A DNA stretch of 64,000 bases from Candidatus Paceibacterota bacterium (GTDB taxonomy: Bacteria; Actinomycetota; Actinomycetes; Nanopelagicales; Nanopelagicaceae). Position numbers and translations under genes: made by a program. The stretch spans positions 186,001 through 250,000 of the forward strand of contig DATKUL010000001.1 in NCBI GenBank assembly GCA_035530615.1, in the 5' to 3' direction. The notes beneath the pieces are model-generated. The model worked only from the letters and a program-made list of their open reading frames with translations. It did no database searches and was not told the origin of the DNA. Positions within the stretch are counted from its first letter, which is position 1. The number at the start of each line of letters is the position of its first letter. Positions 1 to 64,000 of the stretch are shown piece by piece.

Positions 1-443
1 ATGGCCTCGCCGATTTGCCCTAAGCCGACAATGAGCATCCGCCTTCCAGATACCTCTTCGCCAATGATTGGCCTCCACACTCCCCTCGACTGATTCCGAG
101 CGGATTCACCGATCGCCCGCGTGCACGCCATGAGTAATCCAAATGCGTGCTCAGCCACGCAGCCCGAATGAATACCGTAGGCCGTGGTAAGGGCAACATC
201 GCCGTCAGCCAACTCGGCTAGCGGGTACTGGTCAAAACCCACACCAGTTCCAGCAATCCACCGCAAGGAAGGCGAGAGAAACTCCCGTTGCCAGGTGTAG
301 GTGACCAGTACTTCACCTCCAGCGGCGAGGGCAGCAACTACCCCCTGGTCATCGGTCGGACGGACCAATTCGATTCCTGAGATCGCCTCTAGGACAGCCT
401 CAACTCCCGGATCATGACGTGGATGAAGTACAACTTGAATCAT
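1..443 (-). CDS. D-2-hydroxyacid dehydrogenase (partial, C-terminus beyond window)
   Basis: I translated this reading frame by hand from an ATG at 443; it stays open to base 1, so only about 147 N-terminal residues are present. The visible part matches the substrate half of the D-isomer-specific 2-hydroxyacid dehydrogenase family. It ends at the start of the NAD-binding fold, where VGLGQIGEA gives the GxGxxG dinucleotide signature. It begins 14 bases after the stop of the upstream permease gene, so it is probably the last or a late gene of the transporter operon. The family reduces 2-keto acids or oxidises 2-hydroxy acids with NAD(P); the substrate cannot be told. The catalytic Arg, Glu and His would lie outside the window. 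Confidence 0.8.
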   Translation of the reverse strand, partial: MIQVVLHPRHDPGVEAVLEAISGIELVRPTDDQGVVAALAAGGEVLVTYTWQREFLSPSLRWIAGTGVGFDQYPLAELADGDVALTTAYGIHSGCVAEHAFGLLMACTRAIGESARNQSRGVWRPIIGEEVSGRRMLIVGLGQIGEA

Positions 444-457
444 GTCAGTCCCTACGC

Positions 458-1363
458 CTAGACCAATGTTGCAGATGGGCGAGGTGCAGTGTGATCCCGT
501 GGGTCGAGCACATCGCGAACCGCATCACCAAGCACATTGAATGCAAGTATCAATAGCACCAGAGGGATAATCGAGCAGATCGTCATCCAGGGTGCAACTG
601 TTATGAAGTCTCTGGCTTGGGCGAGCATGCCACCCCAGTCTGCTTGCGGAGGACCTACTCCAAGACCGAGGAAACTTAAGGATGCATATGCCAATTGCGC
701 GTTCGACATGCTCAACGCCGCAAGGACAACTAGTGAAGGCATGACGTTTGGTACAACATGCTTCACCAAAATCGTTGGCGTGCGCACTCCCGATATTCGC
801 GCAGCATCTAGAAACTCACTGGATTTAAGTGTGAGAACTGTTGAACGAGCCAGTCGGGCAAACCTCGGAATATATACAACGCCGATCGCAAAAGTGGCAT
901 TCAACAACCCAGGTCCGAGAATCGCAACAATTATGATTGCCAGGAGAAGAGTTGGGAAAGCAAAAATAATATCTTGACTTCGGTTTAGCAAGCTATCGAC
1001 CACGCCACCTGAGTAGCCCCCAATTACACCAATCAATCCACCAATTATGAGTGCGATGAGCACTGAGACAAGTGCGACGGTGACTGCAATACCCGACCCG
1101 TCAATAATTCGGCTGAGGATATCGCGACCAAGTGCGTCGGTACCGAATAGATGTTTTGATGATGGAGATTGCAATGCCTGCATGAAGTCACCAGAGTTCG
1201 GGTCATAAGGTGTGATCCACGGCGAGAAAATTCCAAGTAGCGTGAAACCGACAACGACCGAGAGTGAAACCATGCCTGCTCGGTGTTTACTGAAGCGACG
1301 CCAAAGAGGAGTGCGGGTGGCCCGTCCGATTGGGACGGGGATGATTTCGTCTGAAATTGTCAT
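458..1363 (-). CDS. ABC transporter permease, DppC/OppC type
   Basis: This is a 301-residue inner-membrane permease of the peptide/nickel import family. The N-terminal tail is followed by a first membrane helix near residues 28-50 and a long periplasmic loop carrying the family phrase LFGTDALGRDILSR. Several helices follow, and the cytoplasmic EAA coupling loop lies near residues 185-215 (DAARISGVRTP). Its start overlaps the stop of the DppB-type gene by four bases, indicating translational coupling. With the neighbouring permease, two ATPases and binding protein it forms a complete five-part importer. The substrate is unknown; the flanking catabolic genes suggest a small peptide-like or acylated amino compound rather than nickel. 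Confidence 0.9.
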   Translation of the reverse strand: MTISDEIIPVPIGRATRTPLWRRFSKHRAGMVSLSVVVGFTLLGIFSPWITPYDPNSGDFMQALQSPSSKHLFGTDALGRDILSRIIDGSGIAVTVALVSVLIALIIGGLIGVIGGYSGGVVDSLLNRSQDIIFAFPTLLLAIIIVAILGPGLLNATFAIGVVYIPRFARLARSTVLTLKSSEFLDAARISGVRTPTILVKHVVPNVMPSLVVLAALSMSNAQLAYASLSFLGLGVGPPQADWGGMLAQARDFITVAPWMTICSIIPLVLLILAFNVLGDAVRDVLDPRDHTAPRPSATLV

Positions 1364-2307
1364 CGGGACCTCTGTCGGGGATCAAGGATTGGATAGAGAA
1401 CATCGATTACGGCATTGACTACAACGAATGAAAGAGCAAAGACCAATGTCGTAGCCGTAACCATGGGGTAATCGCGAGTGCTAATAGCATCAAGCATCCC
1501 TCGCCCCAAACCCGGCATGCTGAACATCTGCTCTATGACAATCAATCCACCGAGCATCACGCCCAACTGAAAACCCAAGAACGTAATGATATTCGGAAGT
1601 GCATTTCGTAATGCATGTCGATACTGGATTCGTTGAACCCGTACGCCAATAGCTCGTGCAGTAACAATGTATGGAGCAGAGAAAACTTCGAGCATTGCAC
1701 TTCGCGTCATCTGCATTGTCATGGCCGCCATTGGTAGAGCGATCGTCGCCACCGGCATAACCATTGACTTTATATGGCCTATGAGATCCTGCGAGGGTGA
1801 TACATAGGAAATCTGTAAAAGTCCCGGCATTAAAAGTGGTCCGAGAAGCAACAGCAGTGCACCGATAACGAAGACCGGGATGGAGAAGATAACTAGAAGC
1901 GAGGCGCGCAGGATCGCATCAATTCTCTTATTGGCATGAACAGCGGCCATGATTCCGGCAGGGATACCCAACAAAGTAGACACAAGGAAAACTAGAAGTG
2001 CCAACTCCAGTGAGATTGGAATTTGTTGGAGCAAATCCTGCGAGACATTCCTACCGGTAATCGGAGATACTCCAAGGTCTCCCTGCAACGCATTTCCAAG
2101 CCAATGGTAATACTGCACATACAGTGGCTTATCTAGTCCTAATCTCTTTGTTACCTCAGCGAACTGTTCGGCCGTGGCGCCTTCTTGACCGACTACGACG
2201 CTTGTTAGGTCACCTGGGATCAAAGATCCCAAGGCAAAGACCAAAGCCGAAACAATCAGCAATACAGAGGCCATTCCTGTTATTCGAATAACAAGTCTTC
2301 TGAGCAT
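1360..2307 (-). CDS. ABC transporter permease, DppB/OppB type
   Basis: A 315-residue permease partner of the DppC-type protein. The start (MLRRLVIRITGM followed by a hydrophobic helix) is characteristic of DppB/OppB. The periplasmic segment with LGLDKPLYVQYYHWL and the C-terminal EAA loop (TARAIGVRVQRIQYRHALRN) are also typical. It begins only one base after the stop of the upstream ATPase gene and overlaps dppC by four bases, so the genes are co-translated. Length and helix layout are normal and no defect is seen. Confidence 0.9.
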   Translation of the reverse strand: MLRRLVIRITGMASVLLIVSALVFALGSLIPGDLTSVVVGQEGATAEQFAEVTKRLGLDKPLYVQYYHWLGNALQGDLGVSPITGRNVSQDLLQQIPISLELALLVFLVSTLLGIPAGIMAAVHANKRIDAILRASLLVIFSIPVFVIGALLLLLGPLLMPGLLQISYVSPSQDLIGHIKSMVMPVATIALPMAAMTMQMTRSAMLEVFSAPYIVTARAIGVRVQRIQYRHALRNALPNIITFLGFQLGVMLGGLIVIEQMFSMPGLGRGMLDAISTRDYPMVTATTLVFALSFVVVNAVIDVLYPILDPRQRSR

Positions 2308-2308
2308 G

Positions 2309-3355
2309 TTAAGCCTCCTTTTCCAATATCGAACGCGGCCGTGAACTCATAGGCGCTATCTCTGGAGACAATTGTCCTGGGAAGTGGCAAGCGACCAAAT
2401 GGTCATTTCCCACTTGCTGCTGGACCGGCTTCTCCACTGAACAGCGGGGTTGCGCGATTGGGCAACGGGTATGGAATCTGCAACCAGTCGGCACATTAAG
2501 AGGGCTTGGCACATCGCCTTGTAGAATGATTTCCTTCCGATTTCGTTCGAGTACGGGATCTGGAAGAAGTGCGGACTGTCGTAAAGCAACGGAATATGGA
2601 TGCTGGGGGCGGCTTACAAACTCGTCCACCGGTGCTGATTCCACGACTTCACCTAAGTACATAACCGCAACTCGATGACTGATTACCTGTACTGCTGCCA
2701 GATCGTGACTGATGAACATATAAGAAACACCAAGGCGCTCCTGCAGACTGACAAGAAGATTCAAGATCTGTGCTTGAAGTGAAACATCCAGAGAGGCTAC
2801 GGCTTCATCGAGCACAATCAGGGCGGGTTCAGCGATAAGTGCCCGCGCAATGCAAGCTCGTTGCTGCTGTCCTCCCGACAACTCATGAGGAAGCCGCCTC
2901 GACATGGTGGGATCAAGCCCTACCAGCCCAAGAATTTCATCCACTGCTTGGTCGGTCGTCTTTATCCCACGAGCTCGTAATGGCTCAGCAATGCTTGAAC
3001 TAATCGTGCGTCGTGGATCAAGTGCGCCGGCTGAATTCTGGAAGACCATCTGGAGACTCTGTCGCCGACGACGCCCTTCTGCTCCACTAGCCCAAATATC
3101 CTGGCCATCAATGAGAATATTTCCAGCAGATGATGTCAGCAGGCCTACTGCAAGTCTGGCCAGGGTTGACTTCCCACAACCGGACTCGCCGACGATACCC
3201 AGCGTCTCACCAGGATTCACTTGGAGAGATACGCCATCAACTGCGCGGAGAAGACCAACTTTGTTCTTGGCATTCACATCATGGACTCGAAAATAACGCT
3301 CCAGTCCCGTGAGTTGCAGTCGCGGATGCTTTGTAGAGTCGAAGTCAGTTGCCAT
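2309..3355 (-). CDS. Oligopeptide ABC transporter ATP-binding protein, OppF/DppF type
   Basis: A cytoplasmic ATPase of about 348 residues. The Walker A motif is GESGCGKS (residues 56-63), the signature is LSGGQQQR, and Walker B is LIVLDEAVASLD. A C-terminal oligopeptide-transporter tail carries the spaced cysteines of CRFHTRCPI. I place the start at the ATG at 3355 because GGAGGAAACG sits directly in front of it. A longer in-frame start at 3376 exists but has no good ribosome site. The start overlaps the 3' end of the OppD-type gene by 11 bases. It pairs with that ATPase to energise the importer. Confidence 0.9.
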   Translation of the reverse strand: MATDFDSTKHPRLQLTGLERYFRVHDVNAKNKVGLLRAVDGVSLQVNPGETLGIVGESGCGKSTLARLAVGLLTSSAGNILIDGQDIWASGAEGRRRRQSLQMVFQNSAGALDPRRTISSSIAEPLRARGIKTTDQAVDEILGLVGLDPTMSRRLPHELSGGQQQRACIARALIAEPALIVLDEAVASLDVSLQAQILNLLVSLQERLGVSYMFISHDLAAVQVISHRVAVMYLGEVVESAPVDEFVSRPQHPYSVALRQSALLPDPVLERNRKEIILQGDVPSPLNVPTGCRFHTRCPIAQPRCSVEKPVQQQVGNDHLVACHFPGQLSPEIAPMSSRPRSILEKEA

Positions 3356-4364
3356 CGTTTCCTCCAGATTCCACATTCGAAAGCGCCATCGGATCTCTCT
3401 GCGTAACCCAACACCTGACTTTGTGTCCTGGTTTCATCTCGATGAGTTCCGGGTGCTGGCTACGACACTGTTCTTCGACAAAGGGGCAGCGGGCCGCAAA
3501 GCGACAGCCTGCAGGCACTGCTGTCATATCAGGTGGGAGGCCCTTCATTGTGGGAAGTGCGCCTCTTGCCTCATCTGCACGCGGAATCGACTCAAGCAAT
3601 CCCAGTGTGTAAGGGTGAAGAGTTCCCTTAAATAGTTCTTCGACCGGTGCTTCTTCGACGATTTCCCCGGCATACATCACAATCACTCGATCGCACATTT
3701 TTGCGATTACACCCATGTTGTGCGTAATAAGTAATAGAGCAGTTCCGTGCTCAGAAGTCAGTTGCTTCATCAATTTCAAGACCTGCGCTTGAATCGTCAC
3801 GTCTAATGCGGTTGTTGGTTCATCGGCAATAAGAAGGGAAGGCTCATTGAGTAGGGCCATTGCAATTACGACTCGCTGTCTCATGCCACCCGAAAGTTCA
3901 TGCGGGTAAGAGTCTCTCTGCCGAACTGGATCCGCCATACCCACTGCCGCTAGTGCAGCGAGAATGCGATCATCAGCCGCGCTGTCGAGTTTCACGCCAT
4001 GCGCCTTTAACGCTTCGCGGAGTTGCCAGCCGATGGTGAATGCAGGGTTCAGCGCTGTCATCGGGTTCTGGAAGACCATCCCCGCATGAGCTCCTCTTAT
4101 TTGGCGCATTTGTTCCTCATCTAGAGAGAGAATGTCTTGGCCATCGATTTTGATACTTCCGGATTTAATGTGCCCAGGTGCGGCAACAAGGCGCAATACT
4201 GACATTGCAGTAACACTCTTCCCGGAGCCAGACTCGCCCACCAGTCCAAGGGTTTCCCCACGTGCTAACTCAAATGACATGGTGTCAACCGCGCGGACGG
4301 TTCCGTAGCTCGTGTAGAAATGAGTAATTAATTCTCGTACTTCGAGCACGGGCGCCTCGAACAT
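3345..4364 (-). CDS. Oligopeptide ABC transporter ATP-binding protein, OppD/DppD type
   Basis: A 339-residue ATPase with Walker A GESGSGKS (residues 43-50), signature LSGGMRQR, and Walker B followed by ADEPTTALD. The C-terminal extension contains CRFAARCPF and a third cysteine, typical of OppD/DppD. AAAGGACG lies seven bases before the ATG. It follows the binding-protein gene after a 74-base gap containing a GC-rich hairpin, which probably lets the binding protein be made in excess over the membrane parts. Confidence 0.9.
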
Positions 4365-4402
4365 TCGGTTCGTCCTTTCGATAAATATTATGTGGTGCGG
4401 TG

Positions 4403-4433
4403 AGCCGGGACGGGCGCTAGGCCCGCCCCGGCT
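4403..4433 (-). terminator. Intercistronic GC-rich hairpin after the binding-protein gene
   Basis: The sequence can fold with arms AGCCGGG and CCCGGCT outside and GGGC/GCCC inside, around a short loop. It begins six bases after the stop of the binding-protein gene and has no T-run on the minus strand. A leaky terminator or mRNA-stabilising hairpin is therefore more likely than full termination. Such hairpins commonly sit between binding-protein genes and permease or ATPase genes. Confidence 0.55.
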
Positions 4434-4438
4434 AACGG

Positions 4439-5974
4439 CTATTTTTTAGCTTTAATACTGGCGAGGAATGAACGACTCAGAGTTGGACTGAGCTTTACCT
4501 TTGTGAGATTGCTACCGTAAGCAGCCCACGCTTTGCGGGCGGCAACGGTGATATCTGGGAAGACTAGGTCGTCTTCCATTATCTGGATCTTGCGGAGACC
4601 ATCGGTGTAATTATCTGGATCACCAGTCGAAACCGCTGCGATGAGAGCATCAAGCTCTGCTGGGTTTGGTCCTTGACGACCTGGTCGTGGACTTAGGTAG
4701 AAGAGTGGATCGCCATTAAATGCATACTCATTAGTCATGATCTGGTAGTTAGCCTTGTTCTGCTTGTCTAACCAGACTGCGTTCTGATTTGCTTCAATGG
4801 TGACCACAATGCCAGCCTTAGCTAGTTGCTGCTTCACAATCTCAGCAAAACGATCTAGATAAGTTGCGTAGCCAGCCAAGTGGTTCAGAGTTAATTGAAT
4901 CCCCTTTGGATAACCGGCCTTAGCCAGCAATTTCTTGGCTGCAGCAACATTTACGCGTTGGTACTGGAGTTGGTTGATTGGAATCGACCAGGCATATGCA
5001 GGAGGAATTTGCGCGCTTGGAACTGCCTGTCCGAGGAAGGCACCCTTGACGATCCCGCGTCGATCCAGTGCCAAGGAGATGGCTCTACGGACATTCACAT
5101 CATCCAACGGAGCGTTGTTTGTCCCAATGTTGAGGCGAATGGTGCTTGCCGAATTGACGGCCACAGTCCTGATAGTGGATATCCTTTTAATCTGAAGAAA
5201 TGACTCAGCATTCGGGAACATGAGGTCAATCTGTCCGGCCTGTAGAGCTGCAACCTGCGCAGACTGGTCTGGCATATAGCGAATAGTGAGATTCGCCACG
5301 GTATCCAAACTCTTCTTATTCCAATACAACTCATTCCTCTTGAGAATAAGTTGTTGGTTTGGCGAGTATGAGACCATCTGGAAAGGCCCGGTTCCCATCA
5401 TCATAAGCTTGGGGTCGTTGCTCTCAGTCCATTTCTTATTAACAATGGCCGAGCCGATGAGGTAAGGGCTTCCAAGGTTAAGTAGGAATCCGGCCGTTGG
5501 GCTGGATAGCACGAATCGAACCTGGTCATTTGCAATCTTCGTTACAGAAGCGATGGTCGCGAAACGAGCCTGGGAGTATGGAAGTCCTTTGGCTTTGAGT
5601 CGTTCAAAACTGTAGACCACATCGTCTGCGGTCAATAAGGCGCCGTTGGAAAACTGGACACCTTGTCGAAGAGTGAAGTCGTATGTCAACCCGTCTTTGC
5701 TTATTGTCCATTTAGACGCTAATACTGGCTGAATCTTCCCATCAAGACCTGCGATTACAAGACCTTCATAGACGCTCTGCCATGCATACATCGTGGCAAT
5801 CTGTGATGACTGGATTGGATCGAAAGTCTGGGGAGGAACGCCCTCCGCAACCACCATCGAGGTTTGATTGATACTAACTGCTTTCTTTGCCGCAGATGCC
5901 GGTGAGGAAAAACCCATCAGCCCAACTGCCAGCAGGATACCTGCGGCAATCGCCTTTCTAGTTGCTAGTTTCAT
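4439..5974 (-). CDS. Extracellular solute-binding protein, family 5 (peptide type)
   Basis: A 511-residue secreted binding protein. The N-terminus has a basic start, a hydrophobic core and a signal peptidase I site near SPASA-A. No lipobox cysteine is present, so membrane anchoring is not evident. The mature protein has the family 5 features: an early YEGL segment, the FTLRQGVQFSNG and TADDVVYSFE region near residues 105-130, and the DVNVRRAISLALDR segment near residue 295. It would capture the substrate for the ABC importer encoded downstream. The gene lies 42 bases after the SDR gene within the same minus-strand run, so it probably belongs to the GntR-controlled operon. Confidence 0.9.
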   Translation of the reverse strand: MKLATRKAIAAGILLAVGLMGFSSPASAAKKAVSINQTSMVVAEGVPPQTFDPIQSSQIATMYAWQSVYEGLVIAGLDGKIQPVLASKWTISKDGLTYDFTLRQGVQFSNGALLTADDVVYSFERLKAKGLPYSQARFATIASVTKIANDQVRFVLSSPTAGFLLNLGSPYLIGSAIVNKKWTESNDPKLMMMGTGPFQMVSYSPNQQLILKRNELYWNKKSLDTVANLTIRYMPDQSAQVAALQAGQIDLMFPNAESFLQIKRISTIRTVAVNSASTIRLNIGTNNAPLDDVNVRRAISLALDRRGIVKGAFLGQAVPSAQIPPAYAWSIPINQLQYQRVNVAAAKKLLAKAGYPKGIQLTLNHLAGYATYLDRFAEIVKQQLAKAGIVVTIEANQNAVWLDKQNKANYQIMTNEYAFNGDPLFYLSPRPGRQGPNPAELDALIAAVSTGDPDNYTDGLRKIQIMEDDLVFPDITVAARKAWAAYGSNLTKVKLSPTLSRSFLASIKAKK

Positions 5975-6016
5975 GGTTCCCTTTCATAGATTAATTTTCC
6001 CTAGTAGTCGAAGCAT

Positions 6017-6790
6017 CTAAAGCGCGGAGATAACTCCGCCGTCAACTCGTATTTGACTTCCAGTGATATAAGACGAACGTGAACTGCAGAGGAAAGTTGC
6101 TACTTCCGCGAATTCCGTCACCTCTCCGTACCTATGGGTTGGGATGAGTTCTGTCGATGCTTTCCGTACAGACTCAACAGCAATCCCCTCCCGTTTTGCC
6201 TTGTGATCGTCGAGAGTTGCCACCCGCTCCGTGTCGATCCGTCCAGGCAAAATCATGTTGACAGTCACGCCATCTGCAGCAACTTCACCGGCAAGGGTCT
6301 TTAGATATGCCGCAAGTGCCGCTCGCGCGGTGTTCGATCGGACAAGGTTTGGAATTGGCTGCTGTACGCCGCTCGAACCAATGGCCAGAATTCGACCCCA
6401 GCCCTTGGCGCGCATTGACGGCAGGAGAAGTTGGACGAAGTCGATTTGGGCGAGGAGGAGCAACTCCAAACTCTGGCGCATCTCGACTACCGTGAGACTG
6501 GATGCCATTCCTGGCGGTGGACCCCCGCCATTGAGGACAAGGATGTCGACCTCACCCAGGCTCTTTTGAACCTGATGAACAAGTTCGGCGCGTGAAACCT
6601 CGTCCGCCAGATCAACTTCCAAACCGACTGCTGAAGGTGCGGTCTCAGCTATCTCTTTGGCAAAATCGCCTCTGCGTCCGCAGAAAACTACTTTCGCTCC
6701 CTCGGCCGCCAAGCTATGCCCGATACCCAGACCCAGTCCTGAGGTCGATCCGAGAACCAAGGCCACTCGGCCTTCTAGAGCAAGATCCAT
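6017..6790 (-). CDS. SDR-family oxidoreductase with altered catalytic residues
   Basis: A 257-residue Rossmann-fold protein. The cofactor motif GSTSGLGLG (residues 14-22) and the NGGG segment are normal. The active-site Ser lies in AIGSSGV, but the usual YxxxK is replaced: the aligned stretch is SNTAR, so Tyr becomes Ser and Lys becomes Arg. A subgroup of SDR proteins with an SNA-R pattern at this place is known, so this looks like a lineage trait rather than decay. The ATG overlaps the stop of the DapA-like gene by one base. It may be a dehydrogenase with different chemistry or a non-catalytic binding protein. Confidence 0.85.
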   Translation of the reverse strand: MDLALEGRVALVLGSTSGLGLGIGHSLAAEGAKVVFCGRRGDFAKEIAETAPSAVGLEVDLADEVSRAELVHQVQKSLGEVDILVLNGGGPPPGMASSLTVVEMRQSLELLLLAQIDFVQLLLPSMRAKGWGRILAIGSSGVQQPIPNLVRSNTARAALAAYLKTLAGEVAADGVTVNMILPGRIDTERVATLDDHKAKREGIAVESVRKASTELIPTHRYGEVTEFAEVATFLCSSRSSYITGSQIRVDGGVISAL

Positions 6791-7710
6791 TAAATAACCC
6801 TCTTATCAATTAGTGCACTAATGTGCTGTGAAAGGTGATGCCGAAGGGCACCCGGCATTGGCATTGCTGGCGGGCGTACTACTCCCGATGTGAAAACTCC
6901 TCTTTGCTTGAGAATCTCTTTCCTAATTGCCAACCCAATTCCAACCTGGGCTTCGAAATTGGCTAATGGGAGCCATGAGGCGAAGGCATCCCTTGCCGCT
7001 TCAAAACCACCGCGCTTCCATGCACTAAGGGTCTCCGCAAGCCCCTCGGGATGCGAGAACCCCGTCATTGCCCCCGATGCCCCAGACATCAGTTCATCGA
7101 GCAAGCCCACTCCGCCAAGTCCGCCAAAGACTGGAACTGATGTCTTCGAAGTGAGGCTGGAAATAGCCAGTGAGGTTGGCGGCGCCTCTGATTTAATGGC
7201 AACTGCATAGGTATTGTGCTCAAGAGCGTCAAGTATCTGCTGAGAACTGATTTTTACTCCACTGATGAGGGGATAGTCCTGTACAACGATTCCGACTCCA
7301 GTCGCAGCATGGATTGCTTCAAAATGCGCCATAAGTGCCTGCGGGTCGGTACTGTTAATTTGGCACATGAACCCGGCGGGTGGTTGGGTTGCTGCGTCAA
7401 GAAGGCGGAGCGCAACTGCAATCGCTTGATCCGTCTCTCGCTCTGAAAGCCCAATAACTAACGGCAAATCTGGTGCTTGCTCGCTCACTAACCGGACAAG
7501 ATCTGCCTGTTCTGAGAAGTCCAGTTGAGCTGCTTCCCCAAATACCCCGAGGGTGACCACGCCAGTCGCGCCGACGGCACGGTACAAGTCGAGTTGTCTG
7601 ATCATGGATTCTTCATCAACCTTGAGGTTGGCCTCGTCAAAAGGAGTGGCAAGAACGCCCCATAGCCCTTTCCCTAACGCGGTTGGGGTGATGCTTCCTT
7701 GGCTACTCAT
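6790..7710 (-). CDS. Dihydrodipicolinate synthase / N-acetylneuraminate lyase family enzyme
   Basis: A 306-residue (beta/alpha)8 class I aldolase-type protein. The Schiff-base lysine is in AVAIKSEAPP, and the tyrosine of the proton relay is in VVQDYPLISG. The family cleaves, forms or dehydrates 2-keto acids, for example 2-keto-3-deoxy sugar acids. Here it sits in a catabolic operon between a GntR regulator and an SDR, so a role in keto-deoxy-acid breakdown is more likely than lysine biosynthesis. It overlaps the regulator gene by eight bases at its start and the SDR by one base at its end. Confidence 0.85.
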   Translation of the reverse strand: MSSQGSITPTALGKGLWGVLATPFDEANLKVDEESMIRQLDLYRAVGATGVVTLGVFGEAAQLDFSEQADLVRLVSEQAPDLPLVIGLSERETDQAIAVALRLLDAATQPPAGFMCQINSTDPQALMAHFEAIHAATGVGIVVQDYPLISGVKISSQQILDALEHNTYAVAIKSEAPPTSLAISSLTSKTSVPVFGGLGGVGLLDELMSGASGAMTGFSHPEGLAETLSAWKRGGFEAARDAFASWLPLANFEAQVGIGLAIRKEILKQRGVFTSGVVRPPAMPMPGALRHHLSQHISALIDKRVI

Positions 7711-8416
7711 GTGAGGACTTCGCGGGTTGGTTGGCGAAGCTAAAAGATTCGAGGACCATATCCATCACGTACCGGATATGTCGAGCCATTACTTCGGCGG
7801 CCGTAGCACCATCGCCGGCAGTTATTGCCACTGCAACTCGAAGGTGTTCGTCACCGCAGAGAACTGAGTTACTGCGGGCTGGTGCATCTCTCCCGCGAAG
7901 CGCGGACGTCAACAGAAGCAACTTCTCGACTTCTTCACGGATCATTGGGTTGTGCGCGGAGTGTGCAACGCGTCGATGAAATTCTCGATCCCAACTTCGG
8001 AAACCAGCCTCATCCCCCACGGAGGCGGCTGATAAACTCAATTCAGCAGCTTGCGTAATCGCCGCATGTTCTGCCGAGTCGGCCCGACCAGACGCAGTGG
8101 CCGCAGACATTTGCTCGATACCGCAGCGATACTCGTAAGCATCACGGATCCGCTCGAATGATGGTTGGGTCACTCGCAGACCATCGGGTGCCACTTCGGT
8201 AAGACCCATACTTTTCAATCGAAGGAGCGCTTCACGGACAGGGGTCTTGCTGACCCCAAGTTGGGTCGCCAGACTCGCCTCACTGACTCGGGTTCCTGGT
8301 GCCAAAACTTTGCCGATGATCCCTTCCAAAATTTTGTCGAAGACGACTTCCGTCAAACTTTCGCGCTTGAATTCCAGTTGGCCTAATTCCGTTTGCCCTA
8401 ACACTGTAGTCGACAA
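7703..8416 (-). CDS. GntR-family transcriptional regulator, FCD (FadR-type) subfamily
   Basis: A 237-residue regulator. The N-terminal winged helix (about residues 20-85) contains the characteristic LATQLGVSKTPVREALLRL recognition region. The rest is an all-helical FCD ligand-binding domain with its conserved Asp/His pattern (DREFHRRVA, RHIRYVMDMV). FCD regulators respond to carboxylic acids such as sugar acids and their breakdown products. The gene is first in the minus-strand operon and faces a divergent catabolic operon, so it probably controls both from the shared region, which holds inverted repeats. Confidence 0.9.
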   Translation of the reverse strand: MSTTVLGQTELGQLEFKRESLTEVVFDKILEGIIGKVLAPGTRVSEASLATQLGVSKTPVREALLRLKSMGLTEVAPDGLRVTQPSFERIRDAYEYRCGIEQMSAATASGRADSAEHAAITQAAELSLSAASVGDEAGFRSWDREFHRRVAHSAHNPMIREEVEKLLLLTSALRGRDAPARSNSVLCGDEHLRVAVAITAGDGATAAEVMARHIRYVMDMVLESFSFANQPAKSSHE

Positions 8417-8455
8417 GTACTCACCTCAATATCTCGTATCTCATATACAAGACAC

Positions 8456-8490
8456 CGTACACTAGGGTACGATCCGTGACAAGGGTCACG
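8456..8490. promoter_or_regulatory. Divergent control region with two inverted repeats (candidate GntR operators)
   Basis: The 135-base gap between the regulator gene and the divergent operon contains two adjacent perfect inverted repeats. CGTAC-6-GTACG spans 8456-8471 and CGTGAC-4-GTCACG spans 8475-8490. FCD-type GntR proteins bind short inverted repeats as dimers, so these are good operator candidates. The link to this regulator is inferred from position only. Confidence 0.5.
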
Positions 8491-8551
8491 ATTCCAACAG
8501 ATCCACCACCTCCCGACCGTGCGTGAAAGTTATGTAGAAGGGTGATCCTCT

Positions 8552-9436
8552 GTGACTTCGAAACAGACCCTGCTTGTTACCGGGGCAACAGGTCATATGG
8601 CAGCGATGCTTCTGCCCGCACTCGAGGAAAAATTTGCTATACGAACGGTCACCGAAGATCTCTCAGTATCAGATCACCAGAGCCTTGCCCCCCTATTTGA
8701 GGGGGTGGACTCTGTTCTTCATCTGGCATATCACAAGTCCAGCCCGACACATGTCTATGACCCAACAGTCCCGCAGATCGAGAAATTCGACGATGAATTC
8801 TTGAATATTCGCATGGCGCAGAACATTTACAGATGCTCCTTCGACGCCGGCATTAAGCGCATAGTGGTTGCAAGTTCAAACCACGCCACCGACTGGTATG
8901 AAAATGCATTAGTTCACACCAATAAGCGTGACATGGTGACGCCGACAGAGACTCCCCTAGCTGACAATTTCTATGGTTGGTCAAAAATCGCGTATGAATC
9001 CCTAGGTTTCGTGTACGCCTGCGGCTCTCTCGGGCGATCGATGGAGGTTGTTCAAGTGCGTATCGGCGCACCCCGAGAGATCGATGCCGCAACTTATTCT
9101 GCTGATGAACCTGCCGCTCCCCAACTCGGTCCTGCATTCCAGACGGGACTGACTCGCTACAAACGAGATCTGGGCGCATGGCTCAGCAAGAGAGATGCAC
9201 AGCAACTGTTCCTTCGCAGCCTGACGGTCGAGAACATCAATGACCAATATGGCGTGCCTTTCCTCATCGTCTACGGAATCAGCAACAACACCCGCGCTTT
9301 CTGGTCTCTTATCAATGCAAGGGAAATCTTGGGATACGAACCTCAAGATGATTCGGAAGTTCAGTATGCAACTGATATTCAGAGGTTGCTCACGGGCCCG
9401 ACCGCAAATGTTCGTGGTGGAAGAGTGGGCGCATGA
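8552..9436 (+). CDS. NAD-dependent epimerase/dehydratase family (uronate dehydrogenase-like)
   Basis: A 294-residue extended-type SDR protein starting at a GTG. The NAD site GATGHMA is at residues 11-17, a conserved ASSNHATDWYE segment follows, and the active-site YxxxK is intact (Tyr141, Lys145 in YGWSK). Size and motif spacing resemble hexuronate dehydrogenases, which oxidise uronic acids to aldarolactones. It is the first gene of the plus-strand operon and overlaps the next gene by four bases. Two lactonase-type amidohydrolases and an enolase-superfamily enzyme follow, which supports a sugar-acid role. The exact substrate is not readable. Confidence 0.8.
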   Translation: MTSKQTLLVTGATGHMAAMLLPALEEKFAIRTVTEDLSVSDHQSLAPLFEGVDSVLHLAYHKSSPTHVYDPTVPQIEKFDDEFLNIRMAQNIYRCSFDAGIKRIVVASSNHATDWYENALVHTNKRDMVTPTETPLADNFYGWSKIAYESLGFVYACGSLGRSMEVVQVRIGAPREIDAATYSADEPAAPQLGPAFQTGLTRYKRDLGAWLSKRDAQQLFLRSLTVENINDQYGVPFLIVYGISNNTRAFWSLINAREILGYEPQDDSEVQYATDIQRLLTGPTANVRGGRVGA

Positions 9437-10215
9437 TCAACCAATCTCTAGAGTTCTTTGACTGCAATACATATATAGGGCAGGTTTCCATCCCGCGTTT
9501 CTTCCCAGAGAGGGTGACCCCAGAAGTCCTTCTTGGAGAACTGGATCGAATCGGCATTAATCAAGCTTTAGTCACGCACGTCGCGGCTCGTGAATACTCG
9601 CCTGCGAAGGGAAATGATCTTCTTCGCGATGAACTCGCCAATGTCGAGCGCTTGAGTCCATGCCTGACGCTCCTTCCCCATGCGACAGGCGAACTCTGGT
9701 CCCCCGATGTGTTACGTGAAGAACTTCGCCAAAGAGGGGCCAAGGCAGTTCGCCTCTTCCCTGGCCTAACGCTTCACCGATACCCACTTGATTACCGCGT
9801 TGTTGGGGAGCTCTTCGAGGTCCTTCAAGATGCACGGGTACCCGTGCTGGTGGACTTTGACCTAGGACGCCGCGACGAGATGGACTGGCCAGGTCTCTAT
9901 GACATAAATGAACGTTACCCAGAACTTCCAATGATTCTCATTCGCCCCGGTGGTCGTAGCGATCGCGGTCTCTATCCGCTTCTATCTCGCACTAAAAATG
10001 TCTTTGTTGAGACTGGTGGATATTGGGCTCACCGAGGTCTCGAACGGATCTGCGATCAGTTCGGTGCCGAACGGCTCGTCTACGGATCAGGATTTCCTTA
10101 CTGGACGTTGAGTGGGGCTGCCTACCACGTCGCCACCGCGCGAATTTCAGAGTCCGAACGTACCGCCATTGCTAGCGGTAATTTGAAAGGCATTCTGGAA
10201 GGGGTGAAGTTGTGA
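9433..10215 (+). CDS. Amidohydrolase-2-like TIM-barrel protein lacking metal ligands
   Basis: A 260-residue relative of the amidohydrolase_2 (PF04909-type) family. The usual HxH metal motif at the end of strand 1 reads CNTY here (Asn12 and Tyr14 instead of His). The late GSDFP motif reads GSGFP, so the catalytic Asp is missing too. It may be a pseudoenzyme partner or act without metal. Both ends overlap neighbours by four bases, and the next gene is an intact homologue, which favours a paired or heteromeric function. No frameshift or stop is present, so it is maintained as a protein. Confidence 0.8.
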   Translation: MINQSLEFFDCNTYIGQVSIPRFFPERVTPEVLLGELDRIGINQALVTHVAAREYSPAKGNDLLRDELANVERLSPCLTLLPHATGELWSPDVLREELRQRGAKAVRLFPGLTLHRYPLDYRVVGELFEVLQDARVPVLVDFDLGRRDEMDWPGLYDINERYPELPMILIRPGGRSDRGLYPLLSRTKNVFVETGGYWAHRGLERICDQFGAERLVYGSGFPYWTLSGAAYHVATARISESERTAIASGNLKGILEGVKL

Positions 10216-11036
10216 CCGTTTTCTTCCGGCACTTTGAGAAGCAGACTCCCATCATCGACGCGCATTCCCACATGGGATCTTTTCGCAGCTTCAATATCCC
10301 GATGAATGGTCCTGATGGAATGATCCAGCAGATGGATTCCGTTGGAATCGATGTTGCATGTATCAGCCATCACTCTTCGATATCCGCAGATGTTAATTTC
10401 GGCAATAACGAAATCGCAAGAGCTATTCGCGAGTACCCAGCACGCTTTATTGGCTTCTGTGTTACTAACCCAAACTATCCGAGCGAGACTCATGAGCAGA
10501 TTGAGCGATGCTTCTCTCAGCCTGGATTCGGAGGTTTCAAAGCGCACCCCGAACTACACGGAAATTATCCTCTCGATGGTCCGGGGTATGCGCCGATGTG
10601 GGAGTACGCGAATGCACACAGTCTTCCCATACTTTCACATAGTTACTTTGGCGGTGACCGCCTGGATGTCTTCAAGAAACTTGCAGAAAAGTACCCGAAT
10701 ACAACAGTACTTTTGGGGCATGCAGGTTTAGACCTTGGGCTCGAGAATGCCGTTGCTCTTACACAATCCGTTCCTAATGTTGTTCTCGACATGACAGCAA
10801 TGCAGCGACATTGCGGAGCAGTCGAACATTTAGTTTCTCTCGCAGATCCATCCAAGTTGGTTTGGGGATCTGACATGCCGTTCATCGATCCTGGCATGAT
10901 AATCGGTGCGGTCGTCCTGGCTGATATTTCAACTGAGGTCCGCAATGCGATTCTCTACGACAATATGTCAAAAATTCTCCGCATCACTGTCTCCTCGACA
11001 GGGATAGTTCGACAAGATTCCAAGGTTGCAAATTGA
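10212..11036 (+). CDS. Amidohydrolase-2 family metal-dependent hydrolase
   Basis: A 274-residue TIM-barrel hydrolase with a full set of metal ligands. HSH occupies residues 18-20 after DA, a conserved Lys lies in GGFKAHPEL, His residues lie in SHSYFG and LLGHAG, and the catalytic Asp is in GSDMPFID. The family includes lactonases and decarboxylases, and in this context an aldarolactone or enol-lactone hydrolase is plausible. The GTG start overlaps the previous stop by four bases. It probably works with the degenerate homologue encoded just before it. Confidence 0.85.
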   Translation: MTVFFRHFEKQTPIIDAHSHMGSFRSFNIPMNGPDGMIQQMDSVGIDVACISHHSSISADVNFGNNEIARAIREYPARFIGFCVTNPNYPSETHEQIERCFSQPGFGGFKAHPELHGNYPLDGPGYAPMWEYANAHSLPILSHSYFGGDRLDVFKKLAEKYPNTTVLLGHAGLDLGLENAVALTQSVPNVVLDMTAMQRHCGAVEHLVSLADPSKLVWGSDMPFIDPGMIIGAVVLADISTEVRNAILYDNMSKILRITVSSTGIVRQDSKVAN

Positions 11037-12136
11037 TAATCCAAAGAGTCCAAGCTTTTCCCGTCAGGGTTCCACGAGTGCACGCAGCTCGCAGTGCATT
11101 CGGTGTGCGCACTTACACTGATGCTGGAATTGTTCGTATTGACACTGATCAAGGTGTGATTGGTTGGGGTGAGATCTCTCTTGTGTGGGGTCGAATGGGA
11201 AGCGGCTTGACTCTCGATGTTAATCGCATCCTTGCTCCTGCTCTTGTCGGACTAGAGGCTCACTCCATTACCCAAATTTCCCAGATGATGGAGAAAATAC
11301 TCCCGGGTCGGGAGGATTCCCCTGCGCGCGCAGGAGTCGAGATGGCACTAATCGATGCAATCACCAAAGCTGCAAACATTCCGGCACACATGGTCCTTGG
11401 TGGTGTTACACAGAGCAGTGTCAATCTCAGCATCTCGCTTCACATGGACGAGCCGAGCCTCATGGCGGAGGAAGCGGCCACTTGGGTCCAACGCGGATTT
11501 CGAACTCTGAAAGTTAAAATGGGTCGTGATTGGGAAGATGATCGAAAGGCGATACGCGCGGTTCGAGAAGCAGCCGGTCCGGATGTGTCGATCCGCGTTG
11601 ATATAAACGAGGGATGGCATTCCGTCTCCGTAGCGGCCCGTCGGATCAGCGAACTTCGCGACTTTGATGTGCAATTAATAGAACAACCGCTCCCCGCGCA
11701 TGACTTGGCAGGAATGGCAGAACTGCGAAATCGCTCTGAGATTCCTATCGCTGCCGATGATGCAGTCTGGTCAATCAGAGATGCACTCGCAGTAGTGCAA
11801 GCAAGGGCAGCCGACATCATCAATGTTTACGTAAGCGAAGCAGGGGGACTATTCCCCGCCCGCGCCATTGCGGAAATCGCAGCTGCGTCAGGAATTAGTA
11901 CCTGGGTCGGCAGCATGCCCGAACTCGGAATCGGCACAGCAGCGAATTTGCATCTTGCTGCATCACTGCCTTCCTATGAATTAGCAGCAGATGCCTGCGG
12001 ATTTCTTTACCATAAAGGTGACGTAATTTCAGAAACATTTGAAGTCGTTTCTGGATGCATCAATGTTCCAACTGGTCCGGGCCTGGGCGTGGAAGTCGAC
12101 ATCGATGCAATAAACCACTATCGCTTGGACCTTTAA
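11033..12136 (+). CDS. Mandelate racemase/muconate lactonizing enzyme family (enolase superfamily)
   Basis: A 367-residue protein with an N-terminal capping domain and a C-terminal barrel. The KxK motif (Lys160, Lys162) is intact, and metal ligand candidates are Asp190, Glu217 (IEQPL) and Asp242 (ADD). The position usually holding the second base Lys on the following strands reads NVYVSEAGG, so a Tyr is present instead. The TTG start overlaps the previous TGA, giving the four-base junction TTGA. Members dehydrate or isomerise sugar acids and lactones, which fits this cluster; the substrate is not known. Confidence 0.85.
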   Translation: MIIQRVQAFPVRVPRVHAARSAFGVRTYTDAGIVRIDTDQGVIGWGEISLVWGRMGSGLTLDVNRILAPALVGLEAHSITQISQMMEKILPGREDSPARAGVEMALIDAITKAANIPAHMVLGGVTQSSVNLSISLHMDEPSLMAEEAATWVQRGFRTLKVKMGRDWEDDRKAIRAVREAAGPDVSIRVDINEGWHSVSVAARRISELRDFDVQLIEQPLPAHDLAGMAELRNRSEIPIAADDAVWSIRDALAVVQARAADIINVYVSEAGGLFPARAIAEIAAASGISTWVGSMPELGIGTAANLHLAASLPSYELAADACGFLYHKGDVISETFEVVSGCINVPTGPGLGVEVDIDAINHYRLDL

Positions 12137-12175
12137 GGAAAGCGTCGGATTCGCCGGCAATAACGAAAGGACACT

Positions 12176-12946
12176 GTGACTACAAATACTCACCTTGAGG
12201 AATGGACACGGAGCGAGTGCCAAGAAAACGGCCCGCGAACTCTCGTTGTACTGCCCATCGGTGCCCTTGAGCAACACGGCCCACATCTACCTCTGGGCAC
12301 AGATACGATTTTAGCTGAACACATTGCACGCGCAGCGGTTTCACAAGTGGAGAAGCGCATTCCCGTAGTCGTTGCCCCATCTTTCTATTACGGAAGTTCA
12401 CACCACCATCTGTTGCACGGCGGAACTGCTTCGATCACCACGGAAGCTCTCTACGCTGCCCTACGCGATGTGGTCACCACACTTCTCCAGAGCAAGTTCA
12501 AAAGCGTATTCATAATCAATGGGCACGGTGGGAATCAAGAAATTGTTCAACTCGTAGCCCGCGATGTGGCGCTGACGGAAGGGGTGCGTGTCGCGGCTGG
12601 AAGCTACTTCCACATGGCCCGTCCCGCACTCATAGAGAGCGGAGTTGAAGACCTCGGTGAATTACCTGGACACGCGGGCGCTTTTGAAACCTCACTCATG
12701 TTAGCTGCGCGACCCGACCTCGTACGTTTGTCGTTGGCTCCTAGTCGAGAGAAGCCAGAGGCGAACTGGCCGAAGGGTTCGTTGTATCGAGTCGGCGCTC
12801 CAGGACCTTTCCGAGGCGCCGCCGGTTACAGCGACAGCCCATCGAATGCGGACCCGATTCTAGGTGCCACCATGTTGGAAGCCTGTGTAACTGCAGTCAG
12901 TATGGCCCTCATTGAATTCCACGGAGAAAACTTGGATACCAAGTGA
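12176..12946 (+). CDS. Creatininase-family amide hydrolase
   Basis: A 256-residue protein with the creatininase-fold metal site: LPIGALEQHGPHLPLGTDT provides Glu32, His34 and Asp43, and INGHGGN and GHAGAFETS provide the remaining ligands. Members open cyclic amides or deformylate small amides. AAAGGA precedes a GTG start at a suitable distance. It comes 39 bases after the enolase-superfamily gene, with the same orientation. Its presence with a D-aminoacylase and a D-amino-acid enzyme suggests the pathway handles an amide-containing compound. Confidence 0.85.
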   Translation: MTTNTHLEEWTRSECQENGPRTLVVLPIGALEQHGPHLPLGTDTILAEHIARAAVSQVEKRIPVVVAPSFYYGSSHHHLLHGGTASITTEALYAALRDVVTTLLQSKFKSVFIINGHGGNQEIVQLVARDVALTEGVRVAAGSYFHMARPALIESGVEDLGELPGHAGAFETSLMLAARPDLVRLSLAPSREKPEANWPKGSLYRVGAPGPFRGAAGYSDSPSNADPILGATMLEACVTAVSMALIEFHGENLDTK

Positions 12947-12986
12947 AATCAACAACCGAACCGACAATCAATACTCTAGGAGAAAG

Positions 12987-13862
12987 ATGACAGAGTTAAT
13001 GCGTATCGCAACCATTCGAGACGGAGTCAACGAACGCCCCGCACTAGTTGATACCAAACGAGGTGTTGTCCTCGTTGGCGATCTCCTCCCAGAGTACTTT
13101 GGCGACGCTATGTCCCTTTTTGAAGGAGACACCTATAAGAATCTTTGCCGACTTGCGAAGGTCGCTCCCGATAATGTTTTCCGAGCACCTGAGAGTGTTC
13201 AGTACGCACCTCCATACCGTCGCCCCCATAAAATTTGGGGAATCGGTTTGAATTACCGAGAACACGCGGGAGACCTCAACGAGGTACCACCCACCGAACC
13301 GGCCTCGTTTATCAAGGGTGACCACACCATCATTGGTCAAGACGACAACATCTACCTTCCCCCACAGAGCACTCGAGTCACCGCCGAAGCTGAGCTCGGG
13401 CTCGTGATCGGACGGACCTGTCGCAATGTTTCCGAAAAGGATGCGCTTGACTACGTGTGGGGCGTCTGTTTGATTCTCGACCAGACCGCGGAAGATATTC
13501 TGCAGCGCAATCCCCGTTTCTTAACACGAGCGAAAAACTTCAGTACTTTCTTCTCATTCGGCCCGACACTGATTCCCCTCGCCGAAGTGCTTGAGAAGTT
13601 TCCAACTCTTAACGATATTGTCGTAACCACGGTCATCAATGGTCGCAAGCACCGCAGCAATAGCGTCGCCAACATGACATTTGGGCCAGAACTATTAGTG
13701 AGTTTCCATAGCGAAGTAATGCCGCTCTTTGCGGGCGACATCATCTCCACTGGAACTCCCGGTGCAGTAGTAATTCAAGATGGCGACATCGCAGAGTGTC
13801 GCATCCCAGGACTCGGCATTCTCAGCAATCCCGTACGGACACAAGTGGCGGATCCAGTGTGA
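12987..13862 (+). CDS. Fumarylacetoacetate hydrolase family protein
   Basis: I chose the ATG at 12987, which follows AGGAGAAAG; a longer frame runs back into the previous gene. The protein is about 291 residues. The FAH fold is indicated by WGIGLNYREHA, the metal-binding acidic pattern in TAEAELGLVIGRT, and LDQTAEDILQ, with the late GDIISTGTPGAV motif. Members hydrolyse or hydrate 2-keto or beta-diketo acids, so it could act at the lower end of the pathway. Its stop overlaps the next GTG start. Confidence 0.88.
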   Translation: MTELMRIATIRDGVNERPALVDTKRGVVLVGDLLPEYFGDAMSLFEGDTYKNLCRLAKVAPDNVFRAPESVQYAPPYRRPHKIWGIGLNYREHAGDLNEVPPTEPASFIKGDHTIIGQDDNIYLPPQSTRVTAEAELGLVIGRTCRNVSEKDALDYVWGVCLILDQTAEDILQRNPRFLTRAKNFSTFFSFGPTLIPLAEVLEKFPTLNDIVVTTVINGRKHRSNSVANMTFGPELLVSFHSEVMPLFAGDIISTGTPGAVVIQDGDIAECRIPGLGILSNPVRTQVADPV

Positions 13863-15145
13863 AGCCCCTCAACCTCAACCAACTAAGAGACGAACAGCTC
13901 GATCATCACTACAAGGGCATTCCGCTCAATGCACAGTTGCAACTCTCTGAGATCGGCAAGCAAGGCTGGAACGTAGCTCGCGGCGACCTAGCTCTACCGG
14001 TGACGACATTGCGCGTGAACGCGATCTCTCACAACATCGCCACTATGGCGAATTACTGTCAGCGTCATGGTGCCTCTCTCGCACCGCACGGCAAGACAAC
14101 AATGTCCCCCCAGCTCTTCGATCTTCAGATCGCTGCAGGTGCATGGGGTATTACGGCCGCCACTCCGTCTCAGGTGCGCGTAATGCGACGGTATGGAGTC
14201 TCCCGAATTATTCTCGCTAACCAACTCGTCGAGCCCTCTGCTCTCCGTTGGGTGGCAGATCAACTCGACGCTGATCCCTCGTTTGATTTTCTCTGCCTAG
14301 TTGATAATCCGGATGCTGTCGCGCGGATGGATCAGATTCTGCAGAGTGCAGGTTCGCAGAGAAAGTTGCGCGTCCTTGTCGAGGTAGGCGTTGCAGGTGG
14401 TCGAAGCGGCGCACGCAGCGAAGAGGAAGTCCTAGCGACCGCAGAAGCAGTAGCTAAATCCTCAACTCTCGAACTCGCTGGCGTGGAAACTTACGAGGGT
14501 CTCTCCGCGCGGGGCGGTAGTGTTGAAGATATAAAAGCCGTTGATGCTCTACTTCAACGTGTTCGTGACGTCACGGTCAAACTTGCCAATCGCGATCTCT
14601 TCTCTACAGACGAGATCGTCGTCACTGCAGGCGGCAGCGCTTATTTCGACCGCGTGGTCGCGGTTCTTTCAGACTGGTCTGGCACAGATATGAATGTCCG
14701 TCTCGTCTTGCGCAGCGGTTGTTATATATCCCATGACTCTGGTCGCTACCATAAAATGTCACCGTTCGATGGTCGACGTTCGCCCGAGGAATCTTCTTAC
14801 TTGACCAACGCCCTTGAAGCATGGGCCGTCGTACTCTCTCGACCCGAGTCCAATCTCGTGGTTTTAGGCACAGGCAGACGTGACGTCTCCTTTGATGTGG
14901 ATCTACCAATTCCCCTTCGTGTCCACCACGAGGATGGGACCGTTTCGGAGTTGGTCGATTGCTCCACCATCAAACTCATGGATCAACATGCGTTCCTTAC
15001 CGTTCCCACTGCGACCAAACTAAATCCTGGTGATGTGGTCGTCTTGGGGTTATCCCACCCCTGCACGGCATTCGATAAATTCCGACTGCTCCCGGTCATT
15101 GACGACGACTTCAATGTCGTCGATGGCATTCTTACGTTCTTCTGA
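13859..15145 (+). CDS. PLP-dependent D-amino acid deaminase/aldolase-like protein (D-serine dehydratase family, alanine racemase fold)
   Basis: I take the GTG at 13859 as start (428 residues), since it overlaps the previous TGA like other junctions in this operon. The N-terminal alanine-racemase barrel has the PLP lysine in APHGKTTM (Lys79). The C-terminal D-serine dehydratase-like domain has LSHPCTAFDKF, where His and Cys bind zinc in the DSD family. Such enzymes deaminate D-serine or D-threonine, or cleave D-threo-hydroxy amino acids. RidA follows directly, which fits an enzyme releasing reactive enamine/imine products. Confidence 0.85.
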   Translation: MKPLNLNQLRDEQLDHHYKGIPLNAQLQLSEIGKQGWNVARGDLALPVTTLRVNAISHNIATMANYCQRHGASLAPHGKTTMSPQLFDLQIAAGAWGITAATPSQVRVMRRYGVSRIILANQLVEPSALRWVADQLDADPSFDFLCLVDNPDAVARMDQILQSAGSQRKLRVLVEVGVAGGRSGARSEEEVLATAEAVAKSSTLELAGVETYEGLSARGGSVEDIKAVDALLQRVRDVTVKLANRDLFSTDEIVVTAGGSAYFDRVVAVLSDWSGTDMNVRLVLRSGCYISHDSGRYHKMSPFDGRRSPEESSYLTNALEAWAVVLSRPESNLVVLGTGRRDVSFDVDLPIPLRVHHEDGTVSELVDCSTIKLMDQHAFLTVPTATKLNPGDVVVLGLSHPCTAFDKFRLLPVIDDDFNVVDGILTFF

Positions 15146-15159
15146 AAGGTATATGATTC

Positions 15160-15543
15160 ATGATTCAAAAAATTGATGAAACTTTTACAGGACCGCCACC
15201 CGGGGGCGCTTACAGCCATAGCATTCGTAAAGGGAACTTCGTGGCGATTGCGGGACAGTGTGGTTACTTGTCCGACCGGACACTAGTTGAAGGTTTAGAA
15301 GAGCAGACTCGACTTGCTATAAAGAACCTGCAATTCGCTCTCGAGGGAGCGGGTGGGACTCTGGGCGATGTAATAACCGTAAATGTTTTTCTCACCGATT
15401 CGGATCACTTCGACAGAATGAATCGTGTGTACGCAGAATTCTTTGAGACGCCCTACCCAGCGCGCACCACTGTATTTGTCGGACTAAGACCCGGCGTCCT
15501 ATTTGAGATCAACGCGCTCGCCATACTTACCGAGACGGACTGA
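15160..15543 (+). CDS. RidA family enamine/imine deaminase
   Basis: A 127-residue RidA/YjgF/UK114 protein, the normal length. The family signature near the C-terminus is present (YPARTTVFVGL), including the arginine that binds the substrate carboxylate. RidA hydrolyses 2-aminoacrylate-type intermediates released by PLP enzymes. Its position between a D-amino acid deaminase-like gene and a D-aminoacylase gene gives it an obvious local job. A GAAAGG site precedes the ATG. Confidence 0.92.
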   Translation: MIQKIDETFTGPPPGGAYSHSIRKGNFVAIAGQCGYLSDRTLVEGLEEQTRLAIKNLQFALEGAGGTLGDVITVNVFLTDSDHFDRMNRVYAEFFETPYPARTTVFVGLRPGVLFEINALAILTETD

Positions 15544-15547
15544 TTGC

Positions 15548-17161
15548 GTGAAGAACGACCTGTTGCTACGTGGCGCATCTGTCGTTGATGGCACAGGACG
15601 TAAGGCCTTCCCTGCCGACATCACTGTGTCCAATGGGAGAATCTCCGCTATAGAGAACGTTGGAACGGCACAACGAACAAGTCGCGAAATTGATGCAGAT
15701 GGACTAACTCTGACCCCAGGATTCGTTGATGTGCACACCCACTGCGATTTTAGTTTGTCCGCCTTCCCTAGGGCTGAGTCGATGACTCGCCAGGGAGTTA
15801 CTACTCAAGTCGTTGGCAATTGCGGCATCTCCCCCTTTCCAGTTGTGCCAGGAAGGGAGCACCTTCTTCGTGAGTACTCTGCATTCCTTGATGCAGGATT
15901 ACCGTGGGGAAGTTGGCATAGTACACAGGAGTTCTTCGCCTTCCTGGAGCAATTGCCACTAGCCAGCAATATTGCGGTGCAGGTAGGTCATGGCACGGTT
16001 CGAATTGCAGCGATGGGTTTTGATACTGGATCGCCAAATGATCAGGATTTGGAAATGATGTGCAAGTTCGTTGCTGAAGCAATGGCTGCTGGAGCCGTTG
16101 GAATGTCCAGCGGGCTAACGTACGCTCCGGCAAGCGCTGCCAGTACTGCCGAATTAATTGCTCTCGCAAAAGTGCTCGCGCCTTTCGGAGGTATTTACTC
16201 CAGCCACATTCGAAGTGAAGCAACCGGTCTCATCGAGGCGGTGAACGAGGCAATTGAAATCGGAACTGCCGCTGGCGTCCCCGTACAAATCAGTCACCTC
16301 AAAGCCATGGGAAGGAATAACTGGAACAAGATTGATGACACGTTACGACTTATTGACCGCGCTGTGAGCGAAGGTGTCGACATTGCCATGGATCAGTACC
16401 CATACTCTGCTGGCAGCACAGGATTAGCCGTCATACTTCCGCGTTGGGCGATGGCCGGTGGCGTTACCGAAATGCAACGCCGACTCCAAGATCCCGAACA
16501 GAGAATTGCTATCCGGTCTCAAATCATCAAACAGGACGCCGAAGATATTCGAGCGGGGTTGCGCGAGTTAGATCCAGATGTCGTAGTCATTGCCGACCTG
16601 CCGCCAGGTCGGTTCAAACAATACGTCGGTCAATCACTCACACAGATCGGACAGGCGCTCGGAGAACATCCGGTAGATGTCGCCCTCGACATGCTAGAAG
16701 AATTTGGTAATGGAATTCTCACTCTTGTGCACGGCCAATCTCAAGAGAACGTCAGTACGGTTATGCAACATCCTCGTACGATGATCGCCAGCGACGGGTG
16801 GACTTTGAGTCCGACTGAAGGTGGCAAGCCACACCCACGAAGTTATGGCACCTTCGCTCGAGTATTAGGACGCTACGTGCGCGAAGATCATGTGCTCACC
16901 CTCGAGGATGCGGTGCGGAAGATGACCTCATTACCCGCATCACGGTTCTCACTGGCTGACCGCGGTCTTATACGAGAAGGATTTCATGCAGACATGGTCC
17001 TCTTCGACAAGAACACGATCCTCGATACGGCTACATTCGAAGACCCGCATCAGTTCGCGATCGGGGTCAAGTATGTGCTGGTCAACGGAGAACTGATCAT
17101 CGCAGAAGGACAGGACACTGGAGTTGCTGCTGGACGCGTACTGAAGAGGGGCATCAGATGA
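15548..17161 (+). CDS. N-acyl-D-amino-acid deacylase (D-aminoacylase, amidohydrolase family 3)
   Basis: I place the start at the GTG at 15548, four bases after the RidA stop, giving 537 residues; an upstream frame overlaps ridA and is unlikely. Motifs include GFVDVHTHCDFS (His63 and His65), VGNCGIS, SSGLTYAP, SSHIRSEA, QISHLKAMG and IASDGW, all typical of D-aminoacylases. The reaction would release a D-amino acid and a carboxylate. With the preceding D-amino acid enzyme and RidA it forms a logical three-step route from N-acyl-D-amino acid to keto acid. It overlaps the next gene by four bases. Confidence 0.9.
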   Translation: MKNDLLLRGASVVDGTGRKAFPADITVSNGRISAIENVGTAQRTSREIDADGLTLTPGFVDVHTHCDFSLSAFPRAESMTRQGVTTQVVGNCGISPFPVVPGREHLLREYSAFLDAGLPWGSWHSTQEFFAFLEQLPLASNIAVQVGHGTVRIAAMGFDTGSPNDQDLEMMCKFVAEAMAAGAVGMSSGLTYAPASAASTAELIALAKVLAPFGGIYSSHIRSEATGLIEAVNEAIEIGTAAGVPVQISHLKAMGRNNWNKIDDTLRLIDRAVSEGVDIAMDQYPYSAGSTGLAVILPRWAMAGGVTEMQRRLQDPEQRIAIRSQIIKQDAEDIRAGLRELDPDVVVIADLPPGRFKQYVGQSLTQIGQALGEHPVDVALDMLEEFGNGILTLVHGQSQENVSTVMQHPRTMIASDGWTLSPTEGGKPHPRSYGTFARVLGRYVREDHVLTLEDAVRKMTSLPASRFSLADRGLIREGFHADMVLFDKNTILDTATFEDPHQFAIGVKYVLVNGELIIAEGQDTGVAAGRVLKRGIR

Positions 17162-18390
17162 AATCATCCATTTTTGTATTCGGTACAGACCTGATTGACG
17201 AGGGTTACGCCACCGTGCTGCACAATCTGAAGGATCGCGCGGGAGTAGATGCGGTCTCGCTCTCTGCGACTTACCATAATGCTCGTGACATTTTCCCACA
17301 CAATCCCCGCTCGCACGTCTATAAGCACGAAGGTGACGTCGCATGGTTTCAACCTCAGCGGGATAATTTTCGCTCAGGTCTAGTTCCAACCACAGCGCAG
17401 GAATCAAAAAGCGAAGATGTGCTCGCCAGACTCTGTGTCGAAGCCGAGCGCTTGGGAATGCCGGTCAATGCTTGGACTATCTTCCTCCACAACTCCCGCC
17501 TCGGACGGGAGCACCCAGATTGCACGACTCGCAATATTTACGGTGACGCTTATGTAACTGACCTATGTCCAGCCAACCCGCGGGTGCAGGACTACGCCCG
17601 AGAACTTTGCGAAGACATCACTCGCTATCCAGTCGCCAGCATTCTGGCGGAAAGCCTTCACTACCGCCCGTTTGAACACGGTCTGCATCACGAAAGATAT
17701 TTACTCGATATTCCCCTAACTATGCGAAACTATTTATCACTCTGCTTCTGTAAGTACTGCACGGCTGCGGCATCAGATTCGGGTGTAGACGTCGAGACAC
17801 TGGGTACCGAGTTGCGAACCCAACTCGATCAGTTATGGCTCGACGAACCTTCTCAAACAGGAACGTCTCCACTCCCACTTGGCAACGAATTGCAAACAAA
17901 GTTAGACGCCTATATGGATGTTCGTGAGCGGACTGTTACCAATCTGATTTCTGATGCCCGAGGTGTGGCAGCGGCACATGGTGTGGAATTCACGTTCATC
18001 GACCATGGAGGCGCCATGCCTCATGTGATGCGAGGAACTACTGCCGATGACTCGATCACCGTTCTCTCTCGCAAACTCGGAGTCAACGTGAGAGAAGCGG
18101 CCTCGGTCAGCGATGAACTATCAATTTTAGGGTACGTCGATACACCTGATCGTCTCGAGAGAAAGATAACCGCCTACCGCGATACCGTCAGTCCGGTAAC
18201 TCCTTTCTCTGTCGTGTTGAGACCACTGATCCCGGACTCTGAAGATGCCGATAATTTCAGCGCCAAGGTCAGAGTCGTAAAAAAATCTGGGGCAGTCGCC
18301 TTACATATCTACCATTACGCGCTCATGCCATTGCGTCGCCTAGATTGGATCCGCACGGCTTTGACCCAAGACGCAGGTCCCCAGTCGTGA
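17158..18390 (+). CDS. Unrecognised 410-residue protein, probably a TIM-barrel enzyme
   Basis: I do not recognise this family with certainty. It has no signal peptide. Alternating strand/helix pattern, a possible catalytic Glu in SILAESLHYRP and many conserved-looking aromatic and His residues suggest a glycosidase-like barrel. A cysteine cluster LCFCKYC lies near residue 200, which could bind a metal. The start overlaps the D-aminoacylase stop by four bases, so it belongs to the same pathway. No function is assigned. Confidence 0.75.
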   Translation: MKSSIFVFGTDLIDEGYATVLHNLKDRAGVDAVSLSATYHNARDIFPHNPRSHVYKHEGDVAWFQPQRDNFRSGLVPTTAQESKSEDVLARLCVEAERLGMPVNAWTIFLHNSRLGREHPDCTTRNIYGDAYVTDLCPANPRVQDYARELCEDITRYPVASILAESLHYRPFEHGLHHERYLLDIPLTMRNYLSLCFCKYCTAAASDSGVDVETLGTELRTQLDQLWLDEPSQTGTSPLPLGNELQTKLDAYMDVRERTVTNLISDARGVAAAHGVEFTFIDHGGAMPHVMRGTTADDSITVLSRKLGVNVREAASVSDELSILGYVDTPDRLERKITAYRDTVSPVTPFSVVLRPLIPDSEDADNFSAKVRVVKKSGAVALHIYHYALMPLRRLDWIRTALTQDAGPQS

Positions 18391-18447
18391 GCGGAACATG
18401 GTGTCATAAGACTGCAGTGATCTTCTTCTCATGGAAAGGTCTGCGAC

Positions 18448-19371
18448 ATGACTGAAGACAAGCACTTTAAAAAACAGGTCACGCCTGCACCAACTCAGGA
18501 GCCAGTACTCATCATGATCAAAGCAACACTCGGAATGGGTTCGTTGGAACCGCTTTTTGAGCGACTAGTCCCAACAGATCCTCATATAAACGTGCTCGAC
18601 TTAGGGATCACTCGCGGAGACGGCATCTTCGAGTCCATCGGCGTGATCAACGGTACGGCCCTCGAACTTGAACCACACCTCACCAGACTGTGTCACTCGG
18701 CAATAATGCTTAACCTGCCAGAACTCAATCTCGATGCCATTCGAGCAGCCGTTCTCGCGGCCATCGATGCACATACCCCAGTTCCTGAACTTCTCGTGAA
18801 AGTATTTGTTACGCGCGGGATTGAGGGAACCAATGTGCCTTCTGCCTGGATCTACGCCACCCAGACTCCCGACTATTACCTTGAACGGACCGAAGGAATT
18901 CGGACAATCACGCTCGATCGCGGATACCGCCATGATGTGACGCTTACATCGCCGTGGCTTTTGCAAGGTGCGAAAACGCTCTCCTATGCCGTCAACTTAG
19001 CGGCTCTTCGAGAAGCAAAGCGGCGCGGCGCGAGCGACGCGATTTTCCTCAGTAGCGATGGTTTCGCTTTAGAGGGTTCTACTTCCAGCCTGATCATTCG
19101 CAACGACACTGGGTTCCATACTCCTCGGCTCGATCTCGGCGTGCTTGCCGGAACGACTCAAGCCGCCGTCTTCCGTGTGCTTGAGTCTGCTGGCTTCACC
19201 ACTCAATACTCGTTAATTACGAGTATTGAACTCCGAGAGGCAATCAATATTTGGTTGGTATCTAGCGGTCGGCTCGTCGTCCCCGTCAACAACCTCGACG
19301 GAGTCGATATCCGGGTGGACCGCGAGTTGACCGCTCAGGTTCTTCGAAATATCACGGGCGAATCGCTGTGA
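18448..19371 (+). CDS. Class IV aminotransferase (aminodeoxychorismate lyase / D-amino acid aminotransferase type)
   Basis: A 307-residue PLP fold type IV protein. LDLGITRGDGIFESI is the usual N-terminal motif. The PLP lysine is in GAKTLSYAVN, followed by REAKRRGASDAIFLS and the substrate-side EGSTSSLII. The branched-chain, D-amino acid and aminodeoxychorismate lyase groups share these, and I cannot separate them by eye. It lies 57 bases after the unknown protein with its own GGAAAGG site. The context with D-amino acid enzymes makes a D-amino acid transaminase possible, while a folate role is equally possible. Confidence 0.8.
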   Translation: MTEDKHFKKQVTPAPTQEPVLIMIKATLGMGSLEPLFERLVPTDPHINVLDLGITRGDGIFESIGVINGTALELEPHLTRLCHSAIMLNLPELNLDAIRAAVLAAIDAHTPVPELLVKVFVTRGIEGTNVPSAWIYATQTPDYYLERTEGIRTITLDRGYRHDVTLTSPWLLQGAKTLSYAVNLAALREAKRRGASDAIFLSSDGFALEGSTSSLIIRNDTGFHTPRLDLGVLAGTTQAAVFRVLESAGFTTQYSLITSIELREAINIWLVSSGRLVVPVNNLDGVDIRVDRELTAQVLRNITGESL

Positions 19372-19397
19372 TGTCAGTCCAATAATTTCCAGCAGGT

Positions 19398-19450
19398 TCT
19401 AATAGGTCTAATAGAGTTCTAATAGAATAGATTTAATAGAATAGATTAAG
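19398..19450. repeat. A/T-rich short repeat cluster (TTCTAATAG type)
   Basis: Between two convergent genes, TCTAATAG occurs three times (19399, 19408 and 19419) followed by related TTTAATAGAATAG sequence. The units are close to self-complementary (TTCTAATAGAA). It could be a weak bidirectional transcription end or simple slippage repeats. No GC-rich hairpin is seen here. Confidence 0.45.
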
Positions 19451-19463
19451 GCATAAGGGGATC

Positions 19464-20879
19464 TTAACGTTTGGCCCCCGCCCAGCGGATCAAGAGTGCC
19501 GATAGGACCAGAATCCCGACGGCTAGCCCATTATTGATCGGGACCCCTCCATATTCGCGAACTCGGCCCGGAAAACCCCACAATCCGGTGGCTGCCAGCA
19601 TCAAGAGGGCGGATCCGGCTCCGAAAACCCCGATTCCTGCCCAGATCGATCCCCACGGATCCCGCAGAGCGCGATTAAGTGGAGAGGAGTCCCACCCAGG
19701 AAGGGCCACGTGCTCCAAAGGCCACATCAACCGGACAATCCCCCAGACTCCAATACCGAAGACGAGCCAGAAGGGGAAAGACCAGGCGACGTAACCCCAC
19801 CCTTCTGGATATGCAATGTGGTCAGCTCCGATTCTTGTCGGACGGTCCAGGCCGAGGGAATGTGAAAGGGCGAAGACCGCCGTGAGCACTGGTAGGTGCC
19901 ACAGATAGAGAGTCATCGCCGAAAGATTGACCCCAGTAATAGGTCGCCAAATATTTTCGCGCGCAAGGAGACGAGTGAGTGGTTCGTTAAGCAGTGCCAC
20001 TGCACAAACCCACACGACAGAGTGCAGCGCAAGAACAATTGTTGGCGGTGCCATATTGCTTATCGAATTCCCGGGCATTCCAACAAATGAAAATGGCCAA
20101 GGACCGATTCTTATTAGCAACGCGTTTATCAATACGCTTGAGAATAGAACTGCAAGCAGACTCCGCTTTGAGTAGATGCGAAGAATTCCACGCGCTCGCA
20201 ATGACCCGAGATAGGTTGGGACGGTCCATACGAGTACGAAATTGAGAAGTCCGATGGCCGGCCAATGTGCGAAGAGACGGAGTGAGTCAATCACTCCGGA
20301 TGCCAAAACAATTACAAAAGTAACGACAGCGGCATGTTTTGGCGAACTCGAGCGAAATAATGGCGTGAGCATCGTAATTAGTAAGTAAGCACCTAAAAAC
20401 CAGAGCAATTGCGTAGCAAGAAATAAGAGCGGTACTGCGAGAGCTCGTGGTGTAAATCGAGTTACCAGCGGAGCGATTACTCCCACGATAAGTAGAAAAG
20501 GCCAGACTGGTCGGAGCAACCGTTCAGTGCGCAACCACATCCACTCTGGGAACTTGCCGCCTCGAGCTACATGCCTATCCCACGAAATCGTATTTGCGGC
20601 ACCACCCGCAAAGAATAGGAGAGGGATGATTTGAAATATCCACGTCAGTACCTGCGTCCAGGGGTGCGCGGCGAGAATATTGCTAATTCTTGGGACGCCG
20701 TTTTCCCATCCGACAACTGCCATAAAGCCATGCCCAACAACAACTATTACGAGCGAGAACGCACGCGCTGCATCAACCACACGGTCTCTTTCGGCGGGGG
20801 TTTGAGCGGCTGCTTGCTCAGATGGGACACGTGAAAATAAATGTGTGCCCACTATCCGCCCCCTTTTTGATGACATCAT
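19464..20879 (-). CDS. Acyltransferase family 3 membrane protein
   Basis: A 471-residue integral membrane protein with about ten hydrophobic helices. The first carries VIVVGHGFMAVV, in which the conserved His of the OafA/acyltransferase-3 family sits. A later LYLWHLPVL segment is another hallmark of that family. These proteins transfer acyl groups to cell-surface sugars. The gene is convergent with the catabolic operon and appears to be a single unit. The substrate is unknown. Confidence 0.85.
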   Translation of the reverse strand: MMSSKRGRIVGTHLFSRVPSEQAAAQTPAERDRVVDAARAFSLVIVVVGHGFMAVVGWENGVPRISNILAAHPWTQVLTWIFQIIPLLFFAGGAANTISWDRHVARGGKFPEWMWLRTERLLRPVWPFLLIVGVIAPLVTRFTPRALAVPLLFLATQLLWFLGAYLLITMLTPLFRSSSPKHAAVVTFVIVLASGVIDSLRLFAHWPAIGLLNFVLVWTVPTYLGSLRARGILRIYSKRSLLAVLFSSVLINALLIRIGPWPFSFVGMPGNSISNMAPPTIVLALHSVVWVCAVALLNEPLTRLLARENIWRPITGVNLSAMTLYLWHLPVLTAVFALSHSLGLDRPTRIGADHIAYPEGWGYVAWSFPFWLVFGIGVWGIVRLMWPLEHVALPGWDSSPLNRALRDPWGSIWAGIGVFGAGSALLMLAATGLWGFPGRVREYGGVPINNGLAVGILVLSALLIRWAGAKR

Positions 20880-21067
20880 CCTCTTGATTGAATTTCCTTA
20901 GCAGACCCTATCCAACACTCATAAGGGGTAGTACCTAGTCCATTTGAAGTTATGACTAGTGAAGTTGTTACATTTTCGCGCTATTTTAGGCAACAATAAC
21001 TACTTTAACCAAGCGTTCAATTACTGCTTCCATTTTTCTTCATACCTCAATTCCCCTGGAGGTGCAG

Positions 21068-22078
21068 GTGCACAAAGACGACTTCGGAAAAATAAATCCG
21101 AACGACATTCCACATTCCCCCTCTGGGCGAATTCCACGTTGGGTGACCGACGAAGCGGAGGGTCGGATTAATCCGCGTGAAACGTGGCGTGCTGTATCAC
21201 CTGGCCAGATTCGCGCGCAAAAACGTCATTCCCGAAGGCGAAGTTTTAAAACCTTGCTTCCATTTATAGTACTGATTCTCATACTTGGAACTTCCATCTG
21301 GTCACGAAATGGTGGAAATTTTGGAACAAGACTGCATTTCATTTCCAACAATGTCCCTGTGCCAACGTCGACACTTGCTGGATCCTCCGTTGTTGGGACA
21401 TCTAACGGACCTACACCGGGAACTGAGGAGTCACCGAGCCCCATTGGAATACCAGCGCCCCTCGCTTCTACAAATAGTTCGTATAAATTCGTTCAGTACC
21501 AGGCTGATAAGACAACTCCCGTGGCGTATGACCCCTGCAGACCAATCCACTTTGTGATTCGACCAGATGGTGAACCCTTCGGCGGGAATCAAATAATTAT
21601 GGACGCCGTTTCAAGAGTCTCCGAAGCCACAGGGCTTCAATTCATCTACGACGGGGCGACTTCCGAAGCCCCCTCCGCTCAACGAGATATCTTTCAACCC
21701 GACCGTTACGGCGATCACTGGGTGCCAGTTCTTTTTGCCTGGGAGAGCGCCACAGAGAATGCCGATTTTGCGGCGAACGTAGAGGGTCAGAGCGGGAGTG
21801 CGTACGTTTCACGCGGAAGCGGGCCGAGAGTTTACGTCACCGGAATAGTCGAACTTAACTCTGAGAAATTAGCCAATTTACTTCTCACCCAGGATGGAAT
21901 TCGAGTTGTCCTCGCCGTGATTCTTCATGAACTCGGACACTTAGTTGGTCTGGGACATGTTGCTGATCAGACCCAGTTAATGTTTCCGGAAGCCAGTTCT
22001 GCGGTGACAGATTTCCAACCTGGCGATCTCACCGGTGCGGCGATTCTCGGTCGAGGTGTCTGCACACCTGATTTATAG
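21068..22078 (+). CDS. Membrane-anchored zinc metalloprotease-like protein
   Basis: About 336 residues. GGAGGT lies just upstream of a GTG at 21068; another GTG at 21062 overlaps that site. A basic cytoplasmic N-terminus (about 55 residues) precedes one membrane helix (LLPFIVLILILGTSIW) and a Ser/Thr/Pro-rich linker, giving an extracellular catalytic domain. The zinc motif HELGHLVGLGH (HExxHxxGxxH, metzincin/matrixin type) is near residue 305 and is followed by a Met-containing turn. Probably a surface protease; it could feed peptides to the importers nearby. Confidence 0.8.
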   Translation: MHKDDFGKINPNDIPHSPSGRIPRWVTDEAEGRINPRETWRAVSPGQIRAQKRHSRRRSFKTLLPFIVLILILGTSIWSRNGGNFGTRLHFISNNVPVPTSTLAGSSVVGTSNGPTPGTEESPSPIGIPAPLASTNSSYKFVQYQADKTTPVAYDPCRPIHFVIRPDGEPFGGNQIIMDAVSRVSEATGLQFIYDGATSEAPSAQRDIFQPDRYGDHWVPVLFAWESATENADFAANVEGQSGSAYVSRGSGPRVYVTGIVELNSEKLANLLLTQDGIRVVLAVILHELGHLVGLGHVADQTQLMFPEASSAVTDFQPGDLTGAAILGRGVCTPDL

Positions 22079-22264
22079 AGGTTTGATTTCTTTCTGCCAT
22101 TTTCTCCATTGAATTCACTGCCGTCATTGGCCTCAAAGTTAGTTCGCTCATTGCGAGATTATGCCCGCTGATTCGACATATTCACCAGAGTTTGCCCGAA
22201 ATACCCTCTACTTCTGCTAGATATCTGTCCTAGGATGGCAAAGTTGTCAGAGAGGACGAATTCC

Positions 22265-24805
22265 ATGCCAGGGGTAAATATCTCGCAAGTCGAGGCGCAA
22301 GAACGTTCGAAGTACCTACATATTGAGAGCTATGACGTAACGCTCAAGATCGTTCCCGATCAGGAGACTTTCTACTCCAAATCCATGGTCCGTTTTTCCT
22401 GCAACCAGCCAGGCATTGACACTTTTATCGACGCGCCAGCGCGCCGAATTATCTCGGCAACACTCAACGGCGTGGCAATAGATATTTCGCATTTCGACGG
22501 TGAGACCGTCTTCCTTAAGAACCTAGCCGCAGAGAACGAACTCGTCATCGAGTCCGATGCAATCTTCTCTAAAGACGGCGAGGGACTTCAATACTCGGTT
22601 GATCCTGCCGATCAGGAGGTCTACCTCTACTCGCAATGTGCACCTGCCCTAACCCGACACATGTATGCCTGCTTTGATCAGCCAGATTTGAAAGCAACCT
22701 TCACGCTTACGGCGACCGTACCCAACCATTGGGAAGCGATTTCAAATAGCCCGGTCGAATCCAAGATACCAGCAGGCTCGGAGTACACCACCTGGAGATT
22801 CTTCCCAACCGCCCGCATTGCTACATACGTGACCGCTTTCATCGCTGGCCCATATCACCATGTTCATGATGATTACGTCGGAGAGAAGAAGATTCCACTC
22901 GGTCTCTACTGCCGCAAGTCTCTTGCTCCACACTTGGACCACGAAGCGATTTTCAAAATTACTAAACAAGGTTTCAAATATTTTGAGAAAGTATTCGGAC
23001 TTGCATACCCCTTTGATAAATACGACCAGATTGCCGTGGTTGATTACAACTGGGGCGCTATGGAAAATGTCGGAGCGGTAACTTTCAAGGAAGAACTCTT
23101 CGTCTACAGAAGCAAAGTAACCGAACGTCTCTATAAATATCGAGTCAACACAATCCTCCACGAAATGTCGCACATGTGGTTTGGCAACCTGGTCACCATG
23201 CAGTGGTGGGACGACCTATGGCTAAATGAATCCTTCGCCACGTGGGCCGCTTTCACCGCCACCGATGAATGCACCGAGTTCAAGAACACCTGGACAGACT
23301 TCAATGCTCGACAAAAGACATGGGCCCTTCGGCAAGATCAGTTGTCGTCAACTCACCCGATAGTTGTGGATGTTAAGGACATCGAAACAGCGAACTCTAA
23401 TTTCGACGGTATCACCTACGCCAAAGGCGCCTCCGTCCTCATGCAATTCGTGGCATATGTAGGACGCGATAACTTCATTCGAGGTCTACAGAAATACTTT
23501 GCAAAGCACGCATATAAGAACACGACCCTTGCCGATCTTCTCGCTGAGATGGAAGCGACGAGTGGGCGCGACCTGAAGGCATGGTCGGCAACGTGGCTGC
23601 AAACTGCGGGCGTCAACACACTGCGGCCAGTTCTAGAGATTTCAGGCGGCATCTACACCGCAGCGGGAATCAAGCAAGAAGCACCCACAATGCCGGCCGG
23701 ATCAACGGAACTTCGCCCCCACCGAATGGCAATTGGCCTCTATGACCTCCGGCATGGGTCGCTCCTGCGCAGAAAAATAGTTGAACTGGATGTATCTGGT
23801 GCCATCACCCATGTTCCCGAACTAATCGGTGAGAAAGCCGCCGACCTTGTTCTCATTAACGACAAGGATATGACTTACGCGAAAACCCGCTTTGATGCGA
23901 ATTCAATAGCGACGCTGAAGAGCCACATTGGGGATATCAGCGACTCACTTGCCCGAGCGCTCTGTTTCAGCGCAACGTGGGACATGCTCCGCGATGCTGA
24001 AATATCTTCAACCGATTTCGTTGACATCGCACTTGCTGGTCTGCCCGGAGAATCCGAGATCACTGTTGTCGCACAGATCGCCGAGCAGTTGGCAATCGCT
24101 GTCAACCAATATGCCCATCCTTCGGTGAGAGATGCACTTCGTTCACGAACTGCCAGTGGATTGGAATCGCTCCTGGATTCCGCGGAGCCCGGTAGCGACC
24201 ACCAACTCCAATACGCACGTTCATTTGCAACCCTTGCAATCACACCTGAACAGAACCAGCGAATCCTGTCGGTTCTCAAAGGCCAACTTCAAGGACTCAC
24301 ACTCGACGCCGACATGCGCTGGCACTTGCTCTGTGCACTCGCCGAACGCGGGCTCATCACCCGAGTCGAATTGGATAAAGAATTGGAGAAAGACCCCTCT
24401 ACTTTGGGTGAGCTGAGCCATCTACACGCAATAGCAGCGCTTCCAACCCCCGCGGACAAGGCAAAAGCTTGGGCGCAGATTGTGAGCGAAGAGACTTCAA
24501 ATGCCAATCGCATCGCGTTGATCAACGGTTTCAATAGTGCGTTGAATCGCGATCTGATTGAAAGTTATGTCGACAACTACTTCGAAATGTTGTTGATAAT
24601 GTCCGAGCGCAAATCCTTCGAATCAGCAACCCGCTTCACTGAATATGCATTCCCAATTTATATAACAACGCAAACAACGCTGGATAAAGCCAACTACTGG
24701 CTTGACGTCACTGGCAAAGACGCCGCATCGGCTTTACGTCGTCGGATAGCAGAAGCACGCGATTCGCTCGCTCGTGCTCTTCGCGTGCAATCGCGAGAGG
24801 TATAA
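22265..24805 (+). CDS. pepN: Aminopeptidase N (M1 family)
   Basis: An M1 zinc aminopeptidase of 846 residues from the ATG at 22265. I prefer this start because MPGVNISQVEAQ matches the usual actinobacterial start; another ATG is 30 bases upstream. The exopeptidase motif GAMEN and the zinc motif HEMSHMWFGNLVT with the downstream NESFA glutamate are intact. It removes N-terminal residues from peptides in the cytoplasm. Its place next to a peptide transporter locus is functionally sensible. Confidence 0.95.
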   Translation: MPGVNISQVEAQERSKYLHIESYDVTLKIVPDQETFYSKSMVRFSCNQPGIDTFIDAPARRIISATLNGVAIDISHFDGETVFLKNLAAENELVIESDAIFSKDGEGLQYSVDPADQEVYLYSQCAPALTRHMYACFDQPDLKATFTLTATVPNHWEAISNSPVESKIPAGSEYTTWRFFPTARIATYVTAFIAGPYHHVHDDYVGEKKIPLGLYCRKSLAPHLDHEAIFKITKQGFKYFEKVFGLAYPFDKYDQIAVVDYNWGAMENVGAVTFKEELFVYRSKVTERLYKYRVNTILHEMSHMWFGNLVTMQWWDDLWLNESFATWAAFTATDECTEFKNTWTDFNARQKTWALRQDQLSSTHPIVVDVKDIETANSNFDGITYAKGASVLMQFVAYVGRDNFIRGLQKYFAKHAYKNTTLADLLAEMEATSGRDLKAWSATWLQTAGVNTLRPVLEISGGIYTAAGIKQEAPTMPAGSTELRPHRMAIGLYDLRHGSLLRRKIVELDVSGAITHVPELIGEKAADLVLINDKDMTYAKTRFDANSIATLKSHIGDISDSLARALCFSATWDMLRDAEISSTDFVDIALAGLPGESEITVVAQIAEQLAIAVNQYAHPSVRDALRSRTASGLESLLDSAEPGSDHQLQYARSFATLAITPEQNQRILSVLKGQLQGLTLDADMRWHLLCALAERGLITRVELDKELEKDPSTLGELSHLHAIAALPTPADKAKAWAQIVSEETSNANRIALINGFNSALNRDLIESYVDNYFEMLLIMSERKSFESATRFTEYAFPIYITTQTTLDKANYWLDVTGKDAASALRRRIAEARDSLARALRVQSREV

Positions 24806-24886
24806 GTCGGGATTGTGCAATGAATATGCAAATGCGAATGAATATTGTGGTTGGACTTTGAACTATCGCCTTAGGTAATCTGCACC

Positions 24887-25597
24887 ATGAGTCTCATAGC
24901 CAAGGTTTCACATACAGATTGGGATGCGTGGAGAGCTAAACGAATTTCCTCTCTCGTGTCACCTACTGGCAATCTCGCGTTAATTGAAACACGTTGGCAA
25001 CACGATGATGAAGAGTTGACATTAGAAGAAGCAGTAGCTGGACAACCAGAAACAGTGACCGCAACGAGACTGGTGCGTAGAGACTTCGAAGGAAAGATTA
25101 TTGGGAATGGAATTCGACTGTGGGATTCCAACTCAGAAGCTATCCGTTCTTTTAGCACTATTGATGTATACCCTTTTGATCCCAAGTGGATTTTTGAAGG
25201 TACGTTCACCGCATTTTCCGAATCTCGACCCGTTCCATTTGAATATGTAAGAGAGACACCCGGTCTGCGTGACTTAGCGGTGCCCGGTGAAATCAGAGTC
25301 ACTATTGCGGGTACCGAATACGTCCTTGATGCATTTGATGACGATGGTCCACTACTGCTCGTCTTCGGTGATCCAACAAACCGTACCGAGACTTACCCAG
25401 CAGGACGATTCCTTTTCGTCCACCGAATTGAGGGCTCTGAGCGAGTGATAGTCGATTTCAATCGAGCTTTCGTGCCTCCATGTGGCTTCTCAATACATTA
25501 TAACTGCCCCCTTCCGCCACCACAGAATCGGCTGCAGGTGCCGGTTTACGCCGGCGAGAAGAATCCAATATTTCGTAACGACTACGAAATTCACTAA
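24887..25597 (+). CDS. DUF1684 family protein, copy 1
   Basis: A 236-residue soluble protein matching the DUF1684 pattern. WDAWRAKR and SPTGNLALI lie at the N-terminus, AGRFLFV is in the centre, and VDFNRAFVPPCGFS and CPLPPPQNRL lie near the C-terminus. The biochemical function of the family is unknown. A close homologue lies at 29870-30565, and each copy directly precedes a binding-protein gene. This copy is 49 bases upstream of the lipoprotein. The pairing suggests the protein processes or senses the imported compound. Confidence 0.85.
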   Translation: MSLIAKVSHTDWDAWRAKRISSLVSPTGNLALIETRWQHDDEELTLEEAVAGQPETVTATRLVRRDFEGKIIGNGIRLWDSNSEAIRSFSTIDVYPFDPKWIFEGTFTAFSESRPVPFEYVRETPGLRDLAVPGEIRVTIAGTEYVLDAFDDDGPLLLVFGDPTNRTETYPAGRFLFVHRIEGSERVIVDFNRAFVPPCGFSIHYNCPLPPPQNRLQVPVYAGEKNPIFRNDYEIH

Positions 25598-25646
25598 GAG
25601 ATTTAAACCATCCACGACACCCAAAGAGCTGCTAAGGAGAAAAGTA

Positions 25647-27146
25647 ATGGTTAAAAGGAACGGGAAAAAAGTCAGATGGCTGGGCGTTGCCATAGCCTTA
25701 GCACTCACCCTCGTTGGGTGTTCTTCAAGTACGGAGACGACCACTGCATCGGACGCAACGATTAATATCGGCTCACTTTACGAACCTCAGAATTTAGATA
25801 ACACCGGCGGTGGTGGACAAGGCGTGAATGAGGCGCTCAATGGAAATGTTTACGAGGGCCTGTTCAGCCTGACCGATTCGGGAAAAGTTGAAAACCTGCT
25901 AGCTACCGATTCCCAGGTAAACGCAGATGGTCTTACCTACACGTTTACCCTGCGGAGCGACGTCAATTTTCACTCCGGAAAAGCGCTTACCTCATCCGAT
26001 GTGAAGTACAGCATTGAGAAAGTAACCGCTGCAGATTCTCAATCGGCGCGCAAGAGCAGTTTCGAAATGATCGATTCAATCACTACCCCTGATGACCAGA
26101 CAGTTGTAGTGACACTCAAGACAAGGTCGATCTCATTTGTTTACAACCTAAGTTACATCTGGGTCATCAACTCCGAGGCCAAAGACATAAAGGCCACGGA
26201 AGATGGAACTGGTCCGTACACGCTGACTGAATGGAAGCATGGATCGACTCTCTCATTAACCCGATTCGATGGTTATTGGGGCACGCCAGCGAAGAATAAA
26301 GTCGCCGTATTCCACTATTTCACCGACGCAACCGCACTTAACAATGCCCTCCTAACAAACGCGGTCGATGTTGTTACAAGTGAGCAGAGTCCAGATGCTC
26401 TCTCCCAGTTCAAGAATTCAAAATTCACGATCAATAATGGTCAGTCGACGACAAAGCTCCTGCTTGTCTTCAATGATCGTGTAGCCCCTTTTAACAAGCC
26501 GCTGGTCCGCAAAGCGATCACGTCTGCCATAGATAACAAGAAATTGCTTTCATCTATCTGGGGAGAGTACGGAACGTTGATTGGCTCGATGGTCCCACCT
26601 ACCGATCCTTGGTATGAAGACCTCACTACTGTAAATCCCTATGACATTACTCTGGCAAAGAAGGAACTGGCCGACGCGGGGTATCCAAACGGATTCACCT
26701 TTAGGCTCGATACTCCAAGCTACGACCCACACCCAGCCGCTGCGACTTTCATCAAGGCAGAGTTGGCAAAGGTCGGAATTACTGTCGATATAAACATCAT
26801 CACCGCAGATCAATGGTACGCGCAGGTTTATCAAAAATTGGACTACGCGGCGACCATGCAAGAGCACGTCAATGACCGCGATGTCGTTTGGTATGGCAAC
26901 CCAGATTTCTACTGGGGCTACAACAACCCAACGGTAACAAACTTGATTAATCAAGCCGAGCAGGCCAGCACCACAACAGAGCAGGCAGAACTACTCAAGC
27001 AAGCGAACAGAATCATTGTCGATGAGGCTGCTAGCGATTGGATTTACCTCTACCCACAGATCGTGGTGGCTTCAACGTCACTCTCCGGGTATCCAGTCAA
27101 CGGACTTAACTCCCAGTTCTACGCATTCAACATCACAAAGAACTAG
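25647..27146 (+). CDS. Solute-binding lipoprotein, family 5 (paralogue 1)
   Basis: I start at the ATG at 25647, preceded by AAGGAG; the frame runs further upstream across the DUF1684 gene. It has 499 residues with a lipoprotein signal ending LTLVGC-SSS, so the mature protein is lipid-anchored. Family 5 landmarks include VYEGLFSL, YTFTLRSDVNFHSGK and LVRKAITSAID. It has exactly the same length as the paralogue at 30623 and aligns throughout by eye. It probably serves the permease/ATPase set encoded at 32.2-35.7 kb. Confidence 0.9.
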   Translation: MVKRNGKKVRWLGVAIALALTLVGCSSSTETTTASDATINIGSLYEPQNLDNTGGGGQGVNEALNGNVYEGLFSLTDSGKVENLLATDSQVNADGLTYTFTLRSDVNFHSGKALTSSDVKYSIEKVTAADSQSARKSSFEMIDSITTPDDQTVVVTLKTRSISFVYNLSYIWVINSEAKDIKATEDGTGPYTLTEWKHGSTLSLTRFDGYWGTPAKNKVAVFHYFTDATALNNALLTNAVDVVTSEQSPDALSQFKNSKFTINNGQSTTKLLLVFNDRVAPFNKPLVRKAITSAIDNKKLLSSIWGEYGTLIGSMVPPTDPWYEDLTTVNPYDITLAKKELADAGYPNGFTFRLDTPSYDPHPAAATFIKAELAKVGITVDINIITADQWYAQVYQKLDYAATMQEHVNDRDVVWYGNPDFYWGYNNPTVTNLINQAEQASTTTEQAELLKQANRIIVDEAASDWIYLYPQIVVASTSLSGYPVNGLNSQFYAFNITKN

Positions 27147-27178
27147 GAGCAGCTCCACCCACTTGACTAGATCCGTAG

Positions 27179-27213
27179 CCAGCCCGGGTCTCCTAAATGG
27201 AGACCCGGGCTGG
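27179..27213. terminator. Strong hairpin terminator between convergent genes
   Basis: A perfect 15-base-pair stem (CCAGCCCGGGTCTCC and its complement) with loop TAAAT lies between the lipoprotein stop and the convergent DUF1028 gene. No clear T-run follows on either strand, but position and strength indicate a bidirectional transcription end. Confidence 0.8.
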
Positions 27214-27230
27214 CTCGTATATATGGAGAA

Positions 27231-27944
27231 TTAGAACGCAGCAACCCCATCATTAGTCGTCACTGAACGATTGAGCTTCAAAGTCTCGCCATCCGTGTCG
27301 AGGGTTGGGAGCGAATCAATGAGTGGAATCAAAATGGTTTCGGCTACGCCATAGACACGAAAGAGTTCAGCTATTGGGTCATCATGCTCATCGACCCGGA
27401 GATCGACTATGGGGTACTTCTCCACGCCATATACCTTCAGTGCCGCAGATTGATGGCCGCGTTTATCGCCACCCGCAGAACGACCTGCACTTAATGCCAC
27501 AAGAAGACGCTTAGCTAAGGGTTGAGTGTCATCGGATTCGAAACTCTCCTTCATCGCCACGAGGGTCTCAGCTCCAACGAGCATATTTCCAGCGATCGCA
27601 AAATTCAGTCCAGTAATCTCACCACGCCAGTTGTCACAGTTCTTGCCAGTGAAAGCGGCGCTTCCTCCTTTGTTATCCACAATCCCCAGTTGTCGGAATT
27701 CGATTCCTTCATCTCTACTCTTTAGGTATTCAAGAGTCTCGACTGCGTTATGACCCTTTGCCAAATACTCCAAGCCCCAAATACCCAGATAGGGATTTAC
27801 ATACGCCTGGCTTGCAATAGCCCCAGCATTACTTTTGACGAAAGCACAGAGCATGCCCACCGCCACAAATTTCGTGGAGACTGCAATGCCAAGTTCGCCT
27901 GTACGAGAGCATCGAGCCGTAATAGAAAAAGTGTTGTACTTCAT
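27231..27944 (-). CDS. DUF1028 family protein
   Basis: About 237 residues from the ATG at 27944, which has GAGGAG nine bases upstream; two further in-frame starts lie 9 and 27 bases before it. The start MKYNTFSITARCSRTGELGIAV is typical of DUF1028, an Ntn-hydrolase-like fold often encoded near amino acid and peptide genes. GNMLVG and the SAGRSAGGDKRG segment are further family features. It is divergent from the class V aminotransferase gene and convergent with the lipoprotein gene. It may be a hydrolase of amide-containing metabolites. Confidence 0.85.
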   Translation of the reverse strand: MKYNTFSITARCSRTGELGIAVSTKFVAVGMLCAFVKSNAGAIASQAYVNPYLGIWGLEYLAKGHNAVETLEYLKSRDEGIEFRQLGIVDNKGGSAAFTGKNCDNWRGEITGLNFAIAGNMLVGAETLVAMKESFESDDTQPLAKRLLVALSAGRSAGGDKRGHQSAALKVYGVEKYPIVDLRVDEHDDPIAELFRVYGVAETILIPLIDSLPTLDTDGETLKLNRSVTTNDGVAAF

Positions 27945-27993
27945 GGCCTTCATCTCCTCAGCGGAAACCACAGTGATCTATTTAGTGTCAGGC

Positions 27994-28048
27994 GAAAGGT
28001 TATAGGAAAGTTATAGGAAAGTTACCCGAAAGTTATCGTGTGCACGAT
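27994..28048. promoter_or_regulatory. Four 11-bp tandem repeats and a palindrome in a divergent promoter region
   Basis: GAAAGTTATAG-type units follow each other at 27994 (12 bases), 28006, 28017 and 28028 with 11-base spacing, one helical turn. They run directly into the perfect palindrome ATCGTGTGCACGAT at 28035-28048. The array lies between the divergent DUF1028 and class V aminotransferase genes. Helical phasing suggests cooperative binding by a regulator that is not encoded nearby. Confidence 0.55.
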
Positions 28049-28161
28049 TATAAAGAAGTATGCAAGCAAATATGCATATTCATGATAAGTAACTTCTACA
28101 GAAGCTAATTCTGCAATTAATTCACTAGACTTTGAGTATCACTTCTGTATAACCTTCGCAT

Positions 28162-29856
28162 ATGCGCGGCGTCCAACTACTCCGCCAAATACGCGAGAAC
28201 GTAATAGGCGACGATCAATTGATGGATGGCCCTTACGGACCGCGTCGAGTAACTTATGCAGACTACACAGCAAGCGGAAGATCCTTAACATTTATTGAAG
28301 ATTTTATTCGCAACGAAGTTATGCCGCGATATGCCAATACCCATACTGAAGCAAGTGGAACTGGTTTACAAACAACTCGCTTACGTGAAGACGCGCGCGA
28401 AATTATTCGCAAAGCCGTGGGTGCGACATCAGATGACGTTGTGATTTTTGCAGGATCGGGTGCTACTGGCGCTATTGATAAATTGGTTGGCATCCTCAAC
28501 ATTCGAATTCCTGCCGATCTTGATCGACGGTGGAAATTATCTGATCAGATCCCTAAGAATCAAAGGCCTATTGTTTTTATCGGCCCTTTTGAGCACCATA
28601 GCAACGAACTCTCTTGGCGAGAATCAATCTGCGATGTTGTCACTATTCAGGAGGATACGGATGGTCATGTGGATCTTGACCACCTACGCACTGAACTCGA
28701 CAAGTACGCTAAACGCCCCCTGAAAATTGGTTCCTTCTCGGCAGCAAGCAATGTCACGGGAATCATTACGGATACCGATGCGGTTTCGCAACTGCTACAC
28801 GAACACGGTGCTCTTGCATTCTGGGACTTCGCTGCAGCAGCCCCCTATGTGGAAATCAATATGCACCCCACAAATCCTTTGCATCGCAAAGACGCGATCT
28901 TCCTTAGCCCTCATAAATTCGTTGGGGGCCCGGGAACGCCAGGGATTTTGGTCGTGAACCATGCAGTCATCCACAATACGGTCCCAGTGGTACCGGGCGG
29001 AGGCACCGTTGCGTACGTCAACTCACACGACCATCGCTATTTGGCCGATCCTTCCCACAGAGAAGAGGGCGGAACACCGGCAATTATCGAATCTATTCGC
29101 GCAGGGTTGGTCTTTCAACTTAAAGAGGCCGTCGGCGTCACCGCAATTCATGCGACGGAGAAAAGGTTCTTGTCGCGTGCGATACAAGCGTGGAAATCGG
29201 AACCTCGAATAGAGTTACTTGGCAACCTTGAATCCGAACGACTTTCCATTTTGTCTTTCGTGCTACGCGCTCCTTCTGGAAAACTGCTTCACCATAATTT
29301 CATTGTGGCACTTCTCAATGATCTCTTTGGAATTCAATCGCGCGGTGGTTGTTCTTGTGCGGGACCCTACGGCCATCGGTTGCTCGGGATAGACAATGCT
29401 AAGAGCCACGAAATCGAAGAAGAAATCACAGGCGGCTGCGAGGGAATAAAACCGGGTTGGGTAAGAATCAACTTTAACTATTTCGTCTCTGATGTCGTCG
29501 CAGATTACCTCATCTCGTCTGTGCTCTTTGTCGCGCGGCAAGGGCACCTGTTTCTTTCTGACTACAGTTTTGAACCAGAGACTGGCATGTGGCGTCATCG
29601 CAATGGACCGGTAGAACCAGCATTGCGATTGCGCGAAATCTCATACGGCGAAGATGGTCAGATGCACTACCCCATTCATGATGACCGCGCACCCGAAAGC
29701 GCGCTGGCAGATTATCTAGAACACGCTAAAGACCTCGCAACAGAACGGATCAATCACCCGATGTGGGCAGAAACGCCTGCACAATCCACAATGAGCGATC
29801 GTTTTGAATCTCTGCGCTGGTTTGAACTTCCCTCAGAATGCCTCATTAAACGCTAA
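28162..29856 (+). CDS. Class V aminotransferase (cysteine desulfurase-like)
   Basis: A 564-residue PLP fold type I protein, longer than usual SufS/IscS (about 400) because of a C-terminal extension of roughly 130 residues. The PLP lysine is Lys252 in SPHKFVGGPG, with His145 (EHHSN) and Asp222 (WDFAA) in the normal places. A Cys-containing loop, GGCSCAGPYGH, lies at the position of the desulfurase active-site Cys. It may remove sulfur or an amino group from an imported compound. The next gene, DUF1684 copy 2, starts 13 bases after it, so they are co-transcribed. Confidence 0.85.
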   Translation: MRGVQLLRQIRENVIGDDQLMDGPYGPRRVTYADYTASGRSLTFIEDFIRNEVMPRYANTHTEASGTGLQTTRLREDAREIIRKAVGATSDDVVIFAGSGATGAIDKLVGILNIRIPADLDRRWKLSDQIPKNQRPIVFIGPFEHHSNELSWRESICDVVTIQEDTDGHVDLDHLRTELDKYAKRPLKIGSFSAASNVTGIITDTDAVSQLLHEHGALAFWDFAAAAPYVEINMHPTNPLHRKDAIFLSPHKFVGGPGTPGILVVNHAVIHNTVPVVPGGGTVAYVNSHDHRYLADPSHREEGGTPAIIESIRAGLVFQLKEAVGVTAIHATEKRFLSRAIQAWKSEPRIELLGNLESERLSILSFVLRAPSGKLLHHNFIVALLNDLFGIQSRGGCSCAGPYGHRLLGIDNAKSHEIEEEITGGCEGIKPGWVRINFNYFVSDVVADYLISSVLFVARQGHLFLSDYSFEPETGMWRHRNGPVEPALRLREISYGEDGQMHYPIHDDRAPESALADYLEHAKDLATERINHPMWAETPAQSTMSDRFESLRWFELPSECLIKR

Positions 29857-29869
29857 GGAGAACATCAGA

Positions 29870-30565
29870 ATGGTTTCACGCACTGACTGGGATGCATGGC
29901 GGGCTGCACGATTAGCCTCCGTTGTATCACCAACTGGCAATCTCGCCCTCATCGAAACTCGGTGGCAAGAAGACGGTCAGGAGTTATCTCTAGACGAGGT
30001 GTTGGATGGTCTTCCAGATACGATTAAGGTGACCGACACTTTTCAACGCAATTTTGCGGGTGAGGTAGTAGCACGGGGAATTCGTTTGTGGGATTCACAA
30101 TCTCAAGCGATCCAATCTTTTGAAACAACGGACGTTTATCCCTTTGATCCCGATTGGATCATCGAGGCGACTTATTCCCAGCATCCTGAATCTATTCCAG
30201 TGGCCTTCGAACATATAAAGGACAACGGCGGCACCCGTGACTTGGTAGTGCCTGGCGAGATCACTGTTACGTTAGATGGCGTCGAATTCGTGCTTAGCGC
30301 ATTCGATGATGGGGACAAATTATTACTCGTTTTTGGAGATACAACCAACGGCGCGGAAACATATTCAGCCGGAAGATTCCTCTTTGTCTACCCATCAACC
30401 GGTACCGATCGAATAGTCCTCAATTTCAATCAAGCCTTTGTGCCACCCTGTGGTTTCTCCAGTCATTACAATTGTCCGATGCCACCACCTCAGAATCGTC
30501 TACACATTCCTGTCCGAGCCGGCGAGCGAAACCCAATTTTTCGAAATGGCTACAAAGTAAGTTAA
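29870..30565 (+). CDS. DUF1684 family protein, copy 2
   Basis: About 231 residues from the ATG at 29870, which follows TAAGGAGAACATCAGA; a longer frame reaches back into the previous gene. It is clearly homologous along its whole length to copy 1 at 24887: WDAWRAAR, SPTGNLALIETRW, AGRFLFV, NQAFVPPCGFS and CPMPPPQNRL align directly. It is followed by the second binding-protein gene, repeating the order of copy 1. The family function is unknown. Confidence 0.85.
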   Translation: MVSRTDWDAWRAARLASVVSPTGNLALIETRWQEDGQELSLDEVLDGLPDTIKVTDTFQRNFAGEVVARGIRLWDSQSQAIQSFETTDVYPFDPDWIIEATYSQHPESIPVAFEHIKDNGGTRDLVVPGEITVTLDGVEFVLSAFDDGDKLLLVFGDTTNGAETYSAGRFLFVYPSTGTDRIVLNFNQAFVPPCGFSSHYNCPMPPPQNRLHIPVRAGERNPIFRNGYKVS

Positions 30566-30582
30566 GCCAACAATCAACCGCT

Positions 30583-30611
30583 CAACAAACAACCACCCAA
30601 CAAACAACCAC
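30583..30611 (+). repeat. Direct repeat of a G-free CAA-rich leader before the second binding-protein gene
   Basis: CAACAAACAACCAC occurs at 30583-30596 and again at 30598-30611, just before TAAGGGGAAAAATG. The leader has almost no G and cannot fold well. CA-rich unstructured leaders help ribosome loading, so this may raise expression of the binding protein above DUF1684. Confidence 0.6.
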
Positions 30612-30622
30612 TAAGGGGAAAA

Positions 30623-32122
30623 ATGAAAACCAGAAAGAAAGGCATGAAGCTGGGAGGGATCACCCTTGTGGTTGCCCTCGCTTTGACCATGACCACCGGC
30701 AGCCTCAGCGCAAGCGCAGCCGACAGCAATGCAACCATTGATGTCGGCACACTGCACGAAGTTCAGAACCTGGATAACACCGCCAATGGCGGAGCGGGCC
30801 TGACCGAGGCTTTCAATGGCAATGTGTACGAAGGTCTATTTAAGCTCACCGATGCTGGCAAGATTGAAAACCTATTGGCCAGTAGTTACAAGAAGAGTAG
30901 GGATGGTCTAACTTACACATTCTCACTTCGCAGCGGCGTAAAGTTCCACTCTGGCAAGACTCTTACCTCAGCAGATGTGAAGTCCAGCCTTGAAAGAGTG
31001 ACCGCCGAAGGATCACAATCGCCACAAAAGGGCGACCTAAGCAACATCGCATCAATTACAACACCAGATGCCAGGACCGTTGTTGTCACACTTTCAAAGA
31101 AGTCAATCTCCTTTGTTTACAACCTTACCTACGTATGGATTGTGAATTCAGCGCTTAAGGACATGACCTCGGCTGAAGATGGAACAGGGCCTTACAAGTA
31201 CACATCTTGGACACGGGGATCCTCTATCTCAATCACCCGATTTGATTCATATTGGGGCGCAAATGCGAAGAACAAGGTTGTCGTATTCCATGAGTTCACT
31301 GATGGAACCGCACTAAACAACGCACTTTTGAGCCATGCTGTTGACATCATCACCAGCGAGGGAAATCCAGACGCACTGGCGCAATTCAAGAACGCGAATT
31401 TCAAAATTACCAATGGTCTATCAACAAACAAGCAATTGATAATTTTCAATGATCGAGCGGCACCATTCAATAAGGCACTAGTTCGTAAGGCAATCACCTC
31501 AGCCCTTGACAAGAAGAAGTTGCTCTCATCTGTCTGGGGAGATTACGGCACCGTTTTGCACTCAGTTATGACTCCAATTGATCCAGGCTACGAGGATCTG
31601 AGCTCAATGAATCCTTACAACCCAACTCTGGCAAAGTCGCAACTTGCCAAGGCTGGTTATCCAAAGGGCTTCACATTCACACTCGATACACCAAATGATG
31701 ATCCTCATCCTGCACTCGCTGCATTTATCCAGTCTTCGCTGGCAGAGATCGGCGTCACCATGAAGATCAACATCATTACCACAAGCCAGTGGTTCGAGAA
31801 GATCTACAAAAAAAGGGACTACACCGCAACGATTCAGAATATTCTAAGTGGTCGAAACATTGGTTGGTATGGCAACCCAGACTTCTTCTGGGGTTATAGC
31901 AATCCACGCGTTACCAATTTGATCAGCCAGTCCGAATCTGCAGGTACGTTAGCCGCCCAAGCACATCTTCTAAAGAGAGCTAACCGGCTCGTCGTTGGCG
32001 AAGCCGCCAGTGTCTGGCTCTACCTATACCCCTTGATTGTGGTCTCTTCGAGTTCAATTTCGGGATACCCAATCAATGGAATCAACTCACAGTTCTTCGT
32101 TTACGACATAACGAAGAATTAG
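30623..32122 (+). CDS. Solute-binding protein, family 5 (paralogue 2)
   Basis: A 499-residue paralogue of the lipoprotein at 25647 with the same length and block order. It differs at the N-terminus: a signal peptidase I type signal ends SLSASA-AD and there is no lipobox. AAGGGGAAAA precedes the ATG. It lies upstream of the dppB-type gene and is separated from it by a terminator-like hairpin. The two paralogues may share the transporter while differing in anchoring and ligand range. Confidence 0.9.
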   Translation: MKTRKKGMKLGGITLVVALALTMTTGSLSASAADSNATIDVGTLHEVQNLDNTANGGAGLTEAFNGNVYEGLFKLTDAGKIENLLASSYKKSRDGLTYTFSLRSGVKFHSGKTLTSADVKSSLERVTAEGSQSPQKGDLSNIASITTPDARTVVVTLSKKSISFVYNLTYVWIVNSALKDMTSAEDGTGPYKYTSWTRGSSISITRFDSYWGANAKNKVVVFHEFTDGTALNNALLSHAVDIITSEGNPDALAQFKNANFKITNGLSTNKQLIIFNDRAAPFNKALVRKAITSALDKKKLLSSVWGDYGTVLHSVMTPIDPGYEDLSSMNPYNPTLAKSQLAKAGYPKGFTFTLDTPNDDPHPALAAFIQSSLAEIGVTMKINIITTSQWFEKIYKKRDYTATIQNILSGRNIGWYGNPDFFWGYSNPRVTNLISQSESAGTLAAQAHLLKRANRLVVGEAASVWLYLYPLIVVSSSSISGYPINGINSQFFVYDITKN

Positions 32123-32150
32123 GAGATAATTTCACCGTTAGAATGAGGTT

Positions 32151-32200
32151 CGTATCCAATCCAGATTCCTGAGAGGGTATCTGGATTGGATACGGCTTTT
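32151..32200 (+). terminator. Hairpin after the second binding-protein gene
   Basis: CGTATCCAATCCAGAT and its exact complement form a 16-base-pair stem around a 12-base loop, followed by GGCTTTT. The dppB gene starts 20 bases later in the same direction. Partial termination giving binding-protein excess is the likely role. Confidence 0.75.
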
Positions 32201-32220
32201 AAAAGTCTGGGAGGGCATGA

Positions 32221-33201
32221 GTGAAAGTATCGCCGATGGTTAAATACATCATTCGACGATTAATGGTGCTTGTAATTTCCCTTTTCCTGGCCAGTACCAC
32301 CCTCTTTGTACTTCTGCGAATGTTGCCTGGTGATCCAGCAAATGCCCTCCTGACTGTTGGCGCGACTCCCGAACAGGTCGCTGCAGCGCGTCATTCGGTA
32401 GGGTCAGATCTTCCGATGCTTCAGCAATTCTGGAACTGGCTTCACGATCTAACGACTTTCGAACTCGGTACCTCGCTGATTGGCAATGTTCCAGTGGGGC
32501 CAGAAATAAATTCACGTCTTTCCGTAACCGTTCCTTTGACATTGATTTCCTTCTTTATCGCCATCACAATTGCAGTGCCGCTTGGATTTATAGCCGCCTA
32601 TAAGGCGAAAACTTGGTACGGCGCGCTGCTCAATAGTGTCTCCCAACTTGGCATTGCGATACCTGTCTTTTGGGTTGGTGTAATTCTCATTCTTATTTTC
32701 GCTCTTCGATTCATGATCTTTCCCGCGGGAGGTTTCCCTCCGACAGGCTGGAGTGATCCTGGGCAAGCACTTAGATCGCTTATTCTTCCGGTCGGCACTA
32801 TTGCCCTAGTGATGTCTGCTTCACTCACTCGCTATGTCCGCTCCGCCACATTGGACGTGCTCAACAGTGATTACCTGCGCACTTCGCGATCCCTTGGCTC
32901 CTCCTTCATGCAGGCCATGTGGCGCCATGGCATTAGGAATGCTGCATCCCCAGTCGTATCCATTCTGGGCATGGAACTCGCCACAACATTTATCGGAGCG
33001 GTAGTAGTGGAGGCCGTGTTCGCACTGCCAGGTCTTGGAAGTTTGCTGGTACAAGGCATTGCACAACGCGATTACCCCATTATTCAAGGCATACTTTTTG
33101 TCAGCACCATGGCGGTCCTCATTATTGGTTTTCTTGCAGATCTAGCCCAGCGTTTCATCGACCCTCGCCTTAGTAAATCGTTAGCGGGTCGAAACTCATG
33201 A
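32221..33201 (+). CDS. ABC transporter permease, DppB type (second locus)
   Basis: A 326-residue permease. I use the GTG at 32221, which has GGGAGG six bases upstream; an in-frame ATG is 15 bases later. The protein starts with the DppB-like helix (YIIRRLMVLVISLFL), followed by LLRMLPGDPANALL and the coupling loop SDYLRTSRSLGSS. It overlaps the dppC gene by four bases. Together with the next three genes it completes the importer for the two binding-protein paralogues. Confidence 0.9.
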   Translation: MKVSPMVKYIIRRLMVLVISLFLASTTLFVLLRMLPGDPANALLTVGATPEQVAAARHSVGSDLPMLQQFWNWLHDLTTFELGTSLIGNVPVGPEINSRLSVTVPLTLISFFIAITIAVPLGFIAAYKAKTWYGALLNSVSQLGIAIPVFWVGVILILIFALRFMIFPAGGFPPTGWSDPGQALRSLILPVGTIALVMSASLTRYVRSATLDVLNSDYLRTSRSLGSSFMQAMWRHGIRNAASPVVSILGMELATTFIGAVVVEAVFALPGLGSLLVQGIAQRDYPIIQGILFVSTMAVLIIGFLADLAQRFIDPRLSKSLAGRNS

Positions 33202-34025
33202 GCACTCCCAAGAAATTACGCTCGCTGCCGCTAATAATTGGTTGCATTCTTGTTGGCTTTATAGCCAGCATGGCTCTGATCTCCCTTTTCTGGACGCCCT
33301 ACTCCGTCGGCGATATGACTGGTGACCGACTCGGTCCGCTAAGTAGTAACCATTGGTTGGGTACTGACAAACTCGGCCGCGATCTCTTATCACGCGTGAT
33401 GATCGGTGCTCGGATTGCAATTACTGTCGGGTTTGCATCTGTCTTGATTGGGGCAATCCTCGGTGTGATCTTTGGGCTCATCGCCGGCTTTGCTCAACAC
33501 TGGGTGGACGAATCATTCTCGGCAATGTTTGACATCCTTATCGCATTCCCAACTCTGCTCCTAGCAATGCTTGTCGTAGCTGCCAGAGGAGCCTCATTGG
33601 CTTCAGCGATTATCGCCATTGGTTTTGGTATGTCTGCGATTGTTGCCAGGCTGACTCGGCTTCTCGTCAAGCGAGTGCTCGCGAAGGACTTCATAACTGC
33701 CTCGCGTGCTTCGGGAACTTCCTGGACGCGCATAATTTTCGTCCATGTTCTTCCAAATATTTGGCCCACCCTAATAGTCACCTTTGCCCTGCAATTCGGT
33801 TTTGCTGGTCTAACTGAAGCCAGCCTTTCTTATCTCGGGCTCGGCGCCCCTCCTCCCAATGCGTCATGGGGAAGCTTGTTGCAAGAAGCGCAGGCCACCG
33901 TACTTATTTCTCCGGTAGCCGCAATTGCACCTGGTCTGTTGCTTGTTTGCTTGGTGATCGGGATGAACATGGTTGCTGATGGATTACGGGATATCGCCGA
34001 CCCCACGTTGCGGCGGTCACGATGA
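33198..34025 (+). CDS. ABC transporter permease, DppC type (second locus)
   Basis: A 275-residue permease with an N-terminal helix, the family phrase WLGTDKLGRDLLSR, and the EAA loop around ITASRASGTSWTRI. It overlaps both neighbours by four bases (ATGA junctions), showing a strictly coupled transporter operon. Slightly shorter than the DppC protein of the first locus, with no missing segment apparent. Confidence 0.9.
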   Translation: MSTPKKLRSLPLIIGCILVGFIASMALISLFWTPYSVGDMTGDRLGPLSSNHWLGTDKLGRDLLSRVMIGARIAITVGFASVLIGAILGVIFGLIAGFAQHWVDESFSAMFDILIAFPTLLLAMLVVAARGASLASAIIAIGFGMSAIVARLTRLLVKRVLAKDFITASRASGTSWTRIIFVHVLPNIWPTLIVTFALQFGFAGLTEASLSYLGLGAPPPNASWGSLLQEAQATVLISPVAAIAPGLLLVCLVIGMNMVADGLRDIADPTLRRSR

Positions 34026-34882
34026 AGATAGTGGATGTACAAAATCTTAGTGTTCAGACAATTGATGGATCCAATGTTGTTTCGGAGATTTCATTCTCAA
34101 TTGAGCCAGGAGCGCGTTTAGGTTTAATTGGTGAATCCGGTTCTGGAAAATCAATGACAGCCTTAGCGATTATGGGCTTACTACCGGCCGAGTTGAAGGC
34201 ATCGGGAAGTTTGCGCTTAGGAAATGGAAAAAACGAACCCGTGCAGATTCTGGGAACTCCCGAGAAAATGCTCAATCGAATCCGCGGCACCGTAGCCAGC
34301 ATTGTCTTCCAGGAGCCTCTCACCGCCCTTGACCCTCTCATGAAGATCGGCCGCCAATTATCCGAACCACTTCGCCGCTGGCAAGGGCTGACGGGTGATG
34401 CCCTTAAGGATGCCGTCATCTCCGCCCTCGCCGAAGTACATATAAACAAACCAGAACGAATTGCGGCCTCTTACCCTTACGAAATCTCTGGAGGCGAGCG
34501 ACAACGAGCGGCAATTGCGATGGCGCTGGCATGTGAACCTGCACTCCTCATTGCGGATGAACCAACGACCGCTTTAGATGTCACCGTGCAAGCGGAGATA
34601 CTCACACTGCTTGATGCAGTTGTTTCCAATCGAGGAATGTCACTTCTCTTCATTAGCCATGATCTTGCCGTCGTTTCGAGAATCACTGATCGCGTCCTGG
34701 TCATGAAGGATGGCTCAGTCGTCGAATCCGGCTCATTGCGGGACGTCCTGCGAGATCCGCAGCACCCATACACGCGGGACCTGGTCACCAGTGCCAAAGA
34801 ACTTGATAACGCATTAGACATAGCACTAGATATTGAAAAAGGTACCGAGATTGGAGGAAGCGATGACTTCGCCAATTCTTGA
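34022..34882 (+). CDS. ABC transporter ATP-binding protein, DppD type (second locus)
   Basis: A 286-residue ATPase with Walker A GESGSGKS (residues 37-44), signature ISGGERQR, and Walker B followed by ADEPTTALD. It is about 50 residues shorter than the DppD protein of the first locus and lacks its cysteine-containing C-terminal extension. The next gene starts inside its 3' end (20-base overlap). Confidence 0.9.
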   Translation: MKIVDVQNLSVQTIDGSNVVSEISFSIEPGARLGLIGESGSGKSMTALAIMGLLPAELKASGSLRLGNGKNEPVQILGTPEKMLNRIRGTVASIVFQEPLTALDPLMKIGRQLSEPLRRWQGLTGDALKDAVISALAEVHINKPERIAASYPYEISGGERQRAAIAMALACEPALLIADEPTTALDVTVQAEILTLLDAVVSNRGMSLLFISHDLAVVSRITDRVLVMKDGSVVESGSLRDVLRDPQHPYTRDLVTSAKELDNALDIALDIEKGTEIGGSDDFANS

Positions 34883-35663
34883 AACGCGCAATCTCAACTT
34901 CTCTTATAACTCTGGAGTTCCGATTCTCCATGACGTAAATATCTCGATCACCAAGGGCCAGAATGTTGGCCTTGTCGGAGAGTCAGGTTCGGGAAAGAGC
35001 ACCATTCTTCGACTACTTCTTGGAATTTATCGTCCAACGCAGGGTCAAATACTCTTCGCGGGAGAGGAACTCGCCCTACGCAACAAGGAGCAAGCTCGCA
35101 GATTCAGAAGCCAGGTGCAAGTTGTCTTTCAAGATCCGTACTCTTCACTGGATCCCCGCCAACGGGTTGACCAATTAATCGCTGAACCACTGCGCTCTCT
35201 TGGCATTGCAAGAGATGCGAATGTCGGTGGAAGTCGAGCCCATATTCGAGAGTGGATAGAGAATGAAGTTGTGGAGGCTCTAAAGTCAGTTGGACTGCCA
35301 GCTGATTCTGCGCGGCGCTACCCCGATGAATTCTCCGGTGGACAACGCCAGAGAATCGCCATCGCCCGTGCGATTGTCTGCAAACCGCAAGTTCTTCTCG
35401 CAGACGAACCAGTGAGCGCCTTGGACGTTTCGACTCGAGTAAGGGTTATCGAACTCATTGCCGAACTCGGAGCGACAAAAAATCTCACGATTGTCATGGT
35501 CTCCCACGACCTTGCTGTCGTAGCCGCACTTTGCAAGCAGAGCATCGTTCTTGAAAAGGGATTCGTCGTAGAGCAAGGCTCGACGGCCTCAGTTCTTGGA
35601 GCACCCAGCCACGCCTACACGCAAAGATTGATCGAGAGTTTGCCTCGCCTACCAGTTAATTAA
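34863..35663 (+). CDS. ABC transporter ATP-binding protein, DppF type (second locus)
   Basis: About 266 residues from the ATG at 34863, which follows GGAGGAAGCG; a longer frame starts 30 bases upstream without such a site. Walker A is GESGSGKS (residues 39-46), the signature FSGGQRQR, and Walker B is followed by ADEPVSALD. Like its partner it lacks the long C-terminal tail. Its 3' end overlaps the convergent DUF885 gene by four bases. Confidence 0.9.
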   Translation: MTSPILETRNLNFSYNSGVPILHDVNISITKGQNVGLVGESGSGKSTILRLLLGIYRPTQGQILFAGEELALRNKEQARRFRSQVQVVFQDPYSSLDPRQRVDQLIAEPLRSLGIARDANVGGSRAHIREWIENEVVEALKSVGLPADSARRYPDEFSGGQRQRIAIARAIVCKPQVLLADEPVSALDVSTRVRVIELIAELGATKNLTIVMVSHDLAVVAALCKQSIVLEKGFVVEQGSTASVLGAPSHAYTQRLIESLPRLPVN

Positions 35664-37315
35664 TTCCCGTCCCACCGTGCCATCTCAACTTCAAATGGAT
35701 CCAGTCCCATCGGCCCAAGTTTTAATGCAAACGAATGAAATCTTTTAAGCGAGAAGCCGACTCCCAAACGTTTCTTTGCATCCTCTCGAACCCGCATCCA
35801 CACTCGTTCGCCGACTTTATAAGAGATGGCCTGCCCTGGCCAGCCGAGGTACCGATCCACTTCACTGCGTGAATGGGCATCATCAAGAAGCGCCCGGTTC
35901 ATTAAGACTTCGTAGGCAGATTCTGCGTTCCACACCTCACCGTTGTAATCGGTGTATCCAAGGTGCATCCCAATATCGACAACAACACGTGCCGCACGCA
36001 GAGCCTGCCCGGAGAGATAACCCATTTCTAAACCTGGATCTTCAAATGCGCCGAGTTCGTCCATGAGACGTTCTGCGTAAAGCGCCCAACCTTCACCATA
36101 ACCACTTGTCCATGCCTTGGTCCGTTGGAATCTGCTCAACCTATCTTGTTCGATAATCACCGTTGCTTCTTGCAAATGATGACCCGGAACCGACTCGTGA
36201 TACCAAGTAGTTGCGAGATGCCACCAACTAAATTCACTCTTACCCAGGGTGGGAAACCATGTGGTACCAGGACGAGAAAGATCTTCACTGGGTGACTGAT
36301 AATAAGGAGCAGAGGCACTTCCCTCTGGCGCAAGTCGTGCATCGCAGAACTTGACCCGCTCGTCAATGTCGAAATGAACTCCATCCATCTGCGCGACCGC
36401 TGCCTGCGTAAAACTCTTCAATTTTTCCAACAGTGCTTCAGTACCCTGAATAAGGTACTTGGGATCAGCATCCAAGTGATCTGCGACCTCGCGTAAGGTT
36501 TTAGCCCCCGGCTTGATTTTCGCAGCGACCCGCCACATCCGTTCATTGATCTGTGCTAAATCTTGCAACCCCCACTCATAAGTAGCCCGTAAATCGAGTT
36601 TTGCCCCTGTGAAATGACGGGCCCACGCAGAATATCTCGCTTCACCAACGGCATCCGCCGGATTAGATAATGGTAGGTACTCACGCAATAACCATTCGCT
36701 AGTTTGCAGAGCCGACTCATCGGCTGCTGCACCTGCCACGTGTAATTCTGGGTACTTTTCAGTTGGATCTATCCCCCTGGCGATCCCCGAATATGCGCCT
36801 TCTGCGAAAGTCTTCAACTGCTGCGCCACTGCCAACGTCTGTCTTCGCGACGTCGTCTTGCCAACTTTGGCCAACTCGTCAATGCACGATAGCCATGATT
36901 CATGCGCGCCAGCAACCGCATTAAGGCGAGCCGTAATGTTCTTCACATCCTCATCAGTATCGTGCGACATCACCTCAAAGACTTGGCGAATATCTGCCAC
37001 TGGCGATGAAATTACGTTCCATGAGATTTGTTCTTCACGAGAATCATGCAATGCCAATCTCGATTTCAATCGCTCTTCCATAACCGCCTTCGCGATTCGA
37101 TCAATCTCATCCTGTGGCTCCAGCATCGCCAATTCTTCCAGCGTCCTTCGACTCAAATCAGCGGACTTCACGGTACCAGCCAATGAAAAATCATCGAGTT
37201 TATGGTCAAAACCACTGATGCCTAGAAAGGTCGCACTTATCGGATTCAAGATGGCCAGGTAGGCGATGTACTTATCGCTCAGTTCAAATATTGGTGATCG
37301 GGAGGAAGAATCCAT
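35660..37315 (-). CDS. DUF885 family protein (M32-like metallopeptidase candidate)
   Basis: A 551-residue soluble protein of the DUF885 family. The zinc-binding-like motif is TTWYHESVPGHHLQEA near residue 385 (HExxxGHH pattern). GYGEGWALYAERLMDELG provides the second-half glutamate, and YKVG and MRVREDAKKRLG follow near the C-terminus. DUF885 proteins resemble zinc carboxypeptidases, though few have been tested. It is convergent with the second peptide transporter. This is the last ordinary gene before the accessory region downstream of rpoC. Confidence 0.85.
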   Translation of the reverse strand: MDSSSRSPIFELSDKYIAYLAILNPISATFLGISGFDHKLDDFSLAGTVKSADLSRRTLEELAMLEPQDEIDRIAKAVMEERLKSRLALHDSREEQISWNVISSPVADIRQVFEVMSHDTDEDVKNITARLNAVAGAHESWLSCIDELAKVGKTTSRRQTLAVAQQLKTFAEGAYSGIARGIDPTEKYPELHVAGAAADESALQTSEWLLREYLPLSNPADAVGEARYSAWARHFTGAKLDLRATYEWGLQDLAQINERMWRVAAKIKPGAKTLREVADHLDADPKYLIQGTEALLEKLKSFTQAAVAQMDGVHFDIDERVKFCDARLAPEGSASAPYYQSPSEDLSRPGTTWFPTLGKSEFSWWHLATTWYHESVPGHHLQEATVIIEQDRLSRFQRTKAWTSGYGEGWALYAERLMDELGAFEDPGLEMGYLSGQALRAARVVVDIGMHLGYTDYNGEVWNAESAYEVLMNRALLDDAHSRSEVDRYLGWPGQAISYKVGERVWMRVREDAKKRLGVGFSLKRFHSFALKLGPMGLDPFEVEMARWDGN

Positions 37316-37425
37316 TACGCAATCTAATCAGCGTTCAAGTCGCTTGTCGATTTATCAGAAATGAAAGTACCGTCAACATCACGGCAACAATCTGAATATG
37401 CAAGAAATTTAGTAATGCATGAATA

Positions 37426-37749
37426 TCACGTTGGAGTTACCCCGAATTCTAGATCGTTAAGTACATAACTATCCTTGCTTGAAGCCACCACGATGCTGAT
37501 CGGCGGCACGAAATCGGCATTACAGGGGTTGTGGTTATTTCCACCGATCCAGTTCTGCTCGGTGCGAATCACGCCAGCCACGTGCTGGTTGGTCGCCGAT
37601 GCCATCAGGATTCGATGGATCTCGACGATGTTCTCTACGGAAATGGTTTCTGCAACGGTGGCGTGGTCGATCGCCAACCCCATCGAATCAATGTTGGCAA
37701 GAATCTCCCGAGTGTTGGGGCCCGCCTTGCAGTACTGATGTTCCTTCAA
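37426..37749 (-). pseudogene. Truncated Fic-family gene, catalytic motif deleted
   Basis: The frame encodes about 107 residues closely resembling residues 111-184 of the intact Fic protein at 38976-40178, joined directly to residues from about 250 onward. The missing piece includes the catalytic HPFHDGNGR motif. In the intact gene both borders of the missing piece read FVPP, so the deletion probably occurred between two short direct repeats. The N-terminal part is also absent and the end runs out of homology. It is therefore a remnant of a second copy of that Fic gene. Confidence 0.85.
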
Positions 37750-37810
37750 AGACCCTAGTTAGGAATATGAGCCGGGGCTCGCATCGCGTGGAGTCCGTTT
37801 TCTAGTTTCC

Positions 37811-38218
37811 TCAAGGACTCTTTAAATCCAAAATTGCAATATCAGTTTCAAGGAAATCGCCACCTTTACAAATCAGTTTTCTGCGTGTGGTAGCAGCCAG
37901 TGCATAGGCAAAGACATCTCCATAGTTCAGTCTGGCTGGATGACCAGTACCTTTTCCGTAATCTCGATAGGCCGCGCGAGCAACATCAACTTGTTTTGAA
38001 TCAACTGGAAGCACTTCGATCGCACTATCTTTCATAAAGGTGGCGAATTTGCGTACTACAACAGGATCATGTGTTGAGTCGATGACTATTGCTGCTTCTA
38101 AATAGTTGGCGGCAGAAATAGCACACTCATTGTTGGAAATGGCGCGAAGAATATCTAGGCCGTCATGTTCGTCAAATACAACGGAAATAATCGCTGAACT
38201 ATCTATAACCGCCTTCAC
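37811..38218 (-). CDS. vapC: VapC-type toxin, PIN-domain ribonuclease
   Basis: A 135-residue PIN-domain protein, the normal VapC length. The acidic active-site set is present: Asp6 (VIDSSA), Glu41 (NYLEAAI), Asp101 (NYGDVFAYALA), and Asp121/Asp126 in the KGGDFLETDI tail. VapC toxins cut tRNA or rRNA. The GTG start overlaps the vapB stop by four bases (GTGA). The pair looks intact. It lies between the R3 rpoC-tail remnant and the broken Fic gene, inside the accessory region. Confidence 0.9.
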   Translation of the reverse strand: MKAVIDSSAIISVVFDEHDGLDILRAISNNECAISAANYLEAAIVIDSTHDPVVVRKFATFMKDSAIEVLPVDSKQVDVARAAYRDYGKGTGHPARLNYGDVFAYALAATTRRKLICKGGDFLETDIAILDLKSP

Positions 38219-38460
38219 TTAGGTAAACCCACTTCGTTATAAAGCATGGAGTCAATGGAATCGGATGTGAGACCTTTGGGAATTCTTACGGAGATCTCCA
38301 AAGCCAGCGCACGCAATCTCTCGAAGCGATCCTCCGCTGTTGCCCGAGCCAAACGTTCGCGCAATGCCACTGTCACGGCCTCCGTAAGCGTTTCGTCATA
38401 CAGTGAAGCCACCTGAGTAGCCAGGCGGTGAGCCTCTTCATTCTTAATGTTCATTCCCAT
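38215..38460 (-). CDS. vapB: VapB-type antitoxin
   Basis: An 81-residue protein of the VapB/PSK_trans_fac family. The N-terminal DNA-binding part reads MNIKNEEAHRLATQVASLYDETLTEAVTVALRERL, with the first ATG at 38460 and another two codons later. The C-terminal tail would cover the VapC active site. It is first in the operon and overlaps vapC by four bases. Such pairs normally repress their own promoter; the promoter must lie within the next 100 bases upstream, next to the R3 rpoC-tail remnant. Confidence 0.88.
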   Translation of the reverse strand: MGMNIKNEEAHRLATQVASLYDETLTEAVTVALRERLARATAEDRFERLRALALEISVRIPKGLTSDSIDSMLYNEVGLPK

Positions 38461-38504
38461 AATCCAAATGTTATACCTTTTGATTATTCGTTTCTACCAT
38501 TTTT

Positions 38505-38521
38505 CACGCTTCGGAGGCGAG
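38505..38521. repeat. 17-base motif at the outer edge of remnant R3
   Basis: CACGCTTCGGAGGCGAG is found here and, with one mismatch (CACGTTTCGGAGGCGAG), at 43434-43450. Both lie on the side of an rpoC-tail remnant away from rpoC. They may mark a junction left by insertion. The core GGAGGCGAG also occurs by chance in the dppD gene near 34494. Confidence 0.4.
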
Positions 38522-38572
38522 GGTGTGAATTACCAGAGCAAGGTGCTGTGATCCCCTCAACGTCAGAACGAC

Positions 38573-38650
38573 CTGCGATTCAAATGGGGCGAAGTCGTAT
38601 TCATCATAAGCTGCGTAAACCGCCGCCTTTGCCTCCCCCATTGGTTGAAG
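38573..38650 (-). pseudogene. rpoC 3'-end remnant R3
   Basis: On the minus strand this stretch encodes [21 protein letters not shown], which matches the C-terminal region of the RpoC encoded at 45424-49266 with a single substitution in that run. Homology fades on both sides: the last residues, stop codon and terminator of rpoC are missing, and the upstream part shifts frame. It has the same orientation as rpoC. It is the farthest of three such copies and the only one without a terminator. Confidence 0.88.
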
Positions 38651-38659
38651 TAACAAGAT

Positions 38660-39032
38660 CATTCGAAGAAATCAAGTTCTCGGACTTATTCTCGGAATTC
38701 GCTGAAATAGACAAGGTTGGACTTCCAGGAGTTCAAGAGAAAGTCTCGGCTAAAAGAATCTCGTTCGCCGCATCTCGGGCGGGATTCCAATCCTTTCTAC
38801 CCAAGATGGGGAATGGAAAATCTCACCGGCCTACGATCTCCCATCAACTCTCCCATACGGGGATACTTCTCTCGCGCTCACATTGGGAGGGAAAAAAACA
38901 GGCCACTCAAGAAGATCATTAGTCGAATTTGGCATGACAGTTGGGCTAAGTGAGAAACTCGCGATAATTAGTTCTTTAGCCGTATCGTCTCGGAAGTATC
39001 CCAGATTCAAGATCGGTGAGAAGGCTCAATAG
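38660..39032 (+). pseudogene. HipA-family kinase remnant (internally deleted)
   Basis: Read by hand in two frames. The first part has IDKVGLPGVQEKVSAKRISF, matching the N-terminal lobe of HipA toxins (the LPGVQ-K motif). From about 38790 a second frame reads STQDGEWKISPAYDLPST and then LPYGDTSLALTLGGKK, matching the HipA C-terminal part after the catalytic loop, and stops at 39030-39032. The kinase core in between, including the catalytic HxxN/D region, is absent. The 3' end overlaps the convergent Fic gene. No HipB partner is seen. Confidence 0.7.
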
Positions 39033-40178
39033 ACCCCGAACTTCCCACGTTCTATTTCTCTGACCTTGCGATTCACGAATCAGAACACCCGCAAGTTCGA
39101 GTTGCGCCATAGCTTCACTGATCGCAGCTTTAGTGCGCCCCACCGCCGCCACAGCAACTGCCACAGTAATCATCGGGTGAGCTGGAAGCGCCTCAATAAT
39201 CTTCCAAGCAGCAGCATCGGCGCGCGGATTTGCCGCCGCACCTAACTCCGCTCTCCATTCTTTCTGCAGCCTCTCAACTTCGCCTAGGTACGCACTCGCC
39301 AGATTGGCTGACTGTGCCGCCGCCGAAGCAAACGTAGTCAACCAGTCGGTGAATTCACCTTCTCTAAAATTCGAGAGGCCACGTATATAACTATCTCTAT
39401 TCGAAGCCAGAACAATGCTGATGGGCGGCACAAACTGGGGTGTCATTCCGCGGCGACGCAGTACAACATGAATGAGGGCACGGCCCGTGCGGCCATTGCC
39501 ATCGTGGAATGGATGGATCGTTTCGAACTGCGCATGCACCAAACCGGCCTGCACGATTGGCGGGAGATGATCTTCGTTTATGGCTTCACAAAGATCAGCG
39601 AGGAGACGGGGGACTTCCTCCGGTGGTGGAGGAACGAAATCGGCATCACAAGGATTGTAGTTATTTCCACCGATCCAGTTCTGTTCGGTCCGAATGAGAC
39701 CAGCGACATGTTGGTTAGACGCCGCGGCCATCAGGATTCGATGAATTTCGATGATGTTCTCTACAGAAATGGTTTCTGCAACGGTGGCGTGGTCGATCGC
39801 CAGTTCCATCGCATCAATGTTGGCCAGGATCTCACGAGTGTTCGGGCCAGTCTTGCCACCTGTTTCGAGTTTGGCCTCCGCTCGTGCTAGATCGCGTACA
39901 TCAACCTGCATTCCCTCAACTTTGGAAGAGGCAACCGATTCGGAGCGCAAAAGCAATCGCGCCAACGGGGCGAGTGCTGGAAGGGCCCGCGCATTAAGTT
40001 GGTGAATAGCGGTCTCAGCATCGGAGACTGCCCCGGCAAGTTCGCCCGCCAGTGGTTCGGCGAAGTTGGTGAGGTCATCTGGAATGAAGGCTTCATAATG
40101 GCAGGCTCGGCGATACCGAGGTGGGGCGTAGTGGGCTGGGTTGTATTCCCACGTTCGACGAACGAATCTGCCTCTCAT
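38976..40178 (-). CDS. Fic-family AMPylase-type protein with C-terminal winged helix (Fic-A)
   Basis: A 400-residue class II Fic protein. The inhibitory helix motif SSKVEG (residues 84-89, S/TxxxEG) precedes the Fic core, and the catalytic motif HPFHDGNGRTGR (residues 222-233) is complete. The C-terminal part (about residues 320-390) looks like a winged-helix DNA-binding domain with GRTKAAISEAMAQLELAGVL. Such proteins transfer AMP to target proteins and are kept inactive by the inhibitory glutamate. The start has AGGGGG upstream. The adjacent operator-like 13-mers suggest self-regulation through the winged helix. It sits between remnants R2 and R3. Confidence 0.9.
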   Translation of the reverse strand: MRGRFVRRTWEYNPAHYAPPRYRRACHYEAFIPDDLTNFAEPLAGELAGAVSDAETAIHQLNARALPALAPLARLLLRSESVASSKVEGMQVDVRDLARAEAKLETGGKTGPNTREILANIDAMELAIDHATVAETISVENIIEIHRILMAAASNQHVAGLIRTEQNWIGGNNYNPCDADFVPPPPEEVPRLLADLCEAINEDHLPPIVQAGLVHAQFETIHPFHDGNGRTGRALIHVVLRRRGMTPQFVPPISIVLASNRDSYIRGLSNFREGEFTDWLTTFASAAAQSANLASAYLGEVERLQKEWRAELGAAANPRADAAAWKIIEALPAHPMITVAVAVAAVGRTKAAISEAMAQLELAGVLIRESQGQRNRTWEVRGLLSLLTDLESGILPRRYG

Positions 40179-40198
40179 ATCTGCCCCCTGTTAATTCA

Positions 40199-40251
40199 TA
40201 GTATAGGTTAGCACCTAAACTATACTAGTGGCAATAATTAGTATAGTTTAG
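40199..40251. promoter_or_regulatory. Three 13-base operator-like repeats upstream of Fic-A
   Basis: TAGTATAGGTTAG lies at 40199-40211, CTAAACTATACTA at 40215-40227 and TAGTATAGTTTAG at 40239-40251. The last two form a perfect 13-base inverted repeat with an 11-base spacer, and the first is a near copy. They occupy the expected promoter position for the minus-strand Fic-A gene. Binding by Fic-A's own winged helix is inferred. Confidence 0.65.
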
Positions 40252-40386
40252 ATATTATCCTATGCTTAACTCCACTTTCAGTTCAGGGTAAAGCACCGAT
40301 CTCTGAAGCGAAACTTTCTGATTTTCTCCAGTTGTCCGAGTGAGAGCAAAATGGGAAAGGCGACTTAAGTCAGTCCCCATCAATCA

Positions 40387-40423
40387 AAACAGCCCCTCCG
40401 CTCCGTCAAGAGCAAAGGGGCCG
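40387..40423 (-). terminator. Copied rpoC terminator of remnant R2
   Basis: On the minus strand GGCCCCTTTGCTC is followed by a short loop and GAGCGGAGGGGC, then TGTTTTGA. The stem and the linker before it match the native rpoC terminator region at 45365-45398 with only a few changes. Confidence 0.85.
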
Positions 40424-40452
40424 TTAAGACTCGCCGTGAGATTAGTTCTCCG

Positions 40453-40515
40453 TTAGCGAGGTACTTCGAATTCATCCAGACGGACCGCCTCGCCTGTATC
40501 TTGCCATTCAAATTG
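40453..40515 (-). pseudogene. rpoC 3'-end remnant R2
   Basis: On the minus strand this encodes [19 protein letters not shown] and a stop, against [20 protein letters not shown] in the functional RpoC. The following linker and terminator are also conserved, so the copied block runs from about 40386 to 40515. Upstream the homology stops abruptly. It is in the same orientation as rpoC and about 5 kb from its functional end. Confidence 0.9.
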
Positions 40516-40596
40516 AGGGGGCGGAGCCAAATGATCCTAGTTTCCGTCCCACTTGATTGTCGTGACCAGCGACGGGGCTACGCAAAAGATTGAATA

Positions 40597-41670
40597 TCAA
40601 CGGAGCAAGAACAGAATCTCATGCACAAGCAAGTAGGCCACAACCACGCCAAGACTTGAAAACCAGCACACCGTGACCATTTTGAGGCGCGTTCGAGATC
40701 GGATATACAGGCCCATCACGCAAAGAATTGGCAAACTCCCAAGATCCATATAGCCGTTTTTCAATAGTGAAATTGCCCCTACTGCCCAGAGTGGTGAAAT
40801 AAACGCAAGAATAGGAAGAAACATCGAATCCACAATGATTCGATTCAGGGTTCGCCTATGCCGCTCAGGGGTCTCCACGTCAAGAATCTTGGCTTTTTCC
40901 TGCATCTCTGAGGCGATTTCTTTAACTCTATGTGGGTCGAGAGCATTTTTGCGAAGGCCCTCAAGCCAACTCTTGAGTTCAGGACCTCGGACTCCGTAAA
41001 CGAAATCTGGACTCTTTCTATAGAACGTTGGAAGATCAGATGAGGAATCTTCTGCCGACCAAAGCACGCAGACAGCATAAATCGGCACATAATCTCGAAC
41101 ACTTTCGAACTTAGATTGCACATCCTCTCGATTTTTCTTTACTTGAGTGACGGCCCAATCCAGTTGGTTAGACATGTAGTTCCGTTTTCCATACTTCATG
41201 GGCCAGCGACCACTGCTCCACTTAGTTTCGAAGATGATAATTCCACTCGGACCAACGAGTATGTGGTCGATATCTCCCGAATCGGGAAAGCGCATGCCAT
41301 TTATCAAATGCCACTCTCTGCCTTTGAACTCCCTCAAAATATCCGCGGTGAGACTTTCGCCTTGTATTCCCATGATGCTTGGCGCGATACCACTCCATAA
41401 GATTACGAAAACTACGACAAGCCAAAAACTTGTTGCCCCTACTGCTCCAATGAACGCCCAACGCGCCGCTCCATGAACGAGCAACGAAAGTGGAAGAGAA
41501 CTCAAGAAAGGGAAAAGGAATAATCCAACAAGGGGTAATTTGTAGCGCCGCAAGAAGGATATAGTCCGAGTCCAAACATCATTTCTTGCTTTCCGCGCGA
41601 CGCGTTCCCCGCTCCCTAATTCCCGCGCAGATTTGTTCGCCCTGCGCGACGCCACTTTGTCATTCATCAT
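40597..41670 (-). CDS. NERD-domain membrane protein
   Basis: A 357-residue protein with two hydrophobic segments near residues 45-65 and 72-95, a central NERD domain and two C-terminal hydrophobic segments. The NERD (nuclease-related) core shows GESLTADIL, then GDIDHILVGPSGIIIFETKW, giving Asp133/Asp135, Glu148 and Lys150 in a PD-(D/E)xK-like arrangement. Some NERD proteins occur in defence loci. The location between R2 and R1 next to an SDH-type protease suggests a defence or stress role, which is not established. Confidence 0.85.
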   Translation of the reverse strand: MMNDKVASRRANKSARELGSGERVARKARNDVWTRTISFLRRYKLPLVGLFLFPFLSSLPLSLLVHGAARWAFIGAVGATSFWLVVVFVILWSGIAPSIMGIQGESLTADILREFKGREWHLINGMRFPDSGDIDHILVGPSGIIIFETKWSSGRWPMKYGKRNYMSNQLDWAVTQVKKNREDVQSKFESVRDYVPIYAVCVLWSAEDSSSDLPTFYRKSPDFVYGVRGPELKSWLEGLRKNALDPHRVKEIASEMQEKAKILDVETPERHRRTLNRIIVDSMFLPILAFISPLWAVGAISLLKNGYMDLGSLPILCVMGLYIRSRTRLKMVTVCWFSSLGVVVAYLLVHEILFLLR

Positions 41671-42133
41671 TTCGGAAGATTAACAGTGGGCGCGAAAAGA
41701 AATGACATCACGAAAGGGGACCGGGTGATCAAAATCCACCGCATAACAGCCCTGGGGTGCTACTTTTCGTCAACCATCCCCCATCAGTGCAGGTAACAAC
41801 GCGTCTACGGAGAGGGTCGCCAGCTCATATGAATGAACTTGAACTTTCACGAGCCATGGGCACTTGCACGCTCGGCGTGACGATAATTGATTCGTGGAAA
41901 ACGATATCCGCTTACAACTCCAAAAGGATATCCTTGTCACCAGGTCAGATTCGCCCTATCCTCAACTCAAACGAAGTATTTCGTTTGAAATAGTGCGAGA
42001 CAGGAATGCGTATGCGACACCTCGTCGGTCAAGAAAACGACATTATTCAGATATGCGGAGTCGCCTGTGGATCAATTGGGCGGATTAGAAACATGAATTT
42101 TCGTTACAAGAAATTCAGGATGGCCACCCCGAA
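41671..42133. other. Gene-poor stretch upstream of the SDH-type protease gene
   Basis: This 463-base stretch separates the divergent NERD and protease genes and should contain both promoters. I see no convincing long gene. A 43-codon frame from the ATG at 42006 ends at 42137, overlapping the TTG start of the protease gene as TTGA. It could be a small coupled leader gene but has no recognisable homology. No rpoC-tail copy is visible here. Confidence 0.4.
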
Positions 42134-43114
42134 TTGAATACGAGAGAGCCGCAGGAAGGGAAGTCTGTTGGGGAAGAGGTGTCGGCGCAGCCGGGTATTG
42201 TTGCTGGTCTCGAAAATAGTGGAAGGTCGCCAATGGGTCATCACCCGGATAGCACTAATCATGTTGTAGAACGAGAACTGACATCTCGGCTTGTATCACT
42301 TGAGAAGTTGTTACGCGCAGATGTGCTTGCCTATTCAGGACCGATAGATCCCATGGCGCATGAAGTCATAAAAGCTGCAATCGAAAGTTTTGATAAAAGG
42401 CGAAAAAAAATTGTTGTTCTCCTAGAAACATTTGGTGGCTACATAGAATTCGCAGAACGAATCGCCAACACTTTGCATCATCATTACAAAACGGTTGACT
42501 TTATTGTGACGACTTATGCAATGTCGGCTGGCACCGTCTTGGTAATGTCTGGAGACAATCTGTTTATGGATTACTCGGCCACACTTGGACCCATTGATCC
42601 ACAAATTCCTCGTCAGGGGGCGGCGGGATTTGTCCCGGCCTTGGGTTACTTAGAACAATTTGAACGACTAGTCCAAAAATCGCGAGAAGAGGACCTCACT
42701 CGGATTGAGCAGATGTACTTTCTTCAGAACTTCGACCCAGGGGAATTGTACTCTTATGAACAGGCTCGAGATCTTTCGATTGCCCTGTTGGAAGAATGGC
42801 TTGTTAAATACAAATTCAAGAATTGGCGAGTTACAGAGACTCGGAATCTCCCAGTTACAATATCCATGAAACGAGAAAGAGCAGCACAAATAGCCGAGCG
42901 GTTGAATGAAACAAAACGTTGGCATTCGCACGCGCGTGGCATTACAATGAAAGTTGCAAATCGCGAACTAAAATTGAGAATCGATGACTTAGAGGAAATA
43001 CCGGAAGTCTGGGCTGGGTTAATGAGTTACCAAAACCTGTTGCGAGAATATCGCACTAGACTGGGCCACCGTACGTTAGTTATCAATTGGAGGGATGGTT
43101 ATCATGGTCACTAA
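42134..43114 (+). CDS. Serine dehydrogenase proteinase (SDH)/ClpP-crotonase-fold protease-like protein
   Basis: Up to 326 residues from a TTG; an ATG at 42233 (MGHHPD, with GGAAGG upstream) is a serious alternative and would remove a poorly conserved N-terminus. The fold is indicated by LLETFGGYIEFAERIA, by YAMSAGTVLVMSGD with candidate nucleophile Ser131, and by SATLGPIDPQIP. These match the SDH proteinase family, ClpP/SppA-like proteins. No membrane helix is present. A small gene follows with its start inside this gene's 3' end. Related proteins appear in mobile and defence contexts, but this one's target is unknown. Confidence 0.8.
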   Translation: MNTREPQEGKSVGEEVSAQPGIVAGLENSGRSPMGHHPDSTNHVVERELTSRLVSLEKLLRADVLAYSGPIDPMAHEVIKAAIESFDKRRKKIVVLLETFGGYIEFAERIANTLHHHYKTVDFIVTTYAMSAGTVLVMSGDNLFMDYSATLGPIDPQIPRQGAAGFVPALGYLEQFERLVQKSREEDLTRIEQMYFLQNFDPGELYSYEQARDLSIALLEEWLVKYKFKNWRVTETRNLPVTISMKRERAAQIAERLNETKRWHSHARGITMKVANRELKLRIDDLEEIPEVWAGLMSYQNLLREYRTRLGHRTLVINWRDGYHGH

Positions 43115-43304
43115 AACACGAGTTAAGGAGATTGAGGAGATCATCGATGAAATTGTCTCTAAATCCGACAATGATTCAGTTCAAAGTATAAGGGAAGCAT
43201 TGTCTGAATTGAAAGATCAGGGCGTAACACGGCCCTTCTATAATCTTGAATCTCCATATGAGCGGATGACACATTGTTGCAATTCAAACGATCAAGATTA
43301 TTAG
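43104..43304 (+). CDS. Small partner protein of the SDH-type protease (66 residues)
   Basis: The ATG at 43104 has GGAGGG nine bases upstream and overlaps the protease gene by 11 bases, which is strong evidence for translation. An ATG at 43095 is an alternative. The protein is acidic and helical in its first half (VKEIEEIIDEIVSKSDND) and ends in a Cys-Cys containing tail. I recognise no family. Tight coupling suggests a regulator, adaptor or antitoxin-like partner of the protease. Confidence 0.6.
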   Translation: MVTKTRVKEIEEIIDEIVSKSDNDSVQSIREALSELKDQGVTRPFYNLESPYERMTHCCNSNDQDY

Positions 43305-43433
43305 AACTCACATAACAAATACTCCTGTCCTAATCTTAGATCCGAACGGTTCCTCGCTACAGAAATTCACTTTCGAGAGCATGACGAGTATGACAATGCA
43401 TATTATTAGGTAATATCGTTGTCGTTATATAGT

Positions 43434-43450
43434 CACGTTTCGGAGGCGAG
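43434..43450. repeat. 17-base motif near the outer edge of remnant R1
   Basis: CACGTTTCGGAGGCGAG differs at one base from the motif at 38505-38521. It lies about 60 bases beyond the copied terminator of R1, on the side away from rpoC. A junction scar is possible; chance cannot be excluded. Confidence 0.4.
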
Positions 43451-43512
43451 AAGTAAAGAAAATCCAAAATCAATTCTTCATTCCTTATCCTAAGAAGATT
43501 TTCGAAATCTGA

Positions 43513-43544
43513 ACCGCCCCTCTACCGTGAGGTCGAGGGGCCGT
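43513..43544 (-). terminator. rpoC-type terminator of remnant R1
   Basis: On the minus strand ACGGCCCCTCGACCTC, loop, and GGTAGAGGGGCGGTT form a hairpin right after the R1 stop region. It has the same layout as the native rpoC terminator but a diverged stem sequence, with compensating changes keeping the pairing. Confidence 0.8.
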
Positions 43545-43559
43545 TCTGACTAACTTCCT

Positions 43560-43738
43560 ATTTACTGGCGGTGCTCGAATTCATCGAGACGTACCGCCTC
43601 ACCTGAACCTTGCGATTCAAATGGGGTGAAGTCATACTCGCCGAGGCTGCGTGAACAGCGGCCTTGGCTTTTTCTGTTGGCTCGACCCGGATGTTGCGGT
43701 ATCTGGCAAGTCCAGTACCGACCGGAATGAGTTTGCGC
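43560..43738 (-). pseudogene. rpoC 3'-end remnant R1
   Basis: About 180 bases homologous to the last 180 bases of rpoC in the same orientation. The protein frame [19 protein letters not shown] matches RpoC ([19 protein letters not shown]) and continues [12 protein letters not shown] one-base deletion then shifts the frame, after which [21 protein letters not shown] is read in the next frame. Aligning by eye I count 27 differences over about 160 bases. Homology to rpoC ends sharply near 43738. It is the longest and closest copy. Confidence 0.92.
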
Positions 43739-43910
43739 CATGGGTGCCCCAAACTTGCTCCTTTATAGGCTTCTTCAAGAAATTGCTCACCGATGGCTCT
43801 TCAATAGGAGACAAAGGGATTTTAGAAGCGGCGGGGAAAAATGCCTCCGATTGATTACGGGTTAACGGAGTACGGTATGCCAAGAGTTCACTAGTACCGT
43901 GGAGGCCTGA

Positions 43911-45326
43911 ATGGAAGAGAATCCGAATCCTCGGGACCCCACAGGTGTTCCTTATAAGCCTTTCCCCACTTTTAGTGAATGGCGGAACGTTGATGTAAGT
44001 CTCTCCACCTCGGACGCCTATTTCAATCGGATTGCCAAAATCAAATCGGAGGCATCCTCATCACAATTGGAAGACGCAGTCCGAATAGCAACAAAGTGGG
44101 CTGCCGTAGACACAGGTGCGATAGAAGGGCTATACGAGGTTGATAGGGGCTTTACCTATTCTGTAGCGAGAAGTGCAACTGCCTGGTCAAACATCCACAA
44201 AGAGAAGAATGAATATGCCGCCAGATCAATCGCTGACGCGATGAAAGCGTACGAATGGGTAATTGATGCAGCCACAAACAATTCCTTGATTTCTGAGAAG
44301 TGGATAAAGGAGCTACACGCGGAACTATGTGCATCTCAAGATACCTACACGGTAATTACAGATCGTGGAGTTGAACAGCGGGAATTACCTAAGGGCCAAT
44401 ACAAGACACTACCTAACAATCCCATTAACCACGCATCAAACGAGGTGCACTGCTATGCGGCGCCCATAGATACTCAACCGGAAATGACTAGATTCATCAA
44501 TGAATTGAGATCTGTTGAGTTCAATTCGTCACATCCAATCTTGCAAGCTTCATACACACACTACGCTTTTGTAAGTGTCCACCCATTCCCTGATGGCAAT
44601 GGTCGAGTCGCACGCACTCTCGCTTCCGTATTCTTGTATCGGAATCCTGGAATTCCTCTAGTAGTCTTCGCGAATCAAAAGTCCGAATACTTCGATTCCT
44701 TGGAACGCGCCGACAAAGGCGAAACCATCGATTTTGTGCGCTTCATTCTTGAAAGAGCCTTAGACACAATCGGAATGGTCGAAGCACAGATGCAAAGTGC
44801 GGCCCTTCCTGACGTCGTAGAACAGCAAAACGCGATGAGGGCCATACTGAGAGGTAGAGGTGGATTGCAACACACTCTTGTCGACGATATTGCAAATAGA
44901 TTACTAGATCTCTTTAGACAATCCTTAGTTGATCAGGGGAGCGAAAATCCACTTACCCCACCACTCTCAAATCAATTCTTTGGTACAAACGAAGTTCCAA
45001 GGACAATACCGACTGATTACAGAATGGTGATAAGTAATCCAAAATCTATAGGTTTACAGATACGAAGCGACTCGCCCGCCGCAGGTTCACTTAACCATGT
45101 CTATGGCGTAGCCGTTGCCAGACAAGGAATTGAAACCGCTGACTTCATTCTTGTCTGTGAGGAACGTGTCGTGCTAGAGATTTTCTTGCGTGAGATATAT
45201 CCAGAAATCAAAGATTCGCTCTCATTCAAAATGATGGCTCTAGCGCGGGCAGAATTCCGAATCATGGTGCAGGAAGTCCAAAGACAAGCCGCAGTATCGC
45301 TCGAAAAAAATGGCTATGTCGGTTAG
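43911..45326 (+). CDS. Fic-family AMPylase-type protein, second family (Fic-B)
   Basis: A 471-residue Fic protein unrelated in detail to Fic-A. The inhibitory motif TGAIEG (residues 68-73) lies at the N-terminal side and the catalytic motif HPFPDGNGRVAR (residues 224-235) is intact, so it is a class II Fic with self-inhibition. The C-terminal 150 residues are unassigned and may recognise a target or signal. GTGGAGG precedes the ATG. It is convergent with rpoC and ends 97 bases from the rpoC stop, with the rpoC terminator between them. It is the cargo between functional rpoC and remnant R1. Confidence 0.9.
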   Translation: MEENPNPRDPTGVPYKPFPTFSEWRNVDVSLSTSDAYFNRIAKIKSEASSSQLEDAVRIATKWAAVDTGAIEGLYEVDRGFTYSVARSATAWSNIHKEKNEYAARSIADAMKAYEWVIDAATNNSLISEKWIKELHAELCASQDTYTVITDRGVEQRELPKGQYKTLPNNPINHASNEVHCYAAPIDTQPEMTRFINELRSVEFNSSHPILQASYTHYAFVSVHPFPDGNGRVARTLASVFLYRNPGIPLVVFANQKSEYFDSLERADKGETIDFVRFILERALDTIGMVEAQMQSAALPDVVEQQNAMRAILRGRGGLQHTLVDDIANRLLDLFRQSLVDQGSENPLTPPLSNQFFGTNEVPRTIPTDYRMVISNPKSIGLQIRSDSPAAGSLNHVYGVAVARQGIETADFILVCEERVVLEIFLREIYPEIKDSLSFKMMALARAEFRIMVQEVQRQAAVSLEKNGYVG

Positions 45327-45360
45327 TAGTGGGTCCGTCAAACTTCGGACATCTAAACTC

Positions 45361-45398
45361 AAAACAGCCCCTCCGCTCCGTTAGGAGCAAAGGGGCCG
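45361..45398 (-). terminator. Native rpoC terminator
   Basis: After a short linker from the rpoC stop, the minus strand reads GGCCCCTTTGCTCC, TAAC loop, GGAGCGGAGGGGC and then TGTTTTG. This is a strong rho-independent terminator. It is the template of the copies seen with R1 and R2. Confidence 0.9.
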
Positions 45399-45423
45399 TA
45401 AAGACTCGCCGTGAGCTTAGGTG

Positions 45424-48400
45424 TTACTTGCGGGGTGCTTCGAATTCATCAAGTCGTACTGCTTCCCCTGAACCTTGTGATTCAAAGGGAGTGAAGTCGT
45501 ACTCGTCGTAGGCAGCGTAGACAGCGGCCTTTGCCTCCTCAGTTGGCTCAACCCGAATGTTGCGATATCTGGCAAGGCCAGTACCGGCTGGGATGAGCTT
45601 GCCGATGATGACGTTCTCTTTGAGTCCGAGCAATGGGTCGCTCTTCTCGGAGAGTGCTGCGTCGGTGAGGACGCGAGTTGTCTCCTGGAAGGAAGCGGCC
45701 GATAGCCATGACTCAGTAGCAAGAGATGCCTTGGTGATACCCATAAGTTCTGGACGACCTGAGGCTGCTTTTCCGCCAGTTGAAACAATGCGGCGGTTTT
45801 CAGTCTCAAAGCGACCACGCTCTACGAGTTCACCTGGAAGTAGATCAGTGTCGCCAGCTTCAAGAACAGTGATGCGCTTGAGCATCTGGCGAACAATAAC
45901 TTCAATGTGCTTATCGTGAATGCCTACGCCCTGTGAGCGGTAGACCTCTTGGATCTCATTTACCAAGTGAACTTGAGTTGCACGAGGTCCGAGAATACGA
46001 AGCACCTGCTTAGGATCAATTGCGCCGACGACCATCTTCTGGCCAACCTCAACGCGCTGTCCATCTTCTACCAGCAACTTCTGACGACGGATGATTGGGT
46101 ATTCGACTGCTTCACTGCCATCTTCTGGAGTGACAACAATCTTCTTGCCCTTTGCATCTTCGCGGAAGGAGACAACACCAGCTGCTTCAGCAATTGGAGC
46201 GACGCCCTTAGGAGTACGTGCTTCGAAGAGTTCAACGACACGTGGAAGACCGTGTGTGATGTCATCTCCTGCCACACCGCCGGTGTGGAAGGTACGCATT
46301 GTTAGCTGCGTTCCTGGCTCGCCGATTGATTGTGCAGCGATGATTCCGACTGCTTCGCCGACATCAACGATCTTGCCCGCGGCCAACGAACGGCCGTAAC
46401 AAAGTGAACACTGTCCAACCTTGCTATCGCAGGTAAGAACTGAACGTACCTTCACTTCGGAAACTCCCGCAGCGATAATCTTGTCAATGATGAGATCGCC
46501 CATGTCGCGTCCGGCTTCAGCGATGACAACGCCATCAACAACAATCGGATCGGCCAATGAGCGACCGTAGACAGAAGTTTCGACATCGTCGTGCTTGACC
46601 AATACGCCTTGTGAGTTCTTAATCGCGATTGGAAGAACTAGCCCGCGATCAGTACCGCAATCTTCTTCACGGATGATGACATCCTGTGCAACGTCGCAGA
46701 GACGACGGGTCAAGTAACCCGAGTCAGCAGTACGAAGAGCAGTATCAGCAAGACCCTTTCGGGCCCCGTGCGTAGAGATGAAGTACTCAAGAACAGACAA
46801 GCCTTCACGGAAGTTGGACTTGATCGGACGAGGAATAATTTCGCCCTTTGGGTTAGCTACAAGTCCACGCATGCCCGCGATCTGACGGATCTGCATCATG
46901 TTTCCACGCGCACCAGAGTCGACCATCATCCACACTGGGTTATTACGCGAGCTCTTGAAGTTCTCCTCCATGACCTCACCAACTTCCTTAGTGGCTTGGG
47001 TCCAGATCTCGATCAGTTCCTGACGACGCTCGTCATCGGTGATCAGACCCTTCTCGTACTGAATTTCTACCTTCTCGGCTCTGGTTTCAGATTCCTTAAG
47101 AATCGCAGCCTTACCAACCGGAGTTACAACATCTTCAATACCGATAGTTGCACCGGCACGAGATGCCCAATGGAAACCTAGTTCCTTCAACGCATCTAGC
47201 GTCTGAGCAACGGTGACCTTTGGATAGAACTCAGCAAGCTGTTCAACGATCTTTCCAAGTTGGGCCTTCTTAACGTCGTAATCCACGAATGGATACTCAG
47301 GAGGAAGTGCCTCATTGAATAGGGCGCGACCGATTGTGGTTGAACGGGTGATCGACTCGGTGCCGTTTAGTCCATTGGAAGCATCAAGACGGACCTTGAT
47401 TTTTGCTTGCAATGAAACTGTTCCTTGATCAAAAGCCATGACGGCTTCCGCGATCGAACCGAATGCGCGGCCTTCGCCGACTTCTCCATCACGGGCACTG
47501 GTCAAGTAGTACAGACCAAGAACCATGTCCTGGGTTGGAGTTGTGATTGGACGACCGTTAGCAGGTGACAAGATGTTGTTGGAAGACAACATCAACACAC
47601 GAGCTTCGGCCTGTGCTTCAGCAGAGAGTGGAAGGTGAACAGCCATCTGGTCACCGTCGAAGTCTGCGTTAAACGCGGTACAGACCAACGGGTGAATCTG
47701 AATTGCTTTACCTTCAACGAGCTGTGGCTCGAATGCCTGGATACCCAAGCGGTGCAGCGTAGGTGCGCGGTTTAGAAGTACTGGATGCTCGGCGATAACT
47801 TCTTCGAGAACATCCCACACAACTGGACGTGCGCGCTCGACCATGCGCTTTGCAGACTTAATGTTCTGCGCGTGGTTTAGATCCACCAGACGCTTCATTA
47901 CGAATGGCTTGAAGAGTTCGAGAGCCATCTGCTTTGGCAGACCGCACTGGTGCAACTTCAACTGTGGACCAACAACGATGACCGAACGGCCAGAGTAGTC
48001 AACGCGCTTTCCGAGCAAGTTCTGACGGAAGCGACCTTGCTTACCTTTGAGCATGTCGGACAACGACTTGAGTGCCCGGTTACCAGGACCAGTAACTGGG
48101 CGACCGCGACGGCCGTTGTCGAAGAGTGCATCGACTGCTTCTTGAAGCATGCGCTTCTCGTTGTTGACGATGATCTCTGGAGCACCAAGATCAGCAAGAC
48201 GCTTCAAACGGTTGTTACGGTTGATGACGCGGCGATAAAGATCGTTGAGATCTGAAGTCGCGAAGCGGCCACCATCGAGTTGAACCATTGGGCGTAGATC
48301 TGGTGGAATAACCGGAACAACATCCAGCACCATCGATGCTGGGTGGTTGCTCGTGGTCAAGAATGCGTTAACAACCTTGAGACGTTTGATAGCGCGGGTC

Positions 48401-49266
48401 TTCTTCTGACCCTTGCCGTTCTCGCTGAGGTCGTTGAGGATCTTGTATTCGGCTTCGAGGTCGAAGGTCTCTAGGCGACGCTTGATCGCAGCAGCTCCCA
48501 TGTCACCCTTGAAGTACATGCCGTAACGATCCTTCATTTCGCGATAGAGAGTCTCATCGCCTTCAAGATCTTGAACCTTGAGGTTCTTGAAACGAGCCCA
48601 TACCTGCTCTATGCGATCGAGTTCGCGTTGTGAGCGATCACGAATCTGCTTGAGTTCGCGCTCTGCGCTCTCGCGAACCTTGCGGCGTACATCAGCCTTG
48701 GCCTCTTCTGCTTCCAATTCGGAGAGATCGGCTTCTAGCTTCTTTGTACGTGCATCGAGTTCGTTATCGCGCTTGGTTTCAATCTTGCGGATGTCGTTTG
48801 CCAACTTCTTTTCAAGTTGTGGCATATCTTCTTCGCGAGCTTCCTTGTCCACCTCAGTGATCATGTATGCAGCGAAGTAAATAACCTTCTCAAGATCCTT
48901 TGGAGCTAGATCGAGAAGGTAGCCAAGGCGGCTGGGAACACCCTTGAAGTACCAGATGTGAGTAACAGGTGCAGCAAGTTCGATGTGACCCATGCGCTCA
49001 CGACGAACCTTTGCGCGAGTAACTTCGACACCGCAACGCTCGCAGATGATTCCCTTGAAGCGAACGCGCTTGTACTTACCGCAGTAACACTCCCAGTCGC
49101 GAGTAGGTCCGAAGATCTTCTCGTCGAACAGACCGTCCTTCTCAGGCTTGAGGGTTCTGTAGTTGATGGTCTCTGGCTTCTTTACCTCTCCAAAGGACCA
49201 CTCACGAATGTTGTTGGCCGAGGCCAGACCAATTCGCAGTTCATCAAAAAAGTTGACGTCTAACAT
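45424..49266 (-). CDS. rpoC: DNA-directed RNA polymerase beta' subunit
   Basis: A 1280-residue beta' subunit of actinobacterial type. The N-terminal zinc site has [20 protein letters not shown]. The catalytic [12 protein letters not shown] motif is intact, the trigger-loop region is complete, and the second zinc site has [13 protein letters not shown]. The C-terminus is [14 protein letters not shown]. It lies 17 bases after rpoB. Its last 180 bases are duplicated in part three times downstream, yet the functional gene is full length, so each addition rebuilt or left intact its 3' end. Confidence 0.98.
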
Positions 49267-49283
49267 AGTTATTCCCTCTCCCC

Positions 49284-52200
49284 TCAGACTTCTTCAACGC
49301 TGCTTGGCTCAACTCGTGACAAGTTGATACCTAGCTCTTCGGCGGCACGGAATACTTCTTCGTCAGTGTCACGCAATTCGATTGCGATACCTTCAGAGGA
49401 GAGCACTTCCACATTGAGACAGAGAGATTGCATTTCCTTAATAAGCACCTTGAATGATTCAGGAATGCCTGGTTCAGGGATGTTCTCGCCCTTAACGATT
49501 GCTTCGTAGACCTTTACGCGACCGAGCACGTCATCGGACTTGATGGTGAGCAATTCTTGAAGCGTATATGCAGCACCGTAAGCCTCAAGTGCCCACACTT
49601 CCATCTCACCAAATCGCTGACCACCGAACTGAGCCTTACCACCGAGTGGTTGCTGAGTGATCATCGAGTATGGACCGGTTGAACGTGCGTGAATCTTGTC
49701 ATCTACCAAGTGGTGGAGTTTCAAGATGTACATATATCCAACGGAAATTGGAGTTGGGTAAGGCTCGCCACTTCGACCATCGAAGAGTCGTGCCTTTCCA
49801 CTCTGACCAACGAGTTGGACACCATCGCGGTTTGCGAGTGTGCTTCCAAGGAGACCTGCGATCTCATCTTCGCGAGCACCATCGAATACTGGTGTGGCAA
49901 GATTTGTTCCAGGAGCGCCCTTTTCGGCACCAATATCTTTGAGGTGCTTCTGCCAAGCTTCATCGATTCCGCCAAGATCCCATCCAGTTTTTGCAACCCA
50001 ACCAAGGTGCATTTCCAGAACCTGTCCGACGTTCATACGACCAGGAACACCGAGTGGGTTGAGGATTACATCAACTGGAGTGCCATCTTCAAGGAATGGC
50101 ATATCTTCTTGCGGAAGAATCTTGGAAATAACACCCTTGTTACCGTGGCGACCAGCAAGCTTGTCACCATCTTGAATCTTGCGCTTCTGTGCAACATAAA
50201 CGCGAACGAGTTGGTTGACGCCGGCTGATAGCTCAAAGCCTTCTTCACTTTCGAAGATCTTTACGCCAATAACCTTGCCGGACTCACCGTGTGGAACCTT
50301 GAGTGAGGTATCGCGAACTTCACGAGCCTTCTCGCCAAAGATCGCACGGAGCAAACGCTCTTCTGGTGTTAGTTCGGTTTCGCCCTTTGGCGTTACCTTT
50401 CCAACCAGAACGTCGCCAGGAACAACATCGGCGCCTACGCGAATGATTCCGCGATCGTCAAGATCGGCAAGAACTTCTTCAGAGACGTTAGGGATGTCGC
50501 GGGTGATTTCTTCTGCACCAAGCTTGGTATCGCGCGCGTCAACTTCGTACTCTTCAATGTGAATAGAGGTAAGTACGTCATCTTGCACGAGACGCTGGGA
50601 GAGAATGATCGCGTCCTCGTAGTTGTGGCCTTCCCATGACATAAATGCCACGAGCAAGTTCTTACCAAGAGCCATTTCACCGTTTTCGGTACATGGACCA
50701 TCAGCAATTACAGAGCCAACTTCTAGTCGCTGACCTTGGCTGACAATAACCTTCTGGTTATATGAGGTGCCCTGGTTTGAGCGGCGGAACTTTGAAAGTG
50801 GGTACATCTGGTAGGTAGCGTCATCAGCCATCACAGTGACTTCGTCGGCACTTACTTCAGTGACAACGCCGGCCTTTGTCGCAACAACGACATCGCCTGC
50901 ATCAACTGCGGCACGGAATTCCATGCCAGTGCCGATAAGCGGAGCCTCTGCACGCATCAGCGGGACAGACTGGCGCATCATGTTAGAACCCATCAACGCG
51001 CGGTTTGCATCATCGTGCTCAAGGAACGGAATCATTGCCGTAGCAACGGAAACCATCTGGCGTGGAGACACATCCATGTAGTCAACTTCTTCTGCAGGAA
51101 TGTATTCGACTTCGCCACCACGACGACGAACAAGTACGCGAGCTTCGGAGAAGTGATTGTCATCGGTCAAAGGCGCGTTGGCCTGTGCAATGACGTGCTC
51201 GTCTTCTTCATCAGCAGTTAGGTAATCAACAGCATCGCTTACCTTGCCCTTTGAAACCTTGCGGTAAGGAGTCTCAATGAAACCGAAGGCAGTAACTCGA
51301 CCGTAGGTGGCAAGTGAACCGATCAGGCCGATGTTTGGACCTTCCGGAGTTTCAATCGGACACATACGTCCATAGTGAGACGGGTGAACGTCACGAACTT
51401 CGAAGCCCGCGCGGTCACGCGAGAGACCACCAGGTCCGAGAGCTGAAAGACGACGCTTGTGCGTTAGACCAGAAAGCGGGTTGGTCTGATCCATGAACTG
51501 CGACAACTGGGATGTTCCGAAGAACTCCTTGATAGAGGCAACCACGGGGCGGATGTTGATCAAGGTCTGAGGAGTAATCGCCTCAACATCTTGAGTTGTC
51601 ATACGCTCGCGGACAACGCGCTCCATACGAGACAGCCCGGTACGGACTTGATTCTGGATCAATTCACCAACCGTGCGCAGACGTCGGTTACCGAAGTGAT
51701 CGATATCGTCCTTTTCTACGCGTACTTCGCGGCCATATTCCATAAGGAGTTCGCCCTTGTGAAGTGCTACGAGGTAGCGGATGGTCGCAACAATGTCTGA
51801 AATTGTTAGCAAGCCCTGCTTGAGTTCGAGGTCGAGGCCGAGCTTCTTATTAACCTTAAAGCGACCAACCTTTGCCAGGTCATAACGCTTTGGATTGAAG
51901 TAGAGGTTTTCGATCAAGTTCTGGGCAGCTTCCTTGGTTGGAGGCTCGCCCGGACGGAGTTTGCGATAAATATCGAGCAACGCTTCGTCCTGTGTCTTGA
52001 CGTTATCTTTTTCAAGGGTTGCACGCATTGACTCGTACTCACCGAACTCTTCAAGAATCTGCTCTTCAGTCCAGCCAAGTGCCTTCAAGAAGACAGTGAC
52101 TGATTGCTTACGCTTGCGATCGATACGAACACCAACGAGATCCTTCTTATCAACTTCAAATTCCAGCCAAGCACCACGGCCAGGAATGATCTTTGAAGTG

Positions 52201-52739
52201 TAAACATCTTTGTCAGAAGTCTTTTCAATTGTGCGCTCGAAGTACACGCCAGGAGAACGTACGAGCTGTGAAACAACAACGCGCTCTGTGCCGTTGATGA
52301 TAAATGTTCCGCGCTGTGTCATCACGGGGAAATCGCCCATGAAAACAGTCTGCGACTTGATTTCACCGGTGATGTTGTTGGTGAACTCTGCAGTTACGAA
52401 GAGCGGCTGCGAATATGTCATATCGCGCTCTTTGCAATCTTCGATTGAATACTTGGGTGGCTCAAATCGGTGATCTCTAAATGAGAGGCTCATCGATCCC
52501 TGGAAATCCTCAATTGGTGAAATCTCTTCAAAGATTTCTTCCAATCCAGATTGCTTGGGGAGTTCGCCACGGCTGGTGACTTCAGCTTTCGCTAAACGTG
52601 CACGCCAGATGTCGTTACCTAGTAGCCAGTCAACGCTCTCAATTTGGAGCGCTAAGAGATTAGGTACTTCAAGTGGTTCACGGATCTTTGCGAAAGAAAT
52701 ACGGCGAGGTGCAACGGATTTGGTTTTAGACGCGGCCAA
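49284..52739 (-). CDS. rpoB: DNA-directed RNA polymerase beta subunit
   Basis: A 1151-residue beta subunit. The rifampicin-binding region ([13 protein letters not shown], then [16 protein letters not shown]) has the usual sensitive-type residues. The C-terminal active-site lysine regions and the clamp segment are present. The start [18 protein letters not shown] is typical of actinobacteria. It is divergent from a small lipoprotein gene, so its promoter lies in the 241 bases upstream. It forms an operon with rpoC. Confidence 0.98.
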
Positions 52740-52980
52740 GAGGTGTCCTTCCGAACAGAATTTGGTGACGCACGGACAAAGGTCTCAGCCGCTATATGCA
52801 TTGACCTCAAAGTATTTGTGCGAAAGGCAAGGATAATGGGCGAGCCCCCCGTATGTCCAACCGACGCTTTTACCACAATCCATCCCAGATTGTCAGCGGT
52901 TTGCCCAAGAAAGTGTGAACGAGCCGAAATCGCCGAATCTGCCACGCTTGAGGCTAGATTGGACCAACAGGGGAGGCGAA

Positions 52981-53367
52981 ATGCTTACAAGCCGATCAAC
53001 TAGGCGTGTCGCATCGACCGTTGCGGTAGTTCTGACCATCGCCACATCCCTCGCCGGGTGCAGTCAAAAGACTCCGATTGCCGTGCCTATGACCCCTGCA
53101 CGATCAGATCAAATCCAGACGGTGGCTTTCGACCTCTACACGCACTGCGGAATAAACGACCTGATGGCTTACGGAAGATACTTCAAGCATGTCGGCGGCT
53201 CCCTGAGCGATGGCTCGGGCAACCCACCCGATGGATGGGGCAATCCGTACCAGCGCGGGACTCTCACAGTTTCGGGCGATATCGCCGTCTTCCGAGACAA
53301 GCTGGGGCATGTAGAAAGATTCAAAGCGGAGAAACGGCCTGATAGATCTGTGGGTCTCTGCTCCTAA
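52981..53367 (+). CDS. Small secreted lipoprotein of unknown function
   Basis: The ATG at 52981 follows GGGGAGGCGAA, giving 128 residues. The N-terminus is a lipoprotein signal (basic start, VASTVAVVLTIATS, then LAGC). The mature part is small, with two Cys besides the lipid-bearing one (HCGIND and the C-terminal GLCS), and a Gly/Asn/Pro-rich middle (GNPPDGWGNPYQRG). No family is recognised with certainty. It is divergent from rpoB. Confidence 0.8.
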   Translation: MLTSRSTRRVASTVAVVLTIATSLAGCSQKTPIAVPMTPARSDQIQTVAFDLYTHCGINDLMAYGRYFKHVGGSLSDGSGNPPDGWGNPYQRGTLTVSGDIAVFRDKLGHVERFKAEKRPDRSVGLCS

Positions 53368-53382
53368 ACCAGCCTCCCCGGC

Positions 53383-53682
53383 CTAAGCGCTTCGCAAAAA
53401 TTCCTCAATCGCCTGGCGCACCAGCTCTGAGGAAGTTTGACCTCGTCGCTTTGCCTCTCGCTGTAGTGATTTCTTCAACTTCATTGGCACTCGAGCCTTT
53501 ATCTCAGGGGAATGCACGCCCGGGCTCGACAACGAAGGTCGCCCGACCACAAGATCGTGGGTCTCACGAGCGATCTGCCGTGCTCGCGCTTCAGTAATTC
53601 TTCGGCCATTGGTGTCCAGAACCACTTCTTTATCGAGATCTACATATCGGCCCAGCGTGTACTTCACTTTTGCTTTTTTCAT
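53383..53682 (-). CDS. Ribbon-helix-helix antitoxin-type protein
   Basis: A 99-residue protein from the ATG at 53682, preceded by GGGGAG. The C-terminal 40 residues have a ribbon-helix-helix pattern (ARVPMKLKKSLQREAKRRG and SSELVRQAIEEFL). The N-terminal part is basic and likely covers the partner protein. The start overlaps the upstream toxin-like gene by four bases (ATGA). The order toxin first, antitoxin second resembles BrnTA-type modules. Confidence 0.78.
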   Translation of the reverse strand: MKKAKVKYTLGRYVDLDKEVVLDTNGRRITEARARQIARETHDLVVGRPSLSSPGVHSPEIKARVPMKLKKSLQREAKRRGQTSSELVRQAIEEFLRSA

Positions 53683-53933
53683 AATCTCCCCTTTCCTCGT
53701 CGAAAAATTCGTGGCATCACATGGATGACCAGAACGCCCAGCGGAGTCCAAATTCCGACAATTTCGAGTTCCAACCCTCTTTGGTCGGTACCAACCCAAC
53801 GCAAACGATCAGGATCCACGCCGTCTGCCAAAAGAGCCTCCGGCTCGCAACTTGCGATGACTTCGAGAACCCTCCGCCTGCCAATTCGGTGCTTGCGCGC
53901 CGATTGCGAAAAGTCAATCTCCATGGGCCACAC
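53679..53933 (-). CDS. Small toxin-like protein paired with the RHH protein
   Basis: 84 residues from a GTG at 53933, or 81 from the ATG at 53924. The compact basic protein has SARKHRIGRRRVLEVI, LLWVGTD-like (RLRWVGTDQRGLELEIVG) and LVIHVMP segments. This resembles small actinobacterial toxins encoded with RHH antitoxins. I cannot name a family with certainty. Translational coupling to the RHH gene supports a toxin-antitoxin role. Confidence 0.65.
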   Translation of the reverse strand: MWPMEIDFSQSARKHRIGRRRVLEVIASCEPEALLADGVDPDRLRWVGTDQRGLELEIVGIWTPLGVLVIHVMPRIFRRGKGRL

Positions 53934-54010
53934 GTAAGTGGTTCCTACTGCCTATTAATTATGCGCCTCATAAATATGTGCGTCAAGACGAGATGTGAGA
54001 AATCTGGGCC

Positions 54011-55213
54011 TCAGACTCCGTGCCACTTCACGACCTTCCATGGTGCGGTCTTCGATCCTGAAGGAAGTGGCAATGCCCATGCCAGAATGTTGCCAGCGAC
54101 GAGCACCGCACTTATACCGAGCAATGAACCCAGTTTAAGGATCTTCCCGCTGGGAACATCAAGAACATATTGGCCTGGGTCGCCCCTTCCAGATCCGTTT
54201 CCCCATGCCACAAAGTTGGTGCCACAACCCAGACTTGATCCCGACGCGGAATCACTCAGGGTAACGATCCGCTGAGCCTTCGTCGCTAACGTCATCACAT
54301 GTAAGTGTCCATCAGGTCCAACATTCGGATTCAACCGTGAGTAACTCACTGAACCCACTGTCCAAGCGAGAAGGGTGTTGGATGCACACGAAGAAAAAAT
54401 CAGTTCGTCCTTGGCTAATGAACCTGTAGTGATCAGCGTATCGACGCCGTTCTTGAGAATCCGAATCTCGTAGCGATTCAACGGCATACTCGGATCAACA
54501 TCTTTAGAACGCACATAAATGAGTCCTCGCGCAATTGCGGACGGCAACTTAGCTTGGTCAACGGCGATCTTCAAAGGTTTGCGTGCGCCAATGTCTCGGA
54601 CCATGATCCGGGCGCCCCATCCATTTGCGCTCTTCGAATTCGGATACACCATTACCCACCAGACATTTGAACCGTCTGTGGCGAGCATTCGGACTCCCGG
54701 TGGCCAAGGAATGTCATCGGTCTTCAACAAATCAAATGAATCGGCTAACATTTTGGGGGCTTTTTGGCCTGTCGTGGCGGCGAACAATCTCCAATCTAAA
54801 GATGGATTCGTGCTTCTCGTTTCGCCCCAAACAACGGACTTGCCAGATGCGACGGCTTCAAAAACTTGACGTGGTTTTGATCCAGTTTGAAGAGGGAACC
54901 AAGTGCGTGACGTTCCCACCTGGATGCCAACCTGTGATTGCGCGATCAAATTCCCGTGCAGACTGGGCGGGTTGTTGGAGATGACGGCACTGCCATCCCT
55001 GCGGATAACAAGTACCCCAAGCGATGCTCCAGATTTTCCATGAGGGCCAACCGTGTACAAGGTGGTGTAGTCGCGACCTGCTACTGCCAGTTGAGCACCT
55101 TTGGTTGTTAGCGGCGCAGTAATTTTCGACGCAATACTCTGACCCTGAAAGGAGGCAAGCAAAAGCCCAACAAGAGCAATGACACCCAACCTGAAAACGC
55201 GAGTCTTATTCAT
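54011..55213 (-). CDS. Secreted protein of unknown function, probable beta-propeller
   Basis: A 400-residue protein with a signal peptide (MNKTRVFRLGVIALVGLLLA, probable cut near SIA-SK). Repeating units containing SGKSVVWGE, DGSNVWWVM, NTLLAWTVG and TNFVAWGNG recur roughly every 60 residues, typical of extracellular beta-propellers. No catalytic motif is seen. It lies between rplL and the toxin-antitoxin pair on the same strand, separated from rplL by a strong hairpin. Confidence 0.78.
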   Translation of the reverse strand: MNKTRVFRLGVIALVGLLLASFQGQSIASKITAPLTTKGAQLAVAGRDYTTLYTVGPHGKSGASLGVLVIRRDGSAVISNNPPSLHGNLIAQSQVGIQVGTSRTWFPLQTGSKPRQVFEAVASGKSVVWGETRSTNPSLDWRLFAATTGQKAPKMLADSFDLLKTDDIPWPPGVRMLATDGSNVWWVMVYPNSKSANGWGARIMVRDIGARKPLKIAVDQAKLPSAIARGLIYVRSKDVDPSMPLNRYEIRILKNGVDTLITTGSLAKDELIFSSCASNTLLAWTVGSVSYSRLNPNVGPDGHLHVMTLATKAQRIVTLSDSASGSSLGCGTNFVAWGNGSGRGDPGQYVLDVPSGKILKLGSLLGISAVLVAGNILAWALPLPSGSKTAPWKVVKWHGV

Positions 55214-55300
55214 ATAACCAGTTAAACGCTTCTGCGACCCCTTGCGTTACTCAATCGCGCGGTTATTTAAAGTCTGACCATTTTGCTCGGAAATGCCGAA

Positions 55301-55350
55301 CGCCCCCACCTTTGAACTGAACCCCAGAAGCTGGAGTTCAGTTCACTTTC
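55301..55350 (-). terminator. Hairpin downstream of rplL
   Basis: TGAACTGAAC at 55313-55322 pairs with GTTCAGTTCA at 55336-55345, extended inward by CCAG/CTGG with one mismatch. An outer CGCCC/GGGCG pairing is possible. The following sequence is not T-rich. It may end or attenuate the rplJL transcript before the secreted-protein gene. Confidence 0.7.
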
Positions 55351-55376
55351 GGCGAGGGCGTTCTGGGTAGAACTAC

Positions 55377-55757
55377 TTACTTAACAGTGACAGTTGCTCC
55401 GGCTGCTTCGAGAGCTGCCTTTGCCTTTTCAACTGCATCTTTGGTGCCCTTTTCGATCAATACTGCAGGCGCGGCATCAACGATGTCCTTTGCTTCCTTC
55501 AAACCGAGGCTTGAATTGATAGCGCGAACTTCCTTGATAACTGCAATCTTCTGTGAACCAGCGCTTTCCAAGGTGAGTGTGAACTCATCTTGTGCTGCTG
55601 CTTCTTCGACTGCTCCGCCGCCTGCTGCTGCAACTGCAACTGGTGCAGATGCCTTGACGTCGAATTCTGTCTCAAATGACTTGACGAAATCTGAGAGCTC
55701 AACCAATGTCATTTCCTTGAACTGACCCAATAGGTCTTCTGTGCTGAGTTTTGCCAT
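55377..55757 (-). CDS. rplL: 50S ribosomal protein L7/L12
   Basis: 126 residues, the usual length. The N-terminal dimerisation part ([26 protein letters not shown]), the Ala/Gly-rich hinge and the C-terminal factor-binding domain ([27 protein letters not shown]) are all present. It starts three bases after the rplJ stop and is co-translated with it. It binds L10 to form the ribosomal stalk. Confidence 0.98.
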
Positions 55758-55760
55758 GAT

Positions 55761-56399
55761 TTATTCCTTCTCTTCTTCAGCTGCCTCAACGGCTGCGTCT
55801 ACTGGGGTTTGAACTTCTTCGGTTACTACTGGTGCCTCTTCGGCGACTGCTTCAGCGACTGGCGCTTCTACAACTGCTTCAGCGACTGGCGCTTCTACAA
55901 CTGCGACAGGACCTTCTGCTTCTTCCTTCTTAATGCGAAGAGCATCGATGGTGCGAATTGCATTTGCCATAGTTGCCTTCATGGCGCCAGCGAGCTTGGC
56001 CAAGAGGACTTCGCGTGATTCCAAATCGGCTAACTTGTAAATCTCTGCTGCGGTGACGTTCTTGCCTTCGTAAATTCCACCCTTGATGATCAGGAATGGA
56101 TTCTCCTTAGCAAAGTCGCGCAGGCTTTTGGCTGCAACGATTGCGTCGCCCTTGATGAATGCCAGCGCAGATGGACCGGTGAGAAGTTCGGCAGGAACAT
56201 CAAATCCGGCTTCCTTTGCTGCAATCTTGGTGAGGGTGTTCTTTACAACCGCGTATTTGGTTTCAGAACCAAGGTTGCGGCGAAGCTGCTTCATTGAGGT
56301 CACGGAAAGTCCGCGATACTCGGTGAGGACAGTCGCTGTTGCTGAACGGAAATCTTCCGCCAACTCTGCAACTGCCGCTGCTTTATCTGGGCGAGCCAT
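55761..56399 (-). CDS. rplJ: 50S ribosomal protein L10 with extended repetitive tail
   Basis: I start at the ATG at 56399 ([21 protein letters not shown] upstream), giving 212 residues; a longer frame enters the leader. The L10 core has [15 protein letters not shown] and [10 protein letters not shown]. The protein is about 35-40 residues longer than most L10. The tail is acidic and contains a perfect DNA duplication encoding VEAPVAEAV twice. L12 dimers bind the helix before this tail. Confidence 0.97.
55847..55900 (-). repeat. Perfect 27-bp tandem duplication within rplJ
   Basis: The 27-base unit at 55847-55873 is repeated exactly at 55874-55900. It stays in frame and lengthens the acidic tail of L10 by nine residues. 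The absence of any base difference suggests a recent event. Confidence 0.9.
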
Positions 56400-56404
56400 T
56401 CGGT

Positions 56405-56600
56405 TCACCTTTCTGTCATAGATCAGATCACGCCACTCATGTAACGTAAATTTCAAACAAAATCCGCTTAGAAATGCAATAAACCCGTTACGCGTAAGAG
56501 CGCACGGGTTTAGCGTGAGAACCTACGCGGGCTGTCTATTGACACTTAAGCAATTGCCAATTTCTCGGTAACTGCACCAGCGGTCTTTGGTGAGAACGTA
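56405..56600 (-). ncRNA. Ribosomal protein L10 leader
   Basis: The 195 bases upstream of rplJ contain the minus-strand segment CCAAAGACCGCTGGTGCAG, then ACAGCCCGCGTAGGTTC, and a hairpin AAACCCGT/ACGGGTTT around 56480-56515. Sequences of the AGACCGCTGGT type, followed by a CGTAGGT segment, are characteristic of L10-binding leaders in actinobacteria. L10(L12)4 binding here would repress rplJL. A covariance-model match was not run. Confidence 0.65.
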
Positions 56601-56601
56601 A

Positions 56602-56623
56602 GGGTAGGCCGTGAGGCCTACCC
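56602..56623 (-). terminator. Hairpin between DUF302 gene and L10 leader
   Basis: GGGTAGGCC and GGCCTACCC form a perfect nine-base-pair stem with a four-base loop, 14 bases after the DUF302 stop. It lacks a T-run. It may separate the sulfur-gene transcript from the rplJL transcript. Confidence 0.65.
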
Positions 56624-56637
56624 TCGTCAAAACAGGC

Positions 56638-57024
56638 TTACTTCAGGCTGGCTAAAGCGGCAGAAAGCAGCTCGGTTACCTCATCGGCGATCTGCTTCAT
56701 CTCGGGGCCTTCCGTGATTTCGGCCATCATCTGTGGGTTGATCATTTCCACCACTGTGCCGGCATCAGTCCTGCGGATGACGACGTTACATGGCAGGAGC
56801 AGACCGATTGAAGGCTCGGCTTGAAGGGCACGGTGGGCAAACTTCGGATTGCATGCGCCGAGAATGAGTTGCGGCTCAATCTCTACGCCAATCTTATTGT
56901 GAAGCGTTGCCTGCATGTCGATCTCGCTGACGATGCCGAAACCATGCGCAGCGAGAGCAGCGCGAACATCAGCATTTACCTCTTCGAATGGACGATCAAT
57001 AGTCCGACTCATTCCATAGTTCAT
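56638..57024 (-). CDS. DUF302 family protein
   Basis: A 128-residue protein matching DUF302: FEEVNADVRAALAAHGFGIVSEIDMQATL, then ILGACNPKFAHRAL, and LLPCNVVIRRTDAGTVVEMINP with the two conserved cysteines in GACNP and LLPCN. The family is small, soluble and often found with rhodaneses and DsrE-like proteins in sulfur or redox clusters. It is the last of three such genes placed between rplA and rplJ. Confidence 0.88.
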   Translation of the reverse strand: MNYGMSRTIDRPFEEVNADVRAALAAHGFGIVSEIDMQATLHNKIGVEIEPQLILGACNPKFAHRALQAEPSIGLLLPCNVVIRRTDAGTVVEMINPQMMAEITEGPEMKQIADEVTELLSAALASLK

Positions 57025-57057
57025 TTTCTCTCCTTATTGGTTGATCGGTAGATGTGA

Positions 57058-57408
57058 TTAGAAAACTAGGACCTTGTCAGAGGCAAGTGTGGCATCGGTG
57101 AGAGCATCCATTGTTGAACGCTTGGCACCTTCGATGAGCATCTCCTCGCTAATTCCGCGGGCATCCATACACGTTCCGCAGCATTCAATCTTCCCACCTT
57201 GTCGGGTCACGATGGAAAGCATTCGGTCGAGCTTGTAATAGCCATCCGGGGTCTTCTGGTTGGCCATTGCAGCAGTGACGCCGTCACCCATGAGAAAGAC
57301 GGTGACTTCAACATCTTCGCGTTTTGCAAGGGATGCCGACAAACGGATTGCGTTATATGTTGAATCCAGCCCATAGGCAGATCCATTGATAATCATAAGT
57401 ACTTTCAT
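57058..57408 (-). CDS. DsrE/DsrF-like family protein
   Basis: A 116-residue DsrE-type protein: MKVLMIINGSAYG at the start, VFLMGDGVTAAM, and CCGTCMDARGIS with candidate sulfur-carrying cysteines. It would accept and pass on sulfane sulfur. It lies between the ArsR-rhodanese and DUF302 genes on the same strand with short gaps, forming one operon. Confidence 0.88.
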   Translation of the reverse strand: MKVLMIINGSAYGLDSTYNAIRLSASLAKREDVEVTVFLMGDGVTAAMANQKTPDGYYKLDRMLSIVTRQGGKIECCGTCMDARGISEEMLIEGAKRSTMDALTDATLASDKVLVF

Positions 57409-57441
57409 GTTGAACTCCTTGTATGTATTGGGGGATATTAC

Positions 57442-58116
57442 CTATGCAACACTTTTTTCAACCGGCAGGCCAGCCAGGTGCCACTCAAGCATTCCTTCTT
57501 GCAATCTACGCGCCCGAATGCCTCTTTTATTGAGTGCATTCACTGCCTCGTAGGCCAGCACGCAATAAGCGCCGCGGCAGTAGACCACAACGTTGAGATC
57601 CTTCTTGAGGTTGGAAATGAATTTATCTAATTCTGAAAGCGGAACTGAGCGCGCGCCCGGGACGTGACCTGCTTCGAATTCAAGTGCCGGTCTGACGTCC
57701 AAAACAACAACTTCGCCAGTGCTCAAACTTTCGAGTAATTCGCTCCGCTCAACGGCATCTGAAAAATCGTGAGGGTCACCGCCTAGATATTTCGTTGCCG
57801 CGCGTTCTGCATCGGCAAGGTGCGTCGTAGCGACATTGCGAAGCATCGCGAAAAGAGTTCGAACATCGTCTCCATTAAGTCGATATCGGATTGTTGTCCC
57901 TTCTCTGCGAGTGGTCACTAAGCCAGCATCTTTGAGAGCCTGCAAATGCATCGACGCTGTAGAAAGACCAAGACCCGCCTCAGTCGCTAGCGAATCAACA
58001 GAACGCTCGCCCTGGGCCAGTAGGTCTAACAATTCCAGACGCTTGGGGCTGGAAAAGCCCTTGCCCATCCGGGCGAACTGCTCGTAGAGAGCCGTCTTTG
58101 CCTCGCGTTTGCTCAT
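57442..58116 (-). CDS. ArsR-family regulator fused to a rhodanese domain
   Basis: A 224-residue fusion. The ArsR winged helix occupies residues 1-95 (SPKRLELLDLLAQGE, LSTASMHLQALKDAGLV, TTIRYRL). A single-domain rhodanese occupies residues 110-220 with the active-site loop YCRGAYCVLA, where the first Cys would carry the persulfide. Such fusions sense reactive sulfur or redox state and control linked sulfur genes. It is the first gene of the three-gene insert and probably autoregulates. Confidence 0.9.
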   Translation of the reverse strand: MSKREAKTALYEQFARMGKGFSSPKRLELLDLLAQGERSVDSLATEAGLGLSTASMHLQALKDAGLVTTRREGTTIRYRLNGDDVRTLFAMLRNVATTHLADAERAATKYLGGDPHDFSDAVERSELLESLSTGEVVVLDVRPALEFEAGHVPGARSVPLSELDKFISNLKKDLNVVVYCRGAYCVLAYEAVNALNKRGIRARRLQEGMLEWHLAGLPVEKSVA

Positions 58117-58194
58117 TTGCTCCCCCTTATTCCAGTAAAATCGAGAATACTAGAAAAGGTTATCAGCGGCAAATTTTTCAATTCTCCAAAATGA

Positions 58195-58270
58195 AATAAC
58201 CCCCGTAAGTAGGGGGAGCGCAGAGACGTAAAGCGAAGCAGTCTCAAGCCCACCTACGAAGGGGGTTATT
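58195..58270 (-). terminator. Long hairpin downstream of rplA
   Basis: AATAACCCCC at the low end pairs with GGGGGTTATT at the high end, with additional pairing CTACG/CGTAG-like inside. It lies nine bases after the rplA stop and before the ArsR-rhodanese gene. Transcription termination of the rplKA unit is the likely role. Confidence 0.75.
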
Positions 58271-58279
58271 GCACCGAAA

Positions 58280-58990
58280 TTATTCGGCTGAACCAGCAGA
58301 CTCGCGAACGATATTTGGATCTACCTGGATGCCAGGTCCCATTGTTGTAGAGATCGTGGCCTTCTTGATGAAACGGCCTTTCGATGAAGATGGTTTTGCG
58401 CGCTGTACTTCATCAAGTGCTGCTGCATAGTTCTCAGCAAGCTGTGCGGCAGTGAAGGAAACCTTGCCAATGATGAAGTGAAGGTTTGCATTCTTATCGA
58501 CGCGGAATTCAATCTTTCCGCCCTTGATATCTGTGACAGCCTTTGCAACATCGGTTGTAACGGTTCCGGTCTTTGGGTTTGGCATAAGACCGCGTGGTCC
58601 AAGAACCTTTCCCAGACGACCAACCTTGCCCATGAGATCTGGAGTAGCAACAACCGCATCGTAATCAAGACGACCCTTTGCAACTTCTTCGATCAATTCA
58701 TCGGCGCCAACAATGTCTGCACCAGCTGCACGCGCTTCATCCGCACGAGCTCCACCTGCGAATACAAGAACGCGAACAGTCTTACCTGTTCCGTGTGGCA
58801 AGTTAACGGTGCTGCGGATTGCCTGATCAGCTTTCTTAGGATCAACTCCGAGACAGAGAGCAACTTCAACAGTTGCGTCGTAACTTGTTGTTGAGGTTTC
58901 GCGAGCTAATGTCACTGCCTCAAGCGGGGTGTATAGGTAATCCTGCTTAACCTTCTCAGCCGCCGCGTTATATTTCTTACTGCGCTTCAT
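58280..58990 (-). CDS. rplA: 50S ribosomal protein L1
   Basis: 236 residues, normal length. Features include [19 protein letters not shown]-like text near residue 50 ([15 protein letters not shown]), [31 protein letters not shown] in the centre, and the C-terminal [17 protein letters not shown]1 forms the mobile stalk at the E site and can repress its own operon. It lies 103 bases after rplK, the gap holding several hairpins. Confidence 0.98.
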
Positions 58991-59042
58991 TTCACTCCTC
59001 TTTGAAGAACTGAAGATCAGTTCTCATTCGGTTGTGGTTGAC

Positions 59043-59090
59043 GAACCAGCGAGGTTCTCCCACTTCTTCGTTCCGATCTGGAACGAAGAA
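59043..59090 (-). promoter_or_regulatory. Hairpins in the rplK-rplA gap
   Basis: TTCTTCGTTCC (59064-59074) and GGAACGAAGAA (59080-59090) form a perfect 11-base-pair hairpin immediately after rplK. GAACC/GGTTC (59043-59057) forms a second. A third, AGAACTGA/TCAGTTCT, lies at 59006-59024 just before the rplA ribosome site. They may control processing or relative expression of L11 and L1. Confidence 0.6.
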
Positions 59091-59093
59091 ACT

Positions 59094-59525
59094 TTAATCG
59101 ACGACGGTGATACCCATCGAACGTGCTGTACCAGCTATGATCAAAGACGCTGCATCGATGTCATTGGCATTGAGGTCTTCCATCTTCGTCTTTGCAATCT
59201 CTTGAACCTGTGACTTCGTGATGGAAGCAACTTTGGTCTTGTGAGGCACTGCAGAGCCCTTTTCGACTCCGGCAGCCTTCAAGATGAGGCGTGATGCAGG
59301 TGGGGTCTTTGTGACAAAGGTAAATGTGCGGTCTTCATACACGGAGATCTCAACTGGGATGATCTGTCCCTTTTGTGATTCGGTAGCAGCGTTGTACTGC
59401 TTAACGAAGTCCATAATGTTGACGCCGTGCTGACCGAGGGCAGGACCAACTGGTGGCGCAGGTGTTGCAGCGCCAGCCTGGATCTGCAACTTGATCATTG
59501 CCGTGATCTTCTTCTTCGGAGCCAT
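59094..59525 (-). CDS. rplK: 50S ribosomal protein L11
   Basis: 143 residues, normal length. [30 protein letters not shown] is the typical N-terminal domain; I cite it only as the motif [15 protein letters not shown]. The C-terminal rRNA-binding domain ends [10 protein letters not shown]. It binds 23S rRNA at the GTPase-associated centre. It follows nusG by 67 bases, as in most bacteria. Confidence 0.97.
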
Positions 59526-59592
59526 ATTCGTTTCCTTTTTCTTTATCTCTACCTAGTTGGTTGAACTATTAGGTCGATCGTGTGGTCGGGGA

Positions 59593-60408
59593 TTAAATCT
59601 TCTGCACTTGAGCAAACGAGAGTTCAACTGGGGTTTCGCGTCCGAAGATCGAAACCAAAACTTTGAGTTTCGCTTGCTCTGGCATGATCTCGCTGATCGA
59701 TGCAGGAAGAGTTGCGAATGGGCCATCCATAACGGTGACTGATTCCCCAACTTGGAAATCAACCACGCGAATCTCAGGCTTGTCAGACTTCTTCACTGGA
59801 CGTGGAGCAAGAATCTTCTCTACTTCATCGAAAGTCAGCGGACTTGGGTGGTGCGCGTTTCCAACAAACCCGGTCACGCCAGGAGTGTTACGAACTGCAG
59901 ACCAAGACTCATCAGTGAGGTCCAGACGGACAAGAACATAACCTGGGTAGATGTTGCGCTTAACCTGCTTGCGCACTCCGTTCTTGATCTCAGTCACTTC
60001 TTCTTCAGGAACTTCAATCTGGAAAATGAAATCTTCCATATTGAGTGACTGAATACGGTTCTGAAGATTTGCCTTGACCTTCTTCTCATAGCCTGCGTAA
60101 GAGTGGACTACATACCAATCTCCTGCAGCAGTGCGAAGTGCACGCCGGAATTCCGCGTTGGGGTCGTTCTCATCGTCTTCATCAGTGGCCTCTTCAGTGC
60201 CTTCTTCAGTAGCCGCAATCTCTGCGGCTTCGACCGCATCAGCCTCTTCCGTTTGAAGTTCGGTTACGAGGCCACCCTCCGAAACTTCAGCGTTAATTGC
60301 CTCTTTTTCTTCAGCAACCTCAGCGGCAACAACTACCGGCGCGACAACTGGTTCAACCGTGGCCGCTGCGAGCGCAGCCGCGAAGGCGTCAGTCTTTTCC
60401 TCAGACAT
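59593..60408 (-). CDS. nusG: Transcription termination/antitermination protein NusG with acidic N-terminal extension
   Basis: 271 residues. The NGN domain starts near residue 95 ([19 protein letters not shown]) and the KOW domain lies at the end ([19 protein letters not shown]). The first 90 residues are a low-complexity acidic extension rich in Ala, Glu and Val, a feature known from actinobacteria. NusG links RNA polymerase to the ribosome and Rho. The gene lies nine bases after secE. Confidence 0.97.
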
Positions 60409-60417
60409 AATGCTTCC

Positions 60418-60645
60418 TTATCCAAATACCAAGAAGACGATCTTGGTTAAAACCAGATCGAGAAGCGAAACAACGGCGATGATGAAGGACACGAACACGA
60501 GAACAACGGCGGTGTAAGTGGTCAACATTTTGCGTGTTGGCCAGACTACTTTGCGAAGCTCTGCAATTACTTGGCGGTAGAAAAGGCCAATGCGCGCGAA
60601 GAGACCAGCTTTCTTCTCCTCGTGGGACGCAACCACATCAGTCAT
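60418..60645 (-). CDS. secE: Preprotein translocase subunit SecE
   Basis: 75 residues with a cytoplasmic amphipathic region (FYRQVIAELRKVVWPTRKML, the conserved SecE signature) and one C-terminal membrane helix (VVLVFVSFIIAVVSLLDLVL). Length and topology are those of single-helix SecE. It stabilises SecY. Operon order tRNA-Trp, secE, nusG is conserved. Confidence 0.96.
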   Translation of the reverse strand: MTDVVASHEEKKAGLFARIGLFYRQVIAELRKVVWPTRKMLTTYTAVVLVFVSFIIAVVSLLDLVLTKIVFLVFG

Positions 60646-60694
60646 CGTGGGCCTTTCCTTTCACTAGTTCGATCTCGTTACACTCTTTCGAGTT

Positions 60695-60771
60695 TGGCAG
60701 GGCAGGAGGGACTTGAACCCCCAACCGCCGGTTTTGGAGACCGGAACTCTGGCCAGTTGAGCTACTGCCCT
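60695..60771 (-). tRNA. tRNA-Trp (anticodon CCA)
   Basis: The minus strand folds as a cloverleaf. The acceptor 5' strand AGGGCAG pairs with CTGCCCT, the D arm follows TAGCTCAACTGG, the anticodon loop is CTCCAAA giving anticodon CCA, and the T loop is GGTTCAAGTCC. Discriminator G and the 3' CCA are encoded in the DNA. Confidence 0.96.
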
Positions 60772-60927
60772 TCAGACGGCATGGCAAAAGACCATAAACG
60801 TCAGGAGGCAGAGTGTAGAGCGTGAAGCGCGCTTGGGTCTAACTCGCGCCTGGATCAAGGCAGATCCGACCAGACCCGACCAAAACCAGGGATCGGGAGC
60901 GGGCCAGAGTACGGCAGACTTACCACT

Positions 60928-62133
60928 ATGAGCGCCCAACGAATCTCCTCCCGAATCGCAGCCATTGCAGAATCAGCGACCCTGGCGGTGGACGCAAAGG
61001 CGAAGGCTCTCAAGGCCGCCGGGCGTCCCGTCATTGGATTTGGCGCTGGAGAGCCAGACTTTCCTACCCCCGATTACATCGTGAGCGCAGCAATTGCCTC
61101 AGCCAGCGTTGCCGCAAACCATCGCTACACACCAACAGCAGGATTACCAGAACTTCGCAATGCAATTGTCGCAAAAACCAAGCGTGATTCGAATTATGAA
61201 ATTACTGCCGACCAAGTACTTGTAACCAACGGCGGAAAGCAAGCCGTCTATCAAGCCTTCGCAACAATTGTCGATGATGGCGATGAAGTTCTATTGCCCG
61301 CCCCTTACTGGACCACATACCCAGAGGCAATCAAGTTAGCCGGCGGAATTCCTGTCGAAGTTTTTGCAGATGAATCACAGAACTACTTGGTCACCGTCGA
61401 ACAACTTGAAGCAGCCCGAACTCCAAAGACAAAGGTCTTGCTCTTCTGCTCACCAAGCAACCCAACCGGATCGGTCTATCCGCCAGATCATGTGAAAGCA
61501 ATCGGCGAGTGGGCAGTTAAACACGGCATCTGGATTATTTCGGATGAGATTTACGAGCACCTTCTCTATGACGGCGCGATTGCACCAAGCTTGCCGGTTG
61601 TGGTTCCTACACTTGCAAACCACATCATCATTCTCAACGGAGTTGCAAAGACTTATGCAATGACCGGTTGGCGCGTGGGTTGGATGATCGGACCTAAGGA
61701 TGTCATCAAGGCTGCAACCAACTTGCAGTCACATCTTTCAAGTAACGTCTCAAACATTTCCCAACGAGCTGCGATCGCCGCGCTCACCGGTGATCTCTCG
61801 GCCGTTCACAGGATGGGCGAGGCATTTGACCGTCGACGAAAATTGATTGTTGGCCTTCTCAATGAGATTCCAGGATTTGAATGCCCGACTCCCCAAGGCG
61901 CTTTTTATGCCTATCCCTCCATAAGAGGAGTACTGGGCAAGACAATTCGCGGCAAAACTCCACAGACTTCGGCCGAACTTGCAACGCTTATTCTTGAAGA
62001 AGTGGAAGTTGCTGTGGTACCTGGAGAAGCTTTTGGACCTTCCGGATATCTTCGCTTCTCCTACGCGTTAAGCGATGAAGATATTGTGGAAGGAATCGGG
62101 CGAATTAAGAAGCTGATCGCTGAAATCCAGTGA
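60928..62133 (+). CDS. aspC: Pyridoxal-phosphate aminotransferase, class I (aspartate aminotransferase type)
   Basis: 401 residues of the class I aminotransferase fold, Ib subgroup. Features are [13 protein letters not shown] at the N-terminus, [23 protein letters not shown], the PLP lysine in [16 protein letters not shown], and the carboxylate-binding arginine in GYLRFSYA. It probably transaminates aspartate, or an aspartate-prephenate pair. This position next to secE and tRNA-Trp is common in actinobacteria. Confidence 0.93.
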
Positions 62134-62153
62134 CTTCAGTTTAAATTGAGGTT

Positions 62154-63179
62154 TTAGTTAAGGGTCAAGCCCACCAGGTTTACTTCTGGCACCAAATCAA
62201 TCCCAAAAACTGCACGGACTTTCTCTTGTGCCTCTTTAGCCAGGGCCGCAATATCTGCAGCGGTTGCATTGCCCGAATTTGTTAATGCCAGTACATGCTT
62301 GCTTGAAATTCGTGCACCCGAGTGCGCATCTCCTTTATGTACCCCTGCGTGTTCCATCAACCAAGCCGCTGAGGTCTTTACCTGCCCGTCTTCTTGCACC
62401 CAACGAGGTGCTTCTGAGGGGAGTTTCTCTGAAGCCTCTGCCGAAATAATTGGATTGGTAAAGAAAGAACCCGCTGACCACGAATCGTGATCTGAGGGAT
62501 TAAGAAGCATTCCCTTACTCGCGCGCAGCCTAAGAGTGGCTTCACGAGTCGCAATGACATTCGCTTTTTCGCCAACAGAAATACCGAGTGCAGTCGCGAG
62601 TTCGGCATAGAGAATAGGCGAGGACATCTCCCCGATGCGCAATTGGAATCCGACATCAAGAATGACATAGCGATCACGCTCTGCTTTGAACCTCGAATTC
62701 CGATAAGAAAATTCACACTCCCCATTTGTAAATGTTCGAATTTGCTTCTCTTTCCGATCATAAGTTCTCACACGAGTGATGAATTCAGAGGCTTCGTGCC
62801 CATACGCGCCAATGTTCTGAATGGGAGCGGCCCCAACTGTGCCTGGAATTCCACTTAATGTTTCTAGCCCGGCGTATCCACGAGCAATAGTGGTTTCAAC
62901 AAAGCTATCCCAGACTTCCCCAGCACCAATAGTCAGAGTCGCACCACTACACGCATCTACTTCGCTTTCGACTTTGGCACTTGAAACATGAATAACGACA
63001 CCATCAAATCCGGCATCGCTTACCAGAACATTCGTTCCACTTCCCAAGATAAGGACGCGCTTGCCGGCAGCATCAGCAGCTTGAACCGCAGAAATAATTT
63101 CTGCCTCATTTGATGCATTGACGATTTCTTGTGCGGGGCCACCCACGCGAAGACTGGTGTAGTCGGAAAGTTGGTCCAT
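62154..63179 (-). CDS. murB: UDP-N-acetylenolpyruvoylglucosamine reductase
   Basis: 341 residues. The FAD domain has LSDYTSLRVGGPAQEIV and LGSGTNVLVSD, the middle has GIPGTVGAAPIQNIGAYG, and the C-terminal domain has WSAGSFFTNP (active-site Ser) and HPNVLV-like conservation near EVNLVG. It makes UDP-N-acetylmuramate for peptidoglycan in the cytoplasm. It is convergent with the aminotransferase gene, with a 20-base gap. Confidence 0.96.
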   Translation of the reverse strand: MDQLSDYTSLRVGGPAQEIVNASNEAEIISAVQAADAAGKRVLILGSGTNVLVSDAGFDGVVIHVSSAKVESEVDACSGATLTIGAGEVWDSFVETTIARGYAGLETLSGIPGTVGAAPIQNIGAYGHEASEFITRVRTYDRKEKQIRTFTNGECEFSYRNSRFKAERDRYVILDVGFQLRIGEMSSPILYAELATALGISVGEKANVIATREATLRLRASKGMLLNPSDHDSWSAGSFFTNPIISAEASEKLPSEAPRWVQEDGQVKTSAAWLMEHAGVHKGDAHSGARISSKHVLALTNSGNATAADIAALAKEAQEKVRAVFGIDLVPEVNLVGLTLN

Positions 63180-63189
63180 GTATGAAAGG

Positions 63190-64000
63190 CTACCTACGTA
63201 GACTCAAGATTGCATTCTTTCCGCGGAATCGCTCAAGGATACGATCGTAATTCTTCTTCGATTGAACTTCGCGAAAGTCTGGATCCACATCGTGGTATCC
63301 ATGGTGACGATCTTGCATCAGCGGCAAATCCATTTGGAGCAGGTGTCCCCCTGCGTGCCGCATCCTCAGCGAGAATTCGATATCTGCATTTCGATAGTAG
63401 AGAGCTCGTGCGTTAAATCCACCGACGTCAATGGCCGCCTGTCGATCCAGAGCAAGGAAATAACTAAAGAGAACGTCAACCTCGCCTGGTCCCTTGTCGT
63501 CGACGGAGCGCCACTCGTCATTCACATTGATGAGCCCGCCCTTCCAGCCCACACCAGAGAAGGTGCCTTCCTTCAACTGAGCAAGGACGGGGGTAATCGC
63601 ATCTCCTAAAAACCGCGTGGAAGGATCCATAATGATGAGGAATTGGGAGGGAATATTTTGAAGGAGCGAATTAGCGGCAGGACCCCAGCCACACTCTTCA
63701 ATGACCTTAAGAACCAGAGTTTTCGCATCAATAACATCGACAAGTGGGCCGACCTCGTCCAGCGAGAGCAGAACAATAGGCACATCGGTGAATTGGCGGA
63801 TCGATTGAACGGTTGTAACCGCGTCTTCTTCAAAGCCTTGAATAATCATTGCGATTGCAATCTCGCCGGGCTCAATAATTGAAGTCATCGCACGCAGGTT
63901 TTCAATAACTGTGTATTTGAGTTTCTCGCGCAGTTCAAAAGATCCTGCTTGGTCAAAGATTTCCCAACCCAATTCGGCAAGCTGATCTCTTAAACGATCC
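63190..64000 (-). CDS. Glycosyltransferase family 2-like protein (partial, N-terminus beyond window)
   Basis: The frame is open through base 64000. A TTG at 63972 could be proposed as a start, but in-frame upstream codons (DRLRDQLAELGWEIFD) read as natural protein, so I consider the gene truncated by the window. The visible part has IIMDPSTRFLGDAITPVL, the GxxGWKGGLIN segment, FLALDRQAAIDVGGFNARALYYRNADIEFSLRMRHAGG in pieces typical of GT2 (GGFxxxxxxxDxxxxxR), and a C-terminal HHGYHDVDPD stretch. The substrate is unknown. It lies ten bases upstream of murB on the same strand. Confidence 0.8.
   Translation of the reverse strand, partial: DRLRDQLAELGWEIFDQAGSFELREKLKYTVIENLRAMTSIIEPGEIAIAMIIQGFEEDAVTTVQSIRQFTDVPIVLLSLDEVGPLVDVIDAKTLVLKVIEECGWGPAANSLLQNIPSQFLIIMDPSTRFLGDAITPVLAQLKEGTFSGVGWKGGLINVNDEWRSVDDKGPGEVDVLFSYFLALDRQAAIDVGGFNARALYYRNADIEFSLRMRHAGGHLLQMDLPLMQDRHHGYHDVDPDFREVQSKKNYDRILERFRGKNAILSLRR

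Follow-up and report, generated by a model that had tools for sequence, protein, structure and literature searches.

A ClpP-fold protease with a 66-residue partner at the rexAB position of E. coli prophages: a candidate phage-exclusion module

A block of the window, which is the whole 64,000-nucleotide stretch of DNA that was analysed, carries a gene for a NERD-domain protein, a gene for a serine-protease-like protein and a very short gene at the end of the latter, and raises the question of which of these genes belong together and what they do. A preliminary description had proposed that all three form one defence module. The three genes are present where it had placed them, and the block sits, as it had also said, among toxin-antitoxin genes.

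The block is bounded by two displaced copies of the rpoC 3′ end, R1 (40384 to 40512, minus strand, 83% identical, with the terminator) and R2 (43562 to 43736, minus strand, 83% identical), and a blastn search with a word size of 4 detected no hidden rpoC tail between the NERD and protease genes. The NERD gene (40597 to 41670, minus strand, 357 aa) matches PF08378 with 49.9 bits against a cut-off of 22.1; the membrane segments of its product were judged by eye from the sequence. The co-occurrence check that the preliminary description had suggested does not bear out NERD as a third member. In particular, none of 40 protease-carrying genomes (40 of the 80 genome loci were used, and draft contigs limit the linkage that can be seen) has a NERD gene within 10 kb of the protease; NERD genes were found in 22 of the 40, mostly on other contigs, and in the two genomes where both lie on the same contig they are about 84 kb and 1.66 Mb apart. 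Moreover, tblastn with two NERD proteins gave no match in 169 protease loci, a search in which two queries could miss distant NERDs. The NERD gene of G080, a congener, is 33% identical and lies beside an Mrr-type endonuclease gene in that genome's own rpoC-tail slot, and the G080 genome contains no protease match anywhere. NERD, unlinked in the 40 genomes, unmatched by tblastn and protease-free in the congener, was rejected as a component; these comparisons identify its gene as a neighbour in a separate cassette.

The longest frame of the protease begins at a TTG at 42134 and would encode 326 aa up to its end at 43114. Its relatives are mostly about 285 to 315 aa long and a GGAAGG lies six bases 5′ of the ATG at 42233, so that 42233 to 43114 (plus strand, 293 aa) is the likely gene. 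The protein belongs to PF01972 (SDH_protease), with 61.5 bits against a gathering cut-off of 31.3, and also matches PF00574 (25.9 bits, cut-off 20.2); with 71.9 bits against a curated cut-off of 250, it is not a member of the NCBIfam equivalog NF047768 (Clp_like_SDH). Its AlphaFold model (mean pLDDT 90.7) aligns with ClpP over 175 residues (VIA-align, Z 14.9, rmsd 3.2), and structure comparison also matches it to 1510-N and SppA. An alignment of the window protease with 74 others (A5, out of 97 protease sequences prepared) shows that Ser131, in the motif SAGT (S131-A-G-T), is invariant in all 75, as are G101, G102, D155, K227 and H266. The predicted structure is a ClpP-like fold with a putative nucleophile serine in SAGT. 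The histidine of the ClpP triad seems to be absent at its usual spacing; the putative general base may be K227 or H266, both invariant in the alignment. The fold and the SAGT serine motif are common to SDH-type ClpP-like proteases (PF01972), SppA, 1510-N/NfeD and ClpP. Unlike these proteins, the protease has an invariant W..H and a YKF region towards its C-terminus, together with an obligatory-looking small partner.

Two further observations concern the protease gene. Its frame is broken in several carriers (G632, G639, G645 and G362, and Rhizobium L079 and L082), with an internal stop in 3 of 40 genomes and frame breaks in the two Rhizobium loci; these may be assembly errors, or a costly gene may have decayed into pseudogenes. 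A second protease type of about 395 to 413 aa (L084, L087 and L227, from Leptospira and others) also has a small ORF downstream, and some of these ORFs end in a YxLS-like tail.

The partner gene (43104 to 43304, plus strand, 66 aa) overlaps the protease gene by 11 nt, and its ATG at 43104 has a GGAGGG about 10 bases upstream. The model of its product (pLDDT 75) has helices at residues 4 to 20 and 23 to 38, followed by an extended tail that carries a conserved G...YxLxSP motif; across alignments, the core consists of N-P-x-x-D, a helix ending in L-x-x-x-G, and then Y-x-L and S/P-rich residues. Sub-cut-off matches to ribosomal protein L17 (Pfam 21.1 against 27 bits, NCBIfam 17.8 against 70) were treated as chance, and this identity was rejected.

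A short ORF lies directly 3′ of the protease in 158 of the 161 loci with room for one, a count that alone proves little. The candidates came from 169 loci and the window, of which 9 had too little sequence past the protease stop and 3 had no candidate; for statistics, the 151 loci with at least 150 bits were thinned to 112, a single locus from each group at 80% identity; there was room in 106 of these, and a candidate in 104. A partner profile was built from 72 genome loci, taking the candidate ORF nearest the protease stop, with a few wrong-frame picks (e.g. L090) included in the training set. In 5-fold cross-validation, held-out partners were recovered at 67 of the 72 genome loci (E ≤ 0.01), and the partner of G362, outside the training set, was found at E = 7e-14. 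Tight coupling and a conserved small frame, the latter having been named beforehand as a point on which the proposal could fail, are thereby upheld. The same profile gave a single hit at E ≤ 0.01 among 9,043 other ORFs of these loci; this hit, in L082, is a real partner behind a frame-broken protease, so that there is no real false positive. Against a profile from which it was left out, the window partner still reaches E = 1e-8, and its frame is therefore more than chance.

Moreover, of the 77 partners that the profile supports, 63 begin between -20 and +25 nt relative to the protease stop, with a median of +3. Across 74 loci the protease and partner trees are correlated (Mantel r 0.52, 0 of 2,000 permutations), a co-evolution which shows that both genes travelled together; physical contact is not implied. 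In prophage variants, dN of the small gene is below dS in nine of the nine pairs printed (0.037-0.060 versus 0.17-0.61), pairs that are drawn from two variant groups and are not independent; this speaks for selection on the small frame. Viral partners are divergent: cross-validation recovers 14 of 29, the genome-type profile hits 3 of 30 viral loci, and comparison of the viral-type and genome-type profiles gives a probability of only 75. Pfam annotation of 140 and 130 neighbour ORFs, called greedily as longest ORFs in the 77 non-redundant loci and cut at 350 aa, gave 73 and 106 families; no third conserved partner is visible in the 25 that were listed, beyond which singletons, NERD among them, may lie. 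Overall, sequence evidence identifies the protease and its partner as a genuine module of two genes that are conserved together.

A scan of 84,980 species yielded 360 confirmed stretches with protease relatives from many phyla; the best 80 of these 360 were analysed as genome relatives, together with 79 of 121 confirmed viral stretches. Relatives occur on plasmids of Rhizobium, Methylosinus, E. coli and Leptospira, and also in other actinobacteria. Near the host they are sparse: the protease is found in 1 of 201 genomes of its order, and in its phylum 44 of 396 genomes match at all and 4, its own included, exceed 120 bits. A search of 50,697 records of isolated phages turned up nothing of the pair beyond one distant match at 28.9%. 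It is a horizontally mobile, self-contained module. Many of the 77 non-redundant genome loci have varied non-phage neighbours, and these neighbourhoods contain mostly ordinary genes with no strong defence signature; PADLOC matches among the neighbours are mad2 (4 of 130), PD-T4-6-type kinases (2 of 140) and restriction-modification proteins, given as raw counts with no claim of enrichment. In four Rhizobiaceae loci (L079, L080, L082 and L123), the pair is preceded by an operon of multiubiquitin, ThiF and DUF6527 genes, which is possibly a ubiquitin-like conjugation system beside the protease. Found in four of 169 loci, all Rhizobiaceae, the operon is a local association and was rejected as a component of the system.

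The window copy of the pair lies outside any prophage, and the RexAB-type position applies to its E. coli relatives. A plasmid with lambda-type genes encodes a LexA-like CI repressor, then the pair, and then ral, cIII and kil; two chromosomal prophages have the same order, and in one of these an additional short gene separates cI from the protease. The order cI, protease, small gene is found in all three records examined. These were compared by blastn with a prophage carrying cro-cI-rexA-rexB-N. In the plasmid copy, homology to this rexAB prophage stops at the cI stop and restarts at the last base of rexB. The match at the end of cI is present in two of the three copies, and in all three the homology restarts within the final one or two bases of rexB, which is 4, 10 and 10 nt past the small gene; in L248, the weakest copy, the stretch shared at the point of resumption is no more than 44 nt. 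Within the slot, there is no similarity between the pair and rexAB at the DNA level. At three E. coli loci, the pair thus occupies the RexAB-type position, flanked by cI on one side and lambdoid early genes on the other. Further, among 30 ORFs upstream of the pair in non-redundant viral loci, 12 encode Peptidase_S24 (CI-like) and 9 encode HTH_3 domains. Of 5,426 complete E. coli genomes, 847 share part of a 1.2-kb query, mostly its flank only, and 17 contain 80% or more of this query.

According to PMC7067206 and PMC8585504, the cI-n interval is a mosaic region that hosts accessory genes, rexAB and bstA among them. The exact rexAB place of the pair in some E. coli prophages therefore makes it a candidate anti-phage system. 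Like the pair, RexAB of phage lambda is encoded by two genes that follow cI immediately, and the slot is shared; in contrast, the pair has no DNA similarity to rexAB there and encodes a ClpP-fold protease, whereas RexB reportedly forms an ion channel for which RexA is the sensor (PMC8585504). BstA of prophage BTP1, an abortive-infection phage defence, is similar by its position downstream of the prophage repressor, but is described as one protein accompanied by a DNA element for self-immunity (PMC8585504), compared with a protease and a peptide here. By analogy, the role of the pair may be RexAB- or BstA-like, and membership in neither is claimed.

The E. coli pair matches two PHROG families, phrog_11747 and phrog_28875 (2.1e-99 and 2.1e-30), both listed there with unknown function; the window protease matches phrog_11747 (2.6e-45), and the window partner matches no PHROG family. 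In PADLOC-DB 2023, no family matches the protease or the NERD protein at E ≤ 1, and the small protein has weak partial matches only (0.003-0.03). The Lit protease of prophage e14 reportedly excludes phage by cutting a host protein; it is said to be a metalloprotease that is activated by a phage peptide and that has no partner gene of this kind. A reference title in PMC12894663 concerns EF-Tu cleavage by an exclusion system. No published description of this protease with its partner was found in the open-access literature; the terms protease, Clp and SDH are all absent from the main text of PMC13092281.

The place of the pair at the rexAB slot of prophages makes a role in defence plausible, and there is about an even chance that the protease and its partner are a phage-exclusion (abortive-infection) system. 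In this candidate mechanism, the partner, with its predicted short hairpin of helices and extended motif-bearing tail, would dock on the protease through that tail; the ATPases of ClpP dock by short loops, which offers an analogy only. The docked partner would control the protease, most likely by restraining it until infection releases it, and the freed protease would cut host or phage proteins, causing the infection to fail. A broader reading is held with slightly less than even confidence: the pair may represent an unnamed phage-exclusion system of wide occurrence, whose cytoplasmic ClpP-fold protease has as its gate a tiny peptide-like protein encoded beside it, not an AAA+ ATPase, and whose cassette is exchanged among the lambdoid rexAB slot, plasmids and defence arrays on chromosomes. 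Should the pair protect lysogens, it would add a protease-based system to the rexAB slot, which is among the oldest known exclusion loci, and phrog_11747 and phrog_28875 would gain a function; a ClpP-like protease run by a partner of 50 to 75 residues instead of an ATPase would also be an unusual control mechanism. The function is testable in E. coli, since natural E. coli prophages carry the pair at the rexAB slot.

Other readings account for part of these data. The protease could be a toxin and the small protein its antitoxin, together stabilizing mobile elements by addiction with no phage-specific trigger. The two-gene operon with a very short second gene, the presence of the pair on plasmids and prophages, and the broken protease frames, as expected of a toxin, would agree with this; however, it is the operon layout only that fits a type II toxin-antitoxin system, the broken frames may be assembly errors, and exact exchange in the rexAB slot is more typical of lysogen-protection genes, leaving addiction unlikely. 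The same slot bears on the proposal that the pair regulates lysogeny by acting on the adjacent CI-like repressor, or on an antirepressor, in prophages. The Peptidase_S24 matches in 12 of the 30 upstream viral ORFs speak for such a regulator, but the lambda genes at this slot are exclusion genes and many of the 77 genome loci have varied non-phage neighbours, making regulation of lysogeny quite improbable.

General proteolysis or quality control by the protease with a small adaptor draws on the ClpP fold and the small conserved partner, and on the fact that other SDH-type and S49 proteases are housekeeping enzymes. This reading is nevertheless improbable given the patchy distribution within the order and phylum of the host, where stable vertical inheritance is largely not seen. 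Finally, a three-part defence module of NERD, protease and peptide can point to all three genes sharing one block between two copies of the rpoC tail, but the lack of linkage in 40 genomes and 169 loci, and the NERD gene of the congener that occurs without the protease, make it extremely improbable.

The surroundings of the block are themselves of interest. Between 38574 and 45551 in the window, displaced rpoC tails separate toxin-antitoxin and defence genes into an array of cassettes, anchored at the 3′ end of the host gene rpoC (45424 to 49266, minus strand, identified from its translated sequence). In addition to R1 and R2, a third displaced rpoC 3′ end lies at 38574 to 38644 (minus strand, 79% identical), and the neighbouring cassettes encode Fic proteins at 43911 to 45326 (plus strand, PF02661) and at 38976 to 40178 (minus strand, PF02661 and PF13784), the latter with a similar gene in the rpoC island of G043. 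Such arrays, noted in the window and at loci L035, L036 and L037, occur in 4 of 21 genomes of the genus examined (the host's own, G039, G043 and G080); the extra rpoC-tail matches in G043 are short stretches at the terminator. As cargo, G080 has NERD with Mrr and also HipA accompanied by an HTH gene; G039 has HipA, and G043 has MazE-like/PIN and Fic. For G019, reading by eye places apparent rpsL and rpsG genes directly after rpoC.

No recombinase or integrase was seen in the block, and the open-access literature held nothing useful on rpoC as an integration site or on ubiquitin operons. Three long displaced tails (at about 43736 in the window, 5369 in L035 and 4239 in L036) have a common start in rpoC, about 180 to 190 nt before its stop, which hints at site-specific insertion or recombination. 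The array is bordered by a gene for a DUF885 protein (35660 to 37315 in the window), and both G039 and G203 carry similar genes of 551 aa close to rpoC. Further, a 229-nt repeat (37502 to 37730 and 39628 to 39856, 86% identical) places a Fic fragment beside the intact Fic gene, perhaps as the remnant of a second Fic cassette.
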